Source: Candidatus Gordonibacter avicola (GTDB taxonomy: Bacteria > Actinomycetota > Coriobacteriia > Coriobacteriales > Eggerthellaceae). From it: a stretch of 64,000 bases of DNA. The notes beneath the pieces are model-generated. The model saw only the letters and a list, made by a program, of their open reading frames with translations, was not told where the DNA came from and searched no databases. The translations under genes and the position numbers were made by a program. Positions 1 through 64,000 of the stretch are shown piece after piece (position 1 is the first letter of the stretch; each line of letters opens with the position of its first letter). The stretch covers positions 1 through 64,000 of the forward strand of contig DXGM01000009.1 in assembly GCA_019113915.1 (NCBI GenBank). The letters run 5' to 3'.

Positions 1-1
1 C

Positions 2-283
2 ATCATCGTGATGTTCTACACGGGCCTCTGCCTCTGGAACCCCACGATGAACCTTGGGTTCTTCGCGGCGGGCACCGATCTGGTGGGTGGCCTCATGTCG
101 ATGCGCATCATTCACTACTTCATGATGTACGTCTTCATCTGCTTCATGTTCATCCACATTTACTTGGCGAACATTGAAGGTATTTCGCCCACGCTGTTGA
201 TGTTCTTCTGGAAAGAGCACGGCGGCCTGGTATACGACCCCAAGAAGCACGTCATCGTTGGAGAAGACGAACTCAAGCACTAA
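2..283 (+). CDS. NiFe-hydrogenase b-type cytochrome subunit, C-terminal part (5' end outside window)
   Basis: The reading frame is open from the left edge to the TAA at 281-283, so only the last ~93 residues are present. They are strongly hydrophobic. One segment contains two histidines about a helix turn-set apart (IIHYFMMYVFICFMFIH), as in the di-heme cytochrome b (HyaC/HupC) that anchors periplasmic uptake hydrogenases and passes electrons to the quinone pool. A short charged cytoplasmic tail follows. A maturation-protease gene at 1838 supports the hydrogenase assignment. The structural subunits would lie to the left of the window. A formate dehydrogenase or other cytochrome b561-type subunit is possible but less likely given that protease. 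Confidence 0.75.
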   Translation: MIVMFYTGLCLWNPTMNLGFFAAGTDLVGGLMSMRIIHYFMMYVFICFMFIHIYLANIEGISPTLLMFFWKEHGGLVYDPKKHVIVGEDELKH

Positions 284-595
284 TCTGGTTGCGCCGGCCT
301 ACCGGCCGGCGCAACTGCTCGACGCTGCGAAGGGCCCCAGCACTCCGCCTCGCCGCTCCAGGCTCGGCTCGCGTACGAAGTACGCCACGCCGAACCTTCA
401 CGGCGATCCGGAGCACTGGGGCCCTTCTCGCTGTCTTTGGTGGACCTGTGGGGTATGTTTTAACCTCTAAGTGCCCTGTTGTCGTGCGGGCGGGCGCTCC
501 TCAAAAGTGTGACGCGCTAACGCGCTAGCTAGTACGCCAAAAGGCATTCGCTTTTCCCGTCATCATGACGGGGGGCATTCCCTCATAAGTAAACA
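284..595. repeat. Intergenic double-hairpin palindromic element (copy A) and flanking sequence
   Basis: No gene is seen in 284-671. Five bases after the hydrogenase stop there is a hairpin with 11-bp arms (289-299 and 304-314, loop TACC). Next comes a long imperfect stem (329-347 with 409-427) whose apex is the palindrome GCGTACGAAGTACGC at 371-385. The element ends near TTGGTGGACCTG (437-448), about 160 bp in all. The same plan occurs inside mfd (14239-14399) and after rpoD (46395-46543). A separate 20-bp motif at 508-527 recurs with one mismatch at 10318-10337. Function is unknown; transcript termination or 3'-end protection of the hydrogenase mRNA is possible. Confidence 0.75.
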
Positions 596-664
596 TTACC
601 TGTTAGGTAACCTTCGTAGGGATGCTCTCCAGAGCATCCGCTCCGCCGAAGGCGGAGAACCCAA
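596..664 (+). repeat. 69-bp palindromic repeat, copy 1
   Basis: This stretch is nearly identical (about three mismatches in 69) to the reverse complement of 10497-10565. It contains two internal hairpins, GATGCTCTCCAGAGCATC and CTCCGCCGAAGGCGGAG. It ends 7 bp before the stop codon of the minus-strand FMN reductase gene, so it forms that gene's 3' flank. Confidence 0.8.
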
Positions 665-671
665 CCATCTT

Positions 672-1232
672 CTATGCTTGCGCTCGCTGGATGAACGCAA
701 CAAACGCTTCAGCTTGAGCTTCCAGGTACGGTTGGGACGCCCCCAACTTTAACATGCCGTCTTCGGCTTGGGTGGCGATGTGGGGGATGGTCAGGCGCGG
801 CTTGTTCATGATGTTGGCATCCAGGAAGCTGAGTACCGTGACCAGTTGATCCTGGGCGTGGGCGGCACCGCTCATACCGATGCTTGCGCCGGCGAGTGCC
901 ACGGGTTTGCCAGCGAGTACCTGGCCCTCCGTTTCGCTCACCGGGCGCGATAGCCAGTCGATGAGGTTCTTCAATGGCCCGGGGATGGCGTGGTTGTACT
1001 CGGGGCTGAACAGCCACAGGCCGTCGGCGGCCTTCACTTCAGCACGCACGCGCGCAACGGCGGTAGGCGCGGGATATTCGTCATCCTGATTCATGAAAGG
1101 AACGTCACTCCAGTCAAGCACGTGGTAGTTCACCTCAGGATGGCTCGCGCGCAGCATGTCTCCCGCGGCTTCGGCAAGTTGGCGGTTGTAACTGTTTGCG
1201 CGCAGCGATCCGGCAATGGCAAGAACGTTCAT
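672..1232 (-). CDS. NADPH-dependent FMN reductase family protein
   Basis: A 186-residue flavodoxin-fold protein that probably reduces FMN or another acceptor with NAD(P)H in the cytoplasm. The N-terminus (MNVLAIAGSLRANSYNRQL) is the classic FMN phosphate-binding loop of the NADPH-dependent FMN reductase / ArsH / chromate reductase family. SPEYNHAIPGPLKNLIDW around residues 78-95 is the second conserved flavin motif. The ATG at 1232 has a GAGG ribosome site 6-7 bases upstream; the longer upstream frame lacks both a ribosome site and family similarity. It lies antisense between the hydrogenase cytochrome gene and the maturation-protease pair. The electron acceptor cannot be told from sequence. 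Confidence 0.85.
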   Translation of the reverse strand: MNVLAIAGSLRANSYNRQLAEAAGDMLRASHPEVNYHVLDWSDVPFMNQDDEYPAPTAVARVRAEVKAADGLWLFSPEYNHAIPGPLKNLIDWLSRPVSETEGQVLAGKPVALAGASIGMSGAAHAQDQLVTVLSFLDANIMNKPRLTIPHIATQAEDGMLKLGASQPYLEAQAEAFVAFIQRAQA

Positions 1233-1369
1233 GAAGTGCCTCGATTCTGTAATGCTATTGTTTTGATACCATATGATAACACGGCTGTTGCCCCTGTTGC
1301 CGCACCGGCGCTGAACCGTCACGGAATGCCGTTCGGGCGGGGTAGGCGGCTGCGTGCGGCGTGCTTCGG

Positions 1370-1400
1370 TATAATGGCGTCGATCACGAGGACGAAGGAG
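1370..1400 (+). promoter_or_regulatory. Promoter -10 and ribosome site for the 1407 gene
   Basis: A perfect TATAAT lies at 1370-1375 and an AAGGAG ribosome site at 1395-1400, 6 bases before the GTG at 1407. The in-frame ATG at 1374 falls on the -10 box and so cannot be the start. I see no good -35 box. Confidence 0.6.
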
Positions 1401-1406
1401 CACGTT

Positions 1407-1835
1407 GTGGCAGAGTTGACCGACGAGCAGATTGCTCGCGAAGAAGAATTCTTAAAAGGTATCCCGCGCGTGAACATTGGCGCACTGTTTTTGCCGCCCA
1501 TCTGGGGACCGGCGCACGGCATGTGGGCGGCGCTTCTGTTCTATCCCATCTGGCTGTTCGCGGATAACACGTTCTACGCAGCCTGGACGGAGCGCACGCC
1601 ACTTGCGCTTATAGTGGCGGCCGTGGTGTTCCTCACGCTGACGGCGGGCACGGTGGCGTTTTCGCTGGTGGGACAACCTATTGCTGCCCATCGTGCGGCC
1701 TCGCGCGGGGTGGGCAAGGAGGCCTATCTGCGTCGTGAGCGCATCTGGACGGTGGTGAGCGTGGTGGCAGGGCTTGCGATGATTGCGGGTGCTACCTACT
1801 ACAACCTGGTCATTCGCCCGACGGTGGGGGCGTAG
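1407..1835 (+). CDS. Small membrane protein of the hydrogenase locus
   Basis: A 142-residue protein with a charged N-terminus (ELTDEQIAREEEF) and about three hydrophobic segments: roughly residues 25-48, a strong one at 61-82, and one near the C-terminus at about 115-135. I do not recognise the family. It ends 2 bp before the hydrogenase maturation protease, so the two are almost certainly co-transcribed. A role in hydrogenase assembly or membrane attachment is an inference from position only. The GTG start is chosen because it follows a good ribosome site and a -10 box. Confidence 0.7.
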   Translation: MAELTDEQIAREEEFLKGIPRVNIGALFLPPIWGPAHGMWAALLFYPIWLFADNTFYAAWTERTPLALIVAAVVFLTLTAGTVAFSLVGQPIAAHRAASRGVGKEAYLRRERIWTVVSVVAGLAMIAGATYYNLVIRPTVGA

Positions 1836-1837
1836 TC

Positions 1838-2434
1838 ATGGGGGAGCAGAAGGCTGAAGCGTCGGGACGCGTTGAAGAGGTGCCCGTGAGCGAAGAAACC
1901 CCCGCAACGGAAGAGTGCCAGGAGAGCGCGCTGCGCCGCATTGCGGTGTTCTGCGTGGGCAACAAGCTCATGCTCGATGATGGCGTAGGTCCTGCGGTCT
2001 ACGAGGAGTTGCTCGCGCGCTACGAGGTGCCTGAGAACGTGGAGTTGTTCGACGTGGGCTGCCTCAGCATGGATTTGCTGCCGTACGTCGACGACTTCGA
2101 CATGATACTTACCGTGGACGCCGTGGATGGCACGGATGCGGAGCCGGGCACGGTGTTCCGTTTCCAGCCCGACGCGATGGCGCGCCACTCCGGCGCCACG
2201 GCATCGCTGCACGACTTGAAGCTGGTCGATCTGTTCGATGCCGCGCTGCTGTTGGGCTATAAGGCCGAGGGCCTGTGTCTGGGCATGCAGGTGGAGAACC
2301 CGTCGCCCGCGGTGGTGACGGTGGGTCTCACGCCGAAGGTGGCGGACGCCTTGCCGCTGCTGGTGGAGACGGTGGCGGGCGAGTTGGCGCGCCTTGGTTC
2401 GCCGCTCACTGCGCGTGTTGAGGTGTCGGCGTAA
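1838..2434 (+). CDS. Hydrogenase maturation protease (HyaD/HycI family)
   Basis: A 198-residue endopeptidase of the family that clips the C-terminus of the NiFe-hydrogenase large subunit after nickel insertion. After an unusual Glu/Ala-rich N-terminal extension of about 33 residues come the signature FCVGNKLMLDDGVGPAV, then DVGCLSMDLL and ILTVDAVDG. The acidic residues in the first and third motifs are the nickel-sensing positions of the family. The final ~60 residues (GMQVENPSP) also fit. It follows the 142-aa membrane protein by 2 bp. The left-edge cytochrome fragment is the other hydrogenase gene seen. The extension may be real or the start may lie further in. Confidence 0.85.
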   Translation: MGEQKAEASGRVEEVPVSEETPATEECQESALRRIAVFCVGNKLMLDDGVGPAVYEELLARYEVPENVELFDVGCLSMDLLPYVDDFDMILTVDAVDGTDAEPGTVFRFQPDAMARHSGATASLHDLKLVDLFDAALLLGYKAEGLCLGMQVENPSPAVVTVGLTPKVADALPLLVETVAGELARLGSPLTARVEVSA

Positions 2435-2539
2435 AGGCATGCGATCGGGGGGCCGTAGCGGTTCTGTGACGGGAGGTCTGCGATTTCGCCACAGGAGAAG
2501 CGTGTGGCTTCTGCGAGGGGTGCGCGAAAGATAAGCTAG

Positions 2540-2571
2540 GCGAAAAGCCGCGACCTGCGGTTCTCGCCTGA
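2540..2571. other. Stem-loop between the protease and DUF488 genes
   Basis: AGGCGA and AGCCGC pair with GCGGTT and TCGCCT to form an interrupted ~12-bp stem downstream of the protease gene. No T-run follows on the plus strand, so it is not a textbook Rho-independent terminator. Confidence 0.4.
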
Positions 2572-2630
2572 GGCTTCACGTGATGAGCGTACGGGCGAGT
2601 CCGCCGCCCGCTACGAAGGAGCCTTCCGCC

Positions 2631-3050
2631 ATGCGAATAACCACCATCAGCGCGTATGAAACTTCCGCCGACCAATTCTTCGGCGCCCTTGAGTCTTGGG
2701 ATGTCGATCTTCTGCTGGACACGCGTCTAAAGAACACGAACCAGCTGGCGGGCTTCACGAAGAAAAACGACCTCGCGTACTTCGTGCCGCGGCTTTTGCA
2801 TGCCGATTACGTGCACGATAAGCTGTTCGCTCCCGCTCCCACCAAACTTGAGCGCTACCTGCACGGCAACATCGACTGGGACAATTTCGCCGCCGCCTAC
2901 CGCGAAGACATGCGCGAACGCGAGGCTATCCCGCAATTCTTCGATCGCTATGGGAAGTACCAAAGCGTCTGCCTCCTGGGCACCGCCACCCGCCAACGCC
3001 GCAGCCACGTAGAAGTCCTCCAAGAAATGCTCGAAGAAGCCATCAAATAA
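2631..3050 (+). CDS. DUF488 family protein
   Basis: A 139-residue protein. The N-terminal MRITTISAYETSADQFFGAL followed by DLLLDTRLKN is the hallmark of DUF488, a small cytoplasmic family of unknown function. A late ATRQRRSHVEVLQEML segment replaces the usual CxEKxxxxCHR-type end, and I see no cysteine pair beyond the single VCLLG cysteine. AAGGAG at 2616-2621 lies 9 bases before the ATG. It is a stand-alone gene with no informative neighbour. Confidence 0.75.
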   Translation: MRITTISAYETSADQFFGALESWDVDLLLDTRLKNTNQLAGFTKKNDLAYFVPRLLHADYVHDKLFAPAPTKLERYLHGNIDWDNFAAAYREDMREREAIPQFFDRYGKYQSVCLLGTATRQRRSHVEVLQEMLEEAIK

Positions 3051-3096
3051 TGAGCGCAAAACAACGCACCCCCACCAACCTCAATCAATTTTTCGC

Positions 3097-3275
3097 CCCA
3101 ATTTTTTGCCCCTCCCTATTTTCCGCGCCCAATTTTTTGCCCACACTTTCTTGCGCTCATTTTTTCGTTCCCAAATTTTTCGCAAACGAAAAAGTTATTT
3201 CGCAATACATAAAAGAGCGCTCAAAAAATGAACGCAAGAATGAATGAACGCACGAATAAATGAACGCTCGAATAA
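3097..3275. repeat. AT-rich region with phased direct repeats
   Basis: The gap 3051-3440 is much more AT-rich than its surroundings. A 15-bp unit CCCAATTTTTTGCCC occurs at 3097-3111 and 3128-3142, 31 bp apart, with a degenerate third copy near 3169-3183. ATGAACGC then recurs at 3228, 3244 and 3260, an exact 16-bp period with GAATAA-like spacers. The repeats resemble iterons or a phased protein-binding array and lie just before the parS pair. Confidence 0.65.
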
Positions 3276-3310
3276 TGAGTGATTCAATGTTGTTCTTTTC
3301 TCCGAACGAA

Positions 3311-3349
3311 TGTTTCACGTGAAACACCTGCACGGTTTCACGTGAAACA
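3311..3349. promoter_or_regulatory. parS: Two tandem parS (ParB-binding) sites
   Basis: TGTTTCACGTGAAACA at 3311-3326 is an exact match to the 16-bp bacterial chromosome parS consensus. A second copy at 3334-3349 differs only at its first base. Their centres are 23 bp apart. ParB family proteins load at such sites and recruit SMC for chromosome segregation. parS sites usually cluster in the origin-proximal part of the chromosome, which suggests this region is not far from oriC. No parA, parB, dnaA or gidB gene is in the window. Confidence 0.85.
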
Positions 3350-3381
3350 TTTTCTTGATGTTTTGGAGCGCAACTTTTTGA

Positions 3382-3430
3382 TTGCTTTAACTAGTGAATG
3401 CTAGTATAGTAGCTAGCAGTTACTAGTTAA
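3382..3430 (+). promoter_or_regulatory. Promoter with nested palindromic operator for the TetR-flavodoxin operon
   Basis: A promoter with -35 TTGCTT (3382-3387), 17-bp spacer and -10 TATAGT (3405-3410) is wrapped in two nested inverted repeats: TTAACTAGT at 3387-3395 with ACTAGTTAA at 3422-3430, and TGCTAG at 3399-3404 with CTAGCA at 3413-3418. The outer right arm touches the ribosome site (AAGGAG). This is the expected design of an autoregulated TetR operator. Confidence 0.65.
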
Positions 3431-3440
3431 GGAGAAACAC

Positions 3441-4079
3441 ATGAAGGCGAAGGATACGCGGGAGCGCATTGTTTCGGAGGCGTTTGCGCTGTTTTCGGAG
3501 CGGGGGTTTCATGCGGTGTCGGTGCGTGACATTGCGGAAGCGGTGGGTATTAAGGATGCCTCGCTTTACAACCATTTTCCCAGCAAGAAGGCCATATTTG
3601 ACGCTATCGTGAGCGAGGCGTTTGAGCGGACGCGCCACGTCTTTGGCGAGCGCCGCATCTTGTTTAATGTGACTGACGACACCACGCCCTACGAGAACAT
3701 GACCCCCGAGCGCCTGCGCGAGTTGGTGCTGCCTTCGCTGCGCTACTTCTTCGAAGACTCGTATATGGTGCGCCTGCGCCGCCTGCTGGTCATTAGTCAG
3801 TTTGAAAGCGAAGAGGCAGGGCGCGTCTACCGCCTTCTCTTCATTGACCAGCCCATGGCGCTGCAGCGCACCATCTTCGAGCACCTCATGGTCACAGGCG
3901 AATTCGCGCGCGACGACGCGGCACAACTGGCGCTAGAATTCCAAAGCGTCCCGTTCATGCTTATGCATGCGGGTCTGACCTGGGAAGAAGCCGAACCGCG
4001 TCTCGTCGCGCATGCCGAGCGATTCGTTCAGGCGCACACAGCACCCGGGCACGGCATCAGGAAAAAGGAGCAAGCATGA
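3441..4079 (+). CDS. TetR family transcriptional regulator
   Basis: A 212-residue repressor-type protein. Residues 5-55 form the TetR helix-turn-helix (RERIVSEAFALFSERGF, then IAEAVGIKDASLYNHFPSK). The rest is a variable helical ligand-binding domain. Its ATGA overlap with the flavodoxin gene shows translational coupling. The nested palindromes in the promoter at 3382-3430 are the likely operator, giving autorepression relieved by a small molecule. The ligand is unknown. Confidence 0.85.
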   Translation: MKAKDTRERIVSEAFALFSERGFHAVSVRDIAEAVGIKDASLYNHFPSKKAIFDAIVSEAFERTRHVFGERRILFNVTDDTTPYENMTPERLRELVLPSLRYFFEDSYMVRLRRLLVISQFESEEAGRVYRLLFIDQPMALQRTIFEHLMVTGEFARDDAAQLALEFQSVPFMLMHAGLTWEEAEPRLVAHAERFVQAHTAPGHGIRKKEQA

Positions 4080-4654
4080 ACACGGTAGTGGTTTACTCGT
4101 CACAGACGGGGTTCACCAAGAAGTATGCGGAATGGATCGCCGAGGAACTGGGCTGCGAAGCTGTCTCGCTCAACGACGAGCCGCGCTTCGACGCGGAAGG
4201 CTTCGACGTGGTGGTGCTCGGTGGCTGGTTTCATGCGGGAGGCCTTATGGGGAAGAAGTGGCTCGTGCGGCAGCGCGCGGCACACCCAAACACGCGCTTC
4301 GTCGTGTTCGCTGTGGGCGCCACGCCGACAGAATGGACCGACATGGTAGACGAAGCCCTCACGCGCGAACTTCCCTCGCCGGACTTCGACGACGTGGAGC
4401 GCTTCTACCTGCGCGGCGGGTTCGCCTACGAGCGCCTGAGCACGCCAAACAAGCTGGCCATGAAGCTGTTCTTCAAGATGCAGGAGAAGAATGCGGCCAC
4501 CGACCCGCGCGCCGCCGAGATGCTCTCTGGCATGCGCGGCGGCTTCGACGGCACCGATCGCGCCTCCATTGCGCCCGTTATCGCCAGCGCTCGCAGCCAC
4601 GCCTGCGTAACCCCGCCCGCGCCTAGCGGTGTTGGGCCGTCTCGATCCTCTTGA
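4076..4654 (+). CDS. Flavodoxin-domain protein
   Basis: A 192-residue protein whose N-terminus (MNTVVVYSSQTGFTKKYAEW) is the flavodoxin phosphate-binding loop. VVVLGGWFHAGGL and FVVFAVGATP follow as the other flavin-site strands. It resembles flavodoxin-like proteins such as protoporphyrinogen-oxidase-type HemG, but lacks enough signal to call that. It probably carries FMN and acts as a cytoplasmic electron carrier or reductase. The start overlaps the tetR stop by 4 bp. The last ~10 codons overlap the end of the convergent carD gene (4623-4654). Confidence 0.75.
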   Translation: MNTVVVYSSQTGFTKKYAEWIAEELGCEAVSLNDEPRFDAEGFDVVVLGGWFHAGGLMGKKWLVRQRAAHPNTRFVVFAVGATPTEWTDMVDEALTRELPSPDFDDVERFYLRGGFAYERLSTPNKLAMKLFFKMQEKNAATDPRAAEMLSGMRGGFDGTDRASIAPVIASARSHACVTPPAPSGVGPSRSS

Positions 4655-5162
4655 CGCGTTCTACCAGGAAGTCTTTCACCTCTTCGCGCGGGATATCCAG
4701 TGCCACTGACAGTTCGTCGAACAGCAGCCCTTCGGCCAAATCGAAGTAGCGCTTGTCGGTGGCCGTGATCTGGCGACCGGCATGCGTGCGCCGCGCGGTG
4801 CGCTCGCGGACCGACTTCATGATGGGCACCAAATCTTCGGGCTGAAACGTCTTCAGGCGTTTGTCGTATTCCTCCCGCATGCGGCGCTCGACCAACGTGG
4901 GCGTGTTGGCGCCGGTGAGCGTTCCCTCATCAATGCCCTCGACATCCGCGATAGAATCGATAAGCGCGAGCGCTTCCTGCTTGCTCATAACGGGCCTGAG
5001 CGCGGGCGGTTTCGCCTCGTCAACAGCCACAAACAGCTTGAGCGAGTTCTCAAAAAGGGCGTTCAGTTCGAAATAGTCGCGGTCTTCGAAATAGTTTTCT
5101 CGGACGGCAGTGACGGTGCACACGTGGTGACGATAGACAATGGTATCTCCAGGTGATAGCAT
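4623..5162 (-). CDS. CarD/CdnL family RNA-polymerase-binding regulator
   Basis: A 179-residue protein starting MLSPGDTIVYRHHVCTVTAV, the N-terminal RNA-polymerase-interacting (CarD/TRCF-RID) domain. It continues into a helical DNA-contacting C-terminal half with SKQEALALIDSI and VKDFLVERVKRI. CarD/CdnL proteins stabilise open promoter complexes, especially at rRNA promoters. GGAGG lies 5 bases before the ATG at 5162; a longer upstream reading frame has no ribosome site. A -10 box TATAAT on the minus strand is at 5240-5245. The protein resembles CarD by domain, but the sequence is divergent, so a specialised paralogue is possible. Confidence 0.8.
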   Translation of the reverse strand: MLSPGDTIVYRHHVCTVTAVRENYFEDRDYFELNALFENSLKLFVAVDEAKPPALRPVMSKQEALALIDSIADVEGIDEGTLTGANTPTLVERRMREEYDKRLKTFQPEDLVPIMKSVRERTARRTHAGRQITATDKRYFDLAEGLLFDELSVALDIPREEVKDFLVERVKRIETAQHR

Positions 5163-5362
5163 GGCGACCTCCGATGACGGGTAAGGATGCGGTTCGCGGT
5201 CCGTCGCGTCGGCAAAGACGTCGCAGATCAGCAACCCCTATTATACCAGGTTGCAAGGGCGCGTATCAGCATTGTCGACAAAGCGACTCAAACTTTCGGG
5301 TACTGGTACTATTCGTTGAATGCCACGCCGCACGTGCCGTTTGAGCCGGGGCTAAGCTTACA

Positions 5363-8110
5363 ATGGAACCGCTCAGCTTTTTGAGCATGCGCAGAAACTA
5401 CGAGCGATTTCGCAGACAGAAGGGGGCGGGCGTGGACGTACCGTTTGGCAAGGCAGCAACTTCCCACAAGGAAGCGCTTCGGCAGATGTCGTCCGCGCAC
5501 TTCGACGAAGAACCTTTCGACCAGCTCACCGGCCTACGCACACGCGTGGTGTTCTTTGCTGCCGTAGAAAAGCAGCTGGCGCTAAGCCCTGCCAAGCCGT
5601 TCTGTCTCATGGCCATAGACATTGAGCACTTCAAACTGTACAACGAATGGCACGGCATGGCGGAAGGCGATGGTTTGCTGAAAGCAGTCGCAGTCGTACT
5701 TGCCCAGGTGGAGCGTGACTTTGACGCAATTGCGGGCTACCTTCTGAGTGATGACTTCTGCCTTCTTCTGCCCGACGACCCGCTCGTTCTGAGCGAGGTG
5801 CAAAAGCGTCTGTTCGACGCGATTCGCTCCTTCAATAAGGGCATGGCGTTCATGCCGGCGTTCGGCCTGTATGGCATCGACGACGCAACGGTGCCGGTGA
5901 GCACTATGTATGATCGTGCGCTCATGGCGCTTGCCTTCATCAAAGGCAACTACGCCGAACGGTCGTGCCGCTTCGAGCCCGGCATGATGCAGGAAATGGA
6001 AGAGGATCACGCACTTCTGCTGGAGGTGCAGCGCGCGCTCGCGCACGATGAATTCACCTTCCACGTGCAACCGTTGTGCGCCATATCGTCAGGCGCAATT
6101 GTAGGTGTGGAATCGCTCGCACGCTGGAACCACCCCGAGCGGGGCCTCATTCCGCCCGGGCACTTCATTCCCATGTTGGAGCGCAATGGCCTCATTACGG
6201 CGCTTGACCTGGTGGTATGGGAGAAGGCGTGCGAAACCCTACGGGCGTGGATGGATAAGGGTTTGCGCCCCGTGCCCGTGTCGGTGAACGTGTCGCGGCG
6301 CGACATCTACGCGATTGACGTGGCCGACGAACTTACTCGCCTCGCGCGTGCCTACGACGTGGAGCCGTCCCTGCTGTCGGTGGAAATTACCGAGAGCGCC
6401 TACGTGGAGGACGCGGGTAAGGTGTCTGACGTGGTGGATCGGCTACGCGCTGCGGGCTTCACCGTGCTCATGGACGACTTCGGCAGCGGTTACTCTTCGC
6501 TCAACACGCTCAAGGACCTTAACGTGGACGTGCTGAAGCTTGACATGAAGCTGCTGGGCGAAGGAATGGGTTCCTCGCAAAAGACCCGGGGCATCCTTGA
6601 GTCCGTCATCAACATGGCGCACCTCGTTGACCTGCGCATTGTGGCCGAAGGTGTGGAAACCGAAGAGCAGCGCGATTTCCTCGTGCGCGCGGGATGCTCC
6701 TACGCACAGGGCTTCGGCTTCTATCGCCCCATGCCGCCGGAGGACTTCGAGCGCCTGCTGGCTGACCCCGCGAATATCGACTATCGCTATATCGTGCCCG
6801 CGCCCATCCACGAACTGCAAATTCGCAAGATGCTCGCCGAAGGCGTGCTGAGTGATACCATGGTGGATGACATTTTGGGCCCACTTGCTTTCTACGAAGT
6901 GCACGATGGAAAAGTGCAGGTGGTAAGCGCGAATGAGCGCTACTGCCGCTTCGTGGGCATCAGTCCGCTCGATCTGGCGGATCGCCGCGAGGCGGTGCTT
7001 GACCTGGTGTATGAGGCTGATCGCGCAAGTTTCTTCGATGCGTTTGAGCGCGCTTGGAAAAACGCACCGGACGGGGCGGAGGCGGAAGTCCGCCGCATCA
7101 GGCAGGACGGCAGCACGGTGGTGGAGTCGTTCCGCGTGTTCTTCCTGCGCGAGCGCGACGGGCATCGGCTATTCTATGCGTCGCTTTCTGACGTGACCGA
7201 CCAGGTGCGACGCGCCCGCCAGCTGGAGTCTTCGCAGCGTGCGCTGTCCGCAGTAGTGGGTGTGTCGTCGAGCGATGCCGCGTTCATGAGTTTGGCTGAG
7301 GAAAACCGGCGCACGGCGGCAGCCATCTTTGCGCAGATGTCTCCGGGCGGCATGATTGGCGGCTACTGCGAAGAGGGCTTTCCGCTCTACTTCGCGAATG
7401 CGGCCATGGTGGAGTTGTTGGGCTACGACTCCTACGAGGAATTTGTTGAAGGCATTGGCGGCCTGGTGGGCAACACCATCCACCCCGACGACATGGCCTC
7501 GGTCGTGCAGGACATTGGCACCACCTATTACGCGGGGCTTGAGTACACCACCACCTACCGCATGCCGCGCAAGGACGGCACGTGGTTTTGGACGCTTGAC
7601 AAGGGCAAAGTGGTGGAAGCTGAGGACGGGCGCCTCGCCATTGTGAGTGCCTGCACCGACATTTCCGAGGTTATGGAGGCCCACCAGCAGCTCTCCGAGC
7701 GCAACGACCTGCTCATCAAGAAGAATCGCGAACTGGCGTATCTGAACGAGGACATGCCGGGCGGCTATCACCGTTGCGCCGACACGCCCGGGTTCGAATT
7801 CCTCTACGTGAGCGAGCGGTTCCTGCGAATGTTTGGCTATACGCGCGAGGATCTGGTGGAGCTGTTCGACGACAAGTTCTCCAACATGGTGCACCCGGAT
7901 GATAGGGAACTTGTGGCCGCTCAGGTGGAAACGTGGAAGCGCAACATCGATGGGACGGTAGCCATCAAGTATCGCCTGAAAGCGAAGGATGGCTACCGCT
8001 GGGTGGTCGATCAGAGTAGCTACCTTGAGTACGAAGGCACGCAGTTCATGCAGGGCGTGGTCATCGACGTGACGAACGTCGTGGGCCCACGCCCCGATGG
8101 GATTGACTAG
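5363..8110 (+). CDS. EAL-domain cyclic-di-GMP phosphodiesterase with degenerate GGDEF and PAS sensor domains
   Basis: A 915-residue soluble signalling protein. Residues ~45-215 are a GGDEF domain whose active-site motif reads LSDDF instead of GGDEF, so it should not make c-di-GMP. Residues ~220-470 are an EAL domain with the catalytic set largely kept: ESL in place of EAL, ITESAY, MDDFGSGYSSL, and AEGVET. It is therefore a likely c-di-GMP hydrolase. Three PAS-type domains follow (about 500-620, 640-760 and 785-905), each ending in a PAC-like DVT/DIS segment. Sensors placed C-terminal to the output domain are uncommon. The start could also be the ATG at 5387. Its stop codon overlaps that of the convergent 8107 gene. 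Confidence 0.85.
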   Translation: MEPLSFLSMRRNYERFRRQKGAGVDVPFGKAATSHKEALRQMSSAHFDEEPFDQLTGLRTRVVFFAAVEKQLALSPAKPFCLMAIDIEHFKLYNEWHGMAEGDGLLKAVAVVLAQVERDFDAIAGYLLSDDFCLLLPDDPLVLSEVQKRLFDAIRSFNKGMAFMPAFGLYGIDDATVPVSTMYDRALMALAFIKGNYAERSCRFEPGMMQEMEEDHALLLEVQRALAHDEFTFHVQPLCAISSGAIVGVESLARWNHPERGLIPPGHFIPMLERNGLITALDLVVWEKACETLRAWMDKGLRPVPVSVNVSRRDIYAIDVADELTRLARAYDVEPSLLSVEITESAYVEDAGKVSDVVDRLRAAGFTVLMDDFGSGYSSLNTLKDLNVDVLKLDMKLLGEGMGSSQKTRGILESVINMAHLVDLRIVAEGVETEEQRDFLVRAGCSYAQGFGFYRPMPPEDFERLLADPANIDYRYIVPAPIHELQIRKMLAEGVLSDTMVDDILGPLAFYEVHDGKVQVVSANERYCRFVGISPLDLADRREAVLDLVYEADRASFFDAFERAWKNAPDGAEAEVRRIRQDGSTVVESFRVFFLRERDGHRLFYASLSDVTDQVRRARQLESSQRALSAVVGVSSSDAAFMSLAEENRRTAAAIFAQMSPGGMIGGYCEEGFPLYFANAAMVELLGYDSYEEFVEGIGGLVGNTIHPDDMASVVQDIGTTYYAGLEYTTTYRMPRKDGTWFWTLDKGKVVEAEDGRLAIVSACTDISEVMEAHQQLSERNDLLIKKNRELAYLNEDMPGGYHRCADTPGFEFLYVSERFLRMFGYTREDLVELFDDKFSNMVHPDDRELVAAQVETWKRNIDGTVAIKYRLKAKDGYRWVVDQSSYLEYEGTQFMQGVVIDVTNVVGPRPDGID

Positions 8111-8886
8111 CAGTCGGCTGCTTCTTCAATGCAGCGCAGGGCGTTCAGGCAGCGCGGATAGCCCAGGTAGGGTACCAGCTGCGAGACTATTTTGATGAGG
8201 AATACGCGGTCGTTGCCAATGCGCAGGTTTGCGCCTATGTGCGCTTTGAGCTGCGGTTCGCAGCCACCTTGCGCGGCCAGGAAACAGAGCGTGATCATTT
8301 CGCGTTGCTGGAGGTCGAGGCCTGTGCGCGTGTACCAGTCGCCGAAGCAGTTCGCGGCGAGCCAGCGGTCGATGTGGCTTGTTTCCTCGGGCGCGCGCTC
8401 CCAGCTTTCGCGCATCTGCTCGCCGAACAGCTCCACTTGAATGTCGTTGCCGGCGGCGCGACGCGCGGTGGCCTCGGTGGTTGCCTGGCCGGGAAGGGGC
8501 AGCTTCACGCCGCGAGCCGTGAGTACGTCGTTGGCGATGCGCAGAAACGGCAGCGCGCGGCCCATGCCCAGATACGCCATGGACTGGTAGATGATTTCCT
8601 TCAACTCAACAGGTGTGACACCCACCTCAAGCGCGGCGGGTACCATGGCCTGGAAGGCCAACTCGCCCTGGCAGCCGATGATGGCCGCAAGGATGGCCAT
8701 AAGGCGCGTGCGGTCGTCGAGGTCGCTGCCGCCCGCGTCGTCGGCGTTGGCCACTTCGCCGAACACGAAGTTGTCGAAGCGCTCAATGAACTCCGGATCG
8801 GTTTCAATGAAGGGGGAAGCATAACCGGGGAACAGTTTGCCGCGGAATTCGCGCGCGGCGTCGGTGAAGTTCGGTTCGGGTTGCAT
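8107..8886 (-). CDS. Carboxymuconolactone decarboxylase family protein (tandem CMD domains)
   Basis: A 259-residue protein with two CMD/AhpD-like repeats. The first (~60-130) includes RTRLMAILAAIIGCQGELAF and VELKEIIYQSMAYLG; the second (~165-250) includes REMITLCFLAAQGG and KAHIGANLRIG. The family covers a beta-ketoadipate-pathway decarboxylase and alkylhydroperoxidase D. The paired CxxC of peroxidase members is missing (single Cys in GCQGE and GGCEPQ), which argues against AhpD activity. AAAGGA precedes the ATG at 8886. It may belong with the Fe-S aldo/keto reductase gene upstream on the same strand. Confidence 0.8.
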   Translation of the reverse strand: MQPEPNFTDAAREFRGKLFPGYASPFIETDPEFIERFDNFVFGEVANADDAGGSDLDDRTRLMAILAAIIGCQGELAFQAMVPAALEVGVTPVELKEIIYQSMAYLGMGRALPFLRIANDVLTARGVKLPLPGQATTEATARRAAGNDIQVELFGEQMRESWERAPEETSHIDRWLAANCFGDWYTRTGLDLQQREMITLCFLAAQGGCEPQLKAHIGANLRIGNDRVFLIKIVSQLVPYLGYPRCLNALRCIEEAADC

Positions 8887-9016
8887 GGTTGCGTCCTTTC
8901 GGTTGGCTGCAACGGCGCGGCACGTGCGTTGCCGCACCGTTGCATTGTTGTTTGAGGTCATTAAACACCAAAAGAGTAGGATTTTCCCAAACCTTGCAGT
9001 TTCAACACGAGCAGGG

Positions 9017-10162
9017 TCAGTTGGCGAACAGCGCCGCCGCCTGCGTCATGCGCTCGGCTATGGGCACGCCGAAGGGGCAGCGGGGTTCGCAGGCAGCGCA
9101 GGCGGTGCAGTCGGCGGCGGTGGCATCGAGCGCGTCGTAGTGGGCGCGCAGCGAGGCGGGCACTTCGTCTTGTATGGTGGCCAGGTCGTAGAACTTGTTC
9201 ACGGTGGCAATGTCGATGCCGGCCGTGCACGGTGCGCAGTGGCCGCAATACGTGCACTGGCCGAAGTAGGCGTGCTTGGGGGCGGTGGCCAGCACACTTG
9301 CGTAGTCGCGCGCGGCGTCGCCGGCGGTTTCGTAGGCCACGGCATCGTCGATGTGGGACGGCGTGTCGAAGCCTGCCATGATGCTGGCCACGGCCGGGCG
9401 CGTGAGCGCGTAGTGGATGCACTGCACCGGCGTGAGCGCCACGCCGAAGGGCGATGCCTCGGCGCTGAACAGCCGCCCGCCTGCGTAACCCTTCATGACG
9501 GTAAGCCCCACGCCCTCGCGCTCGCAGAGCGCATACAACTCGGCGCGGGCGGGGTCCATGCCGCCCAACTCATCGGCATAGTTGAACGTGAACGCCTCAT
9601 CGAGGCTCGTAGTGGCCGGCAGTAGGTCAAACGCGGGGTTCACGCTGAACATGATGACCTCAATCTCGCCGGAGAGCGCCGCGCACCGCGCCACCTCGGG
9701 CGAGTGGGTGGAAAGCCCGATGTGCCCAATAGTACCCGCGTCGCGCAGCTCACGCACATAGGCGATGAAGGGGCCGGCCATGATGCTTTCGTATTCGTCC
9801 ACGTCATCCACGTAGTGGATCATGCCCAGCTCCACATGGTCGGTGCCCAGGCGCGCGAGCAAATCCTCGAACGCGGGCCGCACCTGATCCATGTCGCGCG
9901 TGCGCGTGTACTGGCCGTTTTGCCAGGTAGAGCCAATGTGACCCTGGATAATCCACTTATCGCGCGTGTCCGCAAGCGCCGCGCCGAGGTTGCTGCGCAC
10001 CTCAGGTCCCGCCATCCAACAGTCGAGGATGTTGATGCCCGCTTCTTCGCAGCGCGCCACCACCGCGCGCACCTCTTCGGGCGACTTCTTCTCCATCCAC
10101 TCGGCGCCAAACCCAATCTCACTCACTTTGAGGCCCGTACGCCCCAGCTCGCGGTACTGCAT
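9017..10162 (-). CDS. Aldo/keto reductase with C-terminal 4Fe-4S domain
   Basis: A 381-residue protein. Residues 1-280 form the aldo/keto reductase barrel (YRELGRTGLKVSEIGFG; GHIGLSTHSPE; MKGYAGGRLF), which reduces carbonyls with NAD(P)H. The C-terminal ~100 residues carry cysteine motifs CTYCGHCAPC and CTACAACEPRCPFGVPI, a ferredoxin-like iron-sulfur extension typical of anaerobes. In this subfamily the usual AKR catalytic Tyr context is poorly conserved; here the equivalent segment reads GFGAEWMEKKSPEEV. An AAGGGGAA ribosome site precedes the ATG at 10162. Substrate is unknown. Confidence 0.85.
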   Translation of the reverse strand: MQYRELGRTGLKVSEIGFGAEWMEKKSPEEVRAVVARCEEAGINILDCWMAGPEVRSNLGAALADTRDKWIIQGHIGSTWQNGQYTRTRDMDQVRPAFEDLLARLGTDHVELGMIHYVDDVDEYESIMAGPFIAYVRELRDAGTIGHIGLSTHSPEVARCAALSGEIEVIMFSVNPAFDLLPATTSLDEAFTFNYADELGGMDPARAELYALCEREGVGLTVMKGYAGGRLFSAEASPFGVALTPVQCIHYALTRPAVASIMAGFDTPSHIDDAVAYETAGDAARDYASVLATAPKHAYFGQCTYCGHCAPCTAGIDIATVNKFYDLATIQDEVPASLRAHYDALDATAADCTACAACEPRCPFGVPIAERMTQAAALFAN

Positions 10163-10317
10163 GCTGTTCCCCTTATCTCGTGCTGGCTTTACTTCTGAGG
10201 TCATTATCAACCCTGGAGTGGGGTCACAGTCAAGCGGTGGAAGGTGAAGAAAAAAGAGCGACGTGCTTGCGTGCTGTCTTGTGCGCCAAAAGATGATGAG
10301 GCCATGCGCGCGAAGAA

Positions 10318-10565
10318 TGTGACGCGCTTACGCGCTACCCGCCGCGGCGGAGAACGCAGGTCAAGCAATGTACTCAGCCTGCGATAGAATGCGCGAATAC
10401 GTCAACCCTCGTAGGGATAATATCAGCGACGGCGCGCGCGCCTAGTCCCTTTAGGGATGCATCCGTTCGCGCGAAGCGCGAAAACGGGGACACCGATTGG
10501 GTTCTCCGCCTGCGGCGGAGCGGATGCTCTGGAGAGCATCCCTACGAGGGTAACCTAACAGGTAA
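10318..10565. repeat. Nested palindromic repeat cluster with the 69-bp repeat, copy 2
   Basis: The 10163-10609 gap has no gene. It holds a 20-bp motif (10318-10337) also found at 508-527. It also has an inverted pair, AACCCTCGTAGGGAT (10404-10418) with ATCCCTACGAGGGTA (10538-10552), that encloses ~120 bp. The 69-bp repeat at 10497-10565 is in opposite orientation to the copy at 596-664. Inner GC-rich palindromes are at 10431-10445 and 10467-10485. It abuts a truncated surface-protein gene, suggesting rearrangement at this repeat. Confidence 0.75.
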
Positions 10566-10609
10566 GGTTAATGCTATCTGCATATGTCCGCGTCATAAAG
10601 CAAGGGTAG

Positions 10610-11128
10610 GTGGGGGTCTTCTGGTGTAATAATGTGAGTGAATGCGTTGTTGATAAATGGGACAAGGATGTTGAGAGTGTGACGCTTTATGCTCATTGGA
10701 CGTTGCAGATTGACTGCGCTATTCCGACCTCGGTAGATATAGAGGTGGACGCTTCGGGTACGAGCACTACAAGCGCTACCCCTGAGTTTTCATCTTCGAC
10801 ACCTGCCGACATTAAGGTGACTGCTGTCTCAAGTACGCAGGGTGCAGATGCAGCAACGCTCTTTGCCAACAATGTTGCTATAGGGGTTGGTATTCAGCTT
10901 AAGCCTGCCTCAAGTGGCTTGCCTGTTACGGTGCCGCTTACCTCAACAGGTACCACCATTCCGAACAACGGTTGGACTATTGCTGCTGGAAGCACCACCA
11001 CACCGACCAAGTTTGCTGTTGCATTTAGCTTGTCGCTTCCGAGTGAGACTCAGCTTAACTATCGTCCCAACACGCCGGTTACTGTAGCCAACCTTTCCTA
11101 TGTGATAAAACTCGCAAGCGCTTCGTAG
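10610..11128 (+). pseudogene. C-terminal remnant of a repeat-containing surface protein
   Basis: The frame opens right after a TAG (10607-10609) with a GTG and no ribosome site. It begins mid-way through what looks like a Listeria-Bacteroides (InlB B-type) repeat: VDKWDKDVESVTLYAHW is its usual end. About 140 Ser/Thr/Ala-rich residues follow (SSTQGADAATLFANN; beta-strand-rich), with no LPxTG or membrane anchor. There is no signal peptide. Codon use is less GC-biased than in neighbouring genes. I infer a 5'-truncated adhesin-type gene, possibly broken by rearrangement at the adjacent repeat cluster. A short genuine secreted protein is unlikely. Confidence 0.6.
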
Positions 11129-11180
11129 GCTCACCACAACATTTCGCGGCAGGGGCCACCCGTCCTGTCGCACAACCCGC

Positions 11181-11209
11181 AGGCGCGCCTTCCCATCCCC
11201 GGCGCGCCT
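11181..11209. terminator. GC-rich stem-loop between convergent genes
   Basis: AGGCGCGCC (11181-11189) pairs with GGCGCGCCT (11201-11209) between the plus-strand remnant and the minus-strand cupin gene. It is followed on the plus strand by GTGTGTTTGG, a weak T-rich tail. Confidence 0.45.
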
Positions 11210-11256
11210 GTGTGTTTGGTGACTTGTGTTTTCGCTCTGGCGCGCGAACGATGCTC

Positions 11257-11709
11257 TTAATGTTCGAGATTCTCGTAGTCTTCTGCGCCTACGGGTTCGA
11301 GCCATTCGTTGGAGGTGTTTTCGCCGGGGACTTCGAAGGCGAGGTGGGAAAACCAGCTGTCCTTCGCGGCGCCGTGCCAGTGCTTCACTTCGGCGGGGAT
11401 ATGCACGACATCGCCCGGTTCGAGCGCGCGGACGGGCTTTCCCCACTCCTGATACCAGCCACGCCCGCCCACGCACACAAGCATCTGCCCGCCGCCTGAT
11501 GTGGCATGATGGATGTGCCAATGATTGCGACACCCTGGCTCAAACGTGACATTCATAAAGGGAATTTGCTCTGTGCTGACGGGAGCCAGGTAACTCTGCC
11601 CGTCAAAGAACTGCGCAAACGCGTCGTTGGGGTCGCCAATGGGGAACATGAGCGTGCTCTCGTAGACGGCGCGACTGATGTTCTGTGATGTGGTATTCGG
11701 TGCGGTCAT
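11257..11709 (-). CDS. Cupin domain protein
   Basis: A 150-residue single-domain cupin. HWHIHHATSGGGQMLVCVGG carries the first cupin motif (metal-binding His cluster), and PGDVVHIPAEVKHWHGAAKD the second. The proteins most like it are carboxymuconolactone-decarboxylase-associated or quercetinase-like cupins, but the substrate is not evident. GAGG lies 6 bases before the ATG at 11709; the upstream ATG at 11730 overlaps that site. It lies in the same strand block as an Fe-S aldo/keto reductase and a CMD protein, but is separated from them by the repeat cluster. Confidence 0.85.
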   Translation of the reverse strand: MTAPNTTSQNISRAVYESTLMFPIGDPNDAFAQFFDGQSYLAPVSTEQIPFMNVTFEPGCRNHWHIHHATSGGGQMLVCVGGRGWYQEWGKPVRALEPGDVVHIPAEVKHWHGAAKDSWFSHLAFEVPGENTSNEWLEPVGAEDYENLEH

Positions 11710-11797
11710 GAGGTACCTCTTTTCTTTCACTATCCGCTGTCAAACCCAGTGTGAACTCTGAAGCTCACTCCAAGTCAAGAGGCGGGCGAGCATTTCT

Positions 11798-12460
11798 TTA
11801 CACCTTGCAGCAGCTGGGGCAGATATCGCAGAGGAAGCAGGTGGCGCATTTAGGGTTGCGGGCTATGCAGGTTTCGCGGCCGAACAGCACCCACTGGTGG
11901 TTGATGGGGCCCCAGTATTTGCGCGGGTACAGTTTGAGCAGCGCCGTCTCGGTCTTGGCCGGCGTGTCGGCCGAGGGGCCGGCGAACTTGAGCCGATGCG
12001 CGATGCGGAACACGTGCGTGTCCACCGCGATGCCCTCCACGATGCCGAACGCTTCGTTCAGCACGACGTTCGCGGTCTTGCGACCCACACCCGGCAGCTT
12101 CTGCAGCTCGTCGATGTCGCGTGGGATCTCGCCGCCGTAGTCGGCCACCACCATCTGGGCGGCTTTGATAACGTTTGCAGCCTTCGTGTGATAGAAGCCG
12201 ATGGTGCGGATGATGTCTTCCACGTCGCGCACGTCGGCCGCCGCGAGGTCGGCCACGGTGGGGTAGCGCTCCCACAGGGCCGGCGTCACCTTGTTCACGC
12301 CCTTGTCGGTGGTCTGCGCGGACAGCAGCACGGCAATGGTCAGGCGAAACGGGTCGCCGCCGTAGATGAGCGCGCACTCGGCGGCCGGGTAGTGCTCGTT
12401 CATGCGCCGAGCCACTTCCAACGCCCGCTCCCGCTTAGTACCCACAGTCTCCCGCGCCAT
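11798..12460 (-). CDS. nth: Endonuclease III
   Basis: A 220-residue DNA glycosylase/AP lyase for oxidised pyrimidines. It shows LLSAQTTDKGVN (~residues 46-57), the helix-hairpin-helix LPGVGRKTANVVL with the catalytic lysine, the catalytic aspartate in VDTHVFR, and the C-terminal [4Fe-4S] ligands in C-x6-C-x2-C-x5-C spacing (CIARNPKCATCFLCDIC). AAGGAGG lies before the ATG. Full length for the family. Confidence 0.95.
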   Translation of the reverse strand: MARETVGTKRERALEVARRMNEHYPAAECALIYGGDPFRLTIAVLLSAQTTDKGVNKVTPALWERYPTVADLAAADVRDVEDIIRTIGFYHTKAANVIKAAQMVVADYGGEIPRDIDELQKLPGVGRKTANVVLNEAFGIVEGIAVDTHVFRIAHRLKFAGPSADTPAKTETALLKLYPRKYWGPINHQWVLFGRETCIARNPKCATCFLCDICPSCCKV

Positions 12461-12543
12461 GAAGCCTCCTTGGACAAAAGGTTCAATACTCTCAGGTACA
12501 TCAGTATAACGTCTTTCGTGGTTATCGCAGTTGACGGCTATAA

Positions 12544-12771
12544 TGGAAAAGACAGGCGTGCAGGTATACGGTTCCCGACTATTGGACCATTGGTGCGGTG
12601 TATGCGCGCTTGGTTGAAGATGTTGCCGAAAGCGACGACGTGGTTCAGGCCTTGCAGGCCGTCTACTTCTCGTGGATGGATGATGCTCTGTCGAACTATA
12701 ATTCCGATTTCTATTATCAGCCGCGCGATTACCTTGCTGCCTGCTATCGTGCCGGAGAAGTGCTTGAGTAA
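12544..12771 (+). pseudogene. Short gene remnant of unknown function
   Basis: A 75-codon open frame directly after a TAA ends at 12769-12771. It encodes an acidic helical segment (for example VYARLVEDVAESDDVV and QAVYFSWMDDALSNYNSDF) with protein-like composition. The only in-frame start is a GTG at 12598 without a ribosome site. An ATG at 12543 in the next frame reads MEKTGVQVY before needing a frameshift to join it. I infer a frameshifted or truncated small gene. A real 57-aa protein from 12598 is possible. The family is not recognised. Confidence 0.4.
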
Positions 12772-12908
12772 GCTTGGCGTACCCCTGCCGTAGCGTCTGT
12801 GATTTCTTCCTCTTGGGTGGGTTTCGCGGCGTGTGGGGTGGGCGTCGTGTAGTAGAATCGGCTGCACTTGTTCGCGCTTGCGTGGACGGGGAGAAGTAAC
12901 CTTGCAGG

Positions 12909-12930
12909 AAGCCGCGAAATGCGGCTTTTT
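12909..12930 (+). terminator. Intrinsic terminator / attenuator-like hairpin upstream of mfd
   Basis: AAGCCGC (12909-12915) and GCGGCTT (12921-12927) flank a five-base loop and are followed by a T-run. It lies 32 bases before the mfd start and downstream of a possible -10 box (TAGAAT near 12851), so it could attenuate mfd rather than only end an upstream transcript. Confidence 0.65.
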
Positions 12931-12961
12931 GTGCTGCTTTTGATACGAAAGAGGACGCACT

Positions 12962-15900
12962 ATGCTTATCGACTCGCTCACCTTTACGCTGGAAAAATCA
13001 GGTGCGCTCGAAACGTTTTGGGGCAAGCTTGATGCAGGCGAAGATGGCGCACTGGGGGTGGCGTCCTCGGCACGACCGTTTCTGGTGGCGGCGCGATTCG
13101 CGCACAAGCCGCAAACGACGCTGGTGGTTGTGGCGGGCGAAGACGCAGCCGTGGCGTTCGCGCGGCAGGTAGCGGCGTATCTGGGGGACGAGTGCGTCAT
13201 GCGCTTTCCCGAGCGCACCGACTATCCCTTCAATCCCAAGGCGAGCGACCCGGCGCAGGCCGCGCGGCGCATGGAGGCTGTGCATGCGCTCGCTTCAGGG
13301 CGCGAGGTTGTGGTGGTGGCGAGCGCGCGGGCGCTTGTGCGCATGCTGCCGCCGGCGGGGTCCAACGTGCACCTGCCGCTTGTGTTTGAAGCAGGGCGCG
13401 AACTTGCCGCTATGGAGGGTGCGCAGGCGGCGGGCGTGGCTGAGTTCAGCGACGTGGCGCGCGCGCTTGAGGAACGTGGCTTTGCGAATACGGGCGAGCT
13501 GGACGGGCCCGGTACCTTTGCCGTGCGCGGCGGCACGATCGACGTATTCCCCGGCAACCTGGTGTATCCCGTGCGGCTGGACTTTTTCGGCGATGAACTG
13601 GACGAAATCCGCCGCATCGTGCCCACAACGGGGCAGACCATCCAGGCGCTGCCGCGCACGGAGGTGTACCCCGTCATAGAATTCGCCGCTTCGAAAAGTG
13701 CTCTTGCGCGTGCCCGCGAAAAGCTTGAGCGGCCGGCCGAGACGAACGCGGCTCTGCGCGACGTGCTGGAGAAACTCGACGGTGGCCTGCGTTTCGGCGG
13801 CTCCGACGTGCTGCTGCCGTACTTGTACAACAAAACGGCCACGCTCGGCGACTACGTGCGTCCCGGTGCGCTGACGGCGCTGGTGGAGCCGCGCTCGCTC
13901 TTCGACGACATGGCGCACGCCTACGAAGATGTGGCTGGTCGCGCGAAGGGGACGGGCGTGGGGCTGGCGGGGCTCTACGCCGAGCCGAGCGCGGTGAGTT
14001 TCGGCGAGGGCCAGCGCGCCACCTACGTGTCCATCATGACCGTGGGCGGCCACGTAGATGACGAACTGCCGGTGAAGCGCGTGGAGGTGGCGGGGCATCC
14101 CGACAAGCTGTACGGCCGCCTGCGCAGCCTCGTGGACGGCGACTACACGGTGGTGTTCAGCGCCCCGAACTTCCGCGCCCGCCAGGACATGAAGTTGGCG
14201 TTCGTCGATCAGGGACTTCCCATACAAGAATTCTTAGATTCCGCCGTTCTAACGAACGGCGGAAGTGCCGACGCTGTGGCTTTCCGTGGCACCCAATCTC
14301 GCGGCGATGCCGAAGGCTTGCGTACCGAAGTACGCGGCGCCTCCGCCATCCCCACGATCTCGGGCACCACGAAAACCCTAGCTGACGTTGGTGGACCTGC
14401 GTGTTTGGAAACCCCTGGTGCGGCTAAGCGGCGGTTGCGGCGCGGTGTGGTGAATATTGTGGACGTGGACGTGCCGCTTGGCATGATCATTCCGAAGGCG
14501 AAGCTGGCGATGGTGAGCATTTCCGATACGCAAGGCGCCTCTGCGGCGCGGCCGAGCCGGCATGTGGACATCACCGAGATCACGTTTCCCTACCAGCCGG
14601 GCGATTACGTGGTGCACGCGGCGCACGGCGTGGCGCACTTCAAGGAGCTGGTGCGGCGCGACGTGGACGGCACGGCGCGCGACTACCTGCTGCTGGAATA
14701 CGCCGAGGGCGACAAGCTGTACGTGCCGGTGGAACAGCTCGACCGCGTCACGCGCTACGTGGGGCCGGAGGGGGCGTCGCCGCGCCTCACGCGTCTCAAC
14801 ACGGCCGACTGGTCGCGCGCTTTGAAGAAGGCCCGCGCCGCCACGAAGAAGCTTGCGTTTGACCTGGTGGATGTATACACGCGCCGCGCCACGGTGCAGG
14901 GGTATCGCTTCGGGCCCGATACCGCGGCTCAACGTGAGATGGAGGAGGCGTTCCCTTACCAGGAGACACCCGACCAGCTGGCCGCCATCGCCGACGTGAA
15001 GGCCGACATGCAGTCCGCCAAGCCGATGGACCGTCTCGTCTGCGGAGACGTGGGTTTCGGTAAGACCGAGGTGGCTCTGCGCGCGGCGTTCAAGGCCACG
15101 CAGGACGCCAAACAGGTGATGGTGCTGTGCCCCACCACCATTCTCGCGCAGCAGCACTACACGAACTTCAAAGAGCGCTGCGAACCCTTCGGCGTGCGCG
15201 TGGAGGTGCTCTCGCGCTTCCGCACGCCGGCGCAGCAGGCCGCCGCGCTCAAGGGTTTTCAGGAAGGCGACGTGGACATTCTCGTGGGCACGCACCGATT
15301 GCTTTCGCGCGACGTGAACCCGCATGACCTGGGGCTCGTCATTATCGACGAGGAGCAGCGTTTCGGCGTGGGTCACAAGGAGCAGTTGAAGAACCTGCGC
15401 GAGTCCATCGACGTGCTCACGCTGTCGGCCACGCCCATCCCGCGCACCATGCAGATGTCGCTGTCGGGTGTGCGCGACATGAGCCTTATTCTCACGCCGC
15501 CCGACGAGCGCCGTCCGGTGGAAGTGCACGTGGGCGAGTGGGATCCGGACCTCGTGAGCGCGGCCATTCGTCGTGAATTGGCGCGCGAGGGCCAGGTGTA
15601 CTACGTGTCCAACCGCGTGCGTTCCATCGATGAAGCCGTGCGTCGCGTGACGGCGGCTGCGGGTGAGGCGCGCGTGGGCGTGGCGCACGGGCAGATGACG
15701 CGCGAGGAACTTGAGCGCGTGATGGAGGACTTCAGCGCCGGCGAGCTGGACGTGCTGGTGGCCACCACCATCATCGAAAGCGGCATCGACAACCCGCACA
15801 CCAACACGCTTATCATCGAAGACTCGCAGCGCCTCGGCCTGGCGCAGATGTACCAGCTCAAGGGCCGCGTGGGCCGCTCATCCACGCAGGCGTACGCCTA

Positions 15901-16594
15901 CTTTATGTTCCCCGAGCACGTGAGTTTGACCGAGGAAGCCGAGGCGCGCCTGACCGCGCTCGACGAACACACCGACCTCGGCAGCGGCATGCGCATTGCC
16001 ATGCGCGACTTGGAGATTCGCGGCGCGGGCAGCCTCATGGGCGCCGAGCAATCCGGCAACATGTCGGCTGTGGGTTTCGACCTGTTCGCGCAGATGCTCT
16101 CGCAGGCGGTGAACGCTACGCGCGAAGGCGACCTCAAGGCCATGGAGGCGCTGCCGCCTGCCCTCTCCGACATAACGGTGAACGTGCCCGGGCACACCTA
16201 CCTGCCCGAGGATTACGTGCCCGACGCCGACGAGCGCGTGCTGTGGTACCGCAAGATTGCCTCCGCCGCTACCGAGCAAGCCGTGGAAGACGTGGCTTCT
16301 GACCTGGCCGCGAAGCGCCCCGACATGCCCCAGGCGGCGAAGAACCTGCTGGAGAAGGCGCGCATCAAAGCGTTCGCAAACGAGCATCACATCAAAACCG
16401 TGTCGGTCACGGCGGGCAAGCTGGTGGTGGAACCCATCGATGTGCCTCGCGACAAGATGACGTCTCTGCGCCGCTCGGGTGGGCGCTACCTGACTGACAA
16501 GCGGAAGCTGCAGTTGCCGCTGCGGCACTTCAAACTGGACGAGGGAGACAACTTGCTGGGCCCCGTGTTCGCATTTTTGAAGGAGCTGGCATGA
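12962..16594 (+). CDS. mfd: Transcription-repair coupling factor Mfd with a palindromic-element insertion
   Basis: A 1210-residue ATPase that pushes stalled RNA polymerase off DNA lesions and recruits UvrA. Order: UvrB-homology domain (~1-330), linker, RNA-polymerase interaction domain ([19 protein letters not shown], ~540), then the RecG-like motor with Walker [16 protein letters not shown], and [11 protein letters not shown]. The [15 protein letters not shown] region and C-terminal D7 domain complete it. GAGG lies 6 bases before the ATG. Residues ~427-480, just before [19 protein letters not shown], are encoded by a copy of the intergenic palindromic element (see the repeat entry). It heads an operon: its stop overlaps the EamA transporter gene by ATGA. 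Confidence 0.95.
14239..14399 (+). repeat. Double-hairpin palindromic element (copy B) inserted in frame within mfd
   Basis: A hairpin with perfect 11-bp arms (14239-14249 and 14254-14264, loop TAAC) is followed by a long imperfect stem. Its apex is GCGTACCGAAGTACGC (14320-14335), and it ends at TTGGTGGACCTG (14388-14399). From first hairpin to end it is 161 bp, against 160 bp for the intergenic copy at 289-448. Hairpin size, CGACGCTG spacer, apex and end motif all match. The reading frame runs through without a stop. Confidence 0.8.
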
Positions 16595-17577
16595 GAGACG
16601 GTATTGCTGCAGGTGCGGCGCTGCTGCGTCGGCGCCATGCGAAGGGTGTCGCTTGTGCGCTGGTGGGGGCGGGGCTCTGGGGGTTCTCGGGGGCGTGCGC
16701 TCAGTTTTTGTTGGGGAATTACGACATTACGCCCTCGTTCATTACGGCGGTGCGCATGTTGGGTGCGGGCGTGTTGTTTTTGCTGGTGCTGGCTGTACGC
16801 AGCCGCGCGCAGTTGGCGGCTATGCTGAAGGATCGAAGTTCGGTAGTTCAGTTGGTGGTGTTTGGCGCGGTGGGGTTGTTTTTGTGCCAGATCACCTATG
16901 CCGTGGTCATTGGTTATACGAACGCGGGCACGGCTACGGTGTTGCAGAGCACGGGCATCGCCTTCGTTATGCTGTTCACCTGCCTGTTTGCGCGGAAGTT
17001 GCCGCGAGCGCGCGAAGCGGTGGGGCTCGTGGCGGCGCTGGCGGCTACGTGGCTTATCGCGACGCAAGGCGATCCCAGCGCGCTTTCTATGCCGCTTGCG
17101 GGCCTTATGTGGGGTATTGCGAATGGCCTTTCGGTGGCGTTCTATATTATGTATCCGAAGCGCCTGTTCGCACGCTGGGGGAGCTTTGCAGTGACGGGCG
17201 TGGGGATGTTTGTTGGTGGCGTGGCGGCGATGGTTGTGTTGCTCGCAGGAGCGGCGTGGGGCCAGCCGGCAGCGCTGCCGCATCTTGATGTGGCGGGTGT
17301 CGCCGTGCTTGCAATCATTGCTATAGTGGGTACGTTTGCGGCGTTTGCGCTCTACCTGCATGGCGTGTCCATCGTGGGGTCGGTACAGGGAAGCCTGCTT
17401 GGCGCCATCGAGCCCGTGAGCGCCACGGCCTTTTCCGCCCTCTGGCTCGGCACCGCATTCTCCGGCGCCGACTGGATAGGCTTCATCCTGATGATAGCCA
17501 TGATCTTCCTCGTCACCGCCGAAAAGCCGGGACAGAAAGTGACTCCCGTAGTGGAAACGGAAGGGGAGCGAGCATAA
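16591..17577 (+). CDS. EamA/DMT family transporter
   Basis: A 328-residue membrane protein with about ten hydrophobic helices in two EamA repeats (~22-155 and ~170-310). Motifs such as GAGLWGFSGACAQF near the start and SLLGAIEPVSATAFSALWLG near the end are typical of drug/metabolite exporters. The substrate cannot be inferred. It overlaps mfd by ATGA and the peptidase gene by TAATG, making a translationally coupled three-gene operon. Confidence 0.85.
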   Translation: MRDGIAAGAALLRRRHAKGVACALVGAGLWGFSGACAQFLLGNYDITPSFITAVRMLGAGVLFLLVLAVRSRAQLAAMLKDRSSVVQLVVFGAVGLFLCQITYAVVIGYTNAGTATVLQSTGIAFVMLFTCLFARKLPRAREAVGLVAALAATWLIATQGDPSALSMPLAGLMWGIANGLSVAFYIMYPKRLFARWGSFAVTGVGMFVGGVAAMVVLLAGAAWGQPAALPHLDVAGVAVLAIIAIVGTFAAFALYLHGVSIVGSVQGSLLGAIEPVSATAFSALWLGTAFSGADWIGFILMIAMIFLVTAEKPGQKVTPVVETEGERA

Positions 17578-18671
17578 TGGGATTGTTGATGCTTGAGGAC
17601 CTTGCGGCTGAAGAGGCGGCGCGCCTAGGGGTTGTGGCTGCGCCTGCGGAGGTTGGCGGGTACGTGTCGGAGAACAAGTTGCGTGTGTTTGACCTGCATT
17701 GCGATACGCTTGATCGGTTGGCGTTTTATGGGGATGCGTCGGTGCCGGGTGGGTTTGCTGAGCATGATGCGGGGATTCCTGCTGCGCGTATGGCGACGCT
17801 TGGCGATAACGATGCACATATCTCGCTTGCGCGCACCGCTGGGTTTGCTTGGTGTCAGTGTTTCGCGGCGTTTATTCCGGATGTGGTGCGAGGCGATGCG
17901 GCGTGGAGTCTGCTCGAGCGCGTGCGGCGCGTGTGGGAACGTGAGCTGGAGCGTTGCGGCGATCGGCTGGCACGTGTGCGTACGATGAGTGACGTTGAGG
18001 CTGCGTGGGTGGCGGGCAAGACGGCCGGCATATTCACGGTGGAAGGCGCATCGTTTCTGGAAGATGACGACGCAGCCGAGGCGCGCCTTGATGCGCTCGC
18101 TGAGGCTGGCGTGCGCATGGTTACGCTCACGTGGAACGGCCCGAATGCGCTGGGGAGCGGCCACGACACGACGGAGGGCCTGACCGCATTCGGCCGCGTG
18201 ATCGTGCGCGAATTGGAACGTCGCGGCATCGCGGTAGACGTGTCGCACCTGAACGACGAGGGCTTTAAAGATGTATGTGCCGTTGCCACGCGTCCCTTCG
18301 TCGCCTCGCACTCAAACGCGCGTGCCGTGTGCGGCCATCCGCGCAACCTTGCCGACTGGCAGTTGCGTGAACTTGCCGACCGTGGTGGCATCGTGGGCCT
18401 CAACTTCTGCCGCGACTTCCTTTCCGACGTTCACGCTGATTCAACGCCCGACGACATGCTGCGCCACGTCGATCATATACTAGAGGTAGCTGGCGAAGAC
18501 GTTCTCGCCCTCGGCAGCGACTACGACGGCTGCGACGTCCCCACCTGGCTTGACCCCTGCGACCACGTGGACACCCTGCACAACCTTCTCGCTCACCACT
18601 TCGGACAACCCCTAGCCAACAAAATCTTCTCCCAAAACGCCCACACCTTCTTCGCGCGCCTTGAGGTCTAG
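17577..18671 (+). CDS. Membrane dipeptidase family (peptidase M19) protein
   Basis: A 364-residue metallopeptidase of the renal dipeptidase family. It keeps FDLHCDTL (HxD metal site, ~residue 39), VEGASFLEDD (bridging Glu), VDVSHLND and FVASHSNARAVCGHPRNL (two His ligands), and LGSDYDG near the C-terminus. Members hydrolyse dipeptides, often with D-residues. No signal peptide is seen, so it is probably cytoplasmic. Co-transcribed with the EamA exporter (TAATG overlap). Together they may process and export small peptides, which is inference from position. Confidence 0.88.
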   Translation: MGLLMLEDLAAEEAARLGVVAAPAEVGGYVSENKLRVFDLHCDTLDRLAFYGDASVPGGFAEHDAGIPAARMATLGDNDAHISLARTAGFAWCQCFAAFIPDVVRGDAAWSLLERVRRVWERELERCGDRLARVRTMSDVEAAWVAGKTAGIFTVEGASFLEDDDAAEARLDALAEAGVRMVTLTWNGPNALGSGHDTTEGLTAFGRVIVRELERRGIAVDVSHLNDEGFKDVCAVATRPFVASHSNARAVCGHPRNLADWQLRELADRGGIVGLNFCRDFLSDVHADSTPDDMLRHVDHILEVAGEDVLALGSDYDGCDVPTWLDPCDHVDTLHNLLAHHFGQPLANKIFSQNAHTFFARLEV

Positions 18672-18742
18672 ATCTTTCTTTGCCAAAGGAGTGAAGGAAA
18701 ACAACAGCTTCGCTTGGGCTCGTGGGTGTTTCGTGAGGGGGG

Positions 18743-18792
18743 TTGCTTAGTCCGAAATCAGACTTATACTCCGCTGGGTACGAAATCGGACT
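18743..18792 (+). promoter_or_regulatory. Promoter and putative MarR-binding repeats
   Basis: A promoter with -35 TTGCTT (18743-18748), 16-bp spacer and -10 TATACT (18765-18770) has the 12-bp unit CGAAATCRGACT at 18753-18764 and again at 18781-18792. One copy lies in the spacer and one just after the start point. A divergent AGTC...GACT palindrome overlaps the first. This suggests autoregulation by the MarR protein. Confidence 0.55.
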
Positions 18793-18815
18793 GACGTATG
18801 GCGGAGGACACCTCA

Positions 18816-19277
18816 ATGGACGCACGGAATGCGCGTGCTAACCGCGAATATAACAACTTGTATCGGCTCTCAAACGAGCTCTATCACAACGTAGCCGTGA
18901 GGATGGGCTTGTCGGATAGTGCGTTTGACATCCTGTATGCCTTGGATGACTTGGGCGATGGGTGCTCGCAGAAGGAGGTGTGTGTGGCGTCGGGTCTGTC
19001 GAAGCAGACGGTGAACTCGTCGGTGCATCAGCTCGTGCGCTCGGGTGCGCTTGAGCTACGGACGGAAGGCGGGCGTGGTACCCACCTTCATCTGACCAAG
19101 GCGGGCCATGCCCTGGTCGCGCGCTGCATTCACCCCGTGGTCAAGGCGGAGGAAGCTGCATTTGGCGCGTTGACGCCCAAGGAGTGCGATACGCTCCTGT
19201 GCCTCTCAAGGCGCTACTTGGACGCGTTTCGCAGTGAACTTGAGGCCCTGCCCACTACGAAAGGAGGCGAGGCGTAA
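18816..19277 (+). CDS. MarR family transcriptional regulator
   Basis: A 153-residue winged-helix protein. The recognition region is CSQKEVCVASGLSKQTVNSSVHQLVRSG (split here at ~58-85 of the chain), followed by the wing LELRTEGGRGTHLHLTKAG. GGAGG lies 8 bases before the ATG at 18816, preferred over an ATG six codons upstream. TAATG overlap with the MATE gene indicates that it controls the exporter and itself. The effector is probably an exported toxic compound, by analogy. Confidence 0.88.
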   Translation: MDARNARANREYNNLYRLSNELYHNVAVRMGLSDSAFDILYALDDLGDGCSQKEVCVASGLSKQTVNSSVHQLVRSGALELRTEGGRGTHLHLTKAGHALVARCIHPVVKAEEAAFGALTPKECDTLLCLSRRYLDAFRSELEALPTTKGGEA

Positions 19278-20608
19278 TGGCTATCAAACTCTCAGATCAC
19301 TTCACCTACGGGCGGCTGGTGCGCTTCGCGCTGCCGTCCATCGCCATGATGATTTTCACCTCCATCTACAGCGTGGTGGACGGCCTCTTTGTGTCAAACT
19401 TCGCCGGCAAGGAAGCGCTCGCGGCCGTAAACCTGGTGTTTCCGCTGGCCATGGGGCTGGGTTCAGTCGGCTTCATGCTGGGCACGGGTGGTGCGGCCCT
19501 CGTGGCGAAAACGATGGGCGAAGGCGACGAGGTGCGGGCGAACCGCCTGTTCAGCTTCATCGCACTGGCAGCGGTAACTGCTGGCATCGTGTTGGCCCTG
19601 GTGGGTGTGGCCGCACTCGAACCAATACTTGCCGCGCTCGGCGCGCAGGGCTCGCTCATGGAGCAGGGCCTCATGTACGGGCGCATTCTTGTGGTGGCCC
19701 TGCCGCTGTTCATCGTGCAAAACGTGTTCCTCAGCTTCTTTATTGCGGCGGAGAAGCCGCAGATGGGGCTTGTGGTTACGGTGGCGGCGGGCGTGACGAA
19801 CATCGTGCTTGACTACGTGTTCATTGCCTTGCTCGGGTGGGGCATTGCTGGTGCGGCGCTGGCGACGGCGGCGGGCCAGGCGCTTGCAGCCATTGCCTCG
19901 ACCGTGTTCTTCGCGCGCAGCAAGACTACGCGCCTGCGCTTCACCCGTCCCCTTGTAGACTTCCGCGCACTTGGTGCCACCTGCGTAAACGGCTCGTCGG
20001 AACTTATGACCGAGGTGGCGGCGTCGGTGGTAAGCATGCTGTATAACTACCAGCTCATGCTCATTGCGGGCGCGGACGGCGTGGCGGCGTATGGCGTCAT
20101 CATGTACGTGAACTTCATCTTCACGGCTGTGTTCTTTGGCTTCGCCATGGGCACGGGTCCGGTGGTGAGTTTCCACTACGGCGCGAAAAACGAAAGCGAA
20201 CTCAAGGGGCTTTTCCGCAAGAGTCTTATATTAGTAGGCGGCACGGGTGCGGCCATGCTTGCGGCCTCGCAGTTGCTGGCGGGTCCCCTGGTGAACGTGT
20301 TTGTGGGCTACGACCCGGCGCTTGCCGATATGACGTTGCACGGGTTCCGCATCTATGCGGTGTCGTTTTTGGTGGTGGGCTTCAATATCTACGGCTCGGC
20401 GTTCTTCACGGCGCTCAACAACGGCAAGGTGTCGGCCCTCATCAGCTTCATGCGCACGCTTGTGTTCGAAACATCCACCGTCATGCTGCTGCCCATCATA
20501 TGGGGTATCGACGGCGTATGGAGCGCCATCATCGTAGCCGAGACCTGTGCGCTCATACTCACGACGTTTTTCTTCATCTACCTGCGCAAACCCTACGGCT
20601 ACGCGTAA
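19277..20608 (+). CDS. MATE family efflux transporter
   Basis: A 443-residue protein with 12 predicted helices in two MATE halves: SIAMMIFTSIYSVVDGLFVS near the start, and the second half beginning around TCVNGSSELMTEVAASVVSM. The family exports drugs or toxins by Na+ or H+ antiport. It is translationally coupled to the MarR regulator upstream, a standard inducible-efflux pair. Confidence 0.9.
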   Translation: MAIKLSDHFTYGRLVRFALPSIAMMIFTSIYSVVDGLFVSNFAGKEALAAVNLVFPLAMGLGSVGFMLGTGGAALVAKTMGEGDEVRANRLFSFIALAAVTAGIVLALVGVAALEPILAALGAQGSLMEQGLMYGRILVVALPLFIVQNVFLSFFIAAEKPQMGLVVTVAAGVTNIVLDYVFIALLGWGIAGAALATAAGQALAAIASTVFFARSKTTRLRFTRPLVDFRALGATCVNGSSELMTEVAASVVSMLYNYQLMLIAGADGVAAYGVIMYVNFIFTAVFFGFAMGTGPVVSFHYGAKNESELKGLFRKSLILVGGTGAAMLAASQLLAGPLVNVFVGYDPALADMTLHGFRIYAVSFLVVGFNIYGSAFFTALNNGKVSALISFMRTLVFETSTVMLLPIIWGIDGVWSAIIVAETCALILTTFFFIYLRKPYGYA

Positions 20609-20715
20609 AACCGTCAGGCGTTTGCGGGGTTTTCGCACCCGCCACCAAGAAGCGCAGCGCATATGGGGAAGCCGAGGGATTAAACGGCGTGCGGTGCGAC
20701 ACGGCTCGCTTTGCC

Positions 20716-20790
20716 TATAATGTCGAACGGAGAAGACGGGGCTGCTGCGTGCGGCCCGGTTGAGGTGACTTCGGCGAGTGAAGGAGGCAG
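20716..20790 (+). promoter_or_regulatory. -10 box and ribosome site setting the luxR start
   Basis: TATAAT at 20716-20721 overlaps the upstream candidate starts (TTG 20711, ATG 20720), which therefore cannot be used. AAGGAGG at 20781-20787 supports the GTG at 20792. Confidence 0.6.
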
Positions 20791-20791
20791 G

Positions 20792-22318
20792 GTGGCAACG
20801 AAGGGGCCAGGCGGGTTCCCGCTGCGCTGCGGTATAGCGCTTGTCGCCATCGTGTCCAATGCGCTCGCGCTCAATTTGTTCGTGGGCCCCTCGGCGGGCG
20901 CGTATCCCTCCTACGCGGGGTTTGCGCCGGCTCTGGCCGCTGTCGTGGCGTATGGGGTGCTGCTCATCGTGTCGCGGAAGCGTCCTGCTGCGCTTGGTGG
21001 GCCTGCGGCGGCCGGAGGTGCCGCGGGGTTGTTCGTGGTAGGCGCCCTGCTTGTCGCCGGGGGATATGTGACGCAGTCGACACCGGCGTCCCTCGTCGGG
21101 TGGTTGCTTGCCACCTGCGGCACAGCGTGGGTTGTGGTCATGGTGAGCTTGACCTTGTCGAAGGTGGAGCCGAAGCTTGGTTTCACCTTGGTACTGGGTG
21201 CGTTTGCGCTGGTCTATGCCGTGGCAGCTGTGGTGGTGCCTGCGCTTTCCGTGGCCCCCTTCGGTCGTTTGCCGCTGTTCGGGTTCTATGTGTTCACCTT
21301 CGCGGTGGCCTTTATTGGTGCGCAAAAAGCTGGCCGCGCGGCGCTCGCTTCCTTTTTGTGCGAGGACGTTGCTTCAACGGATGGCTCACTGCGACCGCGC
21401 CTGCCGCTAGTGTGTGCCGTGCTGTTTGCGCTGGGCGCGGTGTGTGGCTATACCGCGTTTGTGGTGTTTGGCACGCGCGAAAGCGCCGGCGTGAGCTTCT
21501 GGGCGGTGGCGGCTGCGCTGCTCATTGTAATTGTGGTGTCGCGCTTTGCACGCAGCCGCACGGATGCTGTGTTCCACTTTGGGCTGCTGCTCGTGCTCGC
21601 CGGGCTTTTAGTGGTGCCCTTCATTGCCCAGACTACGAGCGGCGAGCGCGTGGCGCTTGTGTATATGTCGAACACGCTGCTCACGGCCGGTTCCGAATGC
21701 TTCGCCCTGCTGGTGTGGATTGTGCTGGCGGTGCGCGGTGCGCGCTATCCTACGCATGCGCTGGTAACGGTGGCAGGTGGTCGCTTGGCGCTTGCGTGCG
21801 GCATGCTGGCGGGGCTCGTGCTGGGGCTGGTTGCGAGTTCGTTTGCGGCGGTGAACCCCCTTGTGCCCGACATGGTAGCCGTGGCAGTGGCGTTTGTGCT
21901 GGTAGCGTACGCGCTGGTGGGCCTGCGGCGCTTCAGCTTTGAAGAGTCGTTCGCGAATGCCGCGGCGCCGATAGGGGAAGCACGTGCGCACGCGCACTTG
22001 GCACGTTCTGCCAGAGCGTCTGAAACGCAGCAGTCAGTTGAATCGCCCGAGGTGCCGTCCCCGCAGGTGTCACTTGCGGCCGACACGGCTGCTTCCATCG
22101 AGTGCGCGTGCGAGGCGCTGGCGCACACCGGCGGCCTCACCGTGCGCGAAACCGAAATCCTCAAGATGCTCGCGCGTGGCCGCAGTGCGCCCTTCATCGC
22201 GCAGGAATTGGTCATCTCCCAAAACACGGTGAAGACGCACGTGAAGCACATCTACGCCAAGCTTGACGCGCATTCGCAGCAAGAAATTATCGACCTCGTT
22301 GACGAGACAAGTTGCTAG
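20792..22318 (+). CDS. Membrane-anchored LuxR-type regulator
   Basis: A 508-residue protein. Residues ~10-400 hold about 12 hydrophobic helices (a transporter-like sensor domain). The C-terminal ~65 residues are a LuxR/GerE helix-turn-helix (LTVRETEILKMLARGRSAPF; SQNTVKTHVKHIYAKL). Membrane LuxR regulators of this layout are expanded in Eggerthellaceae, often beside the redox cassettes they control. Here no such cassette adjoins; neighbours are the MATE gene and a convergent thioesterase. Target and ligand unknown. Confidence 0.85.
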   Translation: MATKGPGGFPLRCGIALVAIVSNALALNLFVGPSAGAYPSYAGFAPALAAVVAYGVLLIVSRKRPAALGGPAAAGGAAGLFVVGALLVAGGYVTQSTPASLVGWLLATCGTAWVVVMVSLTLSKVEPKLGFTLVLGAFALVYAVAAVVVPALSVAPFGRLPLFGFYVFTFAVAFIGAQKAGRAALASFLCEDVASTDGSLRPRLPLVCAVLFALGAVCGYTAFVVFGTRESAGVSFWAVAAALLIVIVVSRFARSRTDAVFHFGLLLVLAGLLVVPFIAQTTSGERVALVYMSNTLLTAGSECFALLVWIVLAVRGARYPTHALVTVAGGRLALACGMLAGLVLGLVASSFAAVNPLVPDMVAVAVAFVLVAYALVGLRRFSFEESFANAAAPIGEARAHAHLARSARASETQQSVESPEVPSPQVSLAADTAASIECACEALAHTGGLTVRETEILKMLARGRSAPFIAQELVISQNTVKTHVKHIYAKLDAHSQQEIIDLVDETSC

Positions 22319-22363
22319 GCGCTGCCAGCAGTTCGTGCCTCACGTGCAAGAAGTCTACGCTCG

Positions 22364-22765
22364 CTAGCGATAGCAGGTGGCGGTCATGCGGGCGATATCT
22401 TTGCCCAGGTCATCCTTCACTACAACTGTATAGAAAGCCAGGTGGCGGCCTGGTTTGTCACATACGGCCTCGGCGGTGAGTTTCGTCCCCTTCGTCGTGC
22501 GCAGAAAGCTGATGGACGAGTCCACCGACACGGTGGGTTCCTCGCCGATGTTGCAGCAGATGGCCAGTGCGAAGTCGGCCAGCGTGAAGATGGCGCCGCC
22601 CATGACATTGCCCATGGCGTTGCGGTGCACGTCGGCGAGCTCCATCTCAGCCACAGCGCGCCCGCGCTCGCCGGACACAACACGGCATCCCGCGGCCTGT
22701 GTGGCAAAACGATCGTCGGCGAACACGGCTTGTATCTCATCAAGGGTAGGGTTTTCAGGAAGCAT
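22364..22765 (-). CDS. Hotdog-fold thioesterase (PaaI-like)
   Basis: A 133-residue protein with the hotdog signature HRNAMGNVMGGAIFTLADF (~47-65), where the Asn/Gly-Gly and Asp form the family's active-site loop, then SSISFLRTTKGTKLTAEA. Members hydrolyse acyl-CoAs, such as phenylacetyl-CoA derivatives. AAGGA lies upstream of the ATG. It is 8 bp downstream of the 22774 gene on the same strand. Substrate unknown. Confidence 0.88.
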   Translation of the reverse strand: MLPENPTLDEIQAVFADDRFATQAAGCRVVSGERGRAVAEMELADVHRNAMGNVMGGAIFTLADFALAICCNIGEEPTVSVDSSISFLRTTKGTKLTAEAVCDKPGRHLAFYTVVVKDDLGKDIARMTATCYR

Positions 22766-22773
22766 AGATGTCC

Positions 22774-23970
22774 TTACGAAGCAGGGGTGGCTGTGACGGC
22801 GAACAACTCTAGCCAGTCGCCGTCTTTCACGGTGACGGTTTGGGTGCCGCCGCGGATGACGTACTTCGTTTCGGTGATGGAGTCATCGGAGAAATCCAAA
22901 TCCTTCATTACGTACGCCGCGCGCTCATAGTCGCTATTGGGCTGAGCGTCGTCCTGCACGCCCAGGGTGTAGGTTCCGGCCGGCAGGTCGGTGCCCACGC
23001 GATAAAGCCCACTTTTGTACGGAGATTCAGGGTGAAATTCAGCGCCGGAAAGAGGACGTACGCGCAGATCAGAAGGCGCGTCAAACGCAAAGACATCGCC
23101 TTCTTCCAGTTCGACAAAGTAGTTGCCGATATACACCACAGCATCGTCCATCTCAAAGGTGTTCGTGTCCTTGTCCTTCTCGAACACGTAGAAGTTGCTC
23201 TGAGTGGTTTGGTTGCCCTCCACGAAATACAAACCGGGAGTGAGGTCTTTGCTCGCACCCACCTCGTGCACGCCGGGCGTGAAGGCACCATCTTTCTCCT
23301 TGCCAAGCGACAGGTTAAGGTCAAGGTTTGAGTTCAAGAAATTTCTGACATCGTCGGCCGAGCGAAGGGTGTAAGAGTCGGTGTAGTTGTCAAGGTTATC
23401 GAGGTTCTCGTCGAAGCTGTCGTAGGGGTTCCAATAGTTGTCATAGTTGCGGTAGCTGTCGCTGTAGCGATTCTGCGCCACGTCAGTCATCACAGCGCAC
23501 GCCGTGCAGCTCACGCATCCGCCCATACCCAACAACAGCAGCACGAGGCATCCGCCCAACAGCCAGGGCCACACTTTCTTCTTCTGAGGCGGCTGGGGAG
23601 CGGGGTAGGGCGGCTGTGGCGGATAGGGTGGCACGGGCGGCTGCTGGCCCATGCCGTAGTAAGGTTGCCCGACACCCTGATACGGCGGCTGACCCGGATA
23701 GGGCTGCGCAGGCTGCTGCGGCTGCGGCGGAGCAGCCTGGCCATACGGCTGCTGAGGCTGCGGCGAGTAGGCAGCCTGGCCGTAAGGCGGGGTCTGCGGC
23801 TGCTGCGGGGGATAGGTTGGCGTCTGATAGGGAGAAACCGGCTGGTCAGAGGCCTCGCCAGGCAGCGGCGGGCGCTCGTAAGGTGAAGGCGGTGGTGTTG
23901 CGGGTCCACTCGACCCGTCCGGTGCTTCTGCGCCGGTGGCGATAGGGTTCGGTCGCTCGGAATCGGTCAT
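22774..23970 (-). CDS. Proline/glutamine-rich membrane protein of unknown function
   Basis: A 398-residue protein. Residues ~1-130 are low-complexity Pro/Gln/Tyr/Gly repeats (PYGQ, QPQQP, PPYPP units). One transmembrane helix follows (WPWLLGGCLVLLLLGMGGC, ~134-152), then a Tyr/Asp/Asn-rich linker. The extracytoplasmic C-terminal domain has two similar beta-rich segments, one at GVHEVGASKDLTPGLYFVEG and one at SGLYRVGTDLPAGTYTLGV. Such LTPGxY/LPAGTY repeats occur in uncharacterised actinobacterial surface proteins. AAAGGAG precedes the ATG. Function unknown; a surface-exposed role is inferred. Confidence 0.7.
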   Translation of the reverse strand: MTDSERPNPIATGAEAPDGSSGPATPPPSPYERPPLPGEASDQPVSPYQTPTYPPQQPQTPPYGQAAYSPQPQQPYGQAAPPQPQQPAQPYPGQPPYQGVGQPYYGMGQQPPVPPYPPQPPYPAPQPPQKKKVWPWLLGGCLVLLLLGMGGCVSCTACAVMTDVAQNRYSDSYRNYDNYWNPYDSFDENLDNLDNYTDSYTLRSADDVRNFLNSNLDLNLSLGKEKDGAFTPGVHEVGASKDLTPGLYFVEGNQTTQSNFYVFEKDKDTNTFEMDDAVVYIGNYFVELEEGDVFAFDAPSDLRVRPLSGAEFHPESPYKSGLYRVGTDLPAGTYTLGVQDDAQPNSDYERAAYVMKDLDFSDDSITETKYVIRGGTQTVTVKDGDWLELFAVTATPAS

Positions 23971-24053
23971 AGGAAGGCTCCTTTGCCTCGTGCGGACGAG
24001 GCCATCTTACCATAAACCAGCAACCGGCCCCCTCCGCTATTGGTGCGTCGACC

Positions 24054-24215
24054 AAGGGGCTGCAACAATTCCTTACCGGCCAGGTTGGTCGTAGGGCAAG
24101 GGCTCTGCCCTTGCCGTCAACTACGTCTGACCTGCAAGTTTGCCATGTTGGGCGGCAAGGGTAGAACCCTTGCCCTACGGAGGACCTGTAAAGGGTACTT
24201 TTGTTACAGCCCCTT
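24054..24215. repeat. Nested inverted repeat element
   Basis: Outer arms AAGGGGCTGCAACAA (24054-24068) and TTGTTACAGCCCCTT (24201-24215) match at 14 of 15 positions. They enclose two hairpins, GGCAAGGGCTCTGCCCTTGC near 24096-24115 in reverse sense and GGCAAGGGTAGAACCCTTGC at 24153-24172, whose arms also pair with each other through CGTAGGGCAAGGG and CCCTTGCCCTACG. A shorter relative lies at 34384-34458. It fills the gap between the ferredoxin-like gene and the 22774 gene. Confidence 0.75.
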
Positions 24216-24228
24216 GTCATGTGCAGAC

Positions 24229-25338
24229 TTACTCCTGCGTGGGTTCGTCCTCGTAAAGCAGTGCTTCGGCGGTTGTTTCCACCAGTTCAACCGCGCCTTC
24301 GGGGCACACGTCCACGCACAGGCCGCACCCGATGCAGTAGCGCGCATCAAAGGCAAGCGACCCGTCGCCCGGGTTGGGGAAGCGCGCACCTGTCGGACAC
24401 ACCTGCGTGCAGGCAAGGGCGTTAGTGCACTGCTCGTAATCGGTCTCGGAAATGACAAGGGGTATGCGGCTTGCAAGGGAAGGATCGCGCTCAAGCGCCT
24501 CCAGAAGAAGGCGGCGCTTCGGCTGCAAGGTCTTGCGCGTGCGACCCTCGGGCACGAAATCGTTAAACTCTATGCCGTTGCCCAAGTTCAGACGCGCGAG
24601 GGCTCGCGAGCGCTCGCGGCGCTCGTAGAATTCCTGCAGCACTTCGGAGTTGCGTAGGCGGCGCTTGCCGCTGGCAATATCGCTCACATCTCCCACCAGG
24701 TTCGTGAACGCGCTGCGCCTGTCAACGCCCGCCGGGTCGGCCAAGTCTTTCAGCAGGTTTTCCTTTTCGGGAATGACATCCAGCGCACCCACCGAGCGCC
24801 CACTCCATGTCTCGGCTGTTTCGATGGCATGGGCTGCCAGCATCTCGCCCATCTCGCCCGCACGCTCGCAGTCGGCGCAGTAGGAAAGATCGGCGGCCAC
24901 CTTCACCGGAATATTCTCGGCCAACAGTAGCGTCCAAAACTCGGGCGAGAGGCAGGCCAAACACGGCAGCACCACCACGTTAGCGGCGGGCTCCAGGCCG
25001 GGGAACACGTTTTCTTTGCACGTGACCACCACGTCCTCGCCGCGCAGTGCGATACGGCGCATGCGGCCGTGCAGGTCGGCCATGGTCACGCGCGTGGACG
25101 AGAACGTGTCGCAAATTCCCAGGCAGATGCCGCAGCGCGTGCAGGCATCGGCATCGATAAGGGGCATGCCGTCCTCGCTGAACGAAATGGCATCCTTCGG
25201 GCAGGCGAGCGCACACCGCTCACAATCGGCACCTTTCGTGCGCGTGCAGAAATCCCGCAGCACCACGATCCGCTGCGGACGCTCAGGGCTAGCGGCCTCG
25301 CCGGCACCGGGCGTGCTGTTCTCGGGTATGTCGGCCAT
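24229..25338 (-). CDS. 4Fe-4S ferredoxin-type protein with a large central domain
   Basis: A 369-residue cytoplasmic protein. The N-terminal ~75 residues hold a two-cluster ferredoxin-like region (CERCALACPKDAI; CTRCGICLGICDTF). The middle ~200 residues include CLACLSPEFWTLLLAENIPV and CADCERAGEM, probably further metal or disulfide cysteines. The C-terminus has CTNALACTQVCPTG and CIGCGLCVDVCPEGAVEL. It resembles electron-transfer adaptor proteins of anaerobes (such as HdrA-associated or TorD-linked ferredoxins) without a clear match. It starts 4 bp after the gltX stop, so is translated from the same transcript. An earlier ATG at 25362 inside gltX is possible. Confidence 0.75.
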   Translation of the reverse strand: MADIPENSTPGAGEAASPERPQRIVVLRDFCTRTKGADCERCALACPKDAISFSEDGMPLIDADACTRCGICLGICDTFSSTRVTMADLHGRMRRIALRGEDVVVTCKENVFPGLEPAANVVVLPCLACLSPEFWTLLLAENIPVKVAADLSYCADCERAGEMGEMLAAHAIETAETWSGRSVGALDVIPEKENLLKDLADPAGVDRRSAFTNLVGDVSDIASGKRRLRNSEVLQEFYERRERSRALARLNLGNGIEFNDFVPEGRTRKTLQPKRRLLLEALERDPSLASRIPLVISETDYEQCTNALACTQVCPTGARFPNPGDGSLAFDARYCIGCGLCVDVCPEGAVELVETTAEALLYEDEPTQE

Positions 25339-25342
25339 CGAC

Positions 25343-26914
25343 TCAGCCACCAAACACCTCATGTGTCACGTAGTCGATGCGCGCCAGTATGTCCTCGCGC
25401 GGCAAAAGCTCAATGCTTTCGAACAAAGGCGGCGACACCATGTTGCCACACACGGCCACGCGCAACGGCTGGAACAGCAGCTTCGGCTTCAACTCCAAGC
25501 GCTCACCCTCGGCGCGGCACGCTTCCTCCAGCTTCTCCGCGTCCCAGGCGATGCTCTCGTCGGCCAGCACGCCGCGGCAGGCGGCGAGCGCCTCGTCGGC
25601 GCGGGCACCTTCCTTCTTCAGTACCTTGTTCACGCTCTTCTCGTCCAACTCCACGTTGCCGCCCCAGAACATGAAAGCCAGCTTGTCCACCACCTCATCA
25701 AGGCGGGTCAGCCGCTCGGAGACCAGCGGATACAAGTCGCAGTACCACACGGCGCGCTCCTGCACATCAGCGAGTGCGGACTCAATGGCGGCCCCGTTGA
25801 ACGCCGCGTCGCGCTCTTCGGGCGCAATCGGTGTGCCCGCCGCCACGGCGCTGCCGAGGATGTTAGCCTGCGCAAGCCACAGAAGCGACGAGCGCACCCA
25901 CGCGTTCGGCCCCATCTCTTTGATGTACTGGCCGTTCATCCAATCGAGCTTTGTCTCGTCGAACACGGCATCTTTCTTGGTCACGCGCTCAAGGCTGAAA
26001 TTCTCGCACAGCGTTTCGCGGTCGATGATGGTGGTCTCGCCGTCAAGCGACCAGCCCAGAAGCGCGAGGAAGTTCACCATGGCGTCGGGCAAATAGCCGC
26101 GCTCGCAGAATTCTTCCACGCTGGCCGCGCCATGGCGCTTCGAAAGCTTCTTGCCGTCCGCGCCGAGAATCATCGACAGGTGTGCGAACGTGGGCACGTC
26201 GTAGCCGAGTGCTTCGTAGATGAGAATCTGGCGCGGGGTGTTGGACAGGTGGTCGTCGCCGCGGATGACGTGCGTGATGCCCATGTTGGCGTCGTCGCAG
26301 ACCACGGCGAAGTTGTAGGTGGGGGAGCCGTCGGTGCGCACCACAATCATGTCGTCCATGACCTCAGCGGGGAAGCTCACGTGGCCATATACCGCGTCGT
26401 CGAACTCGATGGGCCCGTGATTCTCGGGCACGCGCAGGCGCCACACGTGCGGCTCACCGGCGGCAATGCGCGCGGCTGCCTCCGCAGGGTCAAGGTCGCG
26501 GCACGTCCGGTCGTAGCCCGAGTAGCCGCCCTCGGTCGCCTCAGCCTCGGCGCGCTTGGCGTCAAGTTCCTCCTTCGTGCAGAAGCAGGGATACACGCTG
26601 CCGCGCTCCTTCATGAGTTCAAGCGCCGCGGCGTAGGTATCGGTGCGCTGCGTCTGGAAGTAGGGGCCTGCCGTGCCACTCACCTCGGGGCCTTCGTCCC
26701 AATCGAGACCAAGCCATTTCATGGCGTTGAGGATGACCTGCACATTTTCCTCAGTGGAACGCTCGGGGTCGGTGTCCTCGATACGCAAAATGAAGTCGCC
26801 GCCCGTCGCGCGAGCAAACGCCCAGTTATAAATAGCCGTGCGCGCCCCGCCCACATGCAACCGCCCCGTCGGCGAAGGCGCAAACCGCACTCGTACTTTC
26901 TTCTCACTAGTCAT
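25343..26914 (-). CDS. gltX: Glutamate-tRNA ligase
   Basis: A 523-residue class I aminoacyl-tRNA synthetase that charges tRNA(Glu). It has the HIGH-equivalent PSPTGRLHVGGARTAIYN near the N-terminus, IEDTDPERS, TYNFAVVCDD, and the KMSKS-equivalent GKKLSKRHG at ~251-259. The C-terminal anticodon-binding helices complete it. A GAGAGG ribosome site is rather far (12 bases) from the ATG. The gene upstream (DUF1461) is separated by a long inverted repeat; the ferredoxin gene follows directly. Confidence 0.95.
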   Translation of the reverse strand: MTSEKKVRVRFAPSPTGRLHVGGARTAIYNWAFARATGGDFILRIEDTDPERSTEENVQVILNAMKWLGLDWDEGPEVSGTAGPYFQTQRTDTYAAALELMKERGSVYPCFCTKEELDAKRAEAEATEGGYSGYDRTCRDLDPAEAAARIAAGEPHVWRLRVPENHGPIEFDDAVYGHVSFPAEVMDDMIVVRTDGSPTYNFAVVCDDANMGITHVIRGDDHLSNTPRQILIYEALGYDVPTFAHLSMILGADGKKLSKRHGAASVEEFCERGYLPDAMVNFLALLGWSLDGETTIIDRETLCENFSLERVTKKDAVFDETKLDWMNGQYIKEMGPNAWVRSSLLWLAQANILGSAVAAGTPIAPEERDAAFNGAAIESALADVQERAVWYCDLYPLVSERLTRLDEVVDKLAFMFWGGNVELDEKSVNKVLKKEGARADEALAACRGVLADESIAWDAEKLEEACRAEGERLELKPKLLFQPLRVAVCGNMVSPPLFESIELLPREDILARIDYVTHEVFGG

Positions 26915-26968
26915 GGCTTAAGAAGACCTCTCGTTCAAAGCTTGCATTCGTTTGATTCATCCAACGTG

Positions 26969-27080
26969 GTGCTCTGCCTGAGGGCATGCCACGCGCAGTT
27001 CCGCACGAGCCGAACAGCCCAGTGGGCTGTTCGAGCGAGCTCAGGACTGTTTGAGCATGGCATGCCCTCAGGCAGAGCAC
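26969..27080. repeat. 23-bp perfect inverted repeat with inner hairpin
   Basis: The 23-bp arms at 26969-26991 and 27058-27080 are perfect inverted repeats (GTGCTCTGCCTGAGGGCATG...). Between them CGAACAGCCC (27011-27020) pairs with GGGCTGTTCG (27024-27033). The right arm supplies the last codons and TGA stop of the minus-strand DUF1461 gene, and the element sits before gltX. It may act as a terminator or mRNA-end structure, or be a non-autonomous mobile palindrome. Confidence 0.8.
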
Positions 27081-27808
27081 CGGCGCCGCAGGATAATCCC
27101 AATCACGAGTGCCAGTATAGACAACCCGGCGGTCGTCGCAAGCCAGACGCCCCCCATGCCCATCCAAAATGCAGGAGGGTACATGGTAATGAGCAGTGAC
27201 TCATACGAGAACGTCCACGTGCCATCGGCAAAGAACAGCGAGTGGAACGCGGCGAAAAATCCGTTGAAGTCCACAAGCACCCAGGCGGCCAACAGCGCAA
27301 ACACTATAAGCACGCCCGCGCCCGCAGCCATCAGCACGCCGCCGAACTTGCGCATGCCTGTTCGCAGCGCCACGAAAACGCACGCAACCGCTGCAAGCAC
27401 CGCCACACCTATAAGCACCGCCCGCGCAATTACCACCACGCGGTACACATCATCAAGATGGGAAAGCGCCTCCGCATCAAGCGTGTACACGTCGGGCGCG
27501 GCGGCAAGGGTGGCGTCGTCGGCGGTGGCGTAGCGCGTGTTCGCGCTCGCGTTGATATCGTGCAGCAGGGCGAACACAGCCTCGCGGTCATTCGATCCAA
27601 CCGTGTAATCGCGCGTGACAACGGCCGCCTGCACAAGATCGTCATGCGAAAACGGCGTCGCGGGGTTGTCCATCCCGGAAAACGCGTTCGCCAGCATCTC
27701 GGTTGTCTGTGGCAGGGCCGCACACATGGCGAACCCAGCGGCCACAAACGTGATGGACAGGGTAAAGGCGGCTACCACGGCAGCCGCCTTGTTGACAATT
27801 TCCCTCAT
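27068..27808 (-). CDS. DUF1461 (TIGR01906-type) integral membrane protein
   Basis: A 246-residue membrane protein with an N-terminal helix (~8-30), an extracytoplasmic stretch containing FSHDDLVQAAVVTRDYTVGS and LSHLDDV, and three to four further helices (~125-150, 157-180, 215-240). The HxDV and DY motifs and length fit the TIGR01906 membrane family of unknown function, common in actinobacteria and firmicutes. The last three codons and stop lie in the 23-bp inverted repeat. Confidence 0.75.
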   Translation of the reverse strand: MREIVNKAAAVVAAFTLSITFVAAGFAMCAALPQTTEMLANAFSGMDNPATPFSHDDLVQAAVVTRDYTVGSNDREAVFALLHDINASANTRYATADDATLAAAPDVYTLDAEALSHLDDVYRVVVIARAVLIGVAVLAAVACVFVALRTGMRKFGGVLMAAGAGVLIVFALLAAWVLVDFNGFFAAFHSLFFADGTWTFSYESLLITMYPPAFWMGMGGVWLATTAGLSILALVIGIILRRRCSA

Positions 27809-27849
27809 GTTCTCCCGCTCTCGTCCCCCATGTGCCTTGGTTAGTTGCG

Positions 27850-29220
27850 TTAGTCGCGGTCAACCCACAGGGTGGCCGCCGTCATGCCCTGCATGTCCTT
27901 CGAGATGGTGGGCTTGGGTCCCAGGCGGCTGAACACGCCGGTGAATGTGCCATCGAACAGGTACAGGCCGTTCAGGTTGTTGTACAGCGTGGGCTCAAAC
28001 GGCACGGCGCCATCGGGCAACTCGTCGATGCCGGTGTCGGGCGGCAGCGTCTCAGTCTGGAACGGCACAATGTAGCGCTGCACGATAAAGGGGTAGCCCG
28101 CGCGCCCGTTCGCGAAGCGGTCAACCAGCTCTTCCCATTCCTCCTGCGACACCGCGGCGCCCGCGTACACCTCGTCGGCGCCGTAGTGGTCGGTGGGCTT
28201 GATAATCCATTCGCAGCGGTTTTCGCGGATCTGAGGCAGGTTCACGTGCTCGTCGTCCAAAAAGGCGGTGAGGGGCACGGTCTCTTCAATGAACGAGATT
28301 TCGTCCGCGTTCAAAAAGGCCGTGGTGCGCTCGTCGAACAGCACCTTGAAAATCTGCTTGTCATGCACGATATGTCCGGCGAAACTTCCGATGAGAGCCA
28401 CAGCGCCCGCGCGCACCGCGTCGAGGAACGACTGCGATTCGTTCCAGTGGTCAATCACGTCGTTGGTGACGCAGCGCCGCCATACGGTGTCCACGCGCGC
28501 GCCTTCTGGGTCACGCAGTACCTCGCCGTCAAACGTGAGGTCGCGCACGTCGGCCACGATGCATTCCACGCCGCGCTTTCGGAACAGTTCCGCGTAAATG
28601 TGAAACTCGTCCACCACGCCGTTTTCCAGATAGTCAACAATGGCCACGCGGGGGTTTTCCACGCGCCGCTCGTAGGTGGCGTAGATGTTTAAAAACGCGC
28701 TCACCCAGCTCTCGAACAGCTCACAGCTTTCCACGCGGTGGCGCCGCGCGAACTCTTGGTAGGTGGGCGACAACTCCACCGAGGCTGTGATCTCGCGGTT
28801 CTCGTTCATGCCTGACGAGCCGTCGGCGTTGAATTCGCAGAACTTCACGCGCATGTCGTCCTCGTTGAGGAACGTGTCCACGCGCGCGAACGGCAACAGC
28901 GAATCGTAGCCGCGCGGCAGGCAGATGAGTTCTTCCAGACGCGGATCGAAATCGAAGGCGCGTCGATACTCCGGGTCGTCCAGGTAGTGCTGGATAACCT
29001 TGCAGAGGATGCGGTGGGCCGTTTCGGCGGTGTCCTTCATCACCTGGTAGGTTTGCGCGTCGAACAGGCGCGGCACGAAGCTTGCGGCTACCACCTGGTG
29101 GTGCACGATGGCTGTGGAGTTTTGCAGGTAGGTATACGCCGCGCGGCGGCCGGGGACATCGCCCTCAAGCGACGTCATGATGTCGAAGTATTCGCTGGTG
29201 TAGTCGGCATTGTGCGACAT
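27850..29220 (-). CDS. Circularly permuted ATP-grasp / glutathionylspermidine-synthase-like ligase
   Basis: A 456-residue soluble protein. CEFNADGSSGMNENREI (~130-145) and the late WIIKPTDHYGADEVYAG then PFIVQRYIVPFQTE pattern suggest the permuted ATP-grasp fold of the glutathionylspermidine-synthase domain, which joins a carboxylate to an amine with ATP. The ATP-binding Lys sits in IIKPTD and the Mg-binding residues in the C-terminal third. No amidase domain is present. Partner substrates are unknown, and a D-alanine or peptide ligase role is possible. AAAGAG precedes the ATG; it lies 42 bp upstream of the DUF1461 gene. Confidence 0.65.
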   Translation of the reverse strand: MSHNADYTSEYFDIMTSLEGDVPGRRAAYTYLQNSTAIVHHQVVAASFVPRLFDAQTYQVMKDTAETAHRILCKVIQHYLDDPEYRRAFDFDPRLEELICLPRGYDSLLPFARVDTFLNEDDMRVKFCEFNADGSSGMNENREITASVELSPTYQEFARRHRVESCELFESWVSAFLNIYATYERRVENPRVAIVDYLENGVVDEFHIYAELFRKRGVECIVADVRDLTFDGEVLRDPEGARVDTVWRRCVTNDVIDHWNESQSFLDAVRAGAVALIGSFAGHIVHDKQIFKVLFDERTTAFLNADEISFIEETVPLTAFLDDEHVNLPQIRENRCEWIIKPTDHYGADEVYAGAAVSQEEWEELVDRFANGRAGYPFIVQRYIVPFQTETLPPDTGIDELPDGAVPFEPTLYNNLNGLYLFDGTFTGVFSRLGPKPTISKDMQGMTAATLWVDRD

Positions 29221-29475
29221 AGGCGCTCTTTTCCGTCGGGGTGCACAGTTTTCGGCGTGTAGTGTACCACGGCGGCGCGCGGCGCTGGCACCTGCGGCCT
29301 GCGCCTACGCGCGACCATCACGCAACTGCCATGCGGCTGTCATGATGGCCGGTGCCGCCCGCCGCCAGCCGTCCGCGGGCGCTTGATGCGCCTTGACGTA
29401 GAATAGTCGTGATTTGCCGGCGGTAGGGGCCTGCGCGAACCGATATGTGCTACCCTTGACGCAAAGAGAAGCGGG

Positions 29476-29502
29476 CGCCCCGCGGGCTTTGTGCGCGGGG
29501 CG
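29476..29502 (+). other. Leader stem-loop upstream of metK
   Basis: CGCCCCGCG (29476-29484) pairs perfectly with CGCGGGGCG (29494-29502), 29 bases before the metK ATG. No SAM-riboswitch core was recognised. Confidence 0.45.
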
Positions 29503-29530
29503 TTTCGCGGTTGAGAGAGAATGGGGAACC

Positions 29531-30796
29531 ATGGCTGAAACGCATACATCGTACCTGTTCACGTCCGAGTCTGTGACGGAGGGGCACCCCGACAAGGTGT
29601 GCGACCAAATATCCGATGCCATCCTGGATGCCATTTTGGCGAAAGAGGCGGAACTGGCCGCGCGCGACTACGTGGCTCCCAACGGCTGCCCGGCCGATCC
29701 CGCGCAGGTGAGGTGCGCGTGTGAGACGCTGGCCACCACGGGATTGGTTATGGTGACGGGCGAAATTCGCACACAGGCTTACGTGGACGTGCCTGCCATT
29801 GTGCGCGAGGTGCTTTCCGACATTGGCTACAACCGTGCCAAGTACGGCTTTGACTGCGACACGTGTGGCGTGCTGAACGCCATCCACGAGCAGTCGCCGG
29901 ACATTGCGCAGGGTGTTGACGAAAGCTGGGAGGCTCAGCACGGCCTGGCTGGTGACGACCCTTACGAGCGCATTGGCGCGGGCGACCAGGGCATGATGTT
30001 TGGCTACGCCTGCAACGAAACGCCCACGCTTATGCCCCTGCCTATTTACCTGGCGCATCGTTTGGCCGAGCGCCTGGCAACGGTGCGCAAGGACGGCACG
30101 CTGCCGTATCTGCGCCCCGACGGCAAGACGCAGGTGTCCGTGCGCTACGTGGACGGCCGCCCGGTGAACGTGGAGAAAGTGGTGGTGTCCACGCAGCACG
30201 CCGAAAGTGTGTCGCATGATGAGTTGCTTGTGGCCATTGTTGAGCAGGTAGTGGAGCCGGTGCTGGCCGCCGAGGGCGTGCAACTGGCCGACAACGCCGA
30301 GATTCACGTGAATCCCACGGGCCGCTTCGTGGTGGGCGGGCCCATGGGCGATGCGGGCCTCACCGGCCGCAAGATTATTGTGGACTCGTACGGCGGCATG
30401 GGTCGCCACGGCGGCGGTGCATTTTCCGGCAAGGACTGCACGAAGGTTGACCGCTCCGGTGCCTACGCCGCGCGTTGGGTGGCGAAAAACGTGGTGGCTG
30501 CAGGCCTCGCCGAGCGCTGCGAGGTGCAAGTGGCCTATGCTATTGGCATGGCGCGTCCGGTGTCGGTGATGATTGACACCTTCGGTACTAATAAAGTAGA
30601 CGAAGAAATTATCGAGCGCGCGGTGAGCGAGGTGTTCGACCTGCGTCCGGGTGCCATCATCGACGAGCTGAATTTGCGTCGCCCCATCTACCGCAAAACC
30701 GCCGCCTACGGCCACTTCGGCCGCGAACTCCCCGAATTCACCTGGGAGCGCACCAACAAAGCCAACGACCTGCGCAAAGCCTGCGATCTGGCATAA
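29531..30796 (+). CDS. metK: S-adenosylmethionine synthetase
   Basis: A 421-residue enzyme making SAM from ATP and methionine. Conserved blocks are [20 protein letters not shown] near the N-terminus, [12 protein letters not shown] (~153), and [18 protein letters not shown] (~297). A slightly long loop around [16 protein letters not shown] is an insertion relative to the short family form. Start at the ATG preceded by GGGGAA, inside an otherwise longer open frame. A strong terminator follows. Confidence 0.95.
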
Positions 30797-30819
30797 ACGA
30801 GCGCGAGATCAACCCAGCG

Positions 30820-30850
30820 AACCGGTCCACAAAAACGTGGGCCGGTTTTT
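30820..30850 (+). terminator. Intrinsic terminator of metK
   Basis: AACCGGTCCAC (30820-30830) pairs with GTGGGCCGGTT (30837-30847) and is followed by a T-run. It lies 24 bp after the metK stop. Confidence 0.85.
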
Positions 30851-30920
30851 GTTTGGCGGCACTATTTTTTATCGGTATTCGTCAATCATTGGCGAGCTAA
30901 TAATTAGTATGAATTTTGCT

Positions 30921-30949
30921 TTGAATTGGGTACAAATGTACGTTAATAT
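30921..30949 (+). promoter_or_regulatory. dinD promoter with embedded palindrome (possible LexA-type operator)
   Basis: A -35 TTGAAT (30921-30926) and -10 TAATAT (30944-30949) with 17-bp spacing enclose GTACAAATGTAC (30930-30941). Its spacing (four-base arms around four bases) is that of the Gram-positive SOS box GAACNNNNGTTC, with GTAC in place of GAAC. The stretch 30850-31159 has no gene; it is an AT-rich promoter followed by a ~200-base untranslated leader. Confidence 0.45.
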
Positions 30950-31159
30950 ATGATATTATACGAGCATTCAAAAGAGCCAGTGCGGATGCTTCGGTCTTCT
31001 GCGACTTCAGTTGCCCATGCCGATGCCCATAGATGGCGGTGGAGTTCCGCGCCGCCCGTACCACGTCCGCAAGATCCTCTCAGCAACGGAACGCAGTCCG
31101 CTCGCGCTTTGTGGCGCTTTCGCGTTGGCGTAGCTTGCGGACGTTAGAGGAGGCGCACT

Positions 31160-32020
31160 ATGGAGAAAACTGACATTGAGAAGCGTAGAATGACGCTCGA
31201 TGACCTTGCGCGCATCGACGAGGAAAGTGGCGTTGAGTACTGGTACGCACGCGACATCATGGGGTTTCTGGGATATACGAAGTGGCAAAACTTCGAGGCT
31301 GCTGTTAAAAAGGCAATGATATCCGCAGAAAGCAGCAAAACCGCAGGTGAACACCATTTTGCTGGCGTCAGTAAAATGGTCGAACTGGGGAGTGGTTCGC
31401 AGCGCAAAGTTAAAGATTACAAGCTCACACGCTATGCCTGTTATCTTATTGCGCAGAATGGTGATCCGCGTAAAGAAGAGATTGCCTTCGCTCAAAGCTA
31501 CTTTGCCCTGCAAACGCGGAAGCAAGAACTTATTGAAGAACGCATGGCGGCACTCTCGCGCATTGATATTCGTGAGCGGTTGTCGGAGGCCGAGAAGGAG
31601 CTTTCGCGCAACATTTATGAGAGAGGCGTGGACGAGCGAGGGTTCGCACGTATCCGCTCAAAGGGTGATGCGGCGCTATTCGGTGGCAATACAACTGCCG
31701 ATATGAAGAAACGTCTTGGGGTTCGTGAGACAAAGCCACTCGCTGATCATCTTCCTGCCGTCACGCTTGCTGCCAAGCAACTCGCCACGGAGATGACGAA
31801 CCATAATGTGCAAGAAAAAGACCTCCAGGGTGAGCAACCTATTACCGAGGAGCACGTTGATAATAACCTTGGCGTGCGCGATCTGTTGGGTCAACGAGGT
31901 ATCAAGCCTGAAGAATTGCCGCCCGAGGAAGACGTACGCAAGCTTCAGCGTCGTGTTGCAAGTGACGAGCGGACGTTGGAGAAATCTTCGAGGGGGTTTC
32001 CGGCGACTGAGTCGCTTTGA
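31160..32020 (+). CDS. dinD: DNA damage-inducible protein D
   Basis: A 286-residue protein with the BRO/DinD-type N-terminus (WYARDIMGFLGYTKWQNFEAA, split at ~28-48) and the DinD core YACYLIAQNGDPRKEEIAFA and SYFALQTRKQEL. DinD is SOS-induced in E. coli and inhibits RecA filament activity in vitro. RGVDERGFARIRSKGDAALFG is the conserved middle block. AGAGGAGG lies before the ATG. Its promoter region is AT-rich relative to neighbours, suggesting lateral arrival. It is transcribed with priA 24 bp downstream. Confidence 0.85.
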   Translation: MEKTDIEKRRMTLDDLARIDEESGVEYWYARDIMGFLGYTKWQNFEAAVKKAMISAESSKTAGEHHFAGVSKMVELGSGSQRKVKDYKLTRYACYLIAQNGDPRKEEIAFAQSYFALQTRKQELIEERMAALSRIDIRERLSEAEKELSRNIYERGVDERGFARIRSKGDAALFGGNTTADMKKRLGVRETKPLADHLPAVTLAAKQLATEMTNHNVQEKDLQGEQPITEEHVDNNLGVRDLLGQRGIKPEELPPEEDVRKLQRRVASDERTLEKSSRGFPATESL

Positions 32021-32043
32021 GTGGGTGGTATATACTGACGGGT

Positions 32044-34374
32044 ATGAAACTTGCATCGGTTATTCTAGACATACCTACACAAGCGCTTGATGCGCCCTAT
32101 ACTTATGCGGTGCCTGCAGACGGCGGCGACGGCGACCAGCCTGTTGAGGTAGGGTGCGCGGTGCTCGTGCCGTTTGGTGGACGGCGCGCGGTTGGGTTTG
32201 TTGTGGCGCTGGAAGAGCGCGCTGAGGGGAATTGGCCGGAAGGGCTTGATCCCGCAAAGTTGAAAGGCATCGTGCGTGCAGTCAGTCGTCCCTACTTTGA
32301 CGAAGAGGGTGCGGCGTGTGCGCAGTGGCTCTCGGAGCGCTACCTTGCGCCGCTTTCGTCGTGCGTGCGCCTGTTTACGCCGCCCGGTGGCGTGCCGCGC
32401 ATGGTGCGCTCGCGCGAGGGGTTCTGGCGGCTTGAAGAGCCGGCTGTCGGTGAAGTCGACGACCGCTGGGTGATGCCAGGACCGGCGTTTGCGGAGTTCA
32501 CGCCCCGCAAAAACGCCGTCAAGCAGGCCTCTATTGTGGAGGCGCTGCGTGCCGGCGAACTGCGCGTAGCCGAGCTCGCTGCTGAGTTTGGTGCGGTGTC
32601 GGGCCCTCTGAAGACGCTGGAGAAACAGGGTGTCGTGCGCGTAGAGCGCCGCCGCCGCATGCGTGGCATGCAGCAGGATGAATCGCAAGGTGAACAGCCC
32701 GCTTCCTTTACTCCCAGCGCTAAGCCGCCGCTTACGGCGGGGCAGGCGGCGGCCCTTGCGGCTATTGATGCGGCGCGTGAGCGCGCGGCAGGCGAGGTTG
32801 TGCTGGTGGATGGCGTGACGGGTTCCGGCAAGACGGAGGTATACCTGCAGGCCATCGAGGCTACGCTTGCGGCGGGTCGCACGGCATGCGTGCTGGTGCC
32901 CGAGATATCACTCACGCCACAGACGGTGGGACGCTTCCGCGGTCGCTTTGGCGATACGGTGGCGGTCATGCATTCGCGCATGAGTCAGGGCGAACGCTTC
33001 GACCAGTGGGACTTCATTCGCAGTGGCCAGGCGCGCGTGGTGGTGGGGGCTCGCAGTGCGCTCTTTACTCCGCTTGCGAACCTCGGTCTCATTGTCATCG
33101 ACGAGGAACACGAAGGTTCCTACAAGCAGGACAGTGCGCCGCGCTACCATGCGCGCGACGTGGCCGTCTGGATGGCGCGTCGTGCGGGGGCGGCTGTGGT
33201 GCTGGGTTCGGCGACGCCGTCCATCGAATCGCTGCATGCCTGCGCGAAGGATCCCACCTGGCATCAGGTGGCGCTCCCCGAGCGCGCGAACGGCAAACCC
33301 TTGCCCGAGGTACGCGTGATTGACATGGCGAAAGAATTCTCCAGCGGGTCACGCTCGATGTTCTCCGGAGCGCTGTCGCGCGCCCTTGCCGAGGAACTCT
33401 CGGCGGGACGCAAGGCGGTGCTGTTGCTCAATCAGCGCGGGTTTGCGAAGTTCCTCTTGTGTCGTGAGTGTGGGTTTGTGCCTGAATGTCCGTCGTGCTC
33501 CACCTCGCTCACGTTTCATGAGCGTGGGAACTTCCTCATTTGCCATCATTGCGGTTATCGCATCTCAGCGCCTGCGGTATGTCCGGAATGCGGCAGCCCC
33601 TACCTCAAAAAATTTGGCGCCGGCACCCAGCGCGTGGAGGCGGACTTGCGCGTGCTTTTGGATGAGACGCCCAGCGTAGGCCCGCAGGTGCCCATCGTGC
33701 GCATGGATGCCGACACCACCAGTGGCAAAGGCGCGCACCAGCGGCTACTTGAAGAGTTTGCTGCGGCTGATGCGGCGGTGCTTCTCGGTACGCAGATGAT
33801 AGCGAAGGGGCTCGATTTCGAAGACGTGACGCTGGTGGGTGTCATCAACGCCGACACCATGTTGAAGCTGCCGGATTACCGCGCCGCTGAGCGTACGTTC
33901 GCGCTGGTAGAGCAGGTGGCAGGACGCGCCGGGCGCGCGGAGCTGCCGGGGCGTGTGCTCGTGCAAACCTACGAGGCAGATGCGGCTCCCATTCGCGCCG
34001 CGGCCGCTTATGATCGTGCGCTCTTCTTGCGCGATGAACTGCCTAAGCGCAAACTTTTGCGCTATCCGCCCTATGTGCGCATGGCAAACGTGCTGGTGTG
34101 GGGCGCATCGGAGGAAGCAGTGCGCCACTCGGCTGAGGCGCTGCGCGAAGGCGTGGCCGCTCAGGTGCGTGACTTTGGCGGCCAGGAGTGGGACGTGCTG
34201 CCCGCGTCTCCCTGCGTGTTGGCGAAGCTGCGAGGTACGTATCGCTGGCACTTCGTGGTGAAGTGCCCCTTGAATGGCAATCTTTCAAGCGTGTTGCTAC
34301 CCTTTTTCCGCGCGCGCAAACCCGAGCGCGACGTGAACGTAGCGGTGGACGTGGATCCCGACGACTTGCTCTAA
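32044..34374 (+). CDS. priA: Primosomal protein N' (PriA helicase)
   Basis: A 776-residue replication-restart helicase. It has an N-terminal fork-binding domain (ILDIPTQALDAPYTYAVP), Walker A DGVTGSGKTEVY (~264), DEEHEGSYKQD, GSATPS, and the zinc-binding array CRECGFVPECPSC and CHHCGYRI and CPECGSPY (~480-530). The motif IAKGLDFEDVTLVGV and the C-terminal domain follow. The ATG at 32044 matches the conserved MKLASVILD start, with TATACT at 32029-32034 just upstream. There is no obvious ribosome site. Confidence 0.95.
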   Translation: MKLASVILDIPTQALDAPYTYAVPADGGDGDQPVEVGCAVLVPFGGRRAVGFVVALEERAEGNWPEGLDPAKLKGIVRAVSRPYFDEEGAACAQWLSERYLAPLSSCVRLFTPPGGVPRMVRSREGFWRLEEPAVGEVDDRWVMPGPAFAEFTPRKNAVKQASIVEALRAGELRVAELAAEFGAVSGPLKTLEKQGVVRVERRRRMRGMQQDESQGEQPASFTPSAKPPLTAGQAAALAAIDAARERAAGEVVLVDGVTGSGKTEVYLQAIEATLAAGRTACVLVPEISLTPQTVGRFRGRFGDTVAVMHSRMSQGERFDQWDFIRSGQARVVVGARSALFTPLANLGLIVIDEEHEGSYKQDSAPRYHARDVAVWMARRAGAAVVLGSATPSIESLHACAKDPTWHQVALPERANGKPLPEVRVIDMAKEFSSGSRSMFSGALSRALAEELSAGRKAVLLLNQRGFAKFLLCRECGFVPECPSCSTSLTFHERGNFLICHHCGYRISAPAVCPECGSPYLKKFGAGTQRVEADLRVLLDETPSVGPQVPIVRMDADTTSGKGAHQRLLEEFAAADAAVLLGTQMIAKGLDFEDVTLVGVINADTMLKLPDYRAAERTFALVEQVAGRAGRAELPGRVLVQTYEADAAPIRAAAAYDRALFLRDELPKRKLLRYPPYVRMANVLVWGASEEAVRHSAEALREGVAAQVRDFGGQEWDVLPASPCVLAKLRGTYRWHFVVKCPLNGNLSSVLLPFFRARKPERDVNVAVDVDPDDLL

Positions 34375-34383
34375 GTGCCATTC

Positions 34384-34458
34384 TAGGTTGGACGTAGGGC
34401 AGAGCCCTTGCCCTACGGAAAACCTGGGGCAGGTGGGGGCTTTTGTTGTCGCCCCTTA
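34384..34458. repeat. Short relative of the 24054-24215 inverted-repeat element
   Basis: It shares CGTAGGGCAGAGCCCTTGCC-type hairpin sequence, CCCTTGCCCTACGGA, AACCTG and TTTTGTTGTCGCCCCTT with the longer element. It fills the space between the convergent priA and carboxypeptidase genes and includes the latter's stop codon. It is likely to serve as a two-way transcript end. Confidence 0.65.
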
Positions 34459-35961
34459 CGACACGCGCTGTGCGCCAAGGTTGAGCAGTTCACTTTCCGC
34501 AACAGTTGGCTGGCCGAACAGTCCGCGGAAGAAGCGGTCGAGCGCAACGCCTGCCGACTCCCACCAGGTGGGTGGTGCAACGTCTTCCGCGGCGACAAGA
34601 TCTGCCTCCCACACGGTGGTGTCTTCCTGGTGAAACGACAGATGTCCAACTACGTCGCCCGCATGCACCTCGCCACTCACCTCGAAAAACTCCACTTCCT
34701 GATTAAGACGGCCACCAGCGACCGGCACCTCTATGCTCGCGTTCGTATCATCTACGGTGGCGGCAAACGTGCAATCCACCCAGTCGGTATGGGCGACCGT
34801 TGCCACCAGGGGACGGGTTGTCTGTAGCTCGCCGCTCTGTTGTGTGACGCTATGCGGCGCCGTGATCAGCTGATAGCGAATCTTCTCGGGTTCGGCTGCT
34901 TCCTCGGGTTTCGGAGCTTCCTCCTCGGGAACCGTATCGCCTGCCTCAAGACTCTCGCGGTTTGCCAGCACCCAGTCGTAGAGCGCTTGTGAATCAATGA
35001 AGCGCTGCGGCTTCGAGGACGATCCCAGCACCACGGCGTAGTATTCATGTCCGTCACCCCTGTTCACGGCCGTGGCAACGCACGGCCCTGCGGCCAAGGT
35101 GTAGCCGGTTTTTGCCGCACACGTGCCGGGGTAAGATTGCAACAAGGTATCGGTGTTGTGAAGCGTCAAGACCACCTGGGCACCCCCGCGCTCAACCACG
35201 ATGTCCACTTGTGAATACGCCACGTTAGTACGCACAAGGTTACTACCCATAGCGGCGCGCAGCACGCGCGCCGTGTCCCGGGCGCTGCTGTACTGCCCCT
35301 GCGCGAAGCGGTCAAAGTCCAAACCGTGGGGGTTGGTGTAGAGTGTGGCGGTTAACCCAAGTTCGGCCGCCTTGGCGTTCATTGCGTCGACGAACGCTGC
35401 CTCGCATGTGATCGCATCGCCGGAGCGCCCCTGTTCGGCAAGGAGAACCGCCCCCGCGGCTTGAGCGACGGCACTCGCCGCATCGTTGCCTGAGGCGCAC
35501 AGCACCGCTTTTAGCGCCGTATCGAAGGTCATCACATCTCCGGACAAAAGCCCCGCGCTCGACTCTCCCACAGAAGCCGCCTCGGGTGTAACCACAATGG
35601 TGGAGGTGGCATCCAGGTGTTCGGCAGCCACCAGCGCTGTCATCAATTTTGTAAGCGAGGCAATCTGCACGGGCTCGTCGGCCGCACGGCCATACCACAG
35701 CGTGCCTTCGTCATCGATGAGGGCGGCGTGCGCTGCGTCGATGTTGGGCAGTCCCTCCGCAGGCATTCCACGATCTACCGCCGTTTTCTCTCGCACAACA
35801 TCGTCGGCATCAACGTAACCCCAGGCGAGCGGTGCGGTAAAAAACAGCAAAAGGAAGGCCAAAGACAACGCGATTACCACAACTCCAGCGCGTCTTATGC
35901 ACGCGAGCGATGCGCCGGGGTGTGAGGCCTGCGGGGCACTGCCGGTACAGAAATGAGTCAT
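34456..35961 (-). CDS. Serine-type D-Ala-D-Ala carboxypeptidase (PBP5 / S11 family)
   Basis: A 501-residue exported protein. An N-terminal membrane or signal segment (VVVIALSLAFLLLFFTAPLAWG, split here at ~27-48) precedes the S11 domain with SLTKL (nucleophile Ser and Lys), CASGNDAA (SxN) and AAKTGYTLAAG (KTG). It trims the terminal D-Ala of cell-wall pentapeptides. An acidic linker (EEEAPKPEEAAEPEK) and a ~150-residue PBP5-like C-terminal domain follow, with no final amphipathic anchor obvious. AAGGAG precedes the ATG. Confidence 0.9.
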   Translation of the reverse strand: MTHFCTGSAPQASHPGASLACIRRAGVVVIALSLAFLLLFFTAPLAWGYVDADDVVREKTAVDRGMPAEGLPNIDAAHAALIDDEGTLWYGRAADEPVQIASLTKLMTALVAAEHLDATSTIVVTPEAASVGESSAGLLSGDVMTFDTALKAVLCASGNDAASAVAQAAGAVLLAEQGRSGDAITCEAAFVDAMNAKAAELGLTATLYTNPHGLDFDRFAQGQYSSARDTARVLRAAMGSNLVRTNVAYSQVDIVVERGGAQVVLTLHNTDTLLQSYPGTCAAKTGYTLAAGPCVATAVNRGDGHEYYAVVLGSSSKPQRFIDSQALYDWVLANRESLEAGDTVPEEEAPKPEEAAEPEKIRYQLITAPHSVTQQSGELQTTRPLVATVAHTDWVDCTFAATVDDTNASIEVPVAGGRLNQEVEFFEVSGEVHAGDVVGHLSFHQEDTTVWEADLVAAEDVAPPTWWESAGVALDRFFRGLFGQPTVAESELLNLGAQRVS

Positions 35962-36188
35962 AACGCGCTCCTTGTCTTCGTCCGTCGCGCCTTCTCAAGG
36001 TGGCGCGGTCGAAGCACTCATCGGTTGTGAGCGGGCGATCCGCAAAAAGGGCGTTTCATACCGTCGCCCGCACTTTCTCTCGCCGCTGTTAGCGAAATGG
36101 TATCGGTTCGTTGCCTCCGGGTAAACCCCGTGGTACCGTGACCGCTTACGAAAATATTCGCCCGAGCGGTTGGGGAAAGGGGAGAATC

Positions 36189-39092
36189 GTGAAGAAGTTG
36201 GCAGCGCGCCTTGGGGGTGTCGTGCTGGCCTTCGCGCTGGCTCTTACCATGCCGTGCGCGGCGTTGGCTGAAGGTAACGGGTCGGTATCTCCTGAAACGG
36301 CATCTCAGGGGGTAGTTTCTGCACCGGAAAAGAGCACCGGGGAGGCGCATATATCGGAACAAGGCAGCCCATCAGCGGAGCGGCGGGTGGTGCGTGTGGG
36401 GTTTCCTCAGGCTGAGGGCTTTGCTATGGTTGATGCGACGGGGCAGCGATCAGGGGTGTTGTACGACTGGCTTGTGGAAATAGCCAAGTATACCGGCTGG
36501 ACTTATGAATTCGTTGACGGCTCCATAAACGACCTCGTGGATCAGGTTGCAACAGGCGAAGTGGATATGATGGGTGGTATGTTTATCCGCGAAAGTTATC
36601 GCACCGCCTTTGACTACTCGCACTACAGCACGGGTTCAAATCTCTGTCTGCTTATTTGCCCTGAAGATGACAAAACCATCGCGAACTTCGACGTAAGCAC
36701 ACTCAAAGGTAAAACCATCGGCGTGTTCAAGAGCGCTCGCGAGAAAATTCGCCGTCTGCACAATTATTTGGACTTTAACGGGCTGGACTGCACCGTAGTT
36801 GAGCTGGAACTAGAGGATTACCAGGACTGTCTCAAAAACGGCACCGTCGATCTTATGCTGGGTAGCGATGTGGAGGTTCTTGAGGGGTATAAGGTGGTTG
36901 CCTCGTTTCCCGGTGAGCCCCATTACGTTGGTGTGGCGAAGGAAAGCGGTCTGCTGGCGCCACTCGATGATGCCATGACTCAGATTTACGCGGCCGACCC
37001 TAGTTTTGCCGAGCGGCTCTACGCGCGTCATTTTCCCAACGCATACGATAGTCCCATTGCCTTTTCCGATGCTGACCGCGCGTACGTGAATGAGGTAGAC
37101 GAAGTGCGCGTAGCGGTAGTGGTTGGGCAGTATCCGCTGTATTACGAGCGTGAGGGAGACTATCGTGGGCTGACGAAGGACGTGTTCGACCTTGTTTCTC
37201 AACGGACGGGGCTCACCTTTCGTTTCGTGCATGCTGCCACCTATGAAGATACGTTTGAACTGGTGAAACGGGGTGAAGCCGATCTTGTGGGCAGCTTCAT
37301 GGAGGATGAGCGCGCCGCTGCCACGAAAGGCTTTGCGCTTACGGCAGCCTATGCGTCCTTTGATGACGTGGTCTTTCGCAGCAAGAGAGCATCGAGTGAC
37401 GATGGTCATGTGGTGGTTGCGCAGGTTGCGGGTCGCGAGAATCTTGAACCTGCCGGGGCTACCGAAGGTACTCAGGAAGTTGAAAGCAAGCGCTATCCCA
37501 CCTTCGTCGCCTGTTTGGAAGCGGTGAATGAGGGGAGTGTCGACTTCACGTGCATGCCGTCGGCCTTTGCTGAAGCCCTGTTCGCCGACCGCTCGTTTCC
37601 AAACGTTGCCCCTGCAACGGCGAACCGCCAGCTGACGTCGTTTTCGGCAGCCCTTCCCGAGCCGGTGAATTCACAACTCTATTCGGTGCTGAGCAAAGCT
37701 GTGAACAGCTTTACCGAAGAGGAGCGCGCCGCGCTCGCGTCGCGCAACTCCGTGCCCCTTGTCAGTCGCCCCACCTCTCTCAAGTCGTTTGTGGCCGAAA
37801 ATCCGCTCTTTGGCGTGGGGGTGCTTTTGGTGTTCGCGCTGTTGGCGGGTGCGGTTGCGGTCGTGGTGGCCACCTCTAAGATGCGCGCGCGTATGATGGA
37901 ACTCAAATTGACGAAAGCTGAAGAAACCTCGCGCGCGAAATCGGACTTCCTCTCGCGCATGTCCCACGAAATTCGCACACCCATGAACGCCATCATAGGA
38001 TTGTCGAACGTGGCATCGCTCTCTGGAGAGGCGACTCCGTCTGTCAAAGCAGACCTCGAGAAGATCAACGCCTCGGCGAAATACCTGTTGTCGTTGGTCA
38101 ACGATATTCTCGACATGGCGAAAATCGAAAACGAAAAGATGAGTATCAACGCCACTCCCACGCGCCTCACGTCGCTTGCCGACCAGCTTGAAAGTATGTT
38201 CAGCTTCCTCGCGAGTGAGAAGCACCTGCGCTTTGAGGTGTCGTGCCCCGTTGACGATACCGTGGTTGTAGACGACGTGCGCCTCCAGCAAGTGCTGGCG
38301 AACCTACTGTCGAACGCCTTCAAGTTCACGGAAGCGGGCGGCTCCGTGCGCCTTTTCATTGAGGAAGAGTCGCGCACCGAGGACGCCGTCTGTTTGCGGT
38401 TTGTTGTGGAAGATGATGGCACCGGCATTCGTCCGGAGGACGTGGAGCGCATCTTTAAGTCGTTTGAGCAGGCGGCTGAAAACCATCGCAACGCGCAAGG
38501 AACGGGCCTTGGTCTGGCTATTTGCAGCAACCTTGTGCGCCTCATGGGTGGCACGCTTGAGGTGGAAAGCGTCTTCGGCAAGGGTTCGAAGTTCAGCTTC
38601 CGTTTGAACCTTCCCTTGGTCGACGAGCCAGAAGACCAGGGCAGTTGCCTGGCGGAGTGTGCGGGTGTGGAAACGGGTGAGGCGGAAGCGCAGCCGCTCG
38701 CCGGCGTACGCGTGCTGTTGGCCGAGGACAACGATTTGAACGCTGAAATAGCAACCGCGCTTCTGGATTTGAAGGGTGTCGAGGTGGAACGTGCCTGCGA
38801 CGGGCGCGAGGCGGTTAACTTGTTCGTTGCCTCGGAGCCCGGGTACTACAACCTTATACTGATGGACGTGATGATGCCCGAACTCGATGGGCTGGGCGCG
38901 TCCCGCGAGATTCGCGTACTCAACCGCCCGGATGCGCGCGAGGTGCCCATTGTGGCGCTGACTGCTAACACGTTCCAGGAGGATCGCGACGAGGCCGTAG
39001 CCGCCGGCATGAACGGCTTCGTCCCTAAACCCTTCGAAGCCCGCCAACTCTACGAAACCCTCCAGTCACTCTTACCTCCGAAGCCTGAATAG
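36189..39092 (+). CDS. BvgS-like hybrid sensor histidine kinase
   Basis: A 967-residue membrane kinase. A signal peptide (~1-30, ending CAALA) is followed by two periplasmic solute-binding (SBP_bac_3) domains (~65-290 and ~300-525), one transmembrane helix (~538-562), a HisKA domain with the phospho-His H593 in MSHEIRTPMN, and an HATPase domain (LLSNAFKF; GTGLGLAICSNLVRLMGG). A receiver domain carries D893 in LILMDVMMPELDG. No Hpt domain or PAS domain is present. GGGGAG precedes the GTG at 36189. The ligand is probably an amino acid or similar small molecule. No response regulator adjoins; it lies just before molybdoenzyme cassette 1. Confidence 0.9.
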   Translation: MKKLAARLGGVVLAFALALTMPCAALAEGNGSVSPETASQGVVSAPEKSTGEAHISEQGSPSAERRVVRVGFPQAEGFAMVDATGQRSGVLYDWLVEIAKYTGWTYEFVDGSINDLVDQVATGEVDMMGGMFIRESYRTAFDYSHYSTGSNLCLLICPEDDKTIANFDVSTLKGKTIGVFKSAREKIRRLHNYLDFNGLDCTVVELELEDYQDCLKNGTVDLMLGSDVEVLEGYKVVASFPGEPHYVGVAKESGLLAPLDDAMTQIYAADPSFAERLYARHFPNAYDSPIAFSDADRAYVNEVDEVRVAVVVGQYPLYYEREGDYRGLTKDVFDLVSQRTGLTFRFVHAATYEDTFELVKRGEADLVGSFMEDERAAATKGFALTAAYASFDDVVFRSKRASSDDGHVVVAQVAGRENLEPAGATEGTQEVESKRYPTFVACLEAVNEGSVDFTCMPSAFAEALFADRSFPNVAPATANRQLTSFSAALPEPVNSQLYSVLSKAVNSFTEEERAALASRNSVPLVSRPTSLKSFVAENPLFGVGVLLVFALLAGAVAVVVATSKMRARMMELKLTKAEETSRAKSDFLSRMSHEIRTPMNAIIGLSNVASLSGEATPSVKADLEKINASAKYLLSLVNDILDMAKIENEKMSINATPTRLTSLADQLESMFSFLASEKHLRFEVSCPVDDTVVVDDVRLQQVLANLLSNAFKFTEAGGSVRLFIEEESRTEDAVCLRFVVEDDGTGIRPEDVERIFKSFEQAAENHRNAQGTGLGLAICSNLVRLMGGTLEVESVFGKGSKFSFRLNLPLVDEPEDQGSCLAECAGVETGEAEAQPLAGVRVLLAEDNDLNAEIATALLDLKGVEVERACDGREAVNLFVASEPGYYNLILMDVMMPELDGLGASREIRVLNRPDAREVPIVALTANTFQEDRDEAVAAGMNGFVPKPFEARQLYETLQSLLPPKPE

Positions 39093-39290
39093 GTGGATGG
39101 ATGGCTCACAGTGCGCTCGTGCGAAGAAGGCTCGTAGTTTAGGCTTTAGCCAGGTCAAAGCTTCCTACTACGTTTTTTCCGATGACCGTAGTGTTCTAAT
39201 ACGCGCTTTTCCCCGATGACGGGGTTGGGTGGCGTTCCTATAGTTCCTTGCAGCCGCGGCTTAGTACGCATCGAAGCAAGGAGGAAATCT

Positions 39291-40547
39291 ATGGGAGCGA
39301 AGAGATCGTCAACGACCGGATGGGTCGTCACGCTGGTGGGCATACTGGCTGCCGTGATGATTGCCATCAACATGTTTAAGGTGCCACCCACCATGGGCCT
39401 GCTCATGGAGGATTTGGGTATTGGCCCCGCGCTCGGTGGCTGGCTTATGACGGTACCTACCATTACCGGTCTTATCCTGGCGCTGCCATCAGGCAGCCTC
39501 ACCGACAAGTTCGGTCCAAAAAAAGTGGGTTTGTTCGCTATTGTGTCAGCTGTTGTGGGCAGCCTGATGGGTGCCTTCATGCCGACGATTGAGCTTCTGC
39601 TGGTGAGCCGCTTCATTGAGGGGTTAAGCTTCGCGCTTATTGGTGTGGCGGTGCCGGCGCTTATCTCCATGTGGTTCTCGCCTGAGAAGAGCGGCATGCC
39701 CATGGCTATCTGGTCAGGTTGGGTGCCCATCGGAATGCTTGCCATCTTCACGGGTGCAAACTTCTTCATTGCCGCTGATGATCCGGGTACGTGGACGAAT
39801 GTGTGGTGGCTTTCGACCGCGCTGCTCGTGGTTGCGGCCGTGCTGTTCTTCATCTTTGTCAAAGCACCCGAGGGTTATGCGCCTGAAGATGCGCCGAAGG
39901 TTTCAATCATTGAGGGCATGAAGTCACCCGCAACGTGGTTGCTGGCTGTGATTTTCGCCATGTTCGCGTTCATTATGTATGCCGTGTCAACGTTTGCGCC
40001 GACGTATTGCATGCAAGAACTCGGCTTCAGTATTGAGGACTCGAACCTCTACTCAAGCCTGATCACTGTTGGCATGATTTTGGGTGTAGTCATCATGAGT
40101 CCAGTGCTCAACAAAGTTGTCAAGCTGAAGAGTCGCTTGTGGCTTTTGGTGGTTTCGATGATTCTCACGGCGCTCATTGCCATTCTGGCGTTCAACGTTC
40201 CGCCAAGCATGACGGTGGCTGTAATGCTGATTACGGGTATCGTGCTCCAACTTGTGCCGGCTGTGGTCTGGCCTATCGGCCCGGTAGCTGCTGTGGCCCC
40301 CATGTACATTGGCACCACGTTCGGCGTAATCGCTCTCGGCCGTTCTATCGGCGGTTTTGGTAACGCTTCCATTGGTACGCTCATTGAGACGTCGGGATGG
40401 GGTGCAGCCATCATGGTGCTCGTTGGCATCGGCGTAATTGGTGTGGTTGCGTGTCTGGCGCTGTTCAAGTTCATGAAAGAAGACCCGGCTGAGGCCGCCA
40501 CTGATGCTCCACAAACAGAGGCTGGCGCAGCTGCGTCCGATAAGTAA
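39291..40547 (+). CDS. MFS transporter of molybdoenzyme cassette 1
   Basis: A 418-residue protein with 12 predicted helices. The conserved MFS loop between helices 2 and 3 reads GSLTDKFGPKKVGLF (~70-85). It resembles the 58501 transporter of cassette 3 (shared NMFKVP/NQFKVP and GGWLM/TGWLM segments). AAGGAGG lies before the ATG at 39291. It is 24 bp upstream of the molybdoenzyme subunit and surely co-transcribed, so it probably carries that enzyme's substrate or product. Confidence 0.9.
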   Translation: MGAKRSSTTGWVVTLVGILAAVMIAINMFKVPPTMGLLMEDLGIGPALGGWLMTVPTITGLILALPSGSLTDKFGPKKVGLFAIVSAVVGSLMGAFMPTIELLLVSRFIEGLSFALIGVAVPALISMWFSPEKSGMPMAIWSGWVPIGMLAIFTGANFFIAADDPGTWTNVWWLSTALLVVAAVLFFIFVKAPEGYAPEDAPKVSIIEGMKSPATWLLAVIFAMFAFIMYAVSTFAPTYCMQELGFSIEDSNLYSSLITVGMILGVVIMSPVLNKVVKLKSRLWLLVVSMILTALIAILAFNVPPSMTVAVMLITGIVLQLVPAVVWPIGPVAAVAPMYIGTTFGVIALGRSIGGFGNASIGTLIETSGWGAAIMVLVGIGVIGVVACLALFKFMKEDPAEAATDAPQTEAGAAASDK

Positions 40548-40571
40548 GCAACACGACGAGAGGAGGATGGA

Positions 40572-42809
40572 ATGGAAGAGCGAGACTATAAGTTCGTGAA
40601 GCACGAAAAGCCCTACACCTATCGCGAGGGTGATCTGACGGTGACGCGGGGGAGTGCTTGGTCGGGTCCGGGGTGCCACTTGGGTTGTGGCGTGCTGCTC
40701 TACACCGATGACGACGGTAAGCTGGTTAAGGTGGAAGGCGATCCGGAAAATCCGTTCAATGAGGGGCGCTTGTGCGTACGTTGCCTTGACCTGCCCGAAA
40801 TGGTAAACAACCCCAAGCGTTTGACCTATCCCATGAAGCGTGCGAAGGAGGATCGCGGTCACGATAAGTGGGAGCGCGTCAGCTGGGATGAGGCACTTCA
40901 TCTTATTGCCGATGAACTCAACAAGGTGAAGAAGACCTATGGTCCTGAGTCGGTTATTTTCTCGTGTGGCACGGGGCGTGATATCGCACCGTATATCACG
41001 CGCTTGTGCTGGTCGTTTGGAAGTCCGAACTTCGTGAACATCTTCTCGGGCAATGCGTGCTATCTGCCGCGTGTGGCTGGCTGCATTGCCACGACTGGCG
41101 CGTTCTGGGTTGCCGACTGCGCCCAGCAGTTCCCTGACCGCTACGACAACCCTGAGTGGCAGCTTCCCGAGACCATGTTTATCTGGGGAAATTATCCGCT
41201 CATTGCGAACTCGGATGGTTTCTTTGGTCACTGGGTGGTTGATCTTATGAGACGTGGCATGAAAATTGTCATGATCGACCCGAAGGTTACGTGGCTCTCT
41301 GCTAAGGCTGAGGTACATCTGCCCGTGAGGCCGGGTACTGATGCGGCCCTGGCGCTCTCAATGATGAACGTCATTATCAACGAAGATCTGTATGATCATG
41401 ATTTTGTTGATCGCTGGTGCTACGGATTCGAAGAATTGCGCGAACATGTGCAGTCATTCACGCCCGAATATGCTGAAACCACAACGTGGGTACCGGCCGA
41501 TCGTATTCGCACTGCGGCGCGAATCCTTGCCGCAAGCAAGCCGGCCACGCTCCAGTGGGGTGTGGCGGTTGACATGACGAAGGAGGCGTTGCCGGCTGGT
41601 CAGGCTATCATGGCGCTCTTCCAAGTTACCGGAAACGTGGAAATACCTGGCGGTATTATCGTGCCGCCTGAGATTCTTAACTACGGCGGCGGTTGGGGCT
41701 TTGAACTTCTGGGCGATGAGCAGAACGAGAAACGCTTGGGTCTGGATAAGTACTCTCTGTTCCGTCTGGGCTTCCAGGCGGCGCATCCCAACACCACAAT
41801 TGAGGCGATGAAGACGGGCAAGCCCTATCCCATTAAGGCAGCTTGGGTGCAAACGTCGAACTTCCTCGCGTGCATGTCGGCGAACTCCACGGATGTTGCT
41901 GAATGCTTCCGCAACCTCGACTTCGTGGCGGGTGCTGATCTGTTCATGACGCCGACAATTATGGCGTTCTATGACGTGGTGCTGCCTGCTTCCATGTTCC
42001 CTGAGCGCGATGGCGTGCGTCTGGGTGACGGCGCGCAGCGCGCTGAGGCCATCAATAAGGTGTGCCAGATCGGTGAATGCAAGTCCGATATGGAAATCAA
42101 CCTGGCGTTGGGTAAACTGCTCGCACCCGAGGCGTGGCCGTGGGATAACGTGCAGGACATGTTTACCGAGATGATAAAGACGTCTGGTATCACGTTCCCC
42201 GAGTTGCGCGAAGTGGCACCGGTGTACTTGCCCTTCGAGTACCGCCGACACGAGAAAGGCTTGCTGCGTCCTGACGGAAGTCCTGGCTTCTACACGGCAA
42301 CGGGTCGTATTGAGCTGTGGTCGACGTACTATAGCAACGCCGGGCTCGATCCGCTGCCTGTGTTTGACGAACCATCACCTGGCCCGATTGCAACCCCGGA
42401 GCTTTTGGATGAGTACCCACTCGTGCTTTGCACGGGTGCGCGCCGCTGGCCGTTCTTCCATTCGGAACACCGCCAGGCAGAACGCCTTCTGGCCATGTAT
42501 CCCGACCCGCTCATTGAAATTCATCCCGACACGTGCGCCCAGCTCGGTGTGTCTGACGGTGACTGGGTGTGGGTGGAAAACATGCTGGGACGCGCAAAGC
42601 GCCGCGTGAAGAAGACACCCATCTTTGATCCCCGCATCGTGGCGGCAGACCATGGCTGGTGGAACCCTGAGGGTGACCCCGAGAATCTCTACGATATCAA
42701 GGAACTCTGCATTAACAACTTGATTCCTTGGGGCAACGGCAAGAGCGGCTTTGGCGGTAACTATAAGACAAACCTGTGCAAAGTTTATCCGGTGAAGGAT
42801 GGTGAGTAG
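40572..42809 (+). CDS. DMSO-reductase-family molybdopterin oxidoreductase, cassette 1 catalytic subunit
   Basis: A 745-residue bis-MGD enzyme without a Tat signal, so probably cytoplasmic. The N-terminal [4Fe-4S] ligands are C35, C39, C68 and C71 (GPGCHLGC ... LCVRC). A conserved GNACYLPRV (~residue 160) offers a Cys as candidate Mo ligand; cassette 2 has GTACYLPR at the same place. MGD-binding blocks include IFIWGNYPLIAN-like FIWGNYP, IDPKVTWLSAKAE and, near the C-terminus, TGARRWPFFHSEHRQ. It resembles soluble catechol-dehydroxylase and pyrogallol-transhydroxylase large subunits rather than Tat-exported reductases. GGAGGATGG precedes the ATG. Substrate not inferable. Confidence 0.88.
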   Translation: MEERDYKFVKHEKPYTYREGDLTVTRGSAWSGPGCHLGCGVLLYTDDDGKLVKVEGDPENPFNEGRLCVRCLDLPEMVNNPKRLTYPMKRAKEDRGHDKWERVSWDEALHLIADELNKVKKTYGPESVIFSCGTGRDIAPYITRLCWSFGSPNFVNIFSGNACYLPRVAGCIATTGAFWVADCAQQFPDRYDNPEWQLPETMFIWGNYPLIANSDGFFGHWVVDLMRRGMKIVMIDPKVTWLSAKAEVHLPVRPGTDAALALSMMNVIINEDLYDHDFVDRWCYGFEELREHVQSFTPEYAETTTWVPADRIRTAARILAASKPATLQWGVAVDMTKEALPAGQAIMALFQVTGNVEIPGGIIVPPEILNYGGGWGFELLGDEQNEKRLGLDKYSLFRLGFQAAHPNTTIEAMKTGKPYPIKAAWVQTSNFLACMSANSTDVAECFRNLDFVAGADLFMTPTIMAFYDVVLPASMFPERDGVRLGDGAQRAEAINKVCQIGECKSDMEINLALGKLLAPEAWPWDNVQDMFTEMIKTSGITFPELREVAPVYLPFEYRRHEKGLLRPDGSPGFYTATGRIELWSTYYSNAGLDPLPVFDEPSPGPIATPELLDEYPLVLCTGARRWPFFHSEHRQAERLLAMYPDPLIEIHPDTCAQLGVSDGDWVWVENMLGRAKRRVKKTPIFDPRIVAADHGWWNPEGDPENLYDIKELCINNLIPWGNGKSGFGGNYKTNLCKVYPVKDGE

Positions 42810-42810
42810 C

Positions 42811-43152
42811 ATGGCGGAATATGGATTGCTCGTCGACTACGAGTGGTGCACGGGATGCCATTCCTGTGAAATGGCATGCGCGGTTGAGCATGCGTTTCCT
42901 GTGGGACAGTGCGGCGTGGTCGTGTGTGAGATAGGTCCGTGGAGCTACGGACCAGCGAATGACCGCTGGCAAGTAGGGTATCAGCCGGCGTTTAGCGATC
43001 AGTGCGACCTTTGTGCCGCTCGCACGGCTGTGGGTAAGCTTCCGGCCTGTGTACACCATTGCCAGGCGAAATGCTTGGAGTACGGTGAACTCACCGATTT
43101 GGCGCACAAGATTGGCAGCAAGTCCAAGCAGGCACTGGTTGCGCTCGCCTAA
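42811..43152 (+). CDS. Short two-cluster 4Fe-4S ferredoxin subunit, cassette 1
   Basis: A 113-residue partner of the molybdoenzyme. It keeps CTGCHSCEMAC (Cx2Cx2Cx3C) and CDLC ... CVHHCQAKC, enough for two [4Fe-4S] clusters. It is about half the length of DmsB/NrfC-type four-cluster subunits. The ATG follows the molybdoenzyme stop by one base, so they are translationally coupled. It probably feeds electrons to the catalytic subunit. Confidence 0.88.
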   Translation: MAEYGLLVDYEWCTGCHSCEMACAVEHAFPVGQCGVVVCEIGPWSYGPANDRWQVGYQPAFSDQCDLCAARTAVGKLPACVHHCQAKCLEYGELTDLAHKIGSKSKQALVALA

Positions 43153-43415
43153 TGGAGCAAGAACATCGATATAAAGCAGTGTGGGAGGGCGGCAGTGAAA
43201 TGAATGCCGCCGCCCCCACTGCTCCGAGTGACGTTACTGAGATCGCTGGATCCGTGGAAGGGGAAAGTGCGGATGTGGTGTCGGGCGCGACTGTTTGTGC
43301 ACAGCTTGAGGCTGCGGGTCGCCAAGCGCTTGCGCGGGCAGGAATTGAGTGTGTTCCACCGCCCGGGATTACTCCGGCAGAGATGATAAACTATCCATGC
43401 GATCAGGCAAAATGA
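43152..43415 (+). CDS. 87-aa protein of cassette 1 with an SGAT motif
   Basis: An 87-residue protein overlapping the ferredoxin stop by TAATG. The C-terminal half reads DVVSGATVCAQLEAAGRQAL, like the end of an FMN-binding (NqrC/RnfG-type) domain where SGATxT holds covalent FMN. Here the acceptor Thr/Ser is Cys and the rest of the domain is missing. A second 87-aa protein at 58241 in cassette 3 has DATTGATPGV in the same region. An internal ATG at 43201 is a possible start. Function unknown; an accessory role in the cassette is inferred. Confidence 0.65.
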   Translation: MEQEHRYKAVWEGGSEMNAAAPTAPSDVTEIAGSVEGESADVVSGATVCAQLEAAGRQALARAGIECVPPPGITPAEMINYPCDQAK

Positions 43416-43506
43416 TGATTTGAGACATCATATTCTTCGGGCGCATCGCCTGTTGTGCGGTGCGCCCGCTTGGGGGGATTCTAGCTCGGAAGAGGGGGTG
43501 GTGCAG

Positions 43507-45045
43507 GTGGAGAAGCTTTCTGCAAAGGAGCGGATGCTTCGATTGCTGCACCGGTTGGCGGGCGGCCAAGCTGTGTCGTCCGATTCACTTGTACACGAGT
43601 TTTCTGTGTTGCCGGTTCTTGCGGTGTCGTGTTATTGGATTTGGCTCTACATAGCCTATTCGCTTGATGTGTTCGTAGTCCCTTTCGAAGATATCGTGCG
43701 CTTCGATATCCTTCAAAAGGGATTTGGCTTTCTAGGGGCAGCCCTGTTTATGATTGTTGTCGCGCGATTGCGCACGGCGACATTCTTCGAACGTACCCCC
43801 TTTCTTCCGCTCTTTGCCCTTGGTGCGGCTGCATCAATTGTGGTGGTATCGGCGCTTGCGCGGGCGGGGATTGTGGTAGCGGTGCCCGTAATTCTCCTGG
43901 TATGGCTGCTTATGGGAGCGGGTACCGCTGCGGCGTTCCTTCGTTTGTTTGACGGCTTGCAGGGGGCGGGCCAGGACCGGTTTTGTGCGATTAACTCGCT
44001 GGCGCTCCTGCTCTCAGGATTCTTCTATTTGCTGTTGCTTGGCTTGCAAGATGGTATACGGTTGGTGCTCACAATTTTTGTCGTGTGCTGCACTGCGTTT
44101 GCGCCACTCAGCACACCGGGATCTGGCGCGGCGTCTGGCAATGATGATGGCGTGAGTGCTGGAAACGGGACAGGTGGTAAGCGAGAGGTGTCTGCTGGTG
44201 GGGTAAAGTCACCGCAAGCGCCCGCTGCAGCGGCCGTGAGTGCACTTCTCAGTTTTCGCGGAGAGTTGTTTTTGTTAAGCGTGGTCTTTGGCTTGGCTTA
44301 CTGCTTGGGTATTTCGCTCAGCACGATGACGGGAAGTTTGGAGTTCATTTGGCTCTCCCTTTGTATTCCGGGCATCTTCCTCATTTTGTACAGCGTGTTT
44401 TTGAAGAATCGTATGTCGGTGCGCGTACTGCTGACCTTCTTGTTTCCTATTGCAGCGTTCTTTTTGCTGCTCTTGCCGTTCAGCAATCCCTTCGGGCTCG
44501 TGTTGTGTTGCAGCTTGCTGGTGATGTGTTTCACTACGTATGACGTGCTTAATGTTGTGCGCTTGCGCAGCATTATTGCAGCAAATCGGCTGCCCCGTGC
44601 AAAATCGTGGGCAACGGGTCGTTATCCGCAGCTTGCAGGCTTGGTTATTGGCTGGACCATCGGGTATGCGATGTTGCTTTCTGACGACGCGCTTAAAGGA
44701 GTACTGCCTGCTGTGTGCGTTGCGCTGGTGGTGGCGATTGTTGGCATGCTTACACGTTATGTATGGAAGTTCAGCGATGCGCCGACGGGAGTTTCCCAGG
44801 TATCAGAGGAAACCGTTGAGCAGGTTTACGATGCCATTGCGCTGCGCTATGGGCTCTCGCCCCGCGAGTGTGAGGTTATGGCGCTCTTGGTGCGCGGTTA
44901 CAGCACCGAGCGCATTGGCAAAGATCTCAGTATTTCTTATCACACCGTAAAGACGCACGTGTACCACATTTACCAAAAGGTGGGAGTTCACGCTCAGCAA
45001 GAACTTATCGATTTGGTGGAAGAACGGCTTCGTTTGATGCGGTAA
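43507..45045 (+). CDS. Membrane-anchored LuxR-type regulator, cassette 1
   Basis: A 512-residue protein with about 12 hydrophobic helices (residues ~30-435, interrupted by a Gly/Ser-rich loop around 205-240) and a C-terminal GerE-type helix-turn-helix (LSPRECEVMALLVRGYSTERIG; SYHTVKTHVYHIYQKV split). The GTG at 43507 follows a GAAGAGGGGG ribosome site; the frame is open further upstream. It lies directly after cassette 1 on the same strand and probably controls that cassette in response to its substrate. Confidence 0.85.
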   Translation: MEKLSAKERMLRLLHRLAGGQAVSSDSLVHEFSVLPVLAVSCYWIWLYIAYSLDVFVVPFEDIVRFDILQKGFGFLGAALFMIVVARLRTATFFERTPFLPLFALGAAASIVVVSALARAGIVVAVPVILLVWLLMGAGTAAAFLRLFDGLQGAGQDRFCAINSLALLLSGFFYLLLLGLQDGIRLVLTIFVVCCTAFAPLSTPGSGAASGNDDGVSAGNGTGGKREVSAGGVKSPQAPAAAAVSALLSFRGELFLLSVVFGLAYCLGISLSTMTGSLEFIWLSLCIPGIFLILYSVFLKNRMSVRVLLTFLFPIAAFFLLLLPFSNPFGLVLCCSLLVMCFTTYDVLNVVRLRSIIAANRLPRAKSWATGRYPQLAGLVIGWTIGYAMLLSDDALKGVLPAVCVALVVAIVGMLTRYVWKFSDAPTGVSQVSEETVEQVYDAIALRYGLSPRECEVMALLVRGYSTERIGKDLSISYHTVKTHVYHIYQKVGVHAQQELIDLVEERLRLMR

Positions 45046-45086
45046 TGTTCTCCGCGCGCCCCTTTCCTAAAAAGGGTAGTTTGTGA

Positions 45087-45166
45087 TATACTGCTCCGCT
45101 GTATCTTTGCGCCCGGTGCGTGTGCTGCAGCATGTCCGAGCGCATCTTGTTGGAAAGGAAGATCAC
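45087..45166 (+). promoter_or_regulatory. rpoD promoter -10 and leader
   Basis: TATACT at 45087-45092 lies 75 bases before the GTG start, with AAGGAAG at ~45154-45160 as ribosome site. A small CCCTTT/AAAGGG hairpin (about 45060-45078) just upstream may end the luxR transcript. Confidence 0.45.
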
Positions 45167-46390
45167 GTGGCCCAAGCCTCTAAAAGCAAAGCCTCTGAAA
45201 AAGACGCCAAGAACGTTGCGAAAGCCCCGATCGATACCGAAGAGATACTGGACGACGATGAAACGCTCGACGTCGAACCCGACGTGAGTGCCGCCGATAC
45301 CCTCGACGAAGACAAGCTTGAAACGAGCCTCGATGAAGACGAGGACCTGCTTGAAGGCATTCCTGAAGAGGAGCTGAAAGCAACCGTTGAGGTGCAACTG
45401 CCGCGCGTTGGCAAGAGCAAGGCGCGCGTTGCACGCAAGCGCAGCGCCGATGCGGGCGTGACCATGCTCACGGGCGACCCGGTGCGTATGTATTTGAAGG
45501 AGATCGGCAAGGTTCCGCTGCTGACCGCCGCTGAGGAAATTGACCTGGCCATGAAAATTGAGGCCGGTGTCGCCGCCACCGAGGAACTTGAGCGTGCCGA
45601 AGACGAAGGCATTGAGCTTGAGCGCCGCGAGAAGCGCCGCCTCGGCCGCATTGAACAGGTGGGCCTCGACGCCAAGCAGCAGCTCATTGAAGCGAACCTG
45701 CGTCTCGTGGTGTCCATCGCCAAGCGCTACGTGGGCCGCGGCATGCTGTTTTTGGACCTCATCCAGGAGGGAAACCTCGGTCTCATCCGTGCGGTAGAGA
45801 AGTTTGACTACACGAAGGGCTTCAAATTCTCCACGTATGCTACCTGGTGGATTCGCCAGGCCATCACGCGCGCCATCGCTGACCAGGCTCGCACCATCCG
45901 TATTCCCGTGCATATGGTGGAAACCATCAACAAGTTGGTGCGCATTCAGCGCCAGTTGCTGCAAGAACTCGGCCGCGAACCTACGCCCGAGGAAATTGGC
46001 AAGGAGATGGGCCTGCCCGCCGAGCGCGTGCGCGAGATTCAGAAGATCTCGCAGGAGCCGGTGAGCTTGGAAACGCCCATCGGTGAAGAGGAAGACTCCC
46101 AGCTGGGAGACTTCATCGAGGACGACGCCGCCGTGGTGCCGCCCGATGCCGCCAGCTTCAGCATGCTGCAAGAGCAGCTGTCGAAGGTGCTCGATGGCCT
46201 TGCCGAGCGCGAGCGCAAGGTAATTAGCCTGCGCTTCGGTTTGGAAGACGGGCATCCTCGCACGCTTGAGGAAGTGGGACGCGAGTTTGGTGTCACGCGT
46301 GAACGCATTCGCCAGATTGAGAGCAAGACGCTGGCGAAGCTGCGCCACCCCTCGCGCTCTTCGAAGTTGAAGGATTATTTGGAGGACTAG
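45167..46390 (+). CDS. rpoD: Primary RNA polymerase sigma factor
   Basis: A 407-residue sigma-70. An acidic N-terminal region (~1-95) is followed by region 1.2 ([17 protein letters not shown]), region 2 ([34 protein letters not shown]), region 3 and region 4 ([20 protein letters not shown]). It recognises -10/-35 promoters for most genes. The start is a GTG with AAGGAAG 6 bases upstream; no upstream ATG is suitable. The palindromic element copy C begins 4 bp after its stop codon. Confidence 0.95.
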
Positions 46391-46394
46391 CAGG

Positions 46395-46543
46395 TTTCGG
46401 CGGCTTACCAGCCGCCGAAAATTCTCGACGCTGCGAAACCCCCTCGCACCGATCCTCGCCCCTTTTTCGCTTACCTTCGCGTACCTCAGTACGCTCAGCC
46501 GCGAAACGGGGCGATTATCGGTACGAGGGGGTTTCTCGCTGAC
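46395..46543 (+). repeat. Double-hairpin palindromic element (copy C) after rpoD
   Basis: A first hairpin (46395-46404 with 46411-46420) is followed by TCTCGACGCTGCGAA, then a 28-bp stem (46435-46462 with 46508-46535, about four mismatches). The apex is GCGTACCTCAGTACGC (46479-46494), and CTCGCTGAC closes it. Same plan as the copies at 289-448 and 14239-14399. The TTGGTGGACCTG end motif is absent here. Confidence 0.75.
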
Positions 46544-46550
46544 TGACTAG

Positions 46551-46743
46551 CGCCAACCGGGGAGAAACTTGTTCTACCTGTGAGTTTGACTTACTTGCGC
46601 CAACCAGCGTGTCTTTGGTTTAACCAGCGATACTTACTATGCTAACCCGCGCGTCGCTAAGTTCCACCTGCGGCAAACTCACTCCGCTGATTGGCAGTAG
46701 CCTATTCCACCTGTGATTTTTACTGAGTTGTGCCAACCTGGCG
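46551..46743. repeat. Degenerate short repeats in the rpoD-rlmKL gap
   Basis: Units beginning TTCYACCTGYG occur at 46572, 46662 and 46705. GCGCCAACC or GTGCCAACC occurs near 46551, 46598 and 46730. They look like decayed copies of one ~40-bp unit. No gene is seen in 46391-46819. Confidence 0.5.
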
Positions 46744-46819
46744 CCCTCTTACCCTTCTCCTGTTTTATCCTTGCTCAGTGAATCAAACTTACTTCCCTTG
46801 ATGATTGGAAATGTGCGCC

Positions 46820-49126
46820 ATGGATGCCTATAACCTTGAATTGTTTGCGAGTTGCCTTGCGGGGTTGGAGGGGGAGTTGGCTGAGGAACTCAAGCGGCTT
46901 GGCGTGCGCCGTGTGCGTCCGCTTGGCGGGGGCGTGGCGTTTTTCTGCGACGCGCGGCGGGCGCTGGCGGCGTGTTTGTGGTCGCGGTTGGCGTCGCGCA
47001 TTTCGCTGGTGGTGGGGCGTGTGGATGCGGCGAGTGCCGATGCGCTGTATGACGGCGTGCGGGCGCTGCCGTGGGAAGAAGTTATTGCGCCCGGTGCGAG
47101 TATGGCGGTGCAGGCGCATGGTATGAACGCGGAACTGCGCAACACACGCTTCACAGCGCTCAAGGTGAAGGATGCGGTGTGCGATAGGCTGTGTGAGGTG
47201 CGCGGGCAGCGGCCTGACGTGGACGCGGCGTCGCCGGATGCGCTCGTGGATGTGCGGGTGCGCGAGGGGCGCGCCACCGTGTCGCTCGACTTGGTGGGTG
47301 CGTCGCTCTACCGGCGCACCTATTTAACCCCCGATGATGGTGCTGAGGCGCCGCTTGAGTGTGCGCTGGCCGCAGGGCTGCTGGCGGTGGCTGGCTGGCG
47401 CGGCGAGGTGCGCGGCGATGCGGCGCTTGTTGACCCGGCATGCGGCGACGGTGCCGTGGTGGTGGAAGCCGCGGCGGTGGCATGTGACCTTGCACCAGGC
47501 CTTGCGCGCGATGCGTGGGGTTTCTTCGGCTGGGCGGGATTTGATGAGGACGTGTGGGTGGACGTGCTCGACGAGGCGGACGAGCGTTTCGAGCGCGGTT
47601 TAGCGGCGCAGCTGGGCGAAGGGGTTGCAGCCAGCTCGTCGGTGGCACCCGACCTTACACGCGTGCGCATTGCGGGCCTTTCTACCTCGTCGCCAGCTAT
47701 TGCGCGGGCGCGCGGGCGCGCCAAGCGCATGGGCTTGCGTCAGGTGGTCAGCATCGAGCACGGAGGTGCGCAGGAGGCTTCTGCGCTCGTTGAGCGCACG
47801 GTGGCCGCCGCCAATGCCGCCAACGTCACGGGCACCGACACCGCAGCGCTCTGTCTGGTAGCCAGCGTGCTGGGTGCGCGCGAACAGGCTTCGGAAGCCA
47901 GCGCGCAAGCTCATGCTGCGGCCTTTGTTGCCGCTGCTCAAGCGGCGCCGGTTGGTTCGGCGTTTGCCGTGGCGGGTGGCCAGGCGGTGGAAGATCGCTT
48001 TGGCATTGCGCCCGCTCTTCGCACGGAACTGGGCCGTGATCGCGTGGCCGTTGAGGCGCTTGTGTTCGACAAGCAGCCCGCTCAGGCGGCCGTCGTGGTG
48101 GTTCCTGACCCAGCGGGTGGTGCGGAACATCGCGTGGAGGTGCTCGAACAGGGCTCAGACCAATTCGCCGCGCGCCTGTTCAAGGTGGCCAAAGAGCACC
48201 GCAAGTGGGCACGCCGCGAAGGGGTGGGGTGCTATCGCGTGTACGACGCCGACCTGCCCGAATACGCGGTTGCCATCGACCTCTACACCGGTGCGGGTGA
48301 TGCTGAGGGCAACCTCTACCTGCACATTGCCGAATATGCGCCGCCGTCGTCCGTCGACCCCGCGAAGGCGCGCCGCCGCTTCGATGACGTGCTGGCACTC
48401 GCGCCCGTTGCGCTGGGGGTTCGCCCTGACCACGTGTTTGCCAAAACGCGCCGGCGTGACAAGGGCGGCGCGCAGTACCGCGATGCCGGACGGCGCAGCT
48501 ACGTCACACAGGTGCAGGAGGACGGCTTCCTGTTGGAGGTGGATCTGTCGGGGTACTTGGACACGGGGCTCTTCCTCGACCATCGCCTCACGCGCGCGCT
48601 CGTAGGACAGAAGGCGGCCGGCAAGCGCTTCCTCAACCTGTTTGCCTATACCGGCGCAGCCACGGTGCACGCCGCCGGTGGGGGAGCGCTCGAAACGTGT
48701 ACGGTCGACCTGTCGCAGACCTACCTCGACTGGGCGCGCCGCAACATGGCCGCAAACGGCTTCGAAGGCCCGGCGCACGCGTTTGAGCGCGCCGACGTGC
48801 TCTCCTGGATCACCGAATGCCGTCGCTCGCCGCGCCGCTTCGACCTAATTTTTGTCGACCCGCCCACGTTCTCCAACTCCAAAGCCATGGGCAGCCGCAC
48901 GTGGGATGTACAGCGCGACCACGTGGAGCTGCTGATAGGCGTGTCCCGCCTGCTCACCGAGGGCGGCGAGGCCGTGTTCTCCTGCAACCTGCGCACCTTC
49001 AAGCCCGACGTCGACGCGCTTGCGAAATACGGCGTGTCCCTTGAGGACATCACCGCACAAACCATCCCCCACGACTTCGAACGTAACCCCAAAATCCACC
49101 ACTGTTACCTGGTGAAACGCGCATAA
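46820..49126 (+). CDS. rlmKL: Bifunctional 23S rRNA (guanine) methyltransferase RlmKL
   Basis: A 768-residue two-domain methyltransferase. A THUMP domain (~30-165) and the RlmL module with DPACGDGAVVVEAA (~204, SAM-binding) would make m2G2445. The C-terminal RlmK module has QEDGFLLEVDLSGYLDTGLF, FAYTGAATVHAAGGG, DLSQTYLDWARRNM and FVDPPTFSNSK and would make m7G2069 (E. coli numbering). It is longer than the E. coli protein (~700) owing to Ala-rich stretches around 290-400. In the RlmL half the usual (N/D)PP(Y/F) motif is not evident, so that half may be weakened. The start is uncertain; ATG 46811 is also possible. Confidence 0.85.
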   Translation: MDAYNLELFASCLAGLEGELAEELKRLGVRRVRPLGGGVAFFCDARRALAACLWSRLASRISLVVGRVDAASADALYDGVRALPWEEVIAPGASMAVQAHGMNAELRNTRFTALKVKDAVCDRLCEVRGQRPDVDAASPDALVDVRVREGRATVSLDLVGASLYRRTYLTPDDGAEAPLECALAAGLLAVAGWRGEVRGDAALVDPACGDGAVVVEAAAVACDLAPGLARDAWGFFGWAGFDEDVWVDVLDEADERFERGLAAQLGEGVAASSSVAPDLTRVRIAGLSTSSPAIARARGRAKRMGLRQVVSIEHGGAQEASALVERTVAAANAANVTGTDTAALCLVASVLGAREQASEASAQAHAAAFVAAAQAAPVGSAFAVAGGQAVEDRFGIAPALRTELGRDRVAVEALVFDKQPAQAAVVVVPDPAGGAEHRVEVLEQGSDQFAARLFKVAKEHRKWARREGVGCYRVYDADLPEYAVAIDLYTGAGDAEGNLYLHIAEYAPPSSVDPAKARRRFDDVLALAPVALGVRPDHVFAKTRRRDKGGAQYRDAGRRSYVTQVQEDGFLLEVDLSGYLDTGLFLDHRLTRALVGQKAAGKRFLNLFAYTGAATVHAAGGGALETCTVDLSQTYLDWARRNMAANGFEGPAHAFERADVLSWITECRRSPRRFDLIFVDPPTFSNSKAMGSRTWDVQRDHVELLIGVSRLLTEGGEAVFSCNLRTFKPDVDALAKYGVSLEDITAQTIPHDFERNPKIHHCYLVKRA

Positions 49127-49135
49127 TAAAGATGG

Positions 49136-49678
49136 CTATTGCGCGTCCGACGGCACGGGTGCGCAATCGGCTTCCCACTGCTCTAAGATCACGCTGCCGC
49201 GGTACTTGTACACGCCGTAGATGCCGGCGAAATCGTAGCCGGCGCAGGTGAACGTGCCGCCGATGGAGGTCACGAACTCAGCGGCTTCCACGTTGAACGC
49301 GCCACGCTGGAAAACGTAGAAGTTCGCGATGTTATCGCGGCTGCCTGTGGGGGCCAGCATGAGGCCCGTGCCAAACTGGATGGGCAGCCCGTCACCCTTT
49401 AAGCGCAGGTTCTCAATTATGAGGTCGGGCTCGAAGCGGTAGATCCAACTCTTGCGCTTAAGTACCGCCCACGCGGCCCACACCGACGTGTTCTTCTGCG
49501 TCTCGTCGGCGTACAGCGCGTTGAAAAAGTCCTGATAGGACGTGGCCCCGTCCAAGTACGGCTCGTACTCAGGTAACACGTTTGACTCTGACGACACATA
49601 CAACAACAAGCGTTCCAACGTCGCCCGCGAAGCCAGCGGCGCCCCCTCAATACTGGTTTTCAATTCGGCATAGTCCAT
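49136..49678 (-). CDS. 180-aa protein at the end of molybdoenzyme cassette 2
   Basis: A 180-residue soluble protein with no family I recognise. A helical N-terminal half (SRATLERLLLYVSSESNVL; YQDFFNALYADETQKN) is followed by a beta-rich C-terminal half (FYVFQRGAFNVEAAEF; YDFAGIYGVYKYRG). AGGAG precedes the ATG. It lies 69 bp after the ferredoxin gene of cassette 2 on the same strand. A chaperone or assembly role for the molybdoenzyme would fit its place and size, but it lacks the TorD-type sequence. Confidence 0.65.
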   Translation of the reverse strand: MDYAELKTSIEGAPLASRATLERLLLYVSSESNVLPEYEPYLDGATSYQDFFNALYADETQKNTSVWAAWAVLKRKSWIYRFEPDLIIENLRLKGDGLPIQFGTGLMLAPTGSRDNIANFYVFQRGAFNVEAAEFVTSIGGTFTCAGYDFAGIYGVYKYRGSVILEQWEADCAPVPSDAQ

Positions 49679-49747
49679 GGGAAACTCCTCATTCCGGATG
49701 AAACTGAGGAAGGGGCAGCCGAGCCGCCCCTTCCTCTCAAAGCCCTT

Positions 49748-50107
49748 TTACGCGCAGGGCGGCACCCACAGGTACTGTTGCGGCTTGGCGTCCAGGTCGG
49801 CCACCAGTTCATCTACCGGGCCGAACTTCATGCATTTGGCCTGGCAGTGGAACACGCAGGAGGGAAGTTTACCCTTTTCCTGGCGATCCGCGCAGAGGTC
49901 GCAAATCTTCGTGAAGGCGGGGATGAAGTCGTAAACGTAGTTGTCCGTCTCAACACCCTCGGCATCCTTCACCGGCCACGGGCCGTTTTGCATCACGCGC
50001 ACGCCCCACTGCTCAAGCGGCAGTTCGTGCTCGGCCTGGCAGGCCACTTCGCACGAGTAGCATCCCGTGCAGTATTGATAATCAACAAGTATTCCGTTGC
50101 GGGCCAT
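49748..50107 (-). CDS. Short two-cluster 4Fe-4S ferredoxin subunit, cassette 2
   Basis: A 119-residue protein parallel to those at 42811 and 63108: GILVDYQYCTGCYSCEVAC at the start and CDLC ... CVFHCQAKC later. It overlaps the molybdoenzyme stop by TAATG, and GGAGGAGG precedes its ATG. It probably delivers electrons to the 50107 enzyme. Confidence 0.88.
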   Translation of the reverse strand: MARNGILVDYQYCTGCYSCEVACQAEHELPLEQWGVRVMQNGPWPVKDAEGVETDNYVYDFIPAFTKICDLCADRQEKGKLPSCVFHCQAKCMKFGPVDELVADLDAKPQQYLWVPPCA

Positions 50108-52485
50108 TACAGTTCCTCCTCCTTGCAGCGGTAGACCTTGCACAGCGTGCACTTCAAGTCGGCGCCGAAGCCGGTGGTGCCGGGCTTGTTGGCCAGAAGC
50201 TGGTTGATGTTGGACTGGCGGAAGCCGTACAGGTTCGGCTCAGCGCCGTCCTGCTCGGGGAACCACCAGCCGTGCTGGGCGGCAATTTCCTTCTCGTGCA
50301 CCTCAAACGTCAGGCGCGCACGCTGGCGGCAACGCCCGCGGTGGTTCTCAATCCACACCCAGTCGCCCTCAGAGATGTTGAGCGCGGCGGCCGTGCGCGG
50401 GTGAATCTGCACCCACGGGTCGGGCGTGAGCTGGCGCAGGTAGGGAATCTGACGGTGCTCGGAGTGGAAGAACGAGGTAGTGCGGGCGCCCGTAATCATG
50501 ATGAGCGGGTATTCCTCGTACAGATCCGGCGTGGTCACCGGGCCGATGCCGGGCTCTTCGATGTAGGGCAGCGGGTCGTAGCCGAACTTCTCGAACAGCG
50601 TGGAGTAGAACTCAATACGGCCGGTGGGCGTGTTGAAGCCGGGCTGACCGTCGGGGCGCATAAGACCCTTCTCGTACTTCTTGTACACATACTTCTGATA
50701 CACCGGGCCGTGCTCCATAAGCTCGTGGAACGTGAAGCCGGAGGGCTTGACAATTTCGTCGTACACCTCGTCCTCGGTTGCCCAGGGCCACGTGTGCTGC
50801 TTGCCCTCGGGGCGGTTGATGGCGCGGTTGAACTCGTCGTCGTTGTCGAAGTACTGAGCCAGTTCACGGTTGATTTCGCAGTCGGACTTCGCTTCGCCCT
50901 CGGCGGCGCAGGCGCCCGTGATAGCGGACAGGAAGTAGTAGTGGGCGCGCACGGAGTGCTTCTCGGCCCAGGTCTGCACGGGCATCACGATGTCGGCGCA
51001 CGACTGGATGGTGGGAGTCATGAAGATGTCGACGGCAGCAATGAACTCGGGCTTCTTCATGGCCTTGTACCAGCGGTCAACTTCGCAACTCATGCAGGCA
51101 ATGCCGTTGGACGTCTGAATCCACACGCCCTTCACCTTGCCGGCTTCCATGTACTCAAGGCACATGTCGGGCATGGCTTGCGTGAGTCCGTAGCGATACA
51201 TCGGGAATTCTTTCCAGCCCACGCGCTTCTTCTGCATTTCCTCGTCGATGAGGTCGTAGATGCCCCACGCGCCGGCGGAGGGCTGGTCAACGCCCATGGG
51301 GGAGGCGGTGTAGCACATGCCGCCCGGCACATCGAGGTTGCCGGTGATGGTCCACAGTGCCGCGATGGCAGCAGCACACGGCGTGCCCTGGCTCTGCATA
51401 TCCACGGCGAGGCCCCACACCACGTTCGCGGGATGCGAGTTTGCGAACAGGCGCGCGGCGGCGACGATCTTCTCCTTGGGCACCCAGGTCATTTCCTCAA
51501 CCTGGTCAAGTGACAGCTCGCGGGCGCGCTCGGCCAGCTGGTCGAAGCCATACGTCCAGCGATCGACGAAGTCGTGGTCGTAGAGGTCCTCGTCGATGAT
51601 GACCTTAATCATGCCGAGAGCAAGACCCGTGTCGGTGCCGGGGCGCAGCTGCAGGTGAATGTCGGCGTGCGCGGCCAGCCACGTGACGCGCGGCTCGACG
51701 GAGATCAGCTTGCAGCCCAGCTTCATGGCATCGGTCACCCAGTGACCCATGAAGAAGTCGGGGTTGGAAATGGTGGGGTTGCAGCCCCACACGATGGTGC
51801 ACTCGGGGCATACCCACTCGGGGTCGTCGTAACGCAGCGCCGAGAACTGGGAGAAGTCGGCGATGAGCATGCCGCCGTAGGTCATGATCATGAGCGACAG
51901 GCGCGGCAGGTAGCACGCCGTGCCGGACAAGAAGCCGTACTCGTTCGGGCTGCCGAACGTGTTCACCATGCGGCCGACCTGCCACTGGTTGTCACGCGCG
52001 GTGCCGCGCAGCGCGTGGATTGAGTCGCCGCCGTAGGTCATGGAAATGCGGCGGAATTCCTTATAGCACGTCTCCAGCGCCTCGTCCCACGTGATGCGCT
52101 CCCACTTGCCCTCGCCGCGCTCGCCAGCGCGCTTCATCGGGTACAGGATGCGGTCGGGGTGGAACTCCACCTGCTTGAAGGCCAAGCAGCGCGGGCAGAG
52201 CGCACCGCGGTTGTAGGGATCGTCCGGGTCGCCTTCGCACTTGATAAACTTGCCGGTTTCCTTGTCGGAATACACCAGCACGCCGCAGCCCTCGTGGCAG
52301 CCCGGGGCCGACCACACCGACGTGCGGGTCACAATCATGCCGTCTTCTTCGTACTGCCACGGCTTCGGATGCTTCCAGCGCGGGTCAACTTCCTGCTTCT
52401 TGCCGGCGCCGAAGTTGAACTGGTTCTCCTCCTTGGACGTACCAATTTCGTCGCGGTCCTTCTCCGCGACTGCGTTCTCAACCAT
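50107..52485 (-). CDS. DMSO-reductase-family molybdopterin oxidoreductase, cassette 2 catalytic subunit
   Basis: A 792-residue bis-MGD enzyme with no Tat signal; a ~35-residue charged N-terminal extension precedes the core. The [4Fe-4S] ligands are C63, C67, C97 and C100 (APGCHEGC ... LCPRC). LSGTACYLPRL carries the candidate Mo-ligand Cys. VWGCNPTISNPD, VEPRVTWLAAHAD and, at the C-terminus, ITGARTTSFFHSEHRQ are MGD-binding blocks. It is clearly related to the cassette 1 enzyme over its whole length. GAGAGGAG precedes the ATG. No transporter or LuxR gene adjoins it, unlike cassettes 1 and 3. Confidence 0.88.
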   Translation of the reverse strand: MVENAVAEKDRDEIGTSKEENQFNFGAGKKQEVDPRWKHPKPWQYEEDGMIVTRTSVWSAPGCHEGCGVLVYSDKETGKFIKCEGDPDDPYNRGALCPRCLAFKQVEFHPDRILYPMKRAGERGEGKWERITWDEALETCYKEFRRISMTYGGDSIHALRGTARDNQWQVGRMVNTFGSPNEYGFLSGTACYLPRLSLMIMTYGGMLIADFSQFSALRYDDPEWVCPECTIVWGCNPTISNPDFFMGHWVTDAMKLGCKLISVEPRVTWLAAHADIHLQLRPGTDTGLALGMIKVIIDEDLYDHDFVDRWTYGFDQLAERARELSLDQVEEMTWVPKEKIVAAARLFANSHPANVVWGLAVDMQSQGTPCAAAIAALWTITGNLDVPGGMCYTASPMGVDQPSAGAWGIYDLIDEEMQKKRVGWKEFPMYRYGLTQAMPDMCLEYMEAGKVKGVWIQTSNGIACMSCEVDRWYKAMKKPEFIAAVDIFMTPTIQSCADIVMPVQTWAEKHSVRAHYYFLSAITGACAAEGEAKSDCEINRELAQYFDNDDEFNRAINRPEGKQHTWPWATEDEVYDEIVKPSGFTFHELMEHGPVYQKYVYKKYEKGLMRPDGQPGFNTPTGRIEFYSTLFEKFGYDPLPYIEEPGIGPVTTPDLYEEYPLIMITGARTTSFFHSEHRQIPYLRQLTPDPWVQIHPRTAAALNISEGDWVWIENHRGRCRQRARLTFEVHEKEIAAQHGWWFPEQDGAEPNLYGFRQSNINQLLANKPGTTGFGADLKCTLCKVYRCKEEEL

Positions 52486-52744
52486 CGCAACTCCTCTCGC
52501 TTTCGCAGGCCTGTCGGGTGTCTGCCCCAATCGGCCCGCCCCCACTCGGGTTGACGCGAGTTAAACACGCAAATGGTATGACCCCATCGCGTAAAGAGTA
52601 TGCAGATTACGAATCAGTACAATAGTATGAGACGCTGACCAGGAAAGATGTGACCGCAGTATTGGGGGAGTGAAAGAGGGGCAGCGTGCTGGCGCGCGTA
52701 GTGTGTCGATTAGTGCCGGAAACAGACAAGCGGTCAAAAACAAC

Positions 52745-52825
52745 TTTCTGTTTTAGAAACATTTTGGCTTGAATTCTTTCTGTTTTAGAAACATACTAGC
52801 CCTAAAATCTTCTGTTTTAGAAACA
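52745..52825 (+). promoter_or_regulatory. Three 17-bp palindromic direct repeats at exact 32-bp spacing (putative operator)
   Basis: TTTCTGTTTTAGAAACA occurs at 52745-52761 and 52777-52793, and with one mismatch at 52809-52825. Each contains the inverted pair TTTCT/AGAAA. The 32-bp period is about three helical turns, so all copies face the same side. A promoter -35 TTGAAT (52769-52774) and -10 CATACT (52792-52797) overlaps the middle copy. The DUF4143 ATPase starts 20 bp after the last copy. The rest of 52486-52844 has no gene. Confidence 0.75.
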
Positions 52826-52844
52826 GGGAAGAGGTGCGGCACGC

Positions 52845-54227
52845 ATGCTCAAGCGTAAAATGTATGACAAGCTTCTCGCTTGGAAGAGCGCTCCGAAGAA
52901 AAAAGTGCTCATACTTCTGGGCGCTCGCCAAACAGGAAAAACCTTTATCGTTCGTGAATTTGCGCGCGACAACTATCCCAACTTTCTCGAAGTTAACTTT
53001 CTTGAGGACGAAGACGATGCGGCGTTCCTTGCTGGCGCGGATAGTGCTGACGAACTTGTCTCGCGCCTTTCGCTCATTGCCGGTCGTGCGCTGGAGCCCG
53101 GAACGCTGGTGTTTCTCGATGAGGTGCAGCGGGCGGCTTCAAACATTGTGACGCTCTCGAAGTTCTTGCTCGACGATGGTCGTTTCGATCTGATTTTGTC
53201 TGGGTCGCTTCTAGGGGCGGCGCTTGAAGGGGTGACGTCGTTTCCAGTGGGGTACGCACGAACCGAGCGCATGTATCCTCTCGACTTCGAGGAATTTTGC
53301 TGGGCGACAGGAGTTCCCGTTAGCATTATTGATAAAGTGAAGACCTGCTACCGCGACAAAAAGCCGCTTGAGCATACGTTGCATGAGCGGCTTACGAAAC
53401 TGTACCGCCAGTACATCGCGGTTGGTGGCATGCCGGAGGCTGTGCAGCGCTTCCTTGATGGCAATCGCGATCTGGGGGCCGCGCGCGAGGTGGCAACCGA
53501 CATAGCAGAGCAGTATCGCTTCGACATTACCAAGTATGCCACTGGTCGCAAGCTACAGATTCGCACGATTTTCGACAACATTCCTTCTCAGCTGTCGAAG
53601 GAAAACAAGCGCTTCATGATGAAGTCGGTGAAGCAGGGGGCCACCTACGAGCGTTTGGATGACGATTTCGCGTGGCTTGTTAGCGCGGGGGTGGCGCTGC
53701 CGACGGTCATTGCGAGTGAGCCAAAATACCCTCTTGCGCGTACGAAGGTGCCTGAGAAATTCAAGCTGTATTCTTCCGATTGTGGCTTGCTGCTTGCGCA
53801 GTATCCGCAGGTAGCTGCCATCGAGGTGGTGTCAGGGGAGGGGGATGCCAACTTCGGCGCGGTTTATGAGAACGTGGTCGCACAGGAAATTAAAGCTGCC
53901 GGCTTTCCTTTGTACTACTATCACAACAGCCGCAAAGGCGAGATGGACTTCCTCCTTGAAACGGGCGAGGGCACGGTTATCCCTCTTGAGGTGAAGTCGG
54001 GCAAGGATTACAAACACCACGTTGCGCTCAACAACTTGTTAGAAACGGAAGAATACGGCATCGAATGTGCCTACGTCCTGTCCGAACACAACGTTTCGAC
54101 CGAAGTGCGCGAGGGTAAGCCCGTATATTACCTCCCCCTCTACATGACCCTCTGCCTCTCACTAGAACGAGGAAACGATCTCGAAGGCGTGAAACTAGAA
54201 GAAGTCTCCTTCGACGACTGGACTTAA
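52845..54227 (+). CDS. AAA+ ATPase with DUF4143 domain
   Basis: A 460-residue protein. Walker A is GARQTGKT (26-33), the Walker B region is LVFLDEVQ (~88-95), and LILSGSLLG is the sensor-1-like strand. The middle helical region includes YIAVGGMPEAVQRF, typical of the AAA_14/DUF4143 family. The C-terminal DUF4143 part has a PD-(D/E)XK-nuclease-like pattern (EMDFLLE ... PLEVKSG). Function in the cell is unknown; these genes are scattered and mobile in gut anaerobes. The three-copy operator upstream suggests tight control, perhaps by the protein itself. Confidence 0.85.
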   Translation: MLKRKMYDKLLAWKSAPKKKVLILLGARQTGKTFIVREFARDNYPNFLEVNFLEDEDDAAFLAGADSADELVSRLSLIAGRALEPGTLVFLDEVQRAASNIVTLSKFLLDDGRFDLILSGSLLGAALEGVTSFPVGYARTERMYPLDFEEFCWATGVPVSIIDKVKTCYRDKKPLEHTLHERLTKLYRQYIAVGGMPEAVQRFLDGNRDLGAAREVATDIAEQYRFDITKYATGRKLQIRTIFDNIPSQLSKENKRFMMKSVKQGATYERLDDDFAWLVSAGVALPTVIASEPKYPLARTKVPEKFKLYSSDCGLLLAQYPQVAAIEVVSGEGDANFGAVYENVVAQEIKAAGFPLYYYHNSRKGEMDFLLETGEGTVIPLEVKSGKDYKHHVALNNLLETEEYGIECAYVLSEHNVSTEVREGKPVYYLPLYMTLCLSLERGNDLEGVKLEEVSFDDWT

Positions 54228-54249
54228 TCGCTTGTGGTGTAAGTAAGGT

Positions 54250-54393
54250 TTACCACTCAAGCTGGTCCTCAGTTAGACAATCCTCAAGTTTTTCTGCTGC
54301 TTCCGCTTGCAGCGACTCGCCCATGCCGGGGATCCCGTTGAGGAAAAGAGTTTCTTCGATGGCGGTCTGGGTGTCTTCATCCACGGGAACCAC
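54250..54393 (-). pseudogene. Antitoxin-like C-terminal fragment (Phd/YefM or RelB type)
   Basis: A 47-residue open frame 7 bp downstream of the luxR stop. It reads TAIEETLFLNGIPGMGESL and ends LEDCLTEDQLEW, like the C-terminal toxin-binding tail of Phd/YefM antitoxins (IPGMxES ... (S/T)E(D/E)x(V/L)EW). The N-terminal DNA-binding half is missing, and a GTG start without a good ribosome site is the only option. No toxin gene is next to it. I infer a remnant; a very short functional protein cannot be excluded. Confidence 0.5.
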
Positions 54394-54400
54394 TTCTGTC

Positions 54401-55867
54401 TTACGCGTCCTCCACTGGGAATTCTTCGATGAAGTCCATGAGTTTTTGTTGGGAGTGGATGTCTAGTTTGCGGTAGATGCTGTAGATGTGGCTTTTGACC
54501 GTGTGGGGCGAGATGGTGAGTTTGTTTTGGATGTAGGCGGCGTTGCGGCCTTTGGCCAGGAATTTCAGGATGTCGGTCTCTCGAGGGGAGAGCTGGTAGA
54601 GGTCGGCCACGGCGGTGCAGCGGCGCTCGAACAACTCCTTCTCGCTCAGGTTTGAAGGCACGGCTGACTGCGGCGTGCGCTCTTCCACCGCGCCGCCCTC
54701 GGGGGTATGGTGCTCGGCGGAGGGGAAGAACAGCATCACAACGGCTACCAGCACAAACGCCATGCACAGGCGTACGATCATGAACGCGTCGGAGTGCGCG
54801 CCGTAAACCATCGTCATAGCGGTGGCGATCGCCCAACCAACAAGGAAGCCCAGCGCGCTGAATACGAGTCGCACGGGGGCCTGGCGAAACACGGGCGTGT
54901 CCCAACGCTCGACGCTTTTCTTCACGATGAACGCGTAGTTCACCGATACAAATGCCGCCCATGAAGCCACCACCAAGCACGAGCATGCCAGTTGAATGCC
55001 CTCGGTGGCAAACGGCATGGAGAGGCATGCCAGCACGGTGATGCACAATAGCACGCGCTGGATAACGGTGATACTCACCGACTTGTTCAGCACGGCAAGC
55101 AGCGTAATAACCCCCGCGCCGGGAATGACGAACAGAAGGCCCACCAGCACATCTTCGGAACCCGAGTTGAATAAATACACAAACGTGAGACCGAACACGA
55201 TGCCGAACGCCACCAGCGACGGCTCAATCTCGCGCGTGAACTCCCACGTGTTCTTGCAGGCTCCCACCGGTGGCGCGTCGGGGTTGCCCTCACCGCGTGC
55301 GCTAGCAAAGCGCAAAAGCCCCACGCTGAGCAGTGCATAAATGATGCAGAACACCGGTTGCAGCGCCTCGGGAACCACTGCGGCAAGCGCAAAGAGCGCG
55401 CCTCCGCCCGCAAGAGACAGGCTGGTGAAACGCGGGTAGTTCTGCACGCGAATACGGCTGCCCACGTCAAGCCAGCTCACCGTAAGCGAAGCGCCGCTGA
55501 AGCCAGCGCACAGGTTTATGATGCAGAGCACCGGGGCAGGCGGTACCGGCGCACCAAAACTCAGCAGCAGCGCTGTCCCAGGCAAAAGCAGGGCAAGCAC
55601 AGCACTACCGATGAGCACCGGAAGCTTGAACGGGTCAAACCGCGCGTTTTTGCTCACAAGGTGCAAGATAAGATAGCCAAGGGTGATGCCAGCAAACACG
55701 AACAGCTGAATGCCGTCGCGCTCGGCGATGGGAGTGTCCTGAATGAAAACGGCGAACAGCCAGTAAAACGACACGAACATCCAGCCAAAAAAGCACGCGA
55801 ACCCGCCCATGCCAAGCAGCTCCATGGCGCCAATCTGACGCTTTGAAACAGCCTTGCTGTCATCCAT
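54401..55867 (-). CDS. Membrane-anchored LuxR-type regulator, cassette 3 side
   Basis: A 488-residue protein with about 12 hydrophobic helices (~15-395) and a C-terminal GerE helix-turn-helix (LSPRETDILKFLAKGRNAAY; SPHTVKSHIYSIYRKL). GGGGGA precedes the ATG at 55867; further upstream in-frame starts lack a ribosome site. It is the nearest regulator to the 56127-58133 pair and to cassette 3, and may control them. Related in layout to the 20792 and 43507 proteins. Confidence 0.85.
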   Translation of the reverse strand: MDDSKAVSKRQIGAMELLGMGGFACFFGWMFVSFYWLFAVFIQDTPIAERDGIQLFVFAGITLGYLILHLVSKNARFDPFKLPVLIGSAVLALLLPGTALLLSFGAPVPPAPVLCIINLCAGFSGASLTVSWLDVGSRIRVQNYPRFTSLSLAGGGALFALAAVVPEALQPVFCIIYALLSVGLLRFASARGEGNPDAPPVGACKNTWEFTREIEPSLVAFGIVFGLTFVYLFNSGSEDVLVGLLFVIPGAGVITLLAVLNKSVSITVIQRVLLCITVLACLSMPFATEGIQLACSCLVVASWAAFVSVNYAFIVKKSVERWDTPVFRQAPVRLVFSALGFLVGWAIATAMTMVYGAHSDAFMIVRLCMAFVLVAVVMLFFPSAEHHTPEGGAVEERTPQSAVPSNLSEKELFERRCTAVADLYQLSPRETDILKFLAKGRNAAYIQNKLTISPHTVKSHIYSIYRKLDIHSQQKLMDFIEEFPVEDA

Positions 55868-56126
55868 CGATTCCCCCTGACCATCTGCACAAACGTCGAT
55901 GGAGAAACTGACCACGATCCGCGCCTGAAAAGGCATTACACAAGCGCGAGCCCCAACATCTCCAGCCATCAAGTATACATCAAAGCATTCGACGAAGTAA
56001 TGATGTGGCGGCTTGGCTTATGTGAGATTTGCAGGAAGCATTGCGGCGTTATGGAAATAGACGAGCGCGTGTCTATGCATGGCGCCTGTAAGCGGAGGGA
56101 GTTGCCTCGGAAGGTGTTCTCTTCGT

Positions 56127-56564
56127 TCATCTCGATGCCCCCGCTTCTGTCTGCATGAAAGCAGTGAAAACAAGGTCGGCTAGGTCATCGGTTGTATCTG
56201 CTAAGCCGGCACGTATGCCGTCAAGTTTTACTTCGAACTCTCGCTGCATGGTCATGATGAGTAGCGCTTGCTTCATGTCAACCGAGCGTGCGCCGTCACA
56301 CGTTGCCGGTCGATCGGTTTCAAGCACTTGGTGAGGGTTGGTTCTAAGAGCTTTTGCGAGACTCGCTTCCGCAAGTTCATCCATCGTGTGGCTGGGGGCT
56401 TCGTCTTCGCTTAATCCAAATTTAGCTAACACATAGATAAACAGGCTTTCGCGCAGTATCTCGACGTTGAGCGTACCGGCTGCACGTGCGGCAAGAACGC
56501 GCTCAACCTGCCTGTTTGCTTCCTTTTTAGTCGCCAGTAAATGCTCTTTAATGTCGCGACGCAT
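56127..56564 (-). CDS. 145-aa helical protein of unknown function
   Basis: A 145-residue soluble, mostly helical protein (LATKKEANRQVERVLAARAA; ILRESLFIYVLAKFGLSED). One polar linker contains HTMDELAEASLAKAL, and a C-terminal part contains MKQALLIMTMQREFEVKLDG. There is a single Cys. I do not recognise a family. It follows the 56598 gene by 33 bp with its own AGGTGAGGGG ribosome site, so the two form an operon and may act together. Confidence 0.6.
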   Translation of the reverse strand: MRRDIKEHLLATKKEANRQVERVLAARAAGTLNVEILRESLFIYVLAKFGLSEDEAPSHTMDELAEASLAKALRTNPHQVLETDRPATCDGARSVDMKQALLIMTMQREFEVKLDGIRAGLADTTDDLADLVFTAFMQTEAGASR

Positions 56565-56597
56565 GAACTTCCCCTCACCTTGCTTTTTAGTCTGTGC

Positions 56598-58133
56598 TTA
56601 TGCGCGGATAGGATTGAGGCCTAAGCGCTTTGCTAACTCTTCTAAATCATCGGCAATGTCGCCATACACGAGCGGAAGGTGCAACCCGAAGCGCATCTGC
56701 TTCTTGAATAAATCGCGCGTGTCTTTCACCTTAAACACAAAGCCGCCGTTACAGTTGTCGGTATCAAAACCGGTTCCGGCAACAATTTCGCCTTCAACAA
56801 TAAGCATTTCATCAAGGGTGGGGGAAATGCGGCATAAGGTGATCTTCTGACCTGCATCAGCGGTGAAGTTGTGCCGCTGAATGGCACCGAATCCCTGGTC
56901 GTAGGCGAAGTGGCGCAGAGCGTACTCATCAGCGGCTGCCTCAAGGCCATGAAGCTTGCGGCAAGGTGTGGAGTGAATAACCGAATAAAGATTGGCCGCT
57001 TCCTCCAAAGAAATGCCAGCCACATCTTCCTCATGCACATTAACTGGCCACTCGATATGATTCTCAGTAACCACAACGGGAAGCGTATTGCCCATATAGG
57101 CAGCGCTGTTGGAAAGCGCCATTTCAGCAATCATGCACACCACGGAGGTGATATCGTACTCGCAGGCAGACGCAAAGCCCTGTTCCAGATTAAGCGAGTG
57201 TGCAAGGCAGAAGGTGAACTGCTGCTCGTTCAAGCGGCGTGTTGAGCAAGCATCGGGGCAGGGTGCTGTGAAGCCCGAGCAGTCGTAGAGATCCATGAGC
57301 TTTTGTACGACGGTCCAGGCTATCAATGATTTCACAACGAAGGGCTTATCGATGATGCAGGGGTCGGCTCCAGCCATGAGTTCATCAGCCATTTTACTGC
57401 ATGCTTCGAGTTCATCCGGCGTGATATTGGGGGTGTCGCGACCCGGAGTGGTAACGTTACCTTCCTCGGGAAGAGGGCTCATCATATCCATCAGTTCATG
57501 TACATTCACGTGGCGAAAGTGCGTTCCCAGTTTGCGCGTCACGTCAGAGAGACACACGAATGAATCATTACCACCAGCTTTGGGGGTAGTGGAGTCGAAT
57601 CGGGGTGCGAGCAGAATGTTTGCGGTGCGTATCGCTTTCTCTGCGCGCAGGATAGCGCAGTAGCGCGCAACTTCCGGCCAATCGAATGCTGGTAAGATGT
57701 CGGCCCCGCGACGCAGGGCGGGGGCGGTTGACATTGCGCCGAACGATTTGGTGGGGTTCATAACAACAGGCTTGTTCGTGCGGCAGCAGAACTCCACAAG
57801 AATTTGATTTGCGCCAAAATTGGACATGACTACATAGAGGTCGGTTTTTTGATCGTCTGCCAGCATTTCCTCGAAGTAGGCATCCTTAATATCCCAATCA
57901 TCAGTGCCGCGTACGATGGTGGGTTCAAGTATATGTGCGCCGGTAGAGGCAACATATTTTTCAATGTTGGCCAAAAAGCCCTTGAGCATTTTGCCTTGCA
58001 CAATGGCGTCAAAGCCAGGCTTGATGGCGTCGCCGCCTGCCATGCGGCACGGTCCTTCATAGTAGTATTGATGCTCGAAGCCAATGAAGAGGGGTTTTAC
58101 GTTCAGCTTGATGTCGGTGACGCTGCGTTTCAT
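56598..58133 (-). CDS. Uncharacterised protein resembling the L-fucose/L-arabinose isomerase fold
   Basis: A 511-residue soluble protein. The strand-helix pattern of LYVVMSNFGANQILVEFCC, then NKPVVMNP, a central FTAPCPDACSTRRLNEQQF region, CEYDITSVVCMIAEMALS, and a C-terminal beta-rich domain (LCRISPTLDEMLIVEGEIV) suggests the fucose/arabinose isomerase superfamily. The usual Glu/Asp metal-binding set is not clear to me, so sugar isomerisation should not be assumed. It is Cys-rich for a cytoplasmic protein. It lies between a LuxR regulator and cassette 3 on the same strand. Confidence 0.5.
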   Translation of the reverse strand: MKRSVTDIKLNVKPLFIGFEHQYYYEGPCRMAGGDAIKPGFDAIVQGKMLKGFLANIEKYVASTGAHILEPTIVRGTDDWDIKDAYFEEMLADDQKTDLYVVMSNFGANQILVEFCCRTNKPVVMNPTKSFGAMSTAPALRRGADILPAFDWPEVARYCAILRAEKAIRTANILLAPRFDSTTPKAGGNDSFVCLSDVTRKLGTHFRHVNVHELMDMMSPLPEEGNVTTPGRDTPNITPDELEACSKMADELMAGADPCIIDKPFVVKSLIAWTVVQKLMDLYDCSGFTAPCPDACSTRRLNEQQFTFCLAHSLNLEQGFASACEYDITSVVCMIAEMALSNSAAYMGNTLPVVVTENHIEWPVNVHEEDVAGISLEEAANLYSVIHSTPCRKLHGLEAAADEYALRHFAYDQGFGAIQRHNFTADAGQKITLCRISPTLDEMLIVEGEIVAGTGFDTDNCNGGFVFKVKDTRDLFKKQMRFGLHLPLVYGDIADDLEELAKRLGLNPIRA

Positions 58134-58240
58134 AAGCGTTTCCTCTCGTCTTATGGCCGGCCTTGAGTGGTCGGCATAGCTTTCGCTCTTTAAGCGCAGT
58201 GGGGTGCACAGAGGCTCTCCACTATAGTGTTAGTGCGACC

Positions 58241-58504
58241 TTACGCTTCGCCGGGGGGTTTGATGCCCAGGTGGTGGGAGACTTCGTTGGGCGAAGTGAG
58301 GCCTAAGTCTTTGCAGGCGCTGGCTACGCCGGGGGTGGCGCCGGTGGTGGCGTCGATGCCCGGGGGAGCGGCGAGTGGGGGAGCCTCGCAGGGGGAAACT
58401 TCCGCCGCATCAAGCGCTTTTGCCGCTTCGGCCCAGCTGGTGGCGCTGGTGACGGCATCGGGTGCGTCGTCCGCGCCGGAAGGGGAGTAGTCGTGCGCGC
58501 TCAT
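58241..58504 (-). CDS. 87-aa protein of cassette 3 with a TGAT motif
   Basis: An 87-residue protein whose ATG overlaps the stop of the 58501 MFS gene (ATGA), so it is translationally coupled to it. An Ala/Pro-rich first half is followed by GIDATTGATPGVASACKDLG and LTSPNEVSHHLGIKP. The motif and length match the 87-aa protein of cassette 1 (DVVSGATVCA ... ITPAEM). Both look like the tail of an FMN-binding domain without its acceptor residue. Function unknown. Confidence 0.65.
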   Translation of the reverse strand: MSAHDYSPSGADDAPDAVTSATSWAEAAKALDAAEVSPCEAPPLAAPPGIDATTGATPGVASACKDLGLTSPNEVSHHLGIKPPGEA

Positions 58505-59904
58505 GATGCTAGCGCCTCCGCACCTTCGGGCGCGCCCTCGCCGCGTGCAGCCAGCGCCTCTGCATCCTCCACAGCTTCCTCGTCCTCTTCGAACACCGGA
58601 GGCTTGGTGCACACGTATATGATCCAGAGCACCGTACCCACGGCGGCGGTCACGGCGCAGAGCGGTGCCACGTTCGTCCACAGCTGGGCCTCGCCAATGA
58701 CGTAGCCTACCACCGGCGTGCACAAGAGGTTCGAAATGCCCTGGAAGAAAATGATGATGGCCATGCCCACCGGCATGGTGACGCGCTTGGGCATGGTGAC
58801 GGGTACCATCGACCACACAACCCCGCTCGTCCAGCCGCTTTCCAATCCCAGCAGCACCAGGTACCACGGCAGATACTCGTACGGAATAAGGAACGCGCCC
58901 ACGTAGAAAAACGCGCAGAACCCCGCGATAATCACCATGATGTTGCGCTGACGCAGCTTCTGAAACTTACCCAGCAGAAACGCCGTCACAAGCGCCATGG
59001 GGATGGACGCCGCAAAACCAAGCGAGGCCATGGAGCCGCCGGAAATGCCCGCCTGCGCCTGCGCCGCCGCCATATCAACGCCGGAGGCCAGCAAGCGTTC
59101 AAGTTCCACGCCCTGCACGTAAGTGGGCACCCACGTGAGCACCGACAGTGACGTGAACATCAGAAAGCAGAACCCCAGGCCAAAGAGCCACATACGCTTC
59201 ACCTTGAAGCCCTCAAGCGGAAGGGCGGCGGGGCGGTGCTGCTTCACGCCCGTCTCGCGCTCGCGGCGGGCGGCCACGCCGCGGCCCACATGCGGAACGC
59301 TCACGAACAGCGCAAACACCACAAACGAGACCAGTGCCAGCACGTCGGAGAACCACCACCACGCGTGCCAGTTGTGCGGGTCGCCGGTGAGCGCCAGCGC
59401 CACGGGCACACCAATGTTGTAGGCAAGCGTGCTTCCCACCACGTACCACAAATTCCAAATGCCCATGGGAAGCCCCGCCTTCTCGCGGGGGAAGTACATA
59501 GAAATGATGGTGGTGGCCACCACGCCCATCATGGCCACGCCGATGCCTTCAAGCACGCGCCCGGCAATAAGCTGGCCAAACGTGGCTGACAGCGCGCCCA
59601 CAGCGCAACCCACCACCATAAAGGCCAGCCCGAAAAGCCCCACGCGCTTGGGCCCGAAACGGTTGAGCAAAAACGCCGAAGGAAACGCCGTCACAATGCC
59701 GGCGATGGCAATGACGGACATGAGCCAGCCCGTCGTGCCAGGGTCGGTGCCAAAATCGGCCATGAGGGCCGGCATGAACGTGGGCACCTTAAACTGATTC
59801 ATAATGACAATAATGCCGCAAAACAGCATGGCGAAGAGCACGATCCAGCCTTTACGCTGGCGGTTTTTCGCCTCGTCAGGGGAATTCTTGGACAAGTCGC
59901 TCAT
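58501..59904 (-). CDS. MFS transporter of cassette 3 (second)
   Basis: A 467-residue, 12-helix major facilitator. MNQFKVPTFMPALMADFG leads into the helix 2-3 loop LLNRFGPKRVGLF (~80-92). It has an unusually long acidic C-terminal tail (EEDEEAVEDAEALAA). It resembles the cassette 1 transporter. A GGAGAGAAGGGA ribosome site precedes the ATG. Inferred cargo is the substrate or product of the cassette 3 redox enzyme. Confidence 0.9.
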   Translation of the reverse strand: MSDLSKNSPDEAKNRQRKGWIVLFAMLFCGIIVIMNQFKVPTFMPALMADFGTDPGTTGWLMSVIAIAGIVTAFPSAFLLNRFGPKRVGLFGLAFMVVGCAVGALSATFGQLIAGRVLEGIGVAMMGVVATTIISMYFPREKAGLPMGIWNLWYVVGSTLAYNIGVPVALALTGDPHNWHAWWWFSDVLALVSFVVFALFVSVPHVGRGVAARRERETGVKQHRPAALPLEGFKVKRMWLFGLGFCFLMFTSLSVLTWVPTYVQGVELERLLASGVDMAAAQAQAGISGGSMASLGFAASIPMALVTAFLLGKFQKLRQRNIMVIIAGFCAFFYVGAFLIPYEYLPWYLVLLGLESGWTSGVVWSMVPVTMPKRVTMPVGMAIIIFFQGISNLLCTPVVGYVIGEAQLWTNVAPLCAVTAAVGTVLWIIYVCTKPPVFEEDEEAVEDAEALAARGEGAPEGAEALAS

Positions 59905-59951
59905 GATTGATCCCTTCTCTCCGCGCAGGCGGGGATACAGGTGGAATGAAG

Positions 59952-59985
59952 GCGGCCCGGACGCGGGGTGTCCCGGCCGGGCCGC
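59952..59985. other. Stem-loop between the two cassette 3 MFS genes
   Basis: GCGGCCCGG (59952-59960) pairs with CCGGGCCGC (59977-59985) across a 16-base loop. No T-run follows on the minus strand, so it may stabilise or partly attenuate the transcript rather than end it. Confidence 0.5.
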
Positions 59986-60022
59986 TTACAAACGGTAGTG
60001 CTTCGTATTCAGCCGGTACTAT

Positions 60023-61429
60023 TTAGTGCTGAGCCGGAGCTTCGCTACCCTCGGCGGGCTTGCCAGCGGGAGCACCAGCACCCGCACCCGCACCAGCAGC
60101 CTGCTTGGACGGCTTCACGCCAAAGCTCAAGATGCAGCCCACCACGCCAATGGGCACCAGCGCCCAGAACGCAAGCATCGGATCCACGTGAATGCCCTGT
60201 GCCACGGCTTCCTGCACGGCCTGGCCAATAGCCGGACCGAAGTCGGCCGGGGTGCCGCCAGAGGCGAGCACGGCCTGCTTGGCCTGAATGGCCACGTTCG
60301 AGGCGGCCGTCAGACCCTCGTTGAACGGCGCCAGCGCGTAGCTGGTCACAATCTGGCCAGCGTACTGGCCCAGCGTCAAGAACGACAGGCCAAACGCAAC
60401 GGCGGTCGCGCCACCCTTGAACACAAACGTCGGCACGAGCGGACGGCAGCATGCGTTCAGCATCATGTTGCCAATGCAGAAGAACAGCACGTAAGGGATG
60501 AAGAACTCGGCATGGAACGCCAGCGCGGAGCAAATGGTCAGGCCCAAAATACCCACGACCACGCAGAGGTACTTCTTGGACTTCGGCGTCTTGTCGAGGA
60601 TAAGGCCACCCAAGGGAGCCAGCGCGCCACACGCCACAATCAAACCACCCCAGAGACCAGCGGTGGTGGCATCCCAGCCAAAGCCACCCAGAGCCTCAGG
60701 CGTCTGCAGCCACGTCTTCAGGTACTGGCTAAACGCGTAGTTCATGTAGTTGAAGATGGCGAACATAATAATGAGGCACCACAGCTGACGGCTCTTGAAG
60801 AACTTCAGAACGGCCTTCAGCGGCTTACGCTCAGGCGACACCTGCGAGCGCTCGTCGCCCTTCGGGTCGCGAAACACCACAGCAAACAGAATGCCGAACA
60901 CAGCCGCTACGGCCACCCACACCCACTGCAGGTTCGCCATGTTGGAGCCCACCATATGGTACACGCCGTCGTTCACGAAGTTCGACAGGAAGATACCCAC
61001 GGGAGCCCAGCAGGACCATATTGCCATGGCGCGGCCGCGCGTAGCGTCCGGGAACCACATGGACACACACGTGGGACCAGCCACAACGGTGGTGGACAGG
61101 CCCAGGCCCAGAATGAAGCGGCCCGCCAAAAACACGTAGAAGTTGCCGCCCACAAAGGCCGCGCTCAACGCGCTACCCACAACCGCCGCGCCAATGCCAA
61201 TAAGCGTGGTGGCCTTCGCACCAAACTTGCGCACGAGGATGGTGGTGGGCAGGGCCATAATCAGGGCGCCAATGGGCACCAGGCCCATGACGTTGGACAG
61301 CAGGCTGAAGTTCGCCGGATTCGCGAAGAACGCGTTGTTCTCGGCAAGCCAGTTCTTGAACACCGGGAACGTGATGCCGGGAAGCCACATCCAGGCAAAC
61401 ACGATGCCCACTGCCGCCAAAAGCGACAC
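60023..61429 (-). CDS. MFS transporter of cassette 3 (first), 5' end frameshifted
   Basis: A 468-residue open frame from a GTG at 61429 covers 12 helices of an oxalate/formate-antiporter-like major facilitator (ATRGRAMAIWSCWAPVGIFL is the helix 4-5 region). It has an Ala/Gly/Pro-rich C-terminal tail. The GTG has no ribosome site and falls inside the first helix (ALIVSLLAAVGIVFAWMW). The true start, with a good ribosome site, is the ATG at 61520 in another frame (see the 61446-61520 entry). A shift near 61450 separates the two. It is either a broken gene or a sequencing error. Confidence 0.8.
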   Translation of the reverse strand: MSLLAAVGIVFAWMWLPGITFPVFKNWLAENNAFFANPANFSLLSNVMGLVPIGALIMALPTTILVRKFGAKATTLIGIGAAVVGSALSAAFVGGNFYVFLAGRFILGLGLSTTVVAGPTCVSMWFPDATRGRAMAIWSCWAPVGIFLSNFVNDGVYHMVGSNMANLQWVWVAVAAVFGILFAVVFRDPKGDERSQVSPERKPLKAVLKFFKSRQLWCLIIMFAIFNYMNYAFSQYLKTWLQTPEALGGFGWDATTAGLWGGLIVACGALAPLGGLILDKTPKSKKYLCVVVGILGLTICSALAFHAEFFIPYVLFFCIGNMMLNACCRPLVPTFVFKGGATAVAFGLSFLTLGQYAGQIVTSYALAPFNEGLTAASNVAIQAKQAVLASGGTPADFGPAIGQAVQEAVAQGIHVDPMLAFWALVPIGVVGCILSFGVKPSKQAAGAGAGAGAPAGKPAEGSEAPAQH

Positions 61430-61445
61430 AATTAAGGCACGGCCA

Positions 61446-61520
61446 GGCGTATGAGGGCGTCTTCTCCACAGGCTTGGCTGCGGGAGCGCCGGCTGCGGTT
61501 GCAGCAGCAGGATTACTCAT
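61446..61520 (-). pseudogene. Displaced N-terminus of the 60023 MFS transporter
   Basis: The ATG at 61520, preceded by GAAGGGGAA, starts MSNPAAATAAGAPAAKPVEK, an Ala/Pro-rich leader like that at the transporter's own C-terminus. Near 61450 the frame runs on into unrelated sequence, while the transporter frame continues as PGRALIVSLLAAVG. Loss of two bases (for example one AC of a TACACG) or gain of one would restore a single gene 60023-61520. Confidence 0.65.
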
Positions 61521-61565
61521 AGTTCCCCTTCTTTCAGACGCCTCCTTGCGGGCGTCTTGCACGGT

Positions 61566-61585
61566 GGCGGGGCGCGAGCCCCGCC
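61566..61585 (-). terminator. Stem-loop after the amidohydrolase-fold gene
   Basis: GGCGGGGC (61566-61573) and GCCCCGCC (61578-61585) form a perfect 8-bp hairpin just after the stop of the 61593 gene. A second hairpin, GACGCC/GGCGTC, lies ahead of the MFS ribosome site. There is no T-run; partial termination or an mRNA-processing boundary is likely. Confidence 0.5.
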
Positions 61586-61592
61586 AGGTTAC

Positions 61593-62651
61593 TTACAGGT
61601 TGAACAGCTTCGCCGCGTTGCCGCCGAGCATGAGGTCTTTTTCCTCCTGCGACACATCGAGCGCATTGATGGATCCCACCGAGCGGGCCATCCACTCGTA
61701 GAACACGGGGAAGGACGAACCCAGCAGCAAGTGATCGGCGCCGCATACCTTCACGGCGCATTCAAGCTGCTCTTTGCTCCAGCTCATGGGGTGCGTCATG
61801 TCGAAGAAGATGTTGTTGGTGAGGTAGCGCTCGTACGCCTCGCGGTCCACGTTGGTGGCCAGGCGGTTCATGGCCTCCTTCTTCTTGACGGACACGTGGG
61901 GTGCCAGGATGTCCTTCAGCGCAAACCAGTTGCCGCCGAACATCGTGTGGATGAACTTGAGGTCGGGGAACTCGTCGAACATACCCGAGTACACCTCGCG
62001 GCCCACGGCGGTTGCCTGCACGTGGATGCGGCCCAGTTCGCGGCGCAGCGGCGTGTATTCGGCGAAGTTGCCAAACGCGTTCTGGCCGGGGGTGTGGTGA
62101 ATGGCGCAGGGCACCTTCTTCTCGTTCAGCACCTTCAGGTAAGGCTTGAACAAATCGTCGTCGAGGAACTTGTCGCCGTAGCAGCAGGCGAACTGCACGC
62201 CCACCATGCCAAGGTCACCGAGGCAGCGCTCAAGTTCGTAGATATCTTCCTTGCGGCCCCACGGCGGGATGACGGCGTTGGCGGCCAGGCGGCCTTCGGA
62301 CTGGCGACACATCTCGGCGGCCTGGTCGTTTACGATCTTGCACATTTCAAGCGGCAGCCATTCCTGCCACACCGGCATGCGCAGAAGGGCAATATCCACG
62401 CCCACCTCGTCCATGGCCTGGATCTTTGTCTCAAGCGTGTAGTCGCCTTCCACGTAGTTCAGGATGTCGCGGCCATCTTCGGTGGCGAGCACAATCTGAT
62501 CCTTCGCGCCGTCGGGGGTCTTCCCGCGGTAGGCCTTCAAACCCATGGTGATGGGCGCGGAATACAGAAAGCCGTTCAGCACCTCTTCGTTGGTGAACAG
62601 GTCGGTGGGCAGAAAGTGCATGTTGATATCGATAACCTTATTTTGAGCCAT
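61593..62651 (-). CDS. Amidohydrolase-2 (ACMSD/resorcylate-decarboxylase-like) fold protein with altered metal site
   Basis: A 352-residue protein of the family that decarboxylates aromatic acids (ACMSD, gamma-resorcylate decarboxylase). The N-terminal strand reads VIDINMHFLP, so the usual HxH (or ExH) is N10-x-H12. CAIHHTPGQNAFGNF (~170) and FIHTMFGGNWFAL (~225) keep the later His residues. The C-terminal GADHLLLGSSFPV has Ser313 where the family has a metal-binding Asp (GSDxP). GGNAAKLFNL is the usual end. AAGGAGG precedes the ATG at 62651. It lies within cassette 3, downstream of the redox subunits. A changed or lost catalytic activity is likely. Confidence 0.85.
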   Translation of the reverse strand: MAQNKVIDINMHFLPTDLFTNEEVLNGFLYSAPITMGLKAYRGKTPDGAKDQIVLATEDGRDILNYVEGDYTLETKIQAMDEVGVDIALLRMPVWQEWLPLEMCKIVNDQAAEMCRQSEGRLAANAVIPPWGRKEDIYELERCLGDLGMVGVQFACCYGDKFLDDDLFKPYLKVLNEKKVPCAIHHTPGQNAFGNFAEYTPLRRELGRIHVQATAVGREVYSGMFDEFPDLKFIHTMFGGNWFALKDILAPHVSVKKKEAMNRLATNVDREAYERYLTNNIFFDMTHPMSWSKEQLECAVKVCGADHLLLGSSFPVFYEWMARSVGSINALDVSQEEKDLMLGGNAAKLFNL

Positions 62652-62735
62652 GGTTCCTCCTTGTCCGACGGGCACCTGCCCCGCGCCTCGGGCGCGTGGG
62701 CCACATGAGGAGCGGGGCGGCCGCCCGTCTGGTGA

Positions 62736-62939
62736 TTACTGGTAGATCGGGGTGACCTCGCCCTTCGCCATCTTTTCCATGTTGGCGGAGTTGCGTTCCT
62801 TCCAGTCGATGCGTCCCTGCTCGCGCTGGGCCTGCGTGACCTCACGGCTGAACTCGTGCGGCAGACGCACGTCAACGTTCATCAGGCGCTCGGCAATCTC
62901 GCCGCCGAAGTCGTCCGCGAACTGCGGTCTCGTGCTCAT
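62736..62939 (-). CDS. 67-aa protein of cassette 3
   Basis: A 67-residue, highly charged, Cys-free protein (FADDFGGEIAERLMNVDVRL; EVTQAQREQGRIDWKERN) ending in TPIYQ. GGAAGGAGGG precedes the ATG, so it is translated. It lies between the ferredoxin and the amidohydrolase-fold gene. Family not recognised; it lacks the zinc-binding cysteines of the small D subunits of UbiD-type decarboxylases. Its position suggests a small subunit or chaperone for a neighbour. Confidence 0.7.
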   Translation of the reverse strand: MSTRPQFADDFGGEIAERLMNVDVRLPHEFSREVTQAQREQGRIDWKERNSANMEKMAKGEVTPIYQ

Positions 62940-62979
62940 AGGTTCCCTCCTTCCCGCTGCTCTTTTTGCTCTCCTGTTG

Positions 62980-63095
62980 CGCCGCCCCGCTTATAAGGGG
63001 GCGGCGGCGAACAAGTGTGGTGGGGGCCCTGCCCGCGCGCGGGTGTGCGGGCAGGCAGGGCGGGGTGGGTGCGCCGGCACGCGGTGCGGCGCACC
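62980..63095. other. Three consecutive GC-rich hairpins in the cassette 3 operon
   Basis: Stems at 62980-62988/62998-63006 (CGCCGCCCC), 63026-63036/63047-63061 (GCCCTGCCCGC, with a bulge) and 63068-63076/63087-63095 (GGTGCGCCG) fill the 168-bp gap between the ferredoxin and 67-aa genes. No T-run is present. They could act as an RNA-stability barrier giving more of the redox subunits than of downstream genes. Confidence 0.6.
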
Positions 63096-63107
63096 TCGGG
63101 GCGTGCG

Positions 63108-63452
63108 TTACGCCTGCTCGATGGCCACGATCATCTGTTTGGGGGCATCAATCGAGCGCGCAAGTTCTTCCACGTCGCCCCAGGCGAGGCACTGCGCCTG
63201 GCAGTGCTGTACACACGTGGGCTGCTTGCCCTTGGCCGTGCGCTCGGCGCAGAGGTCGCACCAACGCGTGAACTGGGGAATGAAGTCGTACTGGTAGTCT
63301 TTCTTGGACTCGTCGATATGCAGCGGGCCCAGCTTGGTAATTTTCAGGCCGAACTCGCGCTCGCTGTAGCCGTGCTCCTGCTGGCAGGCCAGCACGCAGG
63401 CCTCGCAGCCGGTGCAGTAGTCGACGTCGACGAGTATTCCACGGTATGCCAT
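63108..63452 (-). CDS. Short two-cluster 4Fe-4S ferredoxin subunit, cassette 3
   Basis: A 114-residue protein starting AYRGILVDVDYCTGCEACVL, then CDLC ... CVQHCQAQC, parallel to those of cassettes 1 and 2. It follows the molybdoenzyme gene by 28 bp and is its likely electron-transfer partner. Confidence 0.88.
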   Translation of the reverse strand: MAYRGILVDVDYCTGCEACVLACQQEHGYSEREFGLKITKLGPLHIDESKKDYQYDFIPQFTRWCDLCAERTAKGKQPTCVQHCQAQCLAWGDVEELARSIDAPKQMIVAIEQA

Positions 63453-63480
63453 GTCTAATTCCTTTCCGTCGGGTTCTCGA

Positions 63481-64000
63481 CTAGTCGGCCTTGTAAATCT
63501 TGCACATCATGGCCTTGTAGTTCGAACCGAAGCCCGACACGCCGGCGTCAAAGGGCACCAGGTTGTTGATGTTGGATTCCAGTACGCCGAACAGGCCCTT
63601 TTGCTCGTCTTCCACGTTTTCCTCGGCGGCATCCTTGCGCTCGGGGAACCACCAACCGTGCTCGGCTTGCAGCACGCGCGGGTCGTAGGTGTCGTTGAAC
63701 GAGGCCTTGTACTTGCATTTGCCGTGCTTGTTCTCAAGCCAAATCCAGTCGCCCTCTTCGATGCCATTGGCGGCGGCGGTGTCGGGGTGGATGTACACGA
63801 GCGGGTCCGGGTGCAGGGCGCGCAGCTTCTTGATTTGGCGCTGCTCGGAGTGGAAGAAGTGCGGCACGCGCGCGCCGGAGGTCACGATGTAGGGGTACTC
63901 TTCCAAATCCTCGGGGGCGGAGTACGGGCTTTCCACGGGCTCCACGTAGCTCGGCAGCGGATCGAGGCCCGACCACGAGGTGTGGTGGAACACCATGGAG
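63481..64000 (-). CDS. DMSO-reductase-family molybdopterin oxidoreductase, cassette 3, C-terminal part (5' end outside window)
   Basis: The last ~173 residues of a catalytic subunit; the frame is open through the right edge. IVTSGARVPHFFHSEQRQ, HPDTAAANGIEEGDWIWLEN and AEHGWWFPE are the C-terminal MGD-binding domain blocks also present in the enzymes at 40572 and 50107. The end, SGFGSNYKAMMCKIY, matches their SGFGGNYKTNLCKVY-type ends. The N-terminus, Fe-S site and any Tat signal are not visible. Confidence 0.9.
   Translation of the reverse strand, partial: SMVFHHTSWSGLDPLPSYVEPVESPYSAPEDLEEYPYIVTSGARVPHFFHSEQRQIKKLRALHPDPLVYIHPDTAAANGIEEGDWIWLENKHGKCKYKASFNDTYDPRVLQAEHGWWFPERKDAAEENVEDEQKGLFGVLESNINNLVPFDAGVSGFGSNYKAMMCKIYKAD

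Follow-up and report, generated by a model that had tools for sequence, protein, structure and literature searches.

Private arrays of direct repeats spaced by three helical turns usually precede close AAA_14-DUF4143 ATPase-nuclease genes in unrelated bacteria

The locus described here lies within a 64,000-nucleotide stretch of the Candidatus Gordonibacter avicola genome (hereafter the window, meaning the whole of the DNA analysed), where a gene for an AAA_14-DUF4143 ATPase is preceded by three short repeats. The features of the locus are as follows:

52745..52761 (+): repeat 1 of the operator-like array, TTTCTGTTTTAGAAACA (from the sequence)
52777..52793 (+): repeat 2, TTTCTGTTTTAGAAACA, starting 32 bp past the start of repeat 1 (from the sequence)
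52803..52808 (+): weak candidate for a -10 hexamer, TAAAAT, between repeats 2 and 3 and without a matching -35 (promoter-box scan)
52809..52825 (+): repeat 3, CTTCTGTTTTAGAAACA, starting 32 bp past the start of repeat 2 (from the sequence)
52830..52836 (+): likely ribosome-binding site AGAGGTG, 8 bp 5' of the ATG (sequence reading)
52845..54227 (+): AAA_14-DUF4143 ATPase gene (COG1373, PADLOC PDC-S01), 460 aa (open reading frame, profile matches)
52899..53300 (+): AAA+ core, residues 19-152, with Walker A GARQTGKT and Walker B LVFLDE (profile match, alignment of 39 homologues)
53472..53774 (+): winged-helix region, about residues 210-310, presumed to be the DNA-binding part (predicted structure)
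53823..54179 (+): C-terminal PD-(D/E)XK nuclease-like domain, residues 327-445 (residue pattern, predicted structure)

The 16-mer TTCTGTTTTAGAAACA occurs three times, at 52746, 52778 and 52810, with start-to-start steps of exactly 32 and 32 bp, and the last repeat ends about 20 bp 5' of the ATG at 52845. Three matches with up to three mismatches are present in the window against 0.01 expected, and a search of the whole 3.08-Mb genome with up to two mismatches returns only these three copies. The original prediction described three identical palindromes at exact 32-bp steps. The copy number and the spacing hold; the identity covers 16 nt and not 17, the 17-mer being the same in repeats 1 and 2 while repeat 3 differs at its first base (CTTCTG... 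for TTTCTG...). The palindromy had to be given up: the symmetric part of the repeat is only TGTTT-TAG-AAACA, with 5-bp arms, and across 83 arrays the mean dyad symmetry is 2.86 compared with 2.87 in shuffled columns, which rules out palindromy as a general trait and leaves direct repetition as the property that the arrays have in common. With repeats of 14-17 nt, spacers of 15-18 nt and 2-6 copies, they also fall outside the pattern of a CRISPR or guide array, in which repeats of about 23-47 nt alternate with spacers of similar length.

The protein encoded at 52845 matches the DUF4143 profile with 90.4 bits (cut-off 28.1; 1e-25) and the AAA_14 profile with 76.2 bits (cut-off 27; 3e-21), and residues 1-448 match the PADLOC model PDC-S01 (PDLC04792) with an E value of 6e-173. 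Residues G26..K32, D92-E93, E342, D368 and E382-x-K384 are invariant in 39 homologues, and the Walker A and B motifs and the PD-(D/E)XK catalytic residues are intact. A predicted structure (mean pLDDT 85, pTM 0.87) was compared with known folds; residues 1-321 match PABY2304 (Z 16.9 over 269 residues, rmsd 4.3), SSO1545 (Z 15.6 over 267 residues, rmsd 4.1) and the STAND ATPase CED-4 (Z 14.9 over 267 residues, rmsd 4.2), with plant NLRs and Avs5 also among the matches and Orc1/Cdc6 weaker. The model places an AAA+ core before a winged helix in the STAND/SSO1545 arrangement, a likeness of predicted fold only. The C-terminal domain, residues 327-445, reaches a pLDDT of 88 when modelled alone; its best fold matches are weak (McrC, E 1.6e-3; EcoO109I, E 6.5e-3; none below 1e-3), and its residue pattern fits PD-(D/E)XK. 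A search of solved structures by sequence gave only a weak match to Midasin, and a search of PHROGs only a weak match to a clamp loader. The predicted architecture of the 52845 protein comprises an AAA+ ATPase, a winged helix and an intact PD-(D/E)XK nuclease. DUF4143 genes can be very numerous in single genomes, with 25 DUF4143 matches in one genome (G020) and 18 in another (G158).

Close DUF4143/AAA_14 ATPase-nuclease genes from unrelated bacteria usually carry their own upstream array of short repeats, three turns of the helix apart. For a first upstream comparison 80 relatives of the 52845 protein were fetched; the close-relative set comprises 110 genes from Actinobacteria, Firmicutes, Bacteroidota and Verrucomicrobia, and Gammaproteobacteria plasmids were checked separately. 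Arrays were scored as chains of 15-nt units at steps of 31-34 bp with a threshold of at least 6, a value that 700 shuffles never exceeded. By this measure, arrays of 2-6 direct repeats at 32/33 bp precede 86 of the 110 close relatives and only 2 of 28 distant DUF4143 genes (Fisher 3e-12). With both groups taken from the same Coriobacteriia genomes, the counts are 21/30 for close and 2/28 for distant genes (P=7e-7). Other lag sets score in 0-9 of the 110 close relatives, compared with the 86 at 31-34 bp, and leave a small residue near 22 and 44 bp. As a control, the regions 5' of other genes on these contigs score in 6 of 329 cases; the figure had stood at 20/345 before open reading frames with an upstream stretch reaching into the array or the ATPase were dropped. 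Among the proteins tested, the array accompanies PADLOC models 04786/04792 rather than 04787/04790.

The geometry of the arrays is narrow. Steps are of 33 bp (133 cases) or 32 bp (50), copies are mostly three or four, and among array-bearing relatives the last repeat has a median position of -47 relative to the start codon. The mean autocorrelation over the 200 bp upstream peaks at lags 32-33 (0.34, 0.37) and 66 (0.33), where control stretches give about 0.26-0.28 at lags 32-33, and minor peaks at lags 11, 22, 43-44 and 54 complete a series that indicates helical phasing. The 24 close relatives below the array score include several with readable weaker or inverted copies; a few of the 24 (L155, L224) have none.

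Plasmid-borne relatives in Vibrio, Acinetobacter, Glaesserella, Parabacteroides, Ruminococcus and Agathobacter also have the array in front of them, and three gut-virome contigs that were deposited as phage contain it too. In an independent sample of Bacteroidota genomes, picked by Pfam match and not by closeness to the gene of the window, 15 of 17 genes close to the window's ATPase carry it. Since 6 of 16 distant DUF4143 genes in that sample also reach the array score, the boundary of the subfamily is not sharp, and the feature may extend beyond the close relatives of the window's gene. The distant Bacteroidota genes L211, L218, L243 and L247 are clearly preceded by two or three repeat copies at 32/33-bp steps, and in two of these cases the repeats are palindromic.

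The architecture is kept, and the repeat sequence is not. It had been proposed that the 17-mer itself might be found upstream of homologues and serve as a marker of the family; no other exact match exists in 138 family genomes, each gene has a repeat of its own, and what homologues retain is the 32/33-bp arrangement. The literal 16-mer was likewise discarded, with only single one-mismatch hits in 6 of the 138 genomes, one of which (G065) belongs to a relic array at the orthologous site. None of the 80 fetched relatives has the literal repeat, although the closest of them (L010, protein 69% identical) has the version TTTCTGTGTTAGTAACA, with two substitutions, both present in all three copies. 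Paralogues within one Prevotella genome have different repeats (AAATCTCAAAAAGGT, ATTTGGTGGAAAACG, AATTTGCGGGAAATC, CTTTGTTTTTGAAAC, TCTCCGTTTGAAACA and CTTGGAAAAACGGCA), and orthologues in different genomes (L242/L246/L228) have a common one, with a similarity of 0.80-0.82 at 81-86% protein identity. Across 85 arrays, the more alike two proteins are, the more alike are their repeats (Mantel rho 0.53; largest of 1000 permutations 0.22), and another test of repeat against protein similarity gave a rho of 0.57, reached by 0 of 500 permutations. Genome searches with a module's own repeat hit only its own array in the window's genome, for the paralogue L097 and in G154 and G157, and nearly only its own array in G020. 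The repeats are private to the promoter of their own gene, as those of an autoregulated operator array would be. In a sliding-window analysis of covariation between protein and repeats the strongest windows are scattered (residues 96-124, 197-241 and 350-373; partial correlations at most 0.2); as the winged helix is not singled out and the specificity-setting residues are not localised by it, common descent could explain part of the correlation.

The original prediction also held that the array overlaps a promoter, and at the window's locus any such promoter is weak or escapes recognition: the -10-like TAAAAT lies between repeats 2 and 3, and a sigma-70 promoter scan of 52560-52900 gave no match above threshold. 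Were TAAAAT the -10 element, repeat 2 would cover the -35 region, and the start site would fall at repeat 3. Among relatives the picture is clearer, with the array overlapping -10/-35 elements in many of them. TATAAT-like boxes cluster 18-26 nt past a repeat start, and 35 of 48 hits fall in spacers, as if the repeat supplied the -35 element in those relatives that have a recognisable TATAAT. Where -10 boxes can be recognised, most of the array lies upstream of the box or start site.

The array and the gene move horizontally as one unit, without a partner gene. Two loci (L074 and L084) are 97.7% identical from just 5' of the first repeat to 54 bp past the gene, and their flanks are unrelated; similar borders are seen in L052/L056 and L080/L082, where homology begins near the first repeat and stops soon after the gene. 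No conserved neighbour of the ATPase gene was found in the annotated plasmid loci. Neither terminal inverted repeats nor target duplications are visible at the L074/L084 borders, as judged from the two occupied loci. Some clostridial modules (L029/L030, about 4380-4455) end in an inverted repeat, ATTCGAACCC...GGGTTCGAAT, which resembles a tRNA T-arm and is possibly a terminator or an attachment remnant.

At the orthologous position in the genus, the ATPase is missing between the same two flanking genes in the three relatives with an assembled site out of four searched; in the fourth (G067) both flanks reach contig ends without an ATPase. One relative, G065, holds a two-copy relic or empty array at the site (L186, about 1432-1486), TTTCTGATTGAGAAACA and GTTCTGTTTTGGAAACA 32 bp apart, without the ATPase gene, and two others (G066, G068) have a toxin-antitoxin-like pair in this intergenic site. 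Translated-sequence reading names intact YefM/YoeB-like pairs there in two genus relatives, and also a decayed, reverse-oriented remnant of the YefM-like antitoxin gene with 79% identity at 54251-54363 (-) of the window (corresponding stretches: L188, about 1261-1373; L187, about 1793-1905). Long GC-rich inverted repeats (GGAATCGGAGGGGCTGCGCGGGCCCGCTGT...) occupy this intergenic site in two relatives of the genus, L186 (about 1120-1290) and L189. Arrays have been duplicated elsewhere: in L067 about 70 bp with two repeats (2791-2870) recur directly past the ATPase stop codon (4288-4360), and in Bifidobacterium panos (L049, 1150-2960) the array flanks a reverse-oriented distant DUF4143-type ATPase on either side. 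The two duplications, and the relic in G065 as well, can be explained by recombination between arrays.

In our judgement the repeats are probably an operator array private to the gene, to which the ATPase itself binds cooperatively; it would serve autoregulation, most plausibly repression. The main rivals to this operator reading give the array a role in mobility or make it a tether for a sensor. An ATPase-nuclease that moved, excised or copied the module, with the array as its recombination element and the promoter overlap secondary, would fit the module borders near the first repeat and soon past the gene seen in unrelated contexts, the displaced arrays of L067 and L049, and the geneless array of G065. 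The same pattern would result from homologous recombination, or from tandem duplication followed by loss, however; few array copies lie anywhere but 5' of their own gene (clear multi-copy cases at 2 of 57 loci), the L074/L084 borders lack visible terminal inverted repeats or target duplications, and the protein has no recombinase domain, so we regard this account as unlikely. Quite doubtful, too, is a nuclease that polymerises in an inactive form on its own array and is activated when an invader disturbs it, expression control being a by-product; the STAND-like predicted fold, with CED-4, plant NLRs and Avs5 among its matches, the invariant nuclease and ATPase residues, the near-universal and private array and the candidate defence label would all suit such a sensor, but the promoter overlap and the fixed site just upstream (median last repeat at -47) have a simpler explanation in an operator.

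A separate host regulator, perhaps a global one, is improbable as the binder, and the unrelated global regulator that could have refuted the original prediction is unlikely for the same reasons: paralogues that share a genome have different repeats, the repeats are confined in that genome to their own array and travel with the gene between hosts, and one regulator per module would be required. Least credible, and very improbable, is a function of the repeats in RNA, as a leader structure or guide-like array. Their closeness to the start codon would suit it, but in relatives with a recognisable -10 most repeats precede the box and would be left out of the transcript, the helical harmonics point to DNA, and no dyad symmetry is conserved; an Rfam scan of the window region found no family above threshold.

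Because a solitary gene carries the array between hosts, and the array changes in sequence with the protein and occurs nowhere else, the simplest account is that the protein reads its own array, and the same-face spacing together with the promoter overlap points to cooperative autoregulation. The comparison of relatives strongly supports the proposal that the phased array is the mark of a regulated accessory system based on these ATPases, and that the ATPase is its likely binder. We infer the ATPase as binder, repression as effect and defence as role. The array would then be the operator of a self-contained, horizontally moving single-gene module. The ATPase would bind the repeats before its own gene, assembling cooperatively and head to tail along a single face of the DNA, since 32/33 bp correspond to three helical turns, and would control its own promoter, most likely holding the nuclease scarce. 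A trigger such as phage infection may alter its nucleotide or oligomeric state and thereby change this control, and, with a repeat sequence of its own in each module, several modules in one genome would not cross-regulate. A further version, which we hold to be rather unlikely, would make the array both operator and resting place: if the assembly were disturbed, as when a phage takes over transcription or replication, the nuclease would be released, and private repeats would keep the modules independent.

Archaeal Orc1/Cdc6 proteins combine an AAA+ domain with a winged helix and have repeated origin boxes near their own gene. The 52845 protein resembles them in its predicted AAA+ and winged-helix parts and in the repeated boxes near its gene; unlike Orc1/Cdc6, the DUF4143 modules have many chromosomal copies in varied contexts, a nuclease domain and no sign of an origin. 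A regulatory parallel is RptR, which represses a type I restriction-modification defence island through three direct repeats that it binds cooperatively, two repeats being sufficient (PMC12255303). Both cases have three direct repeats at the promoter of a defence gene, a candidate one here. RptR differs in that it is a small regulator in its own right, and its 9-bp repeats lie next to each other and contain a conserved 6-bp palindrome (PMC12255303), whereas the present modules have no regulator gene and have asymmetric repeats that are 32/33 bp apart and change from gene to gene. The STAND-like ATPase IniR, which has an SSO1545-like domain and binds a promoter region (PMC5760070), is of the same fold class as the modelled residues 1-321 of the 52845 protein. 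It differs in activating other genes through a C-terminal DNA-binding domain, and the available text describes no nuclease domain (PMC5760070). In the available parts of these reports, neither RptR nor IniR is described with gene-private arrays at three-turn spacing.

PDC-S01 (AAA_14-DUF4143 / COG1373), the same protein family as the 52845 protein (PDLC04792), is described in the available text as a single-gene candidate system, an ATPase fused to PD-(D/E)XK, not experimentally validated, which is reported to rank fourth in frequency among prokaryotic defence systems, with tens of thousands of copies counted in genomes (PMC12988326). A limited literature search, of sources available in part, found no published description of a cis array for PDC-S01, DUF4143 or COG1373. 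The private phased array names a candidate DNA ligand for each protein of this very common candidate defence family and can serve to tell array-bearing PDC-S01 subfamilies from the others. It defines the transferable unit as array plus gene, and predicts orthogonality between paralogues. Defence assays that use foreign promoters would remove a likely functional part of these modules.
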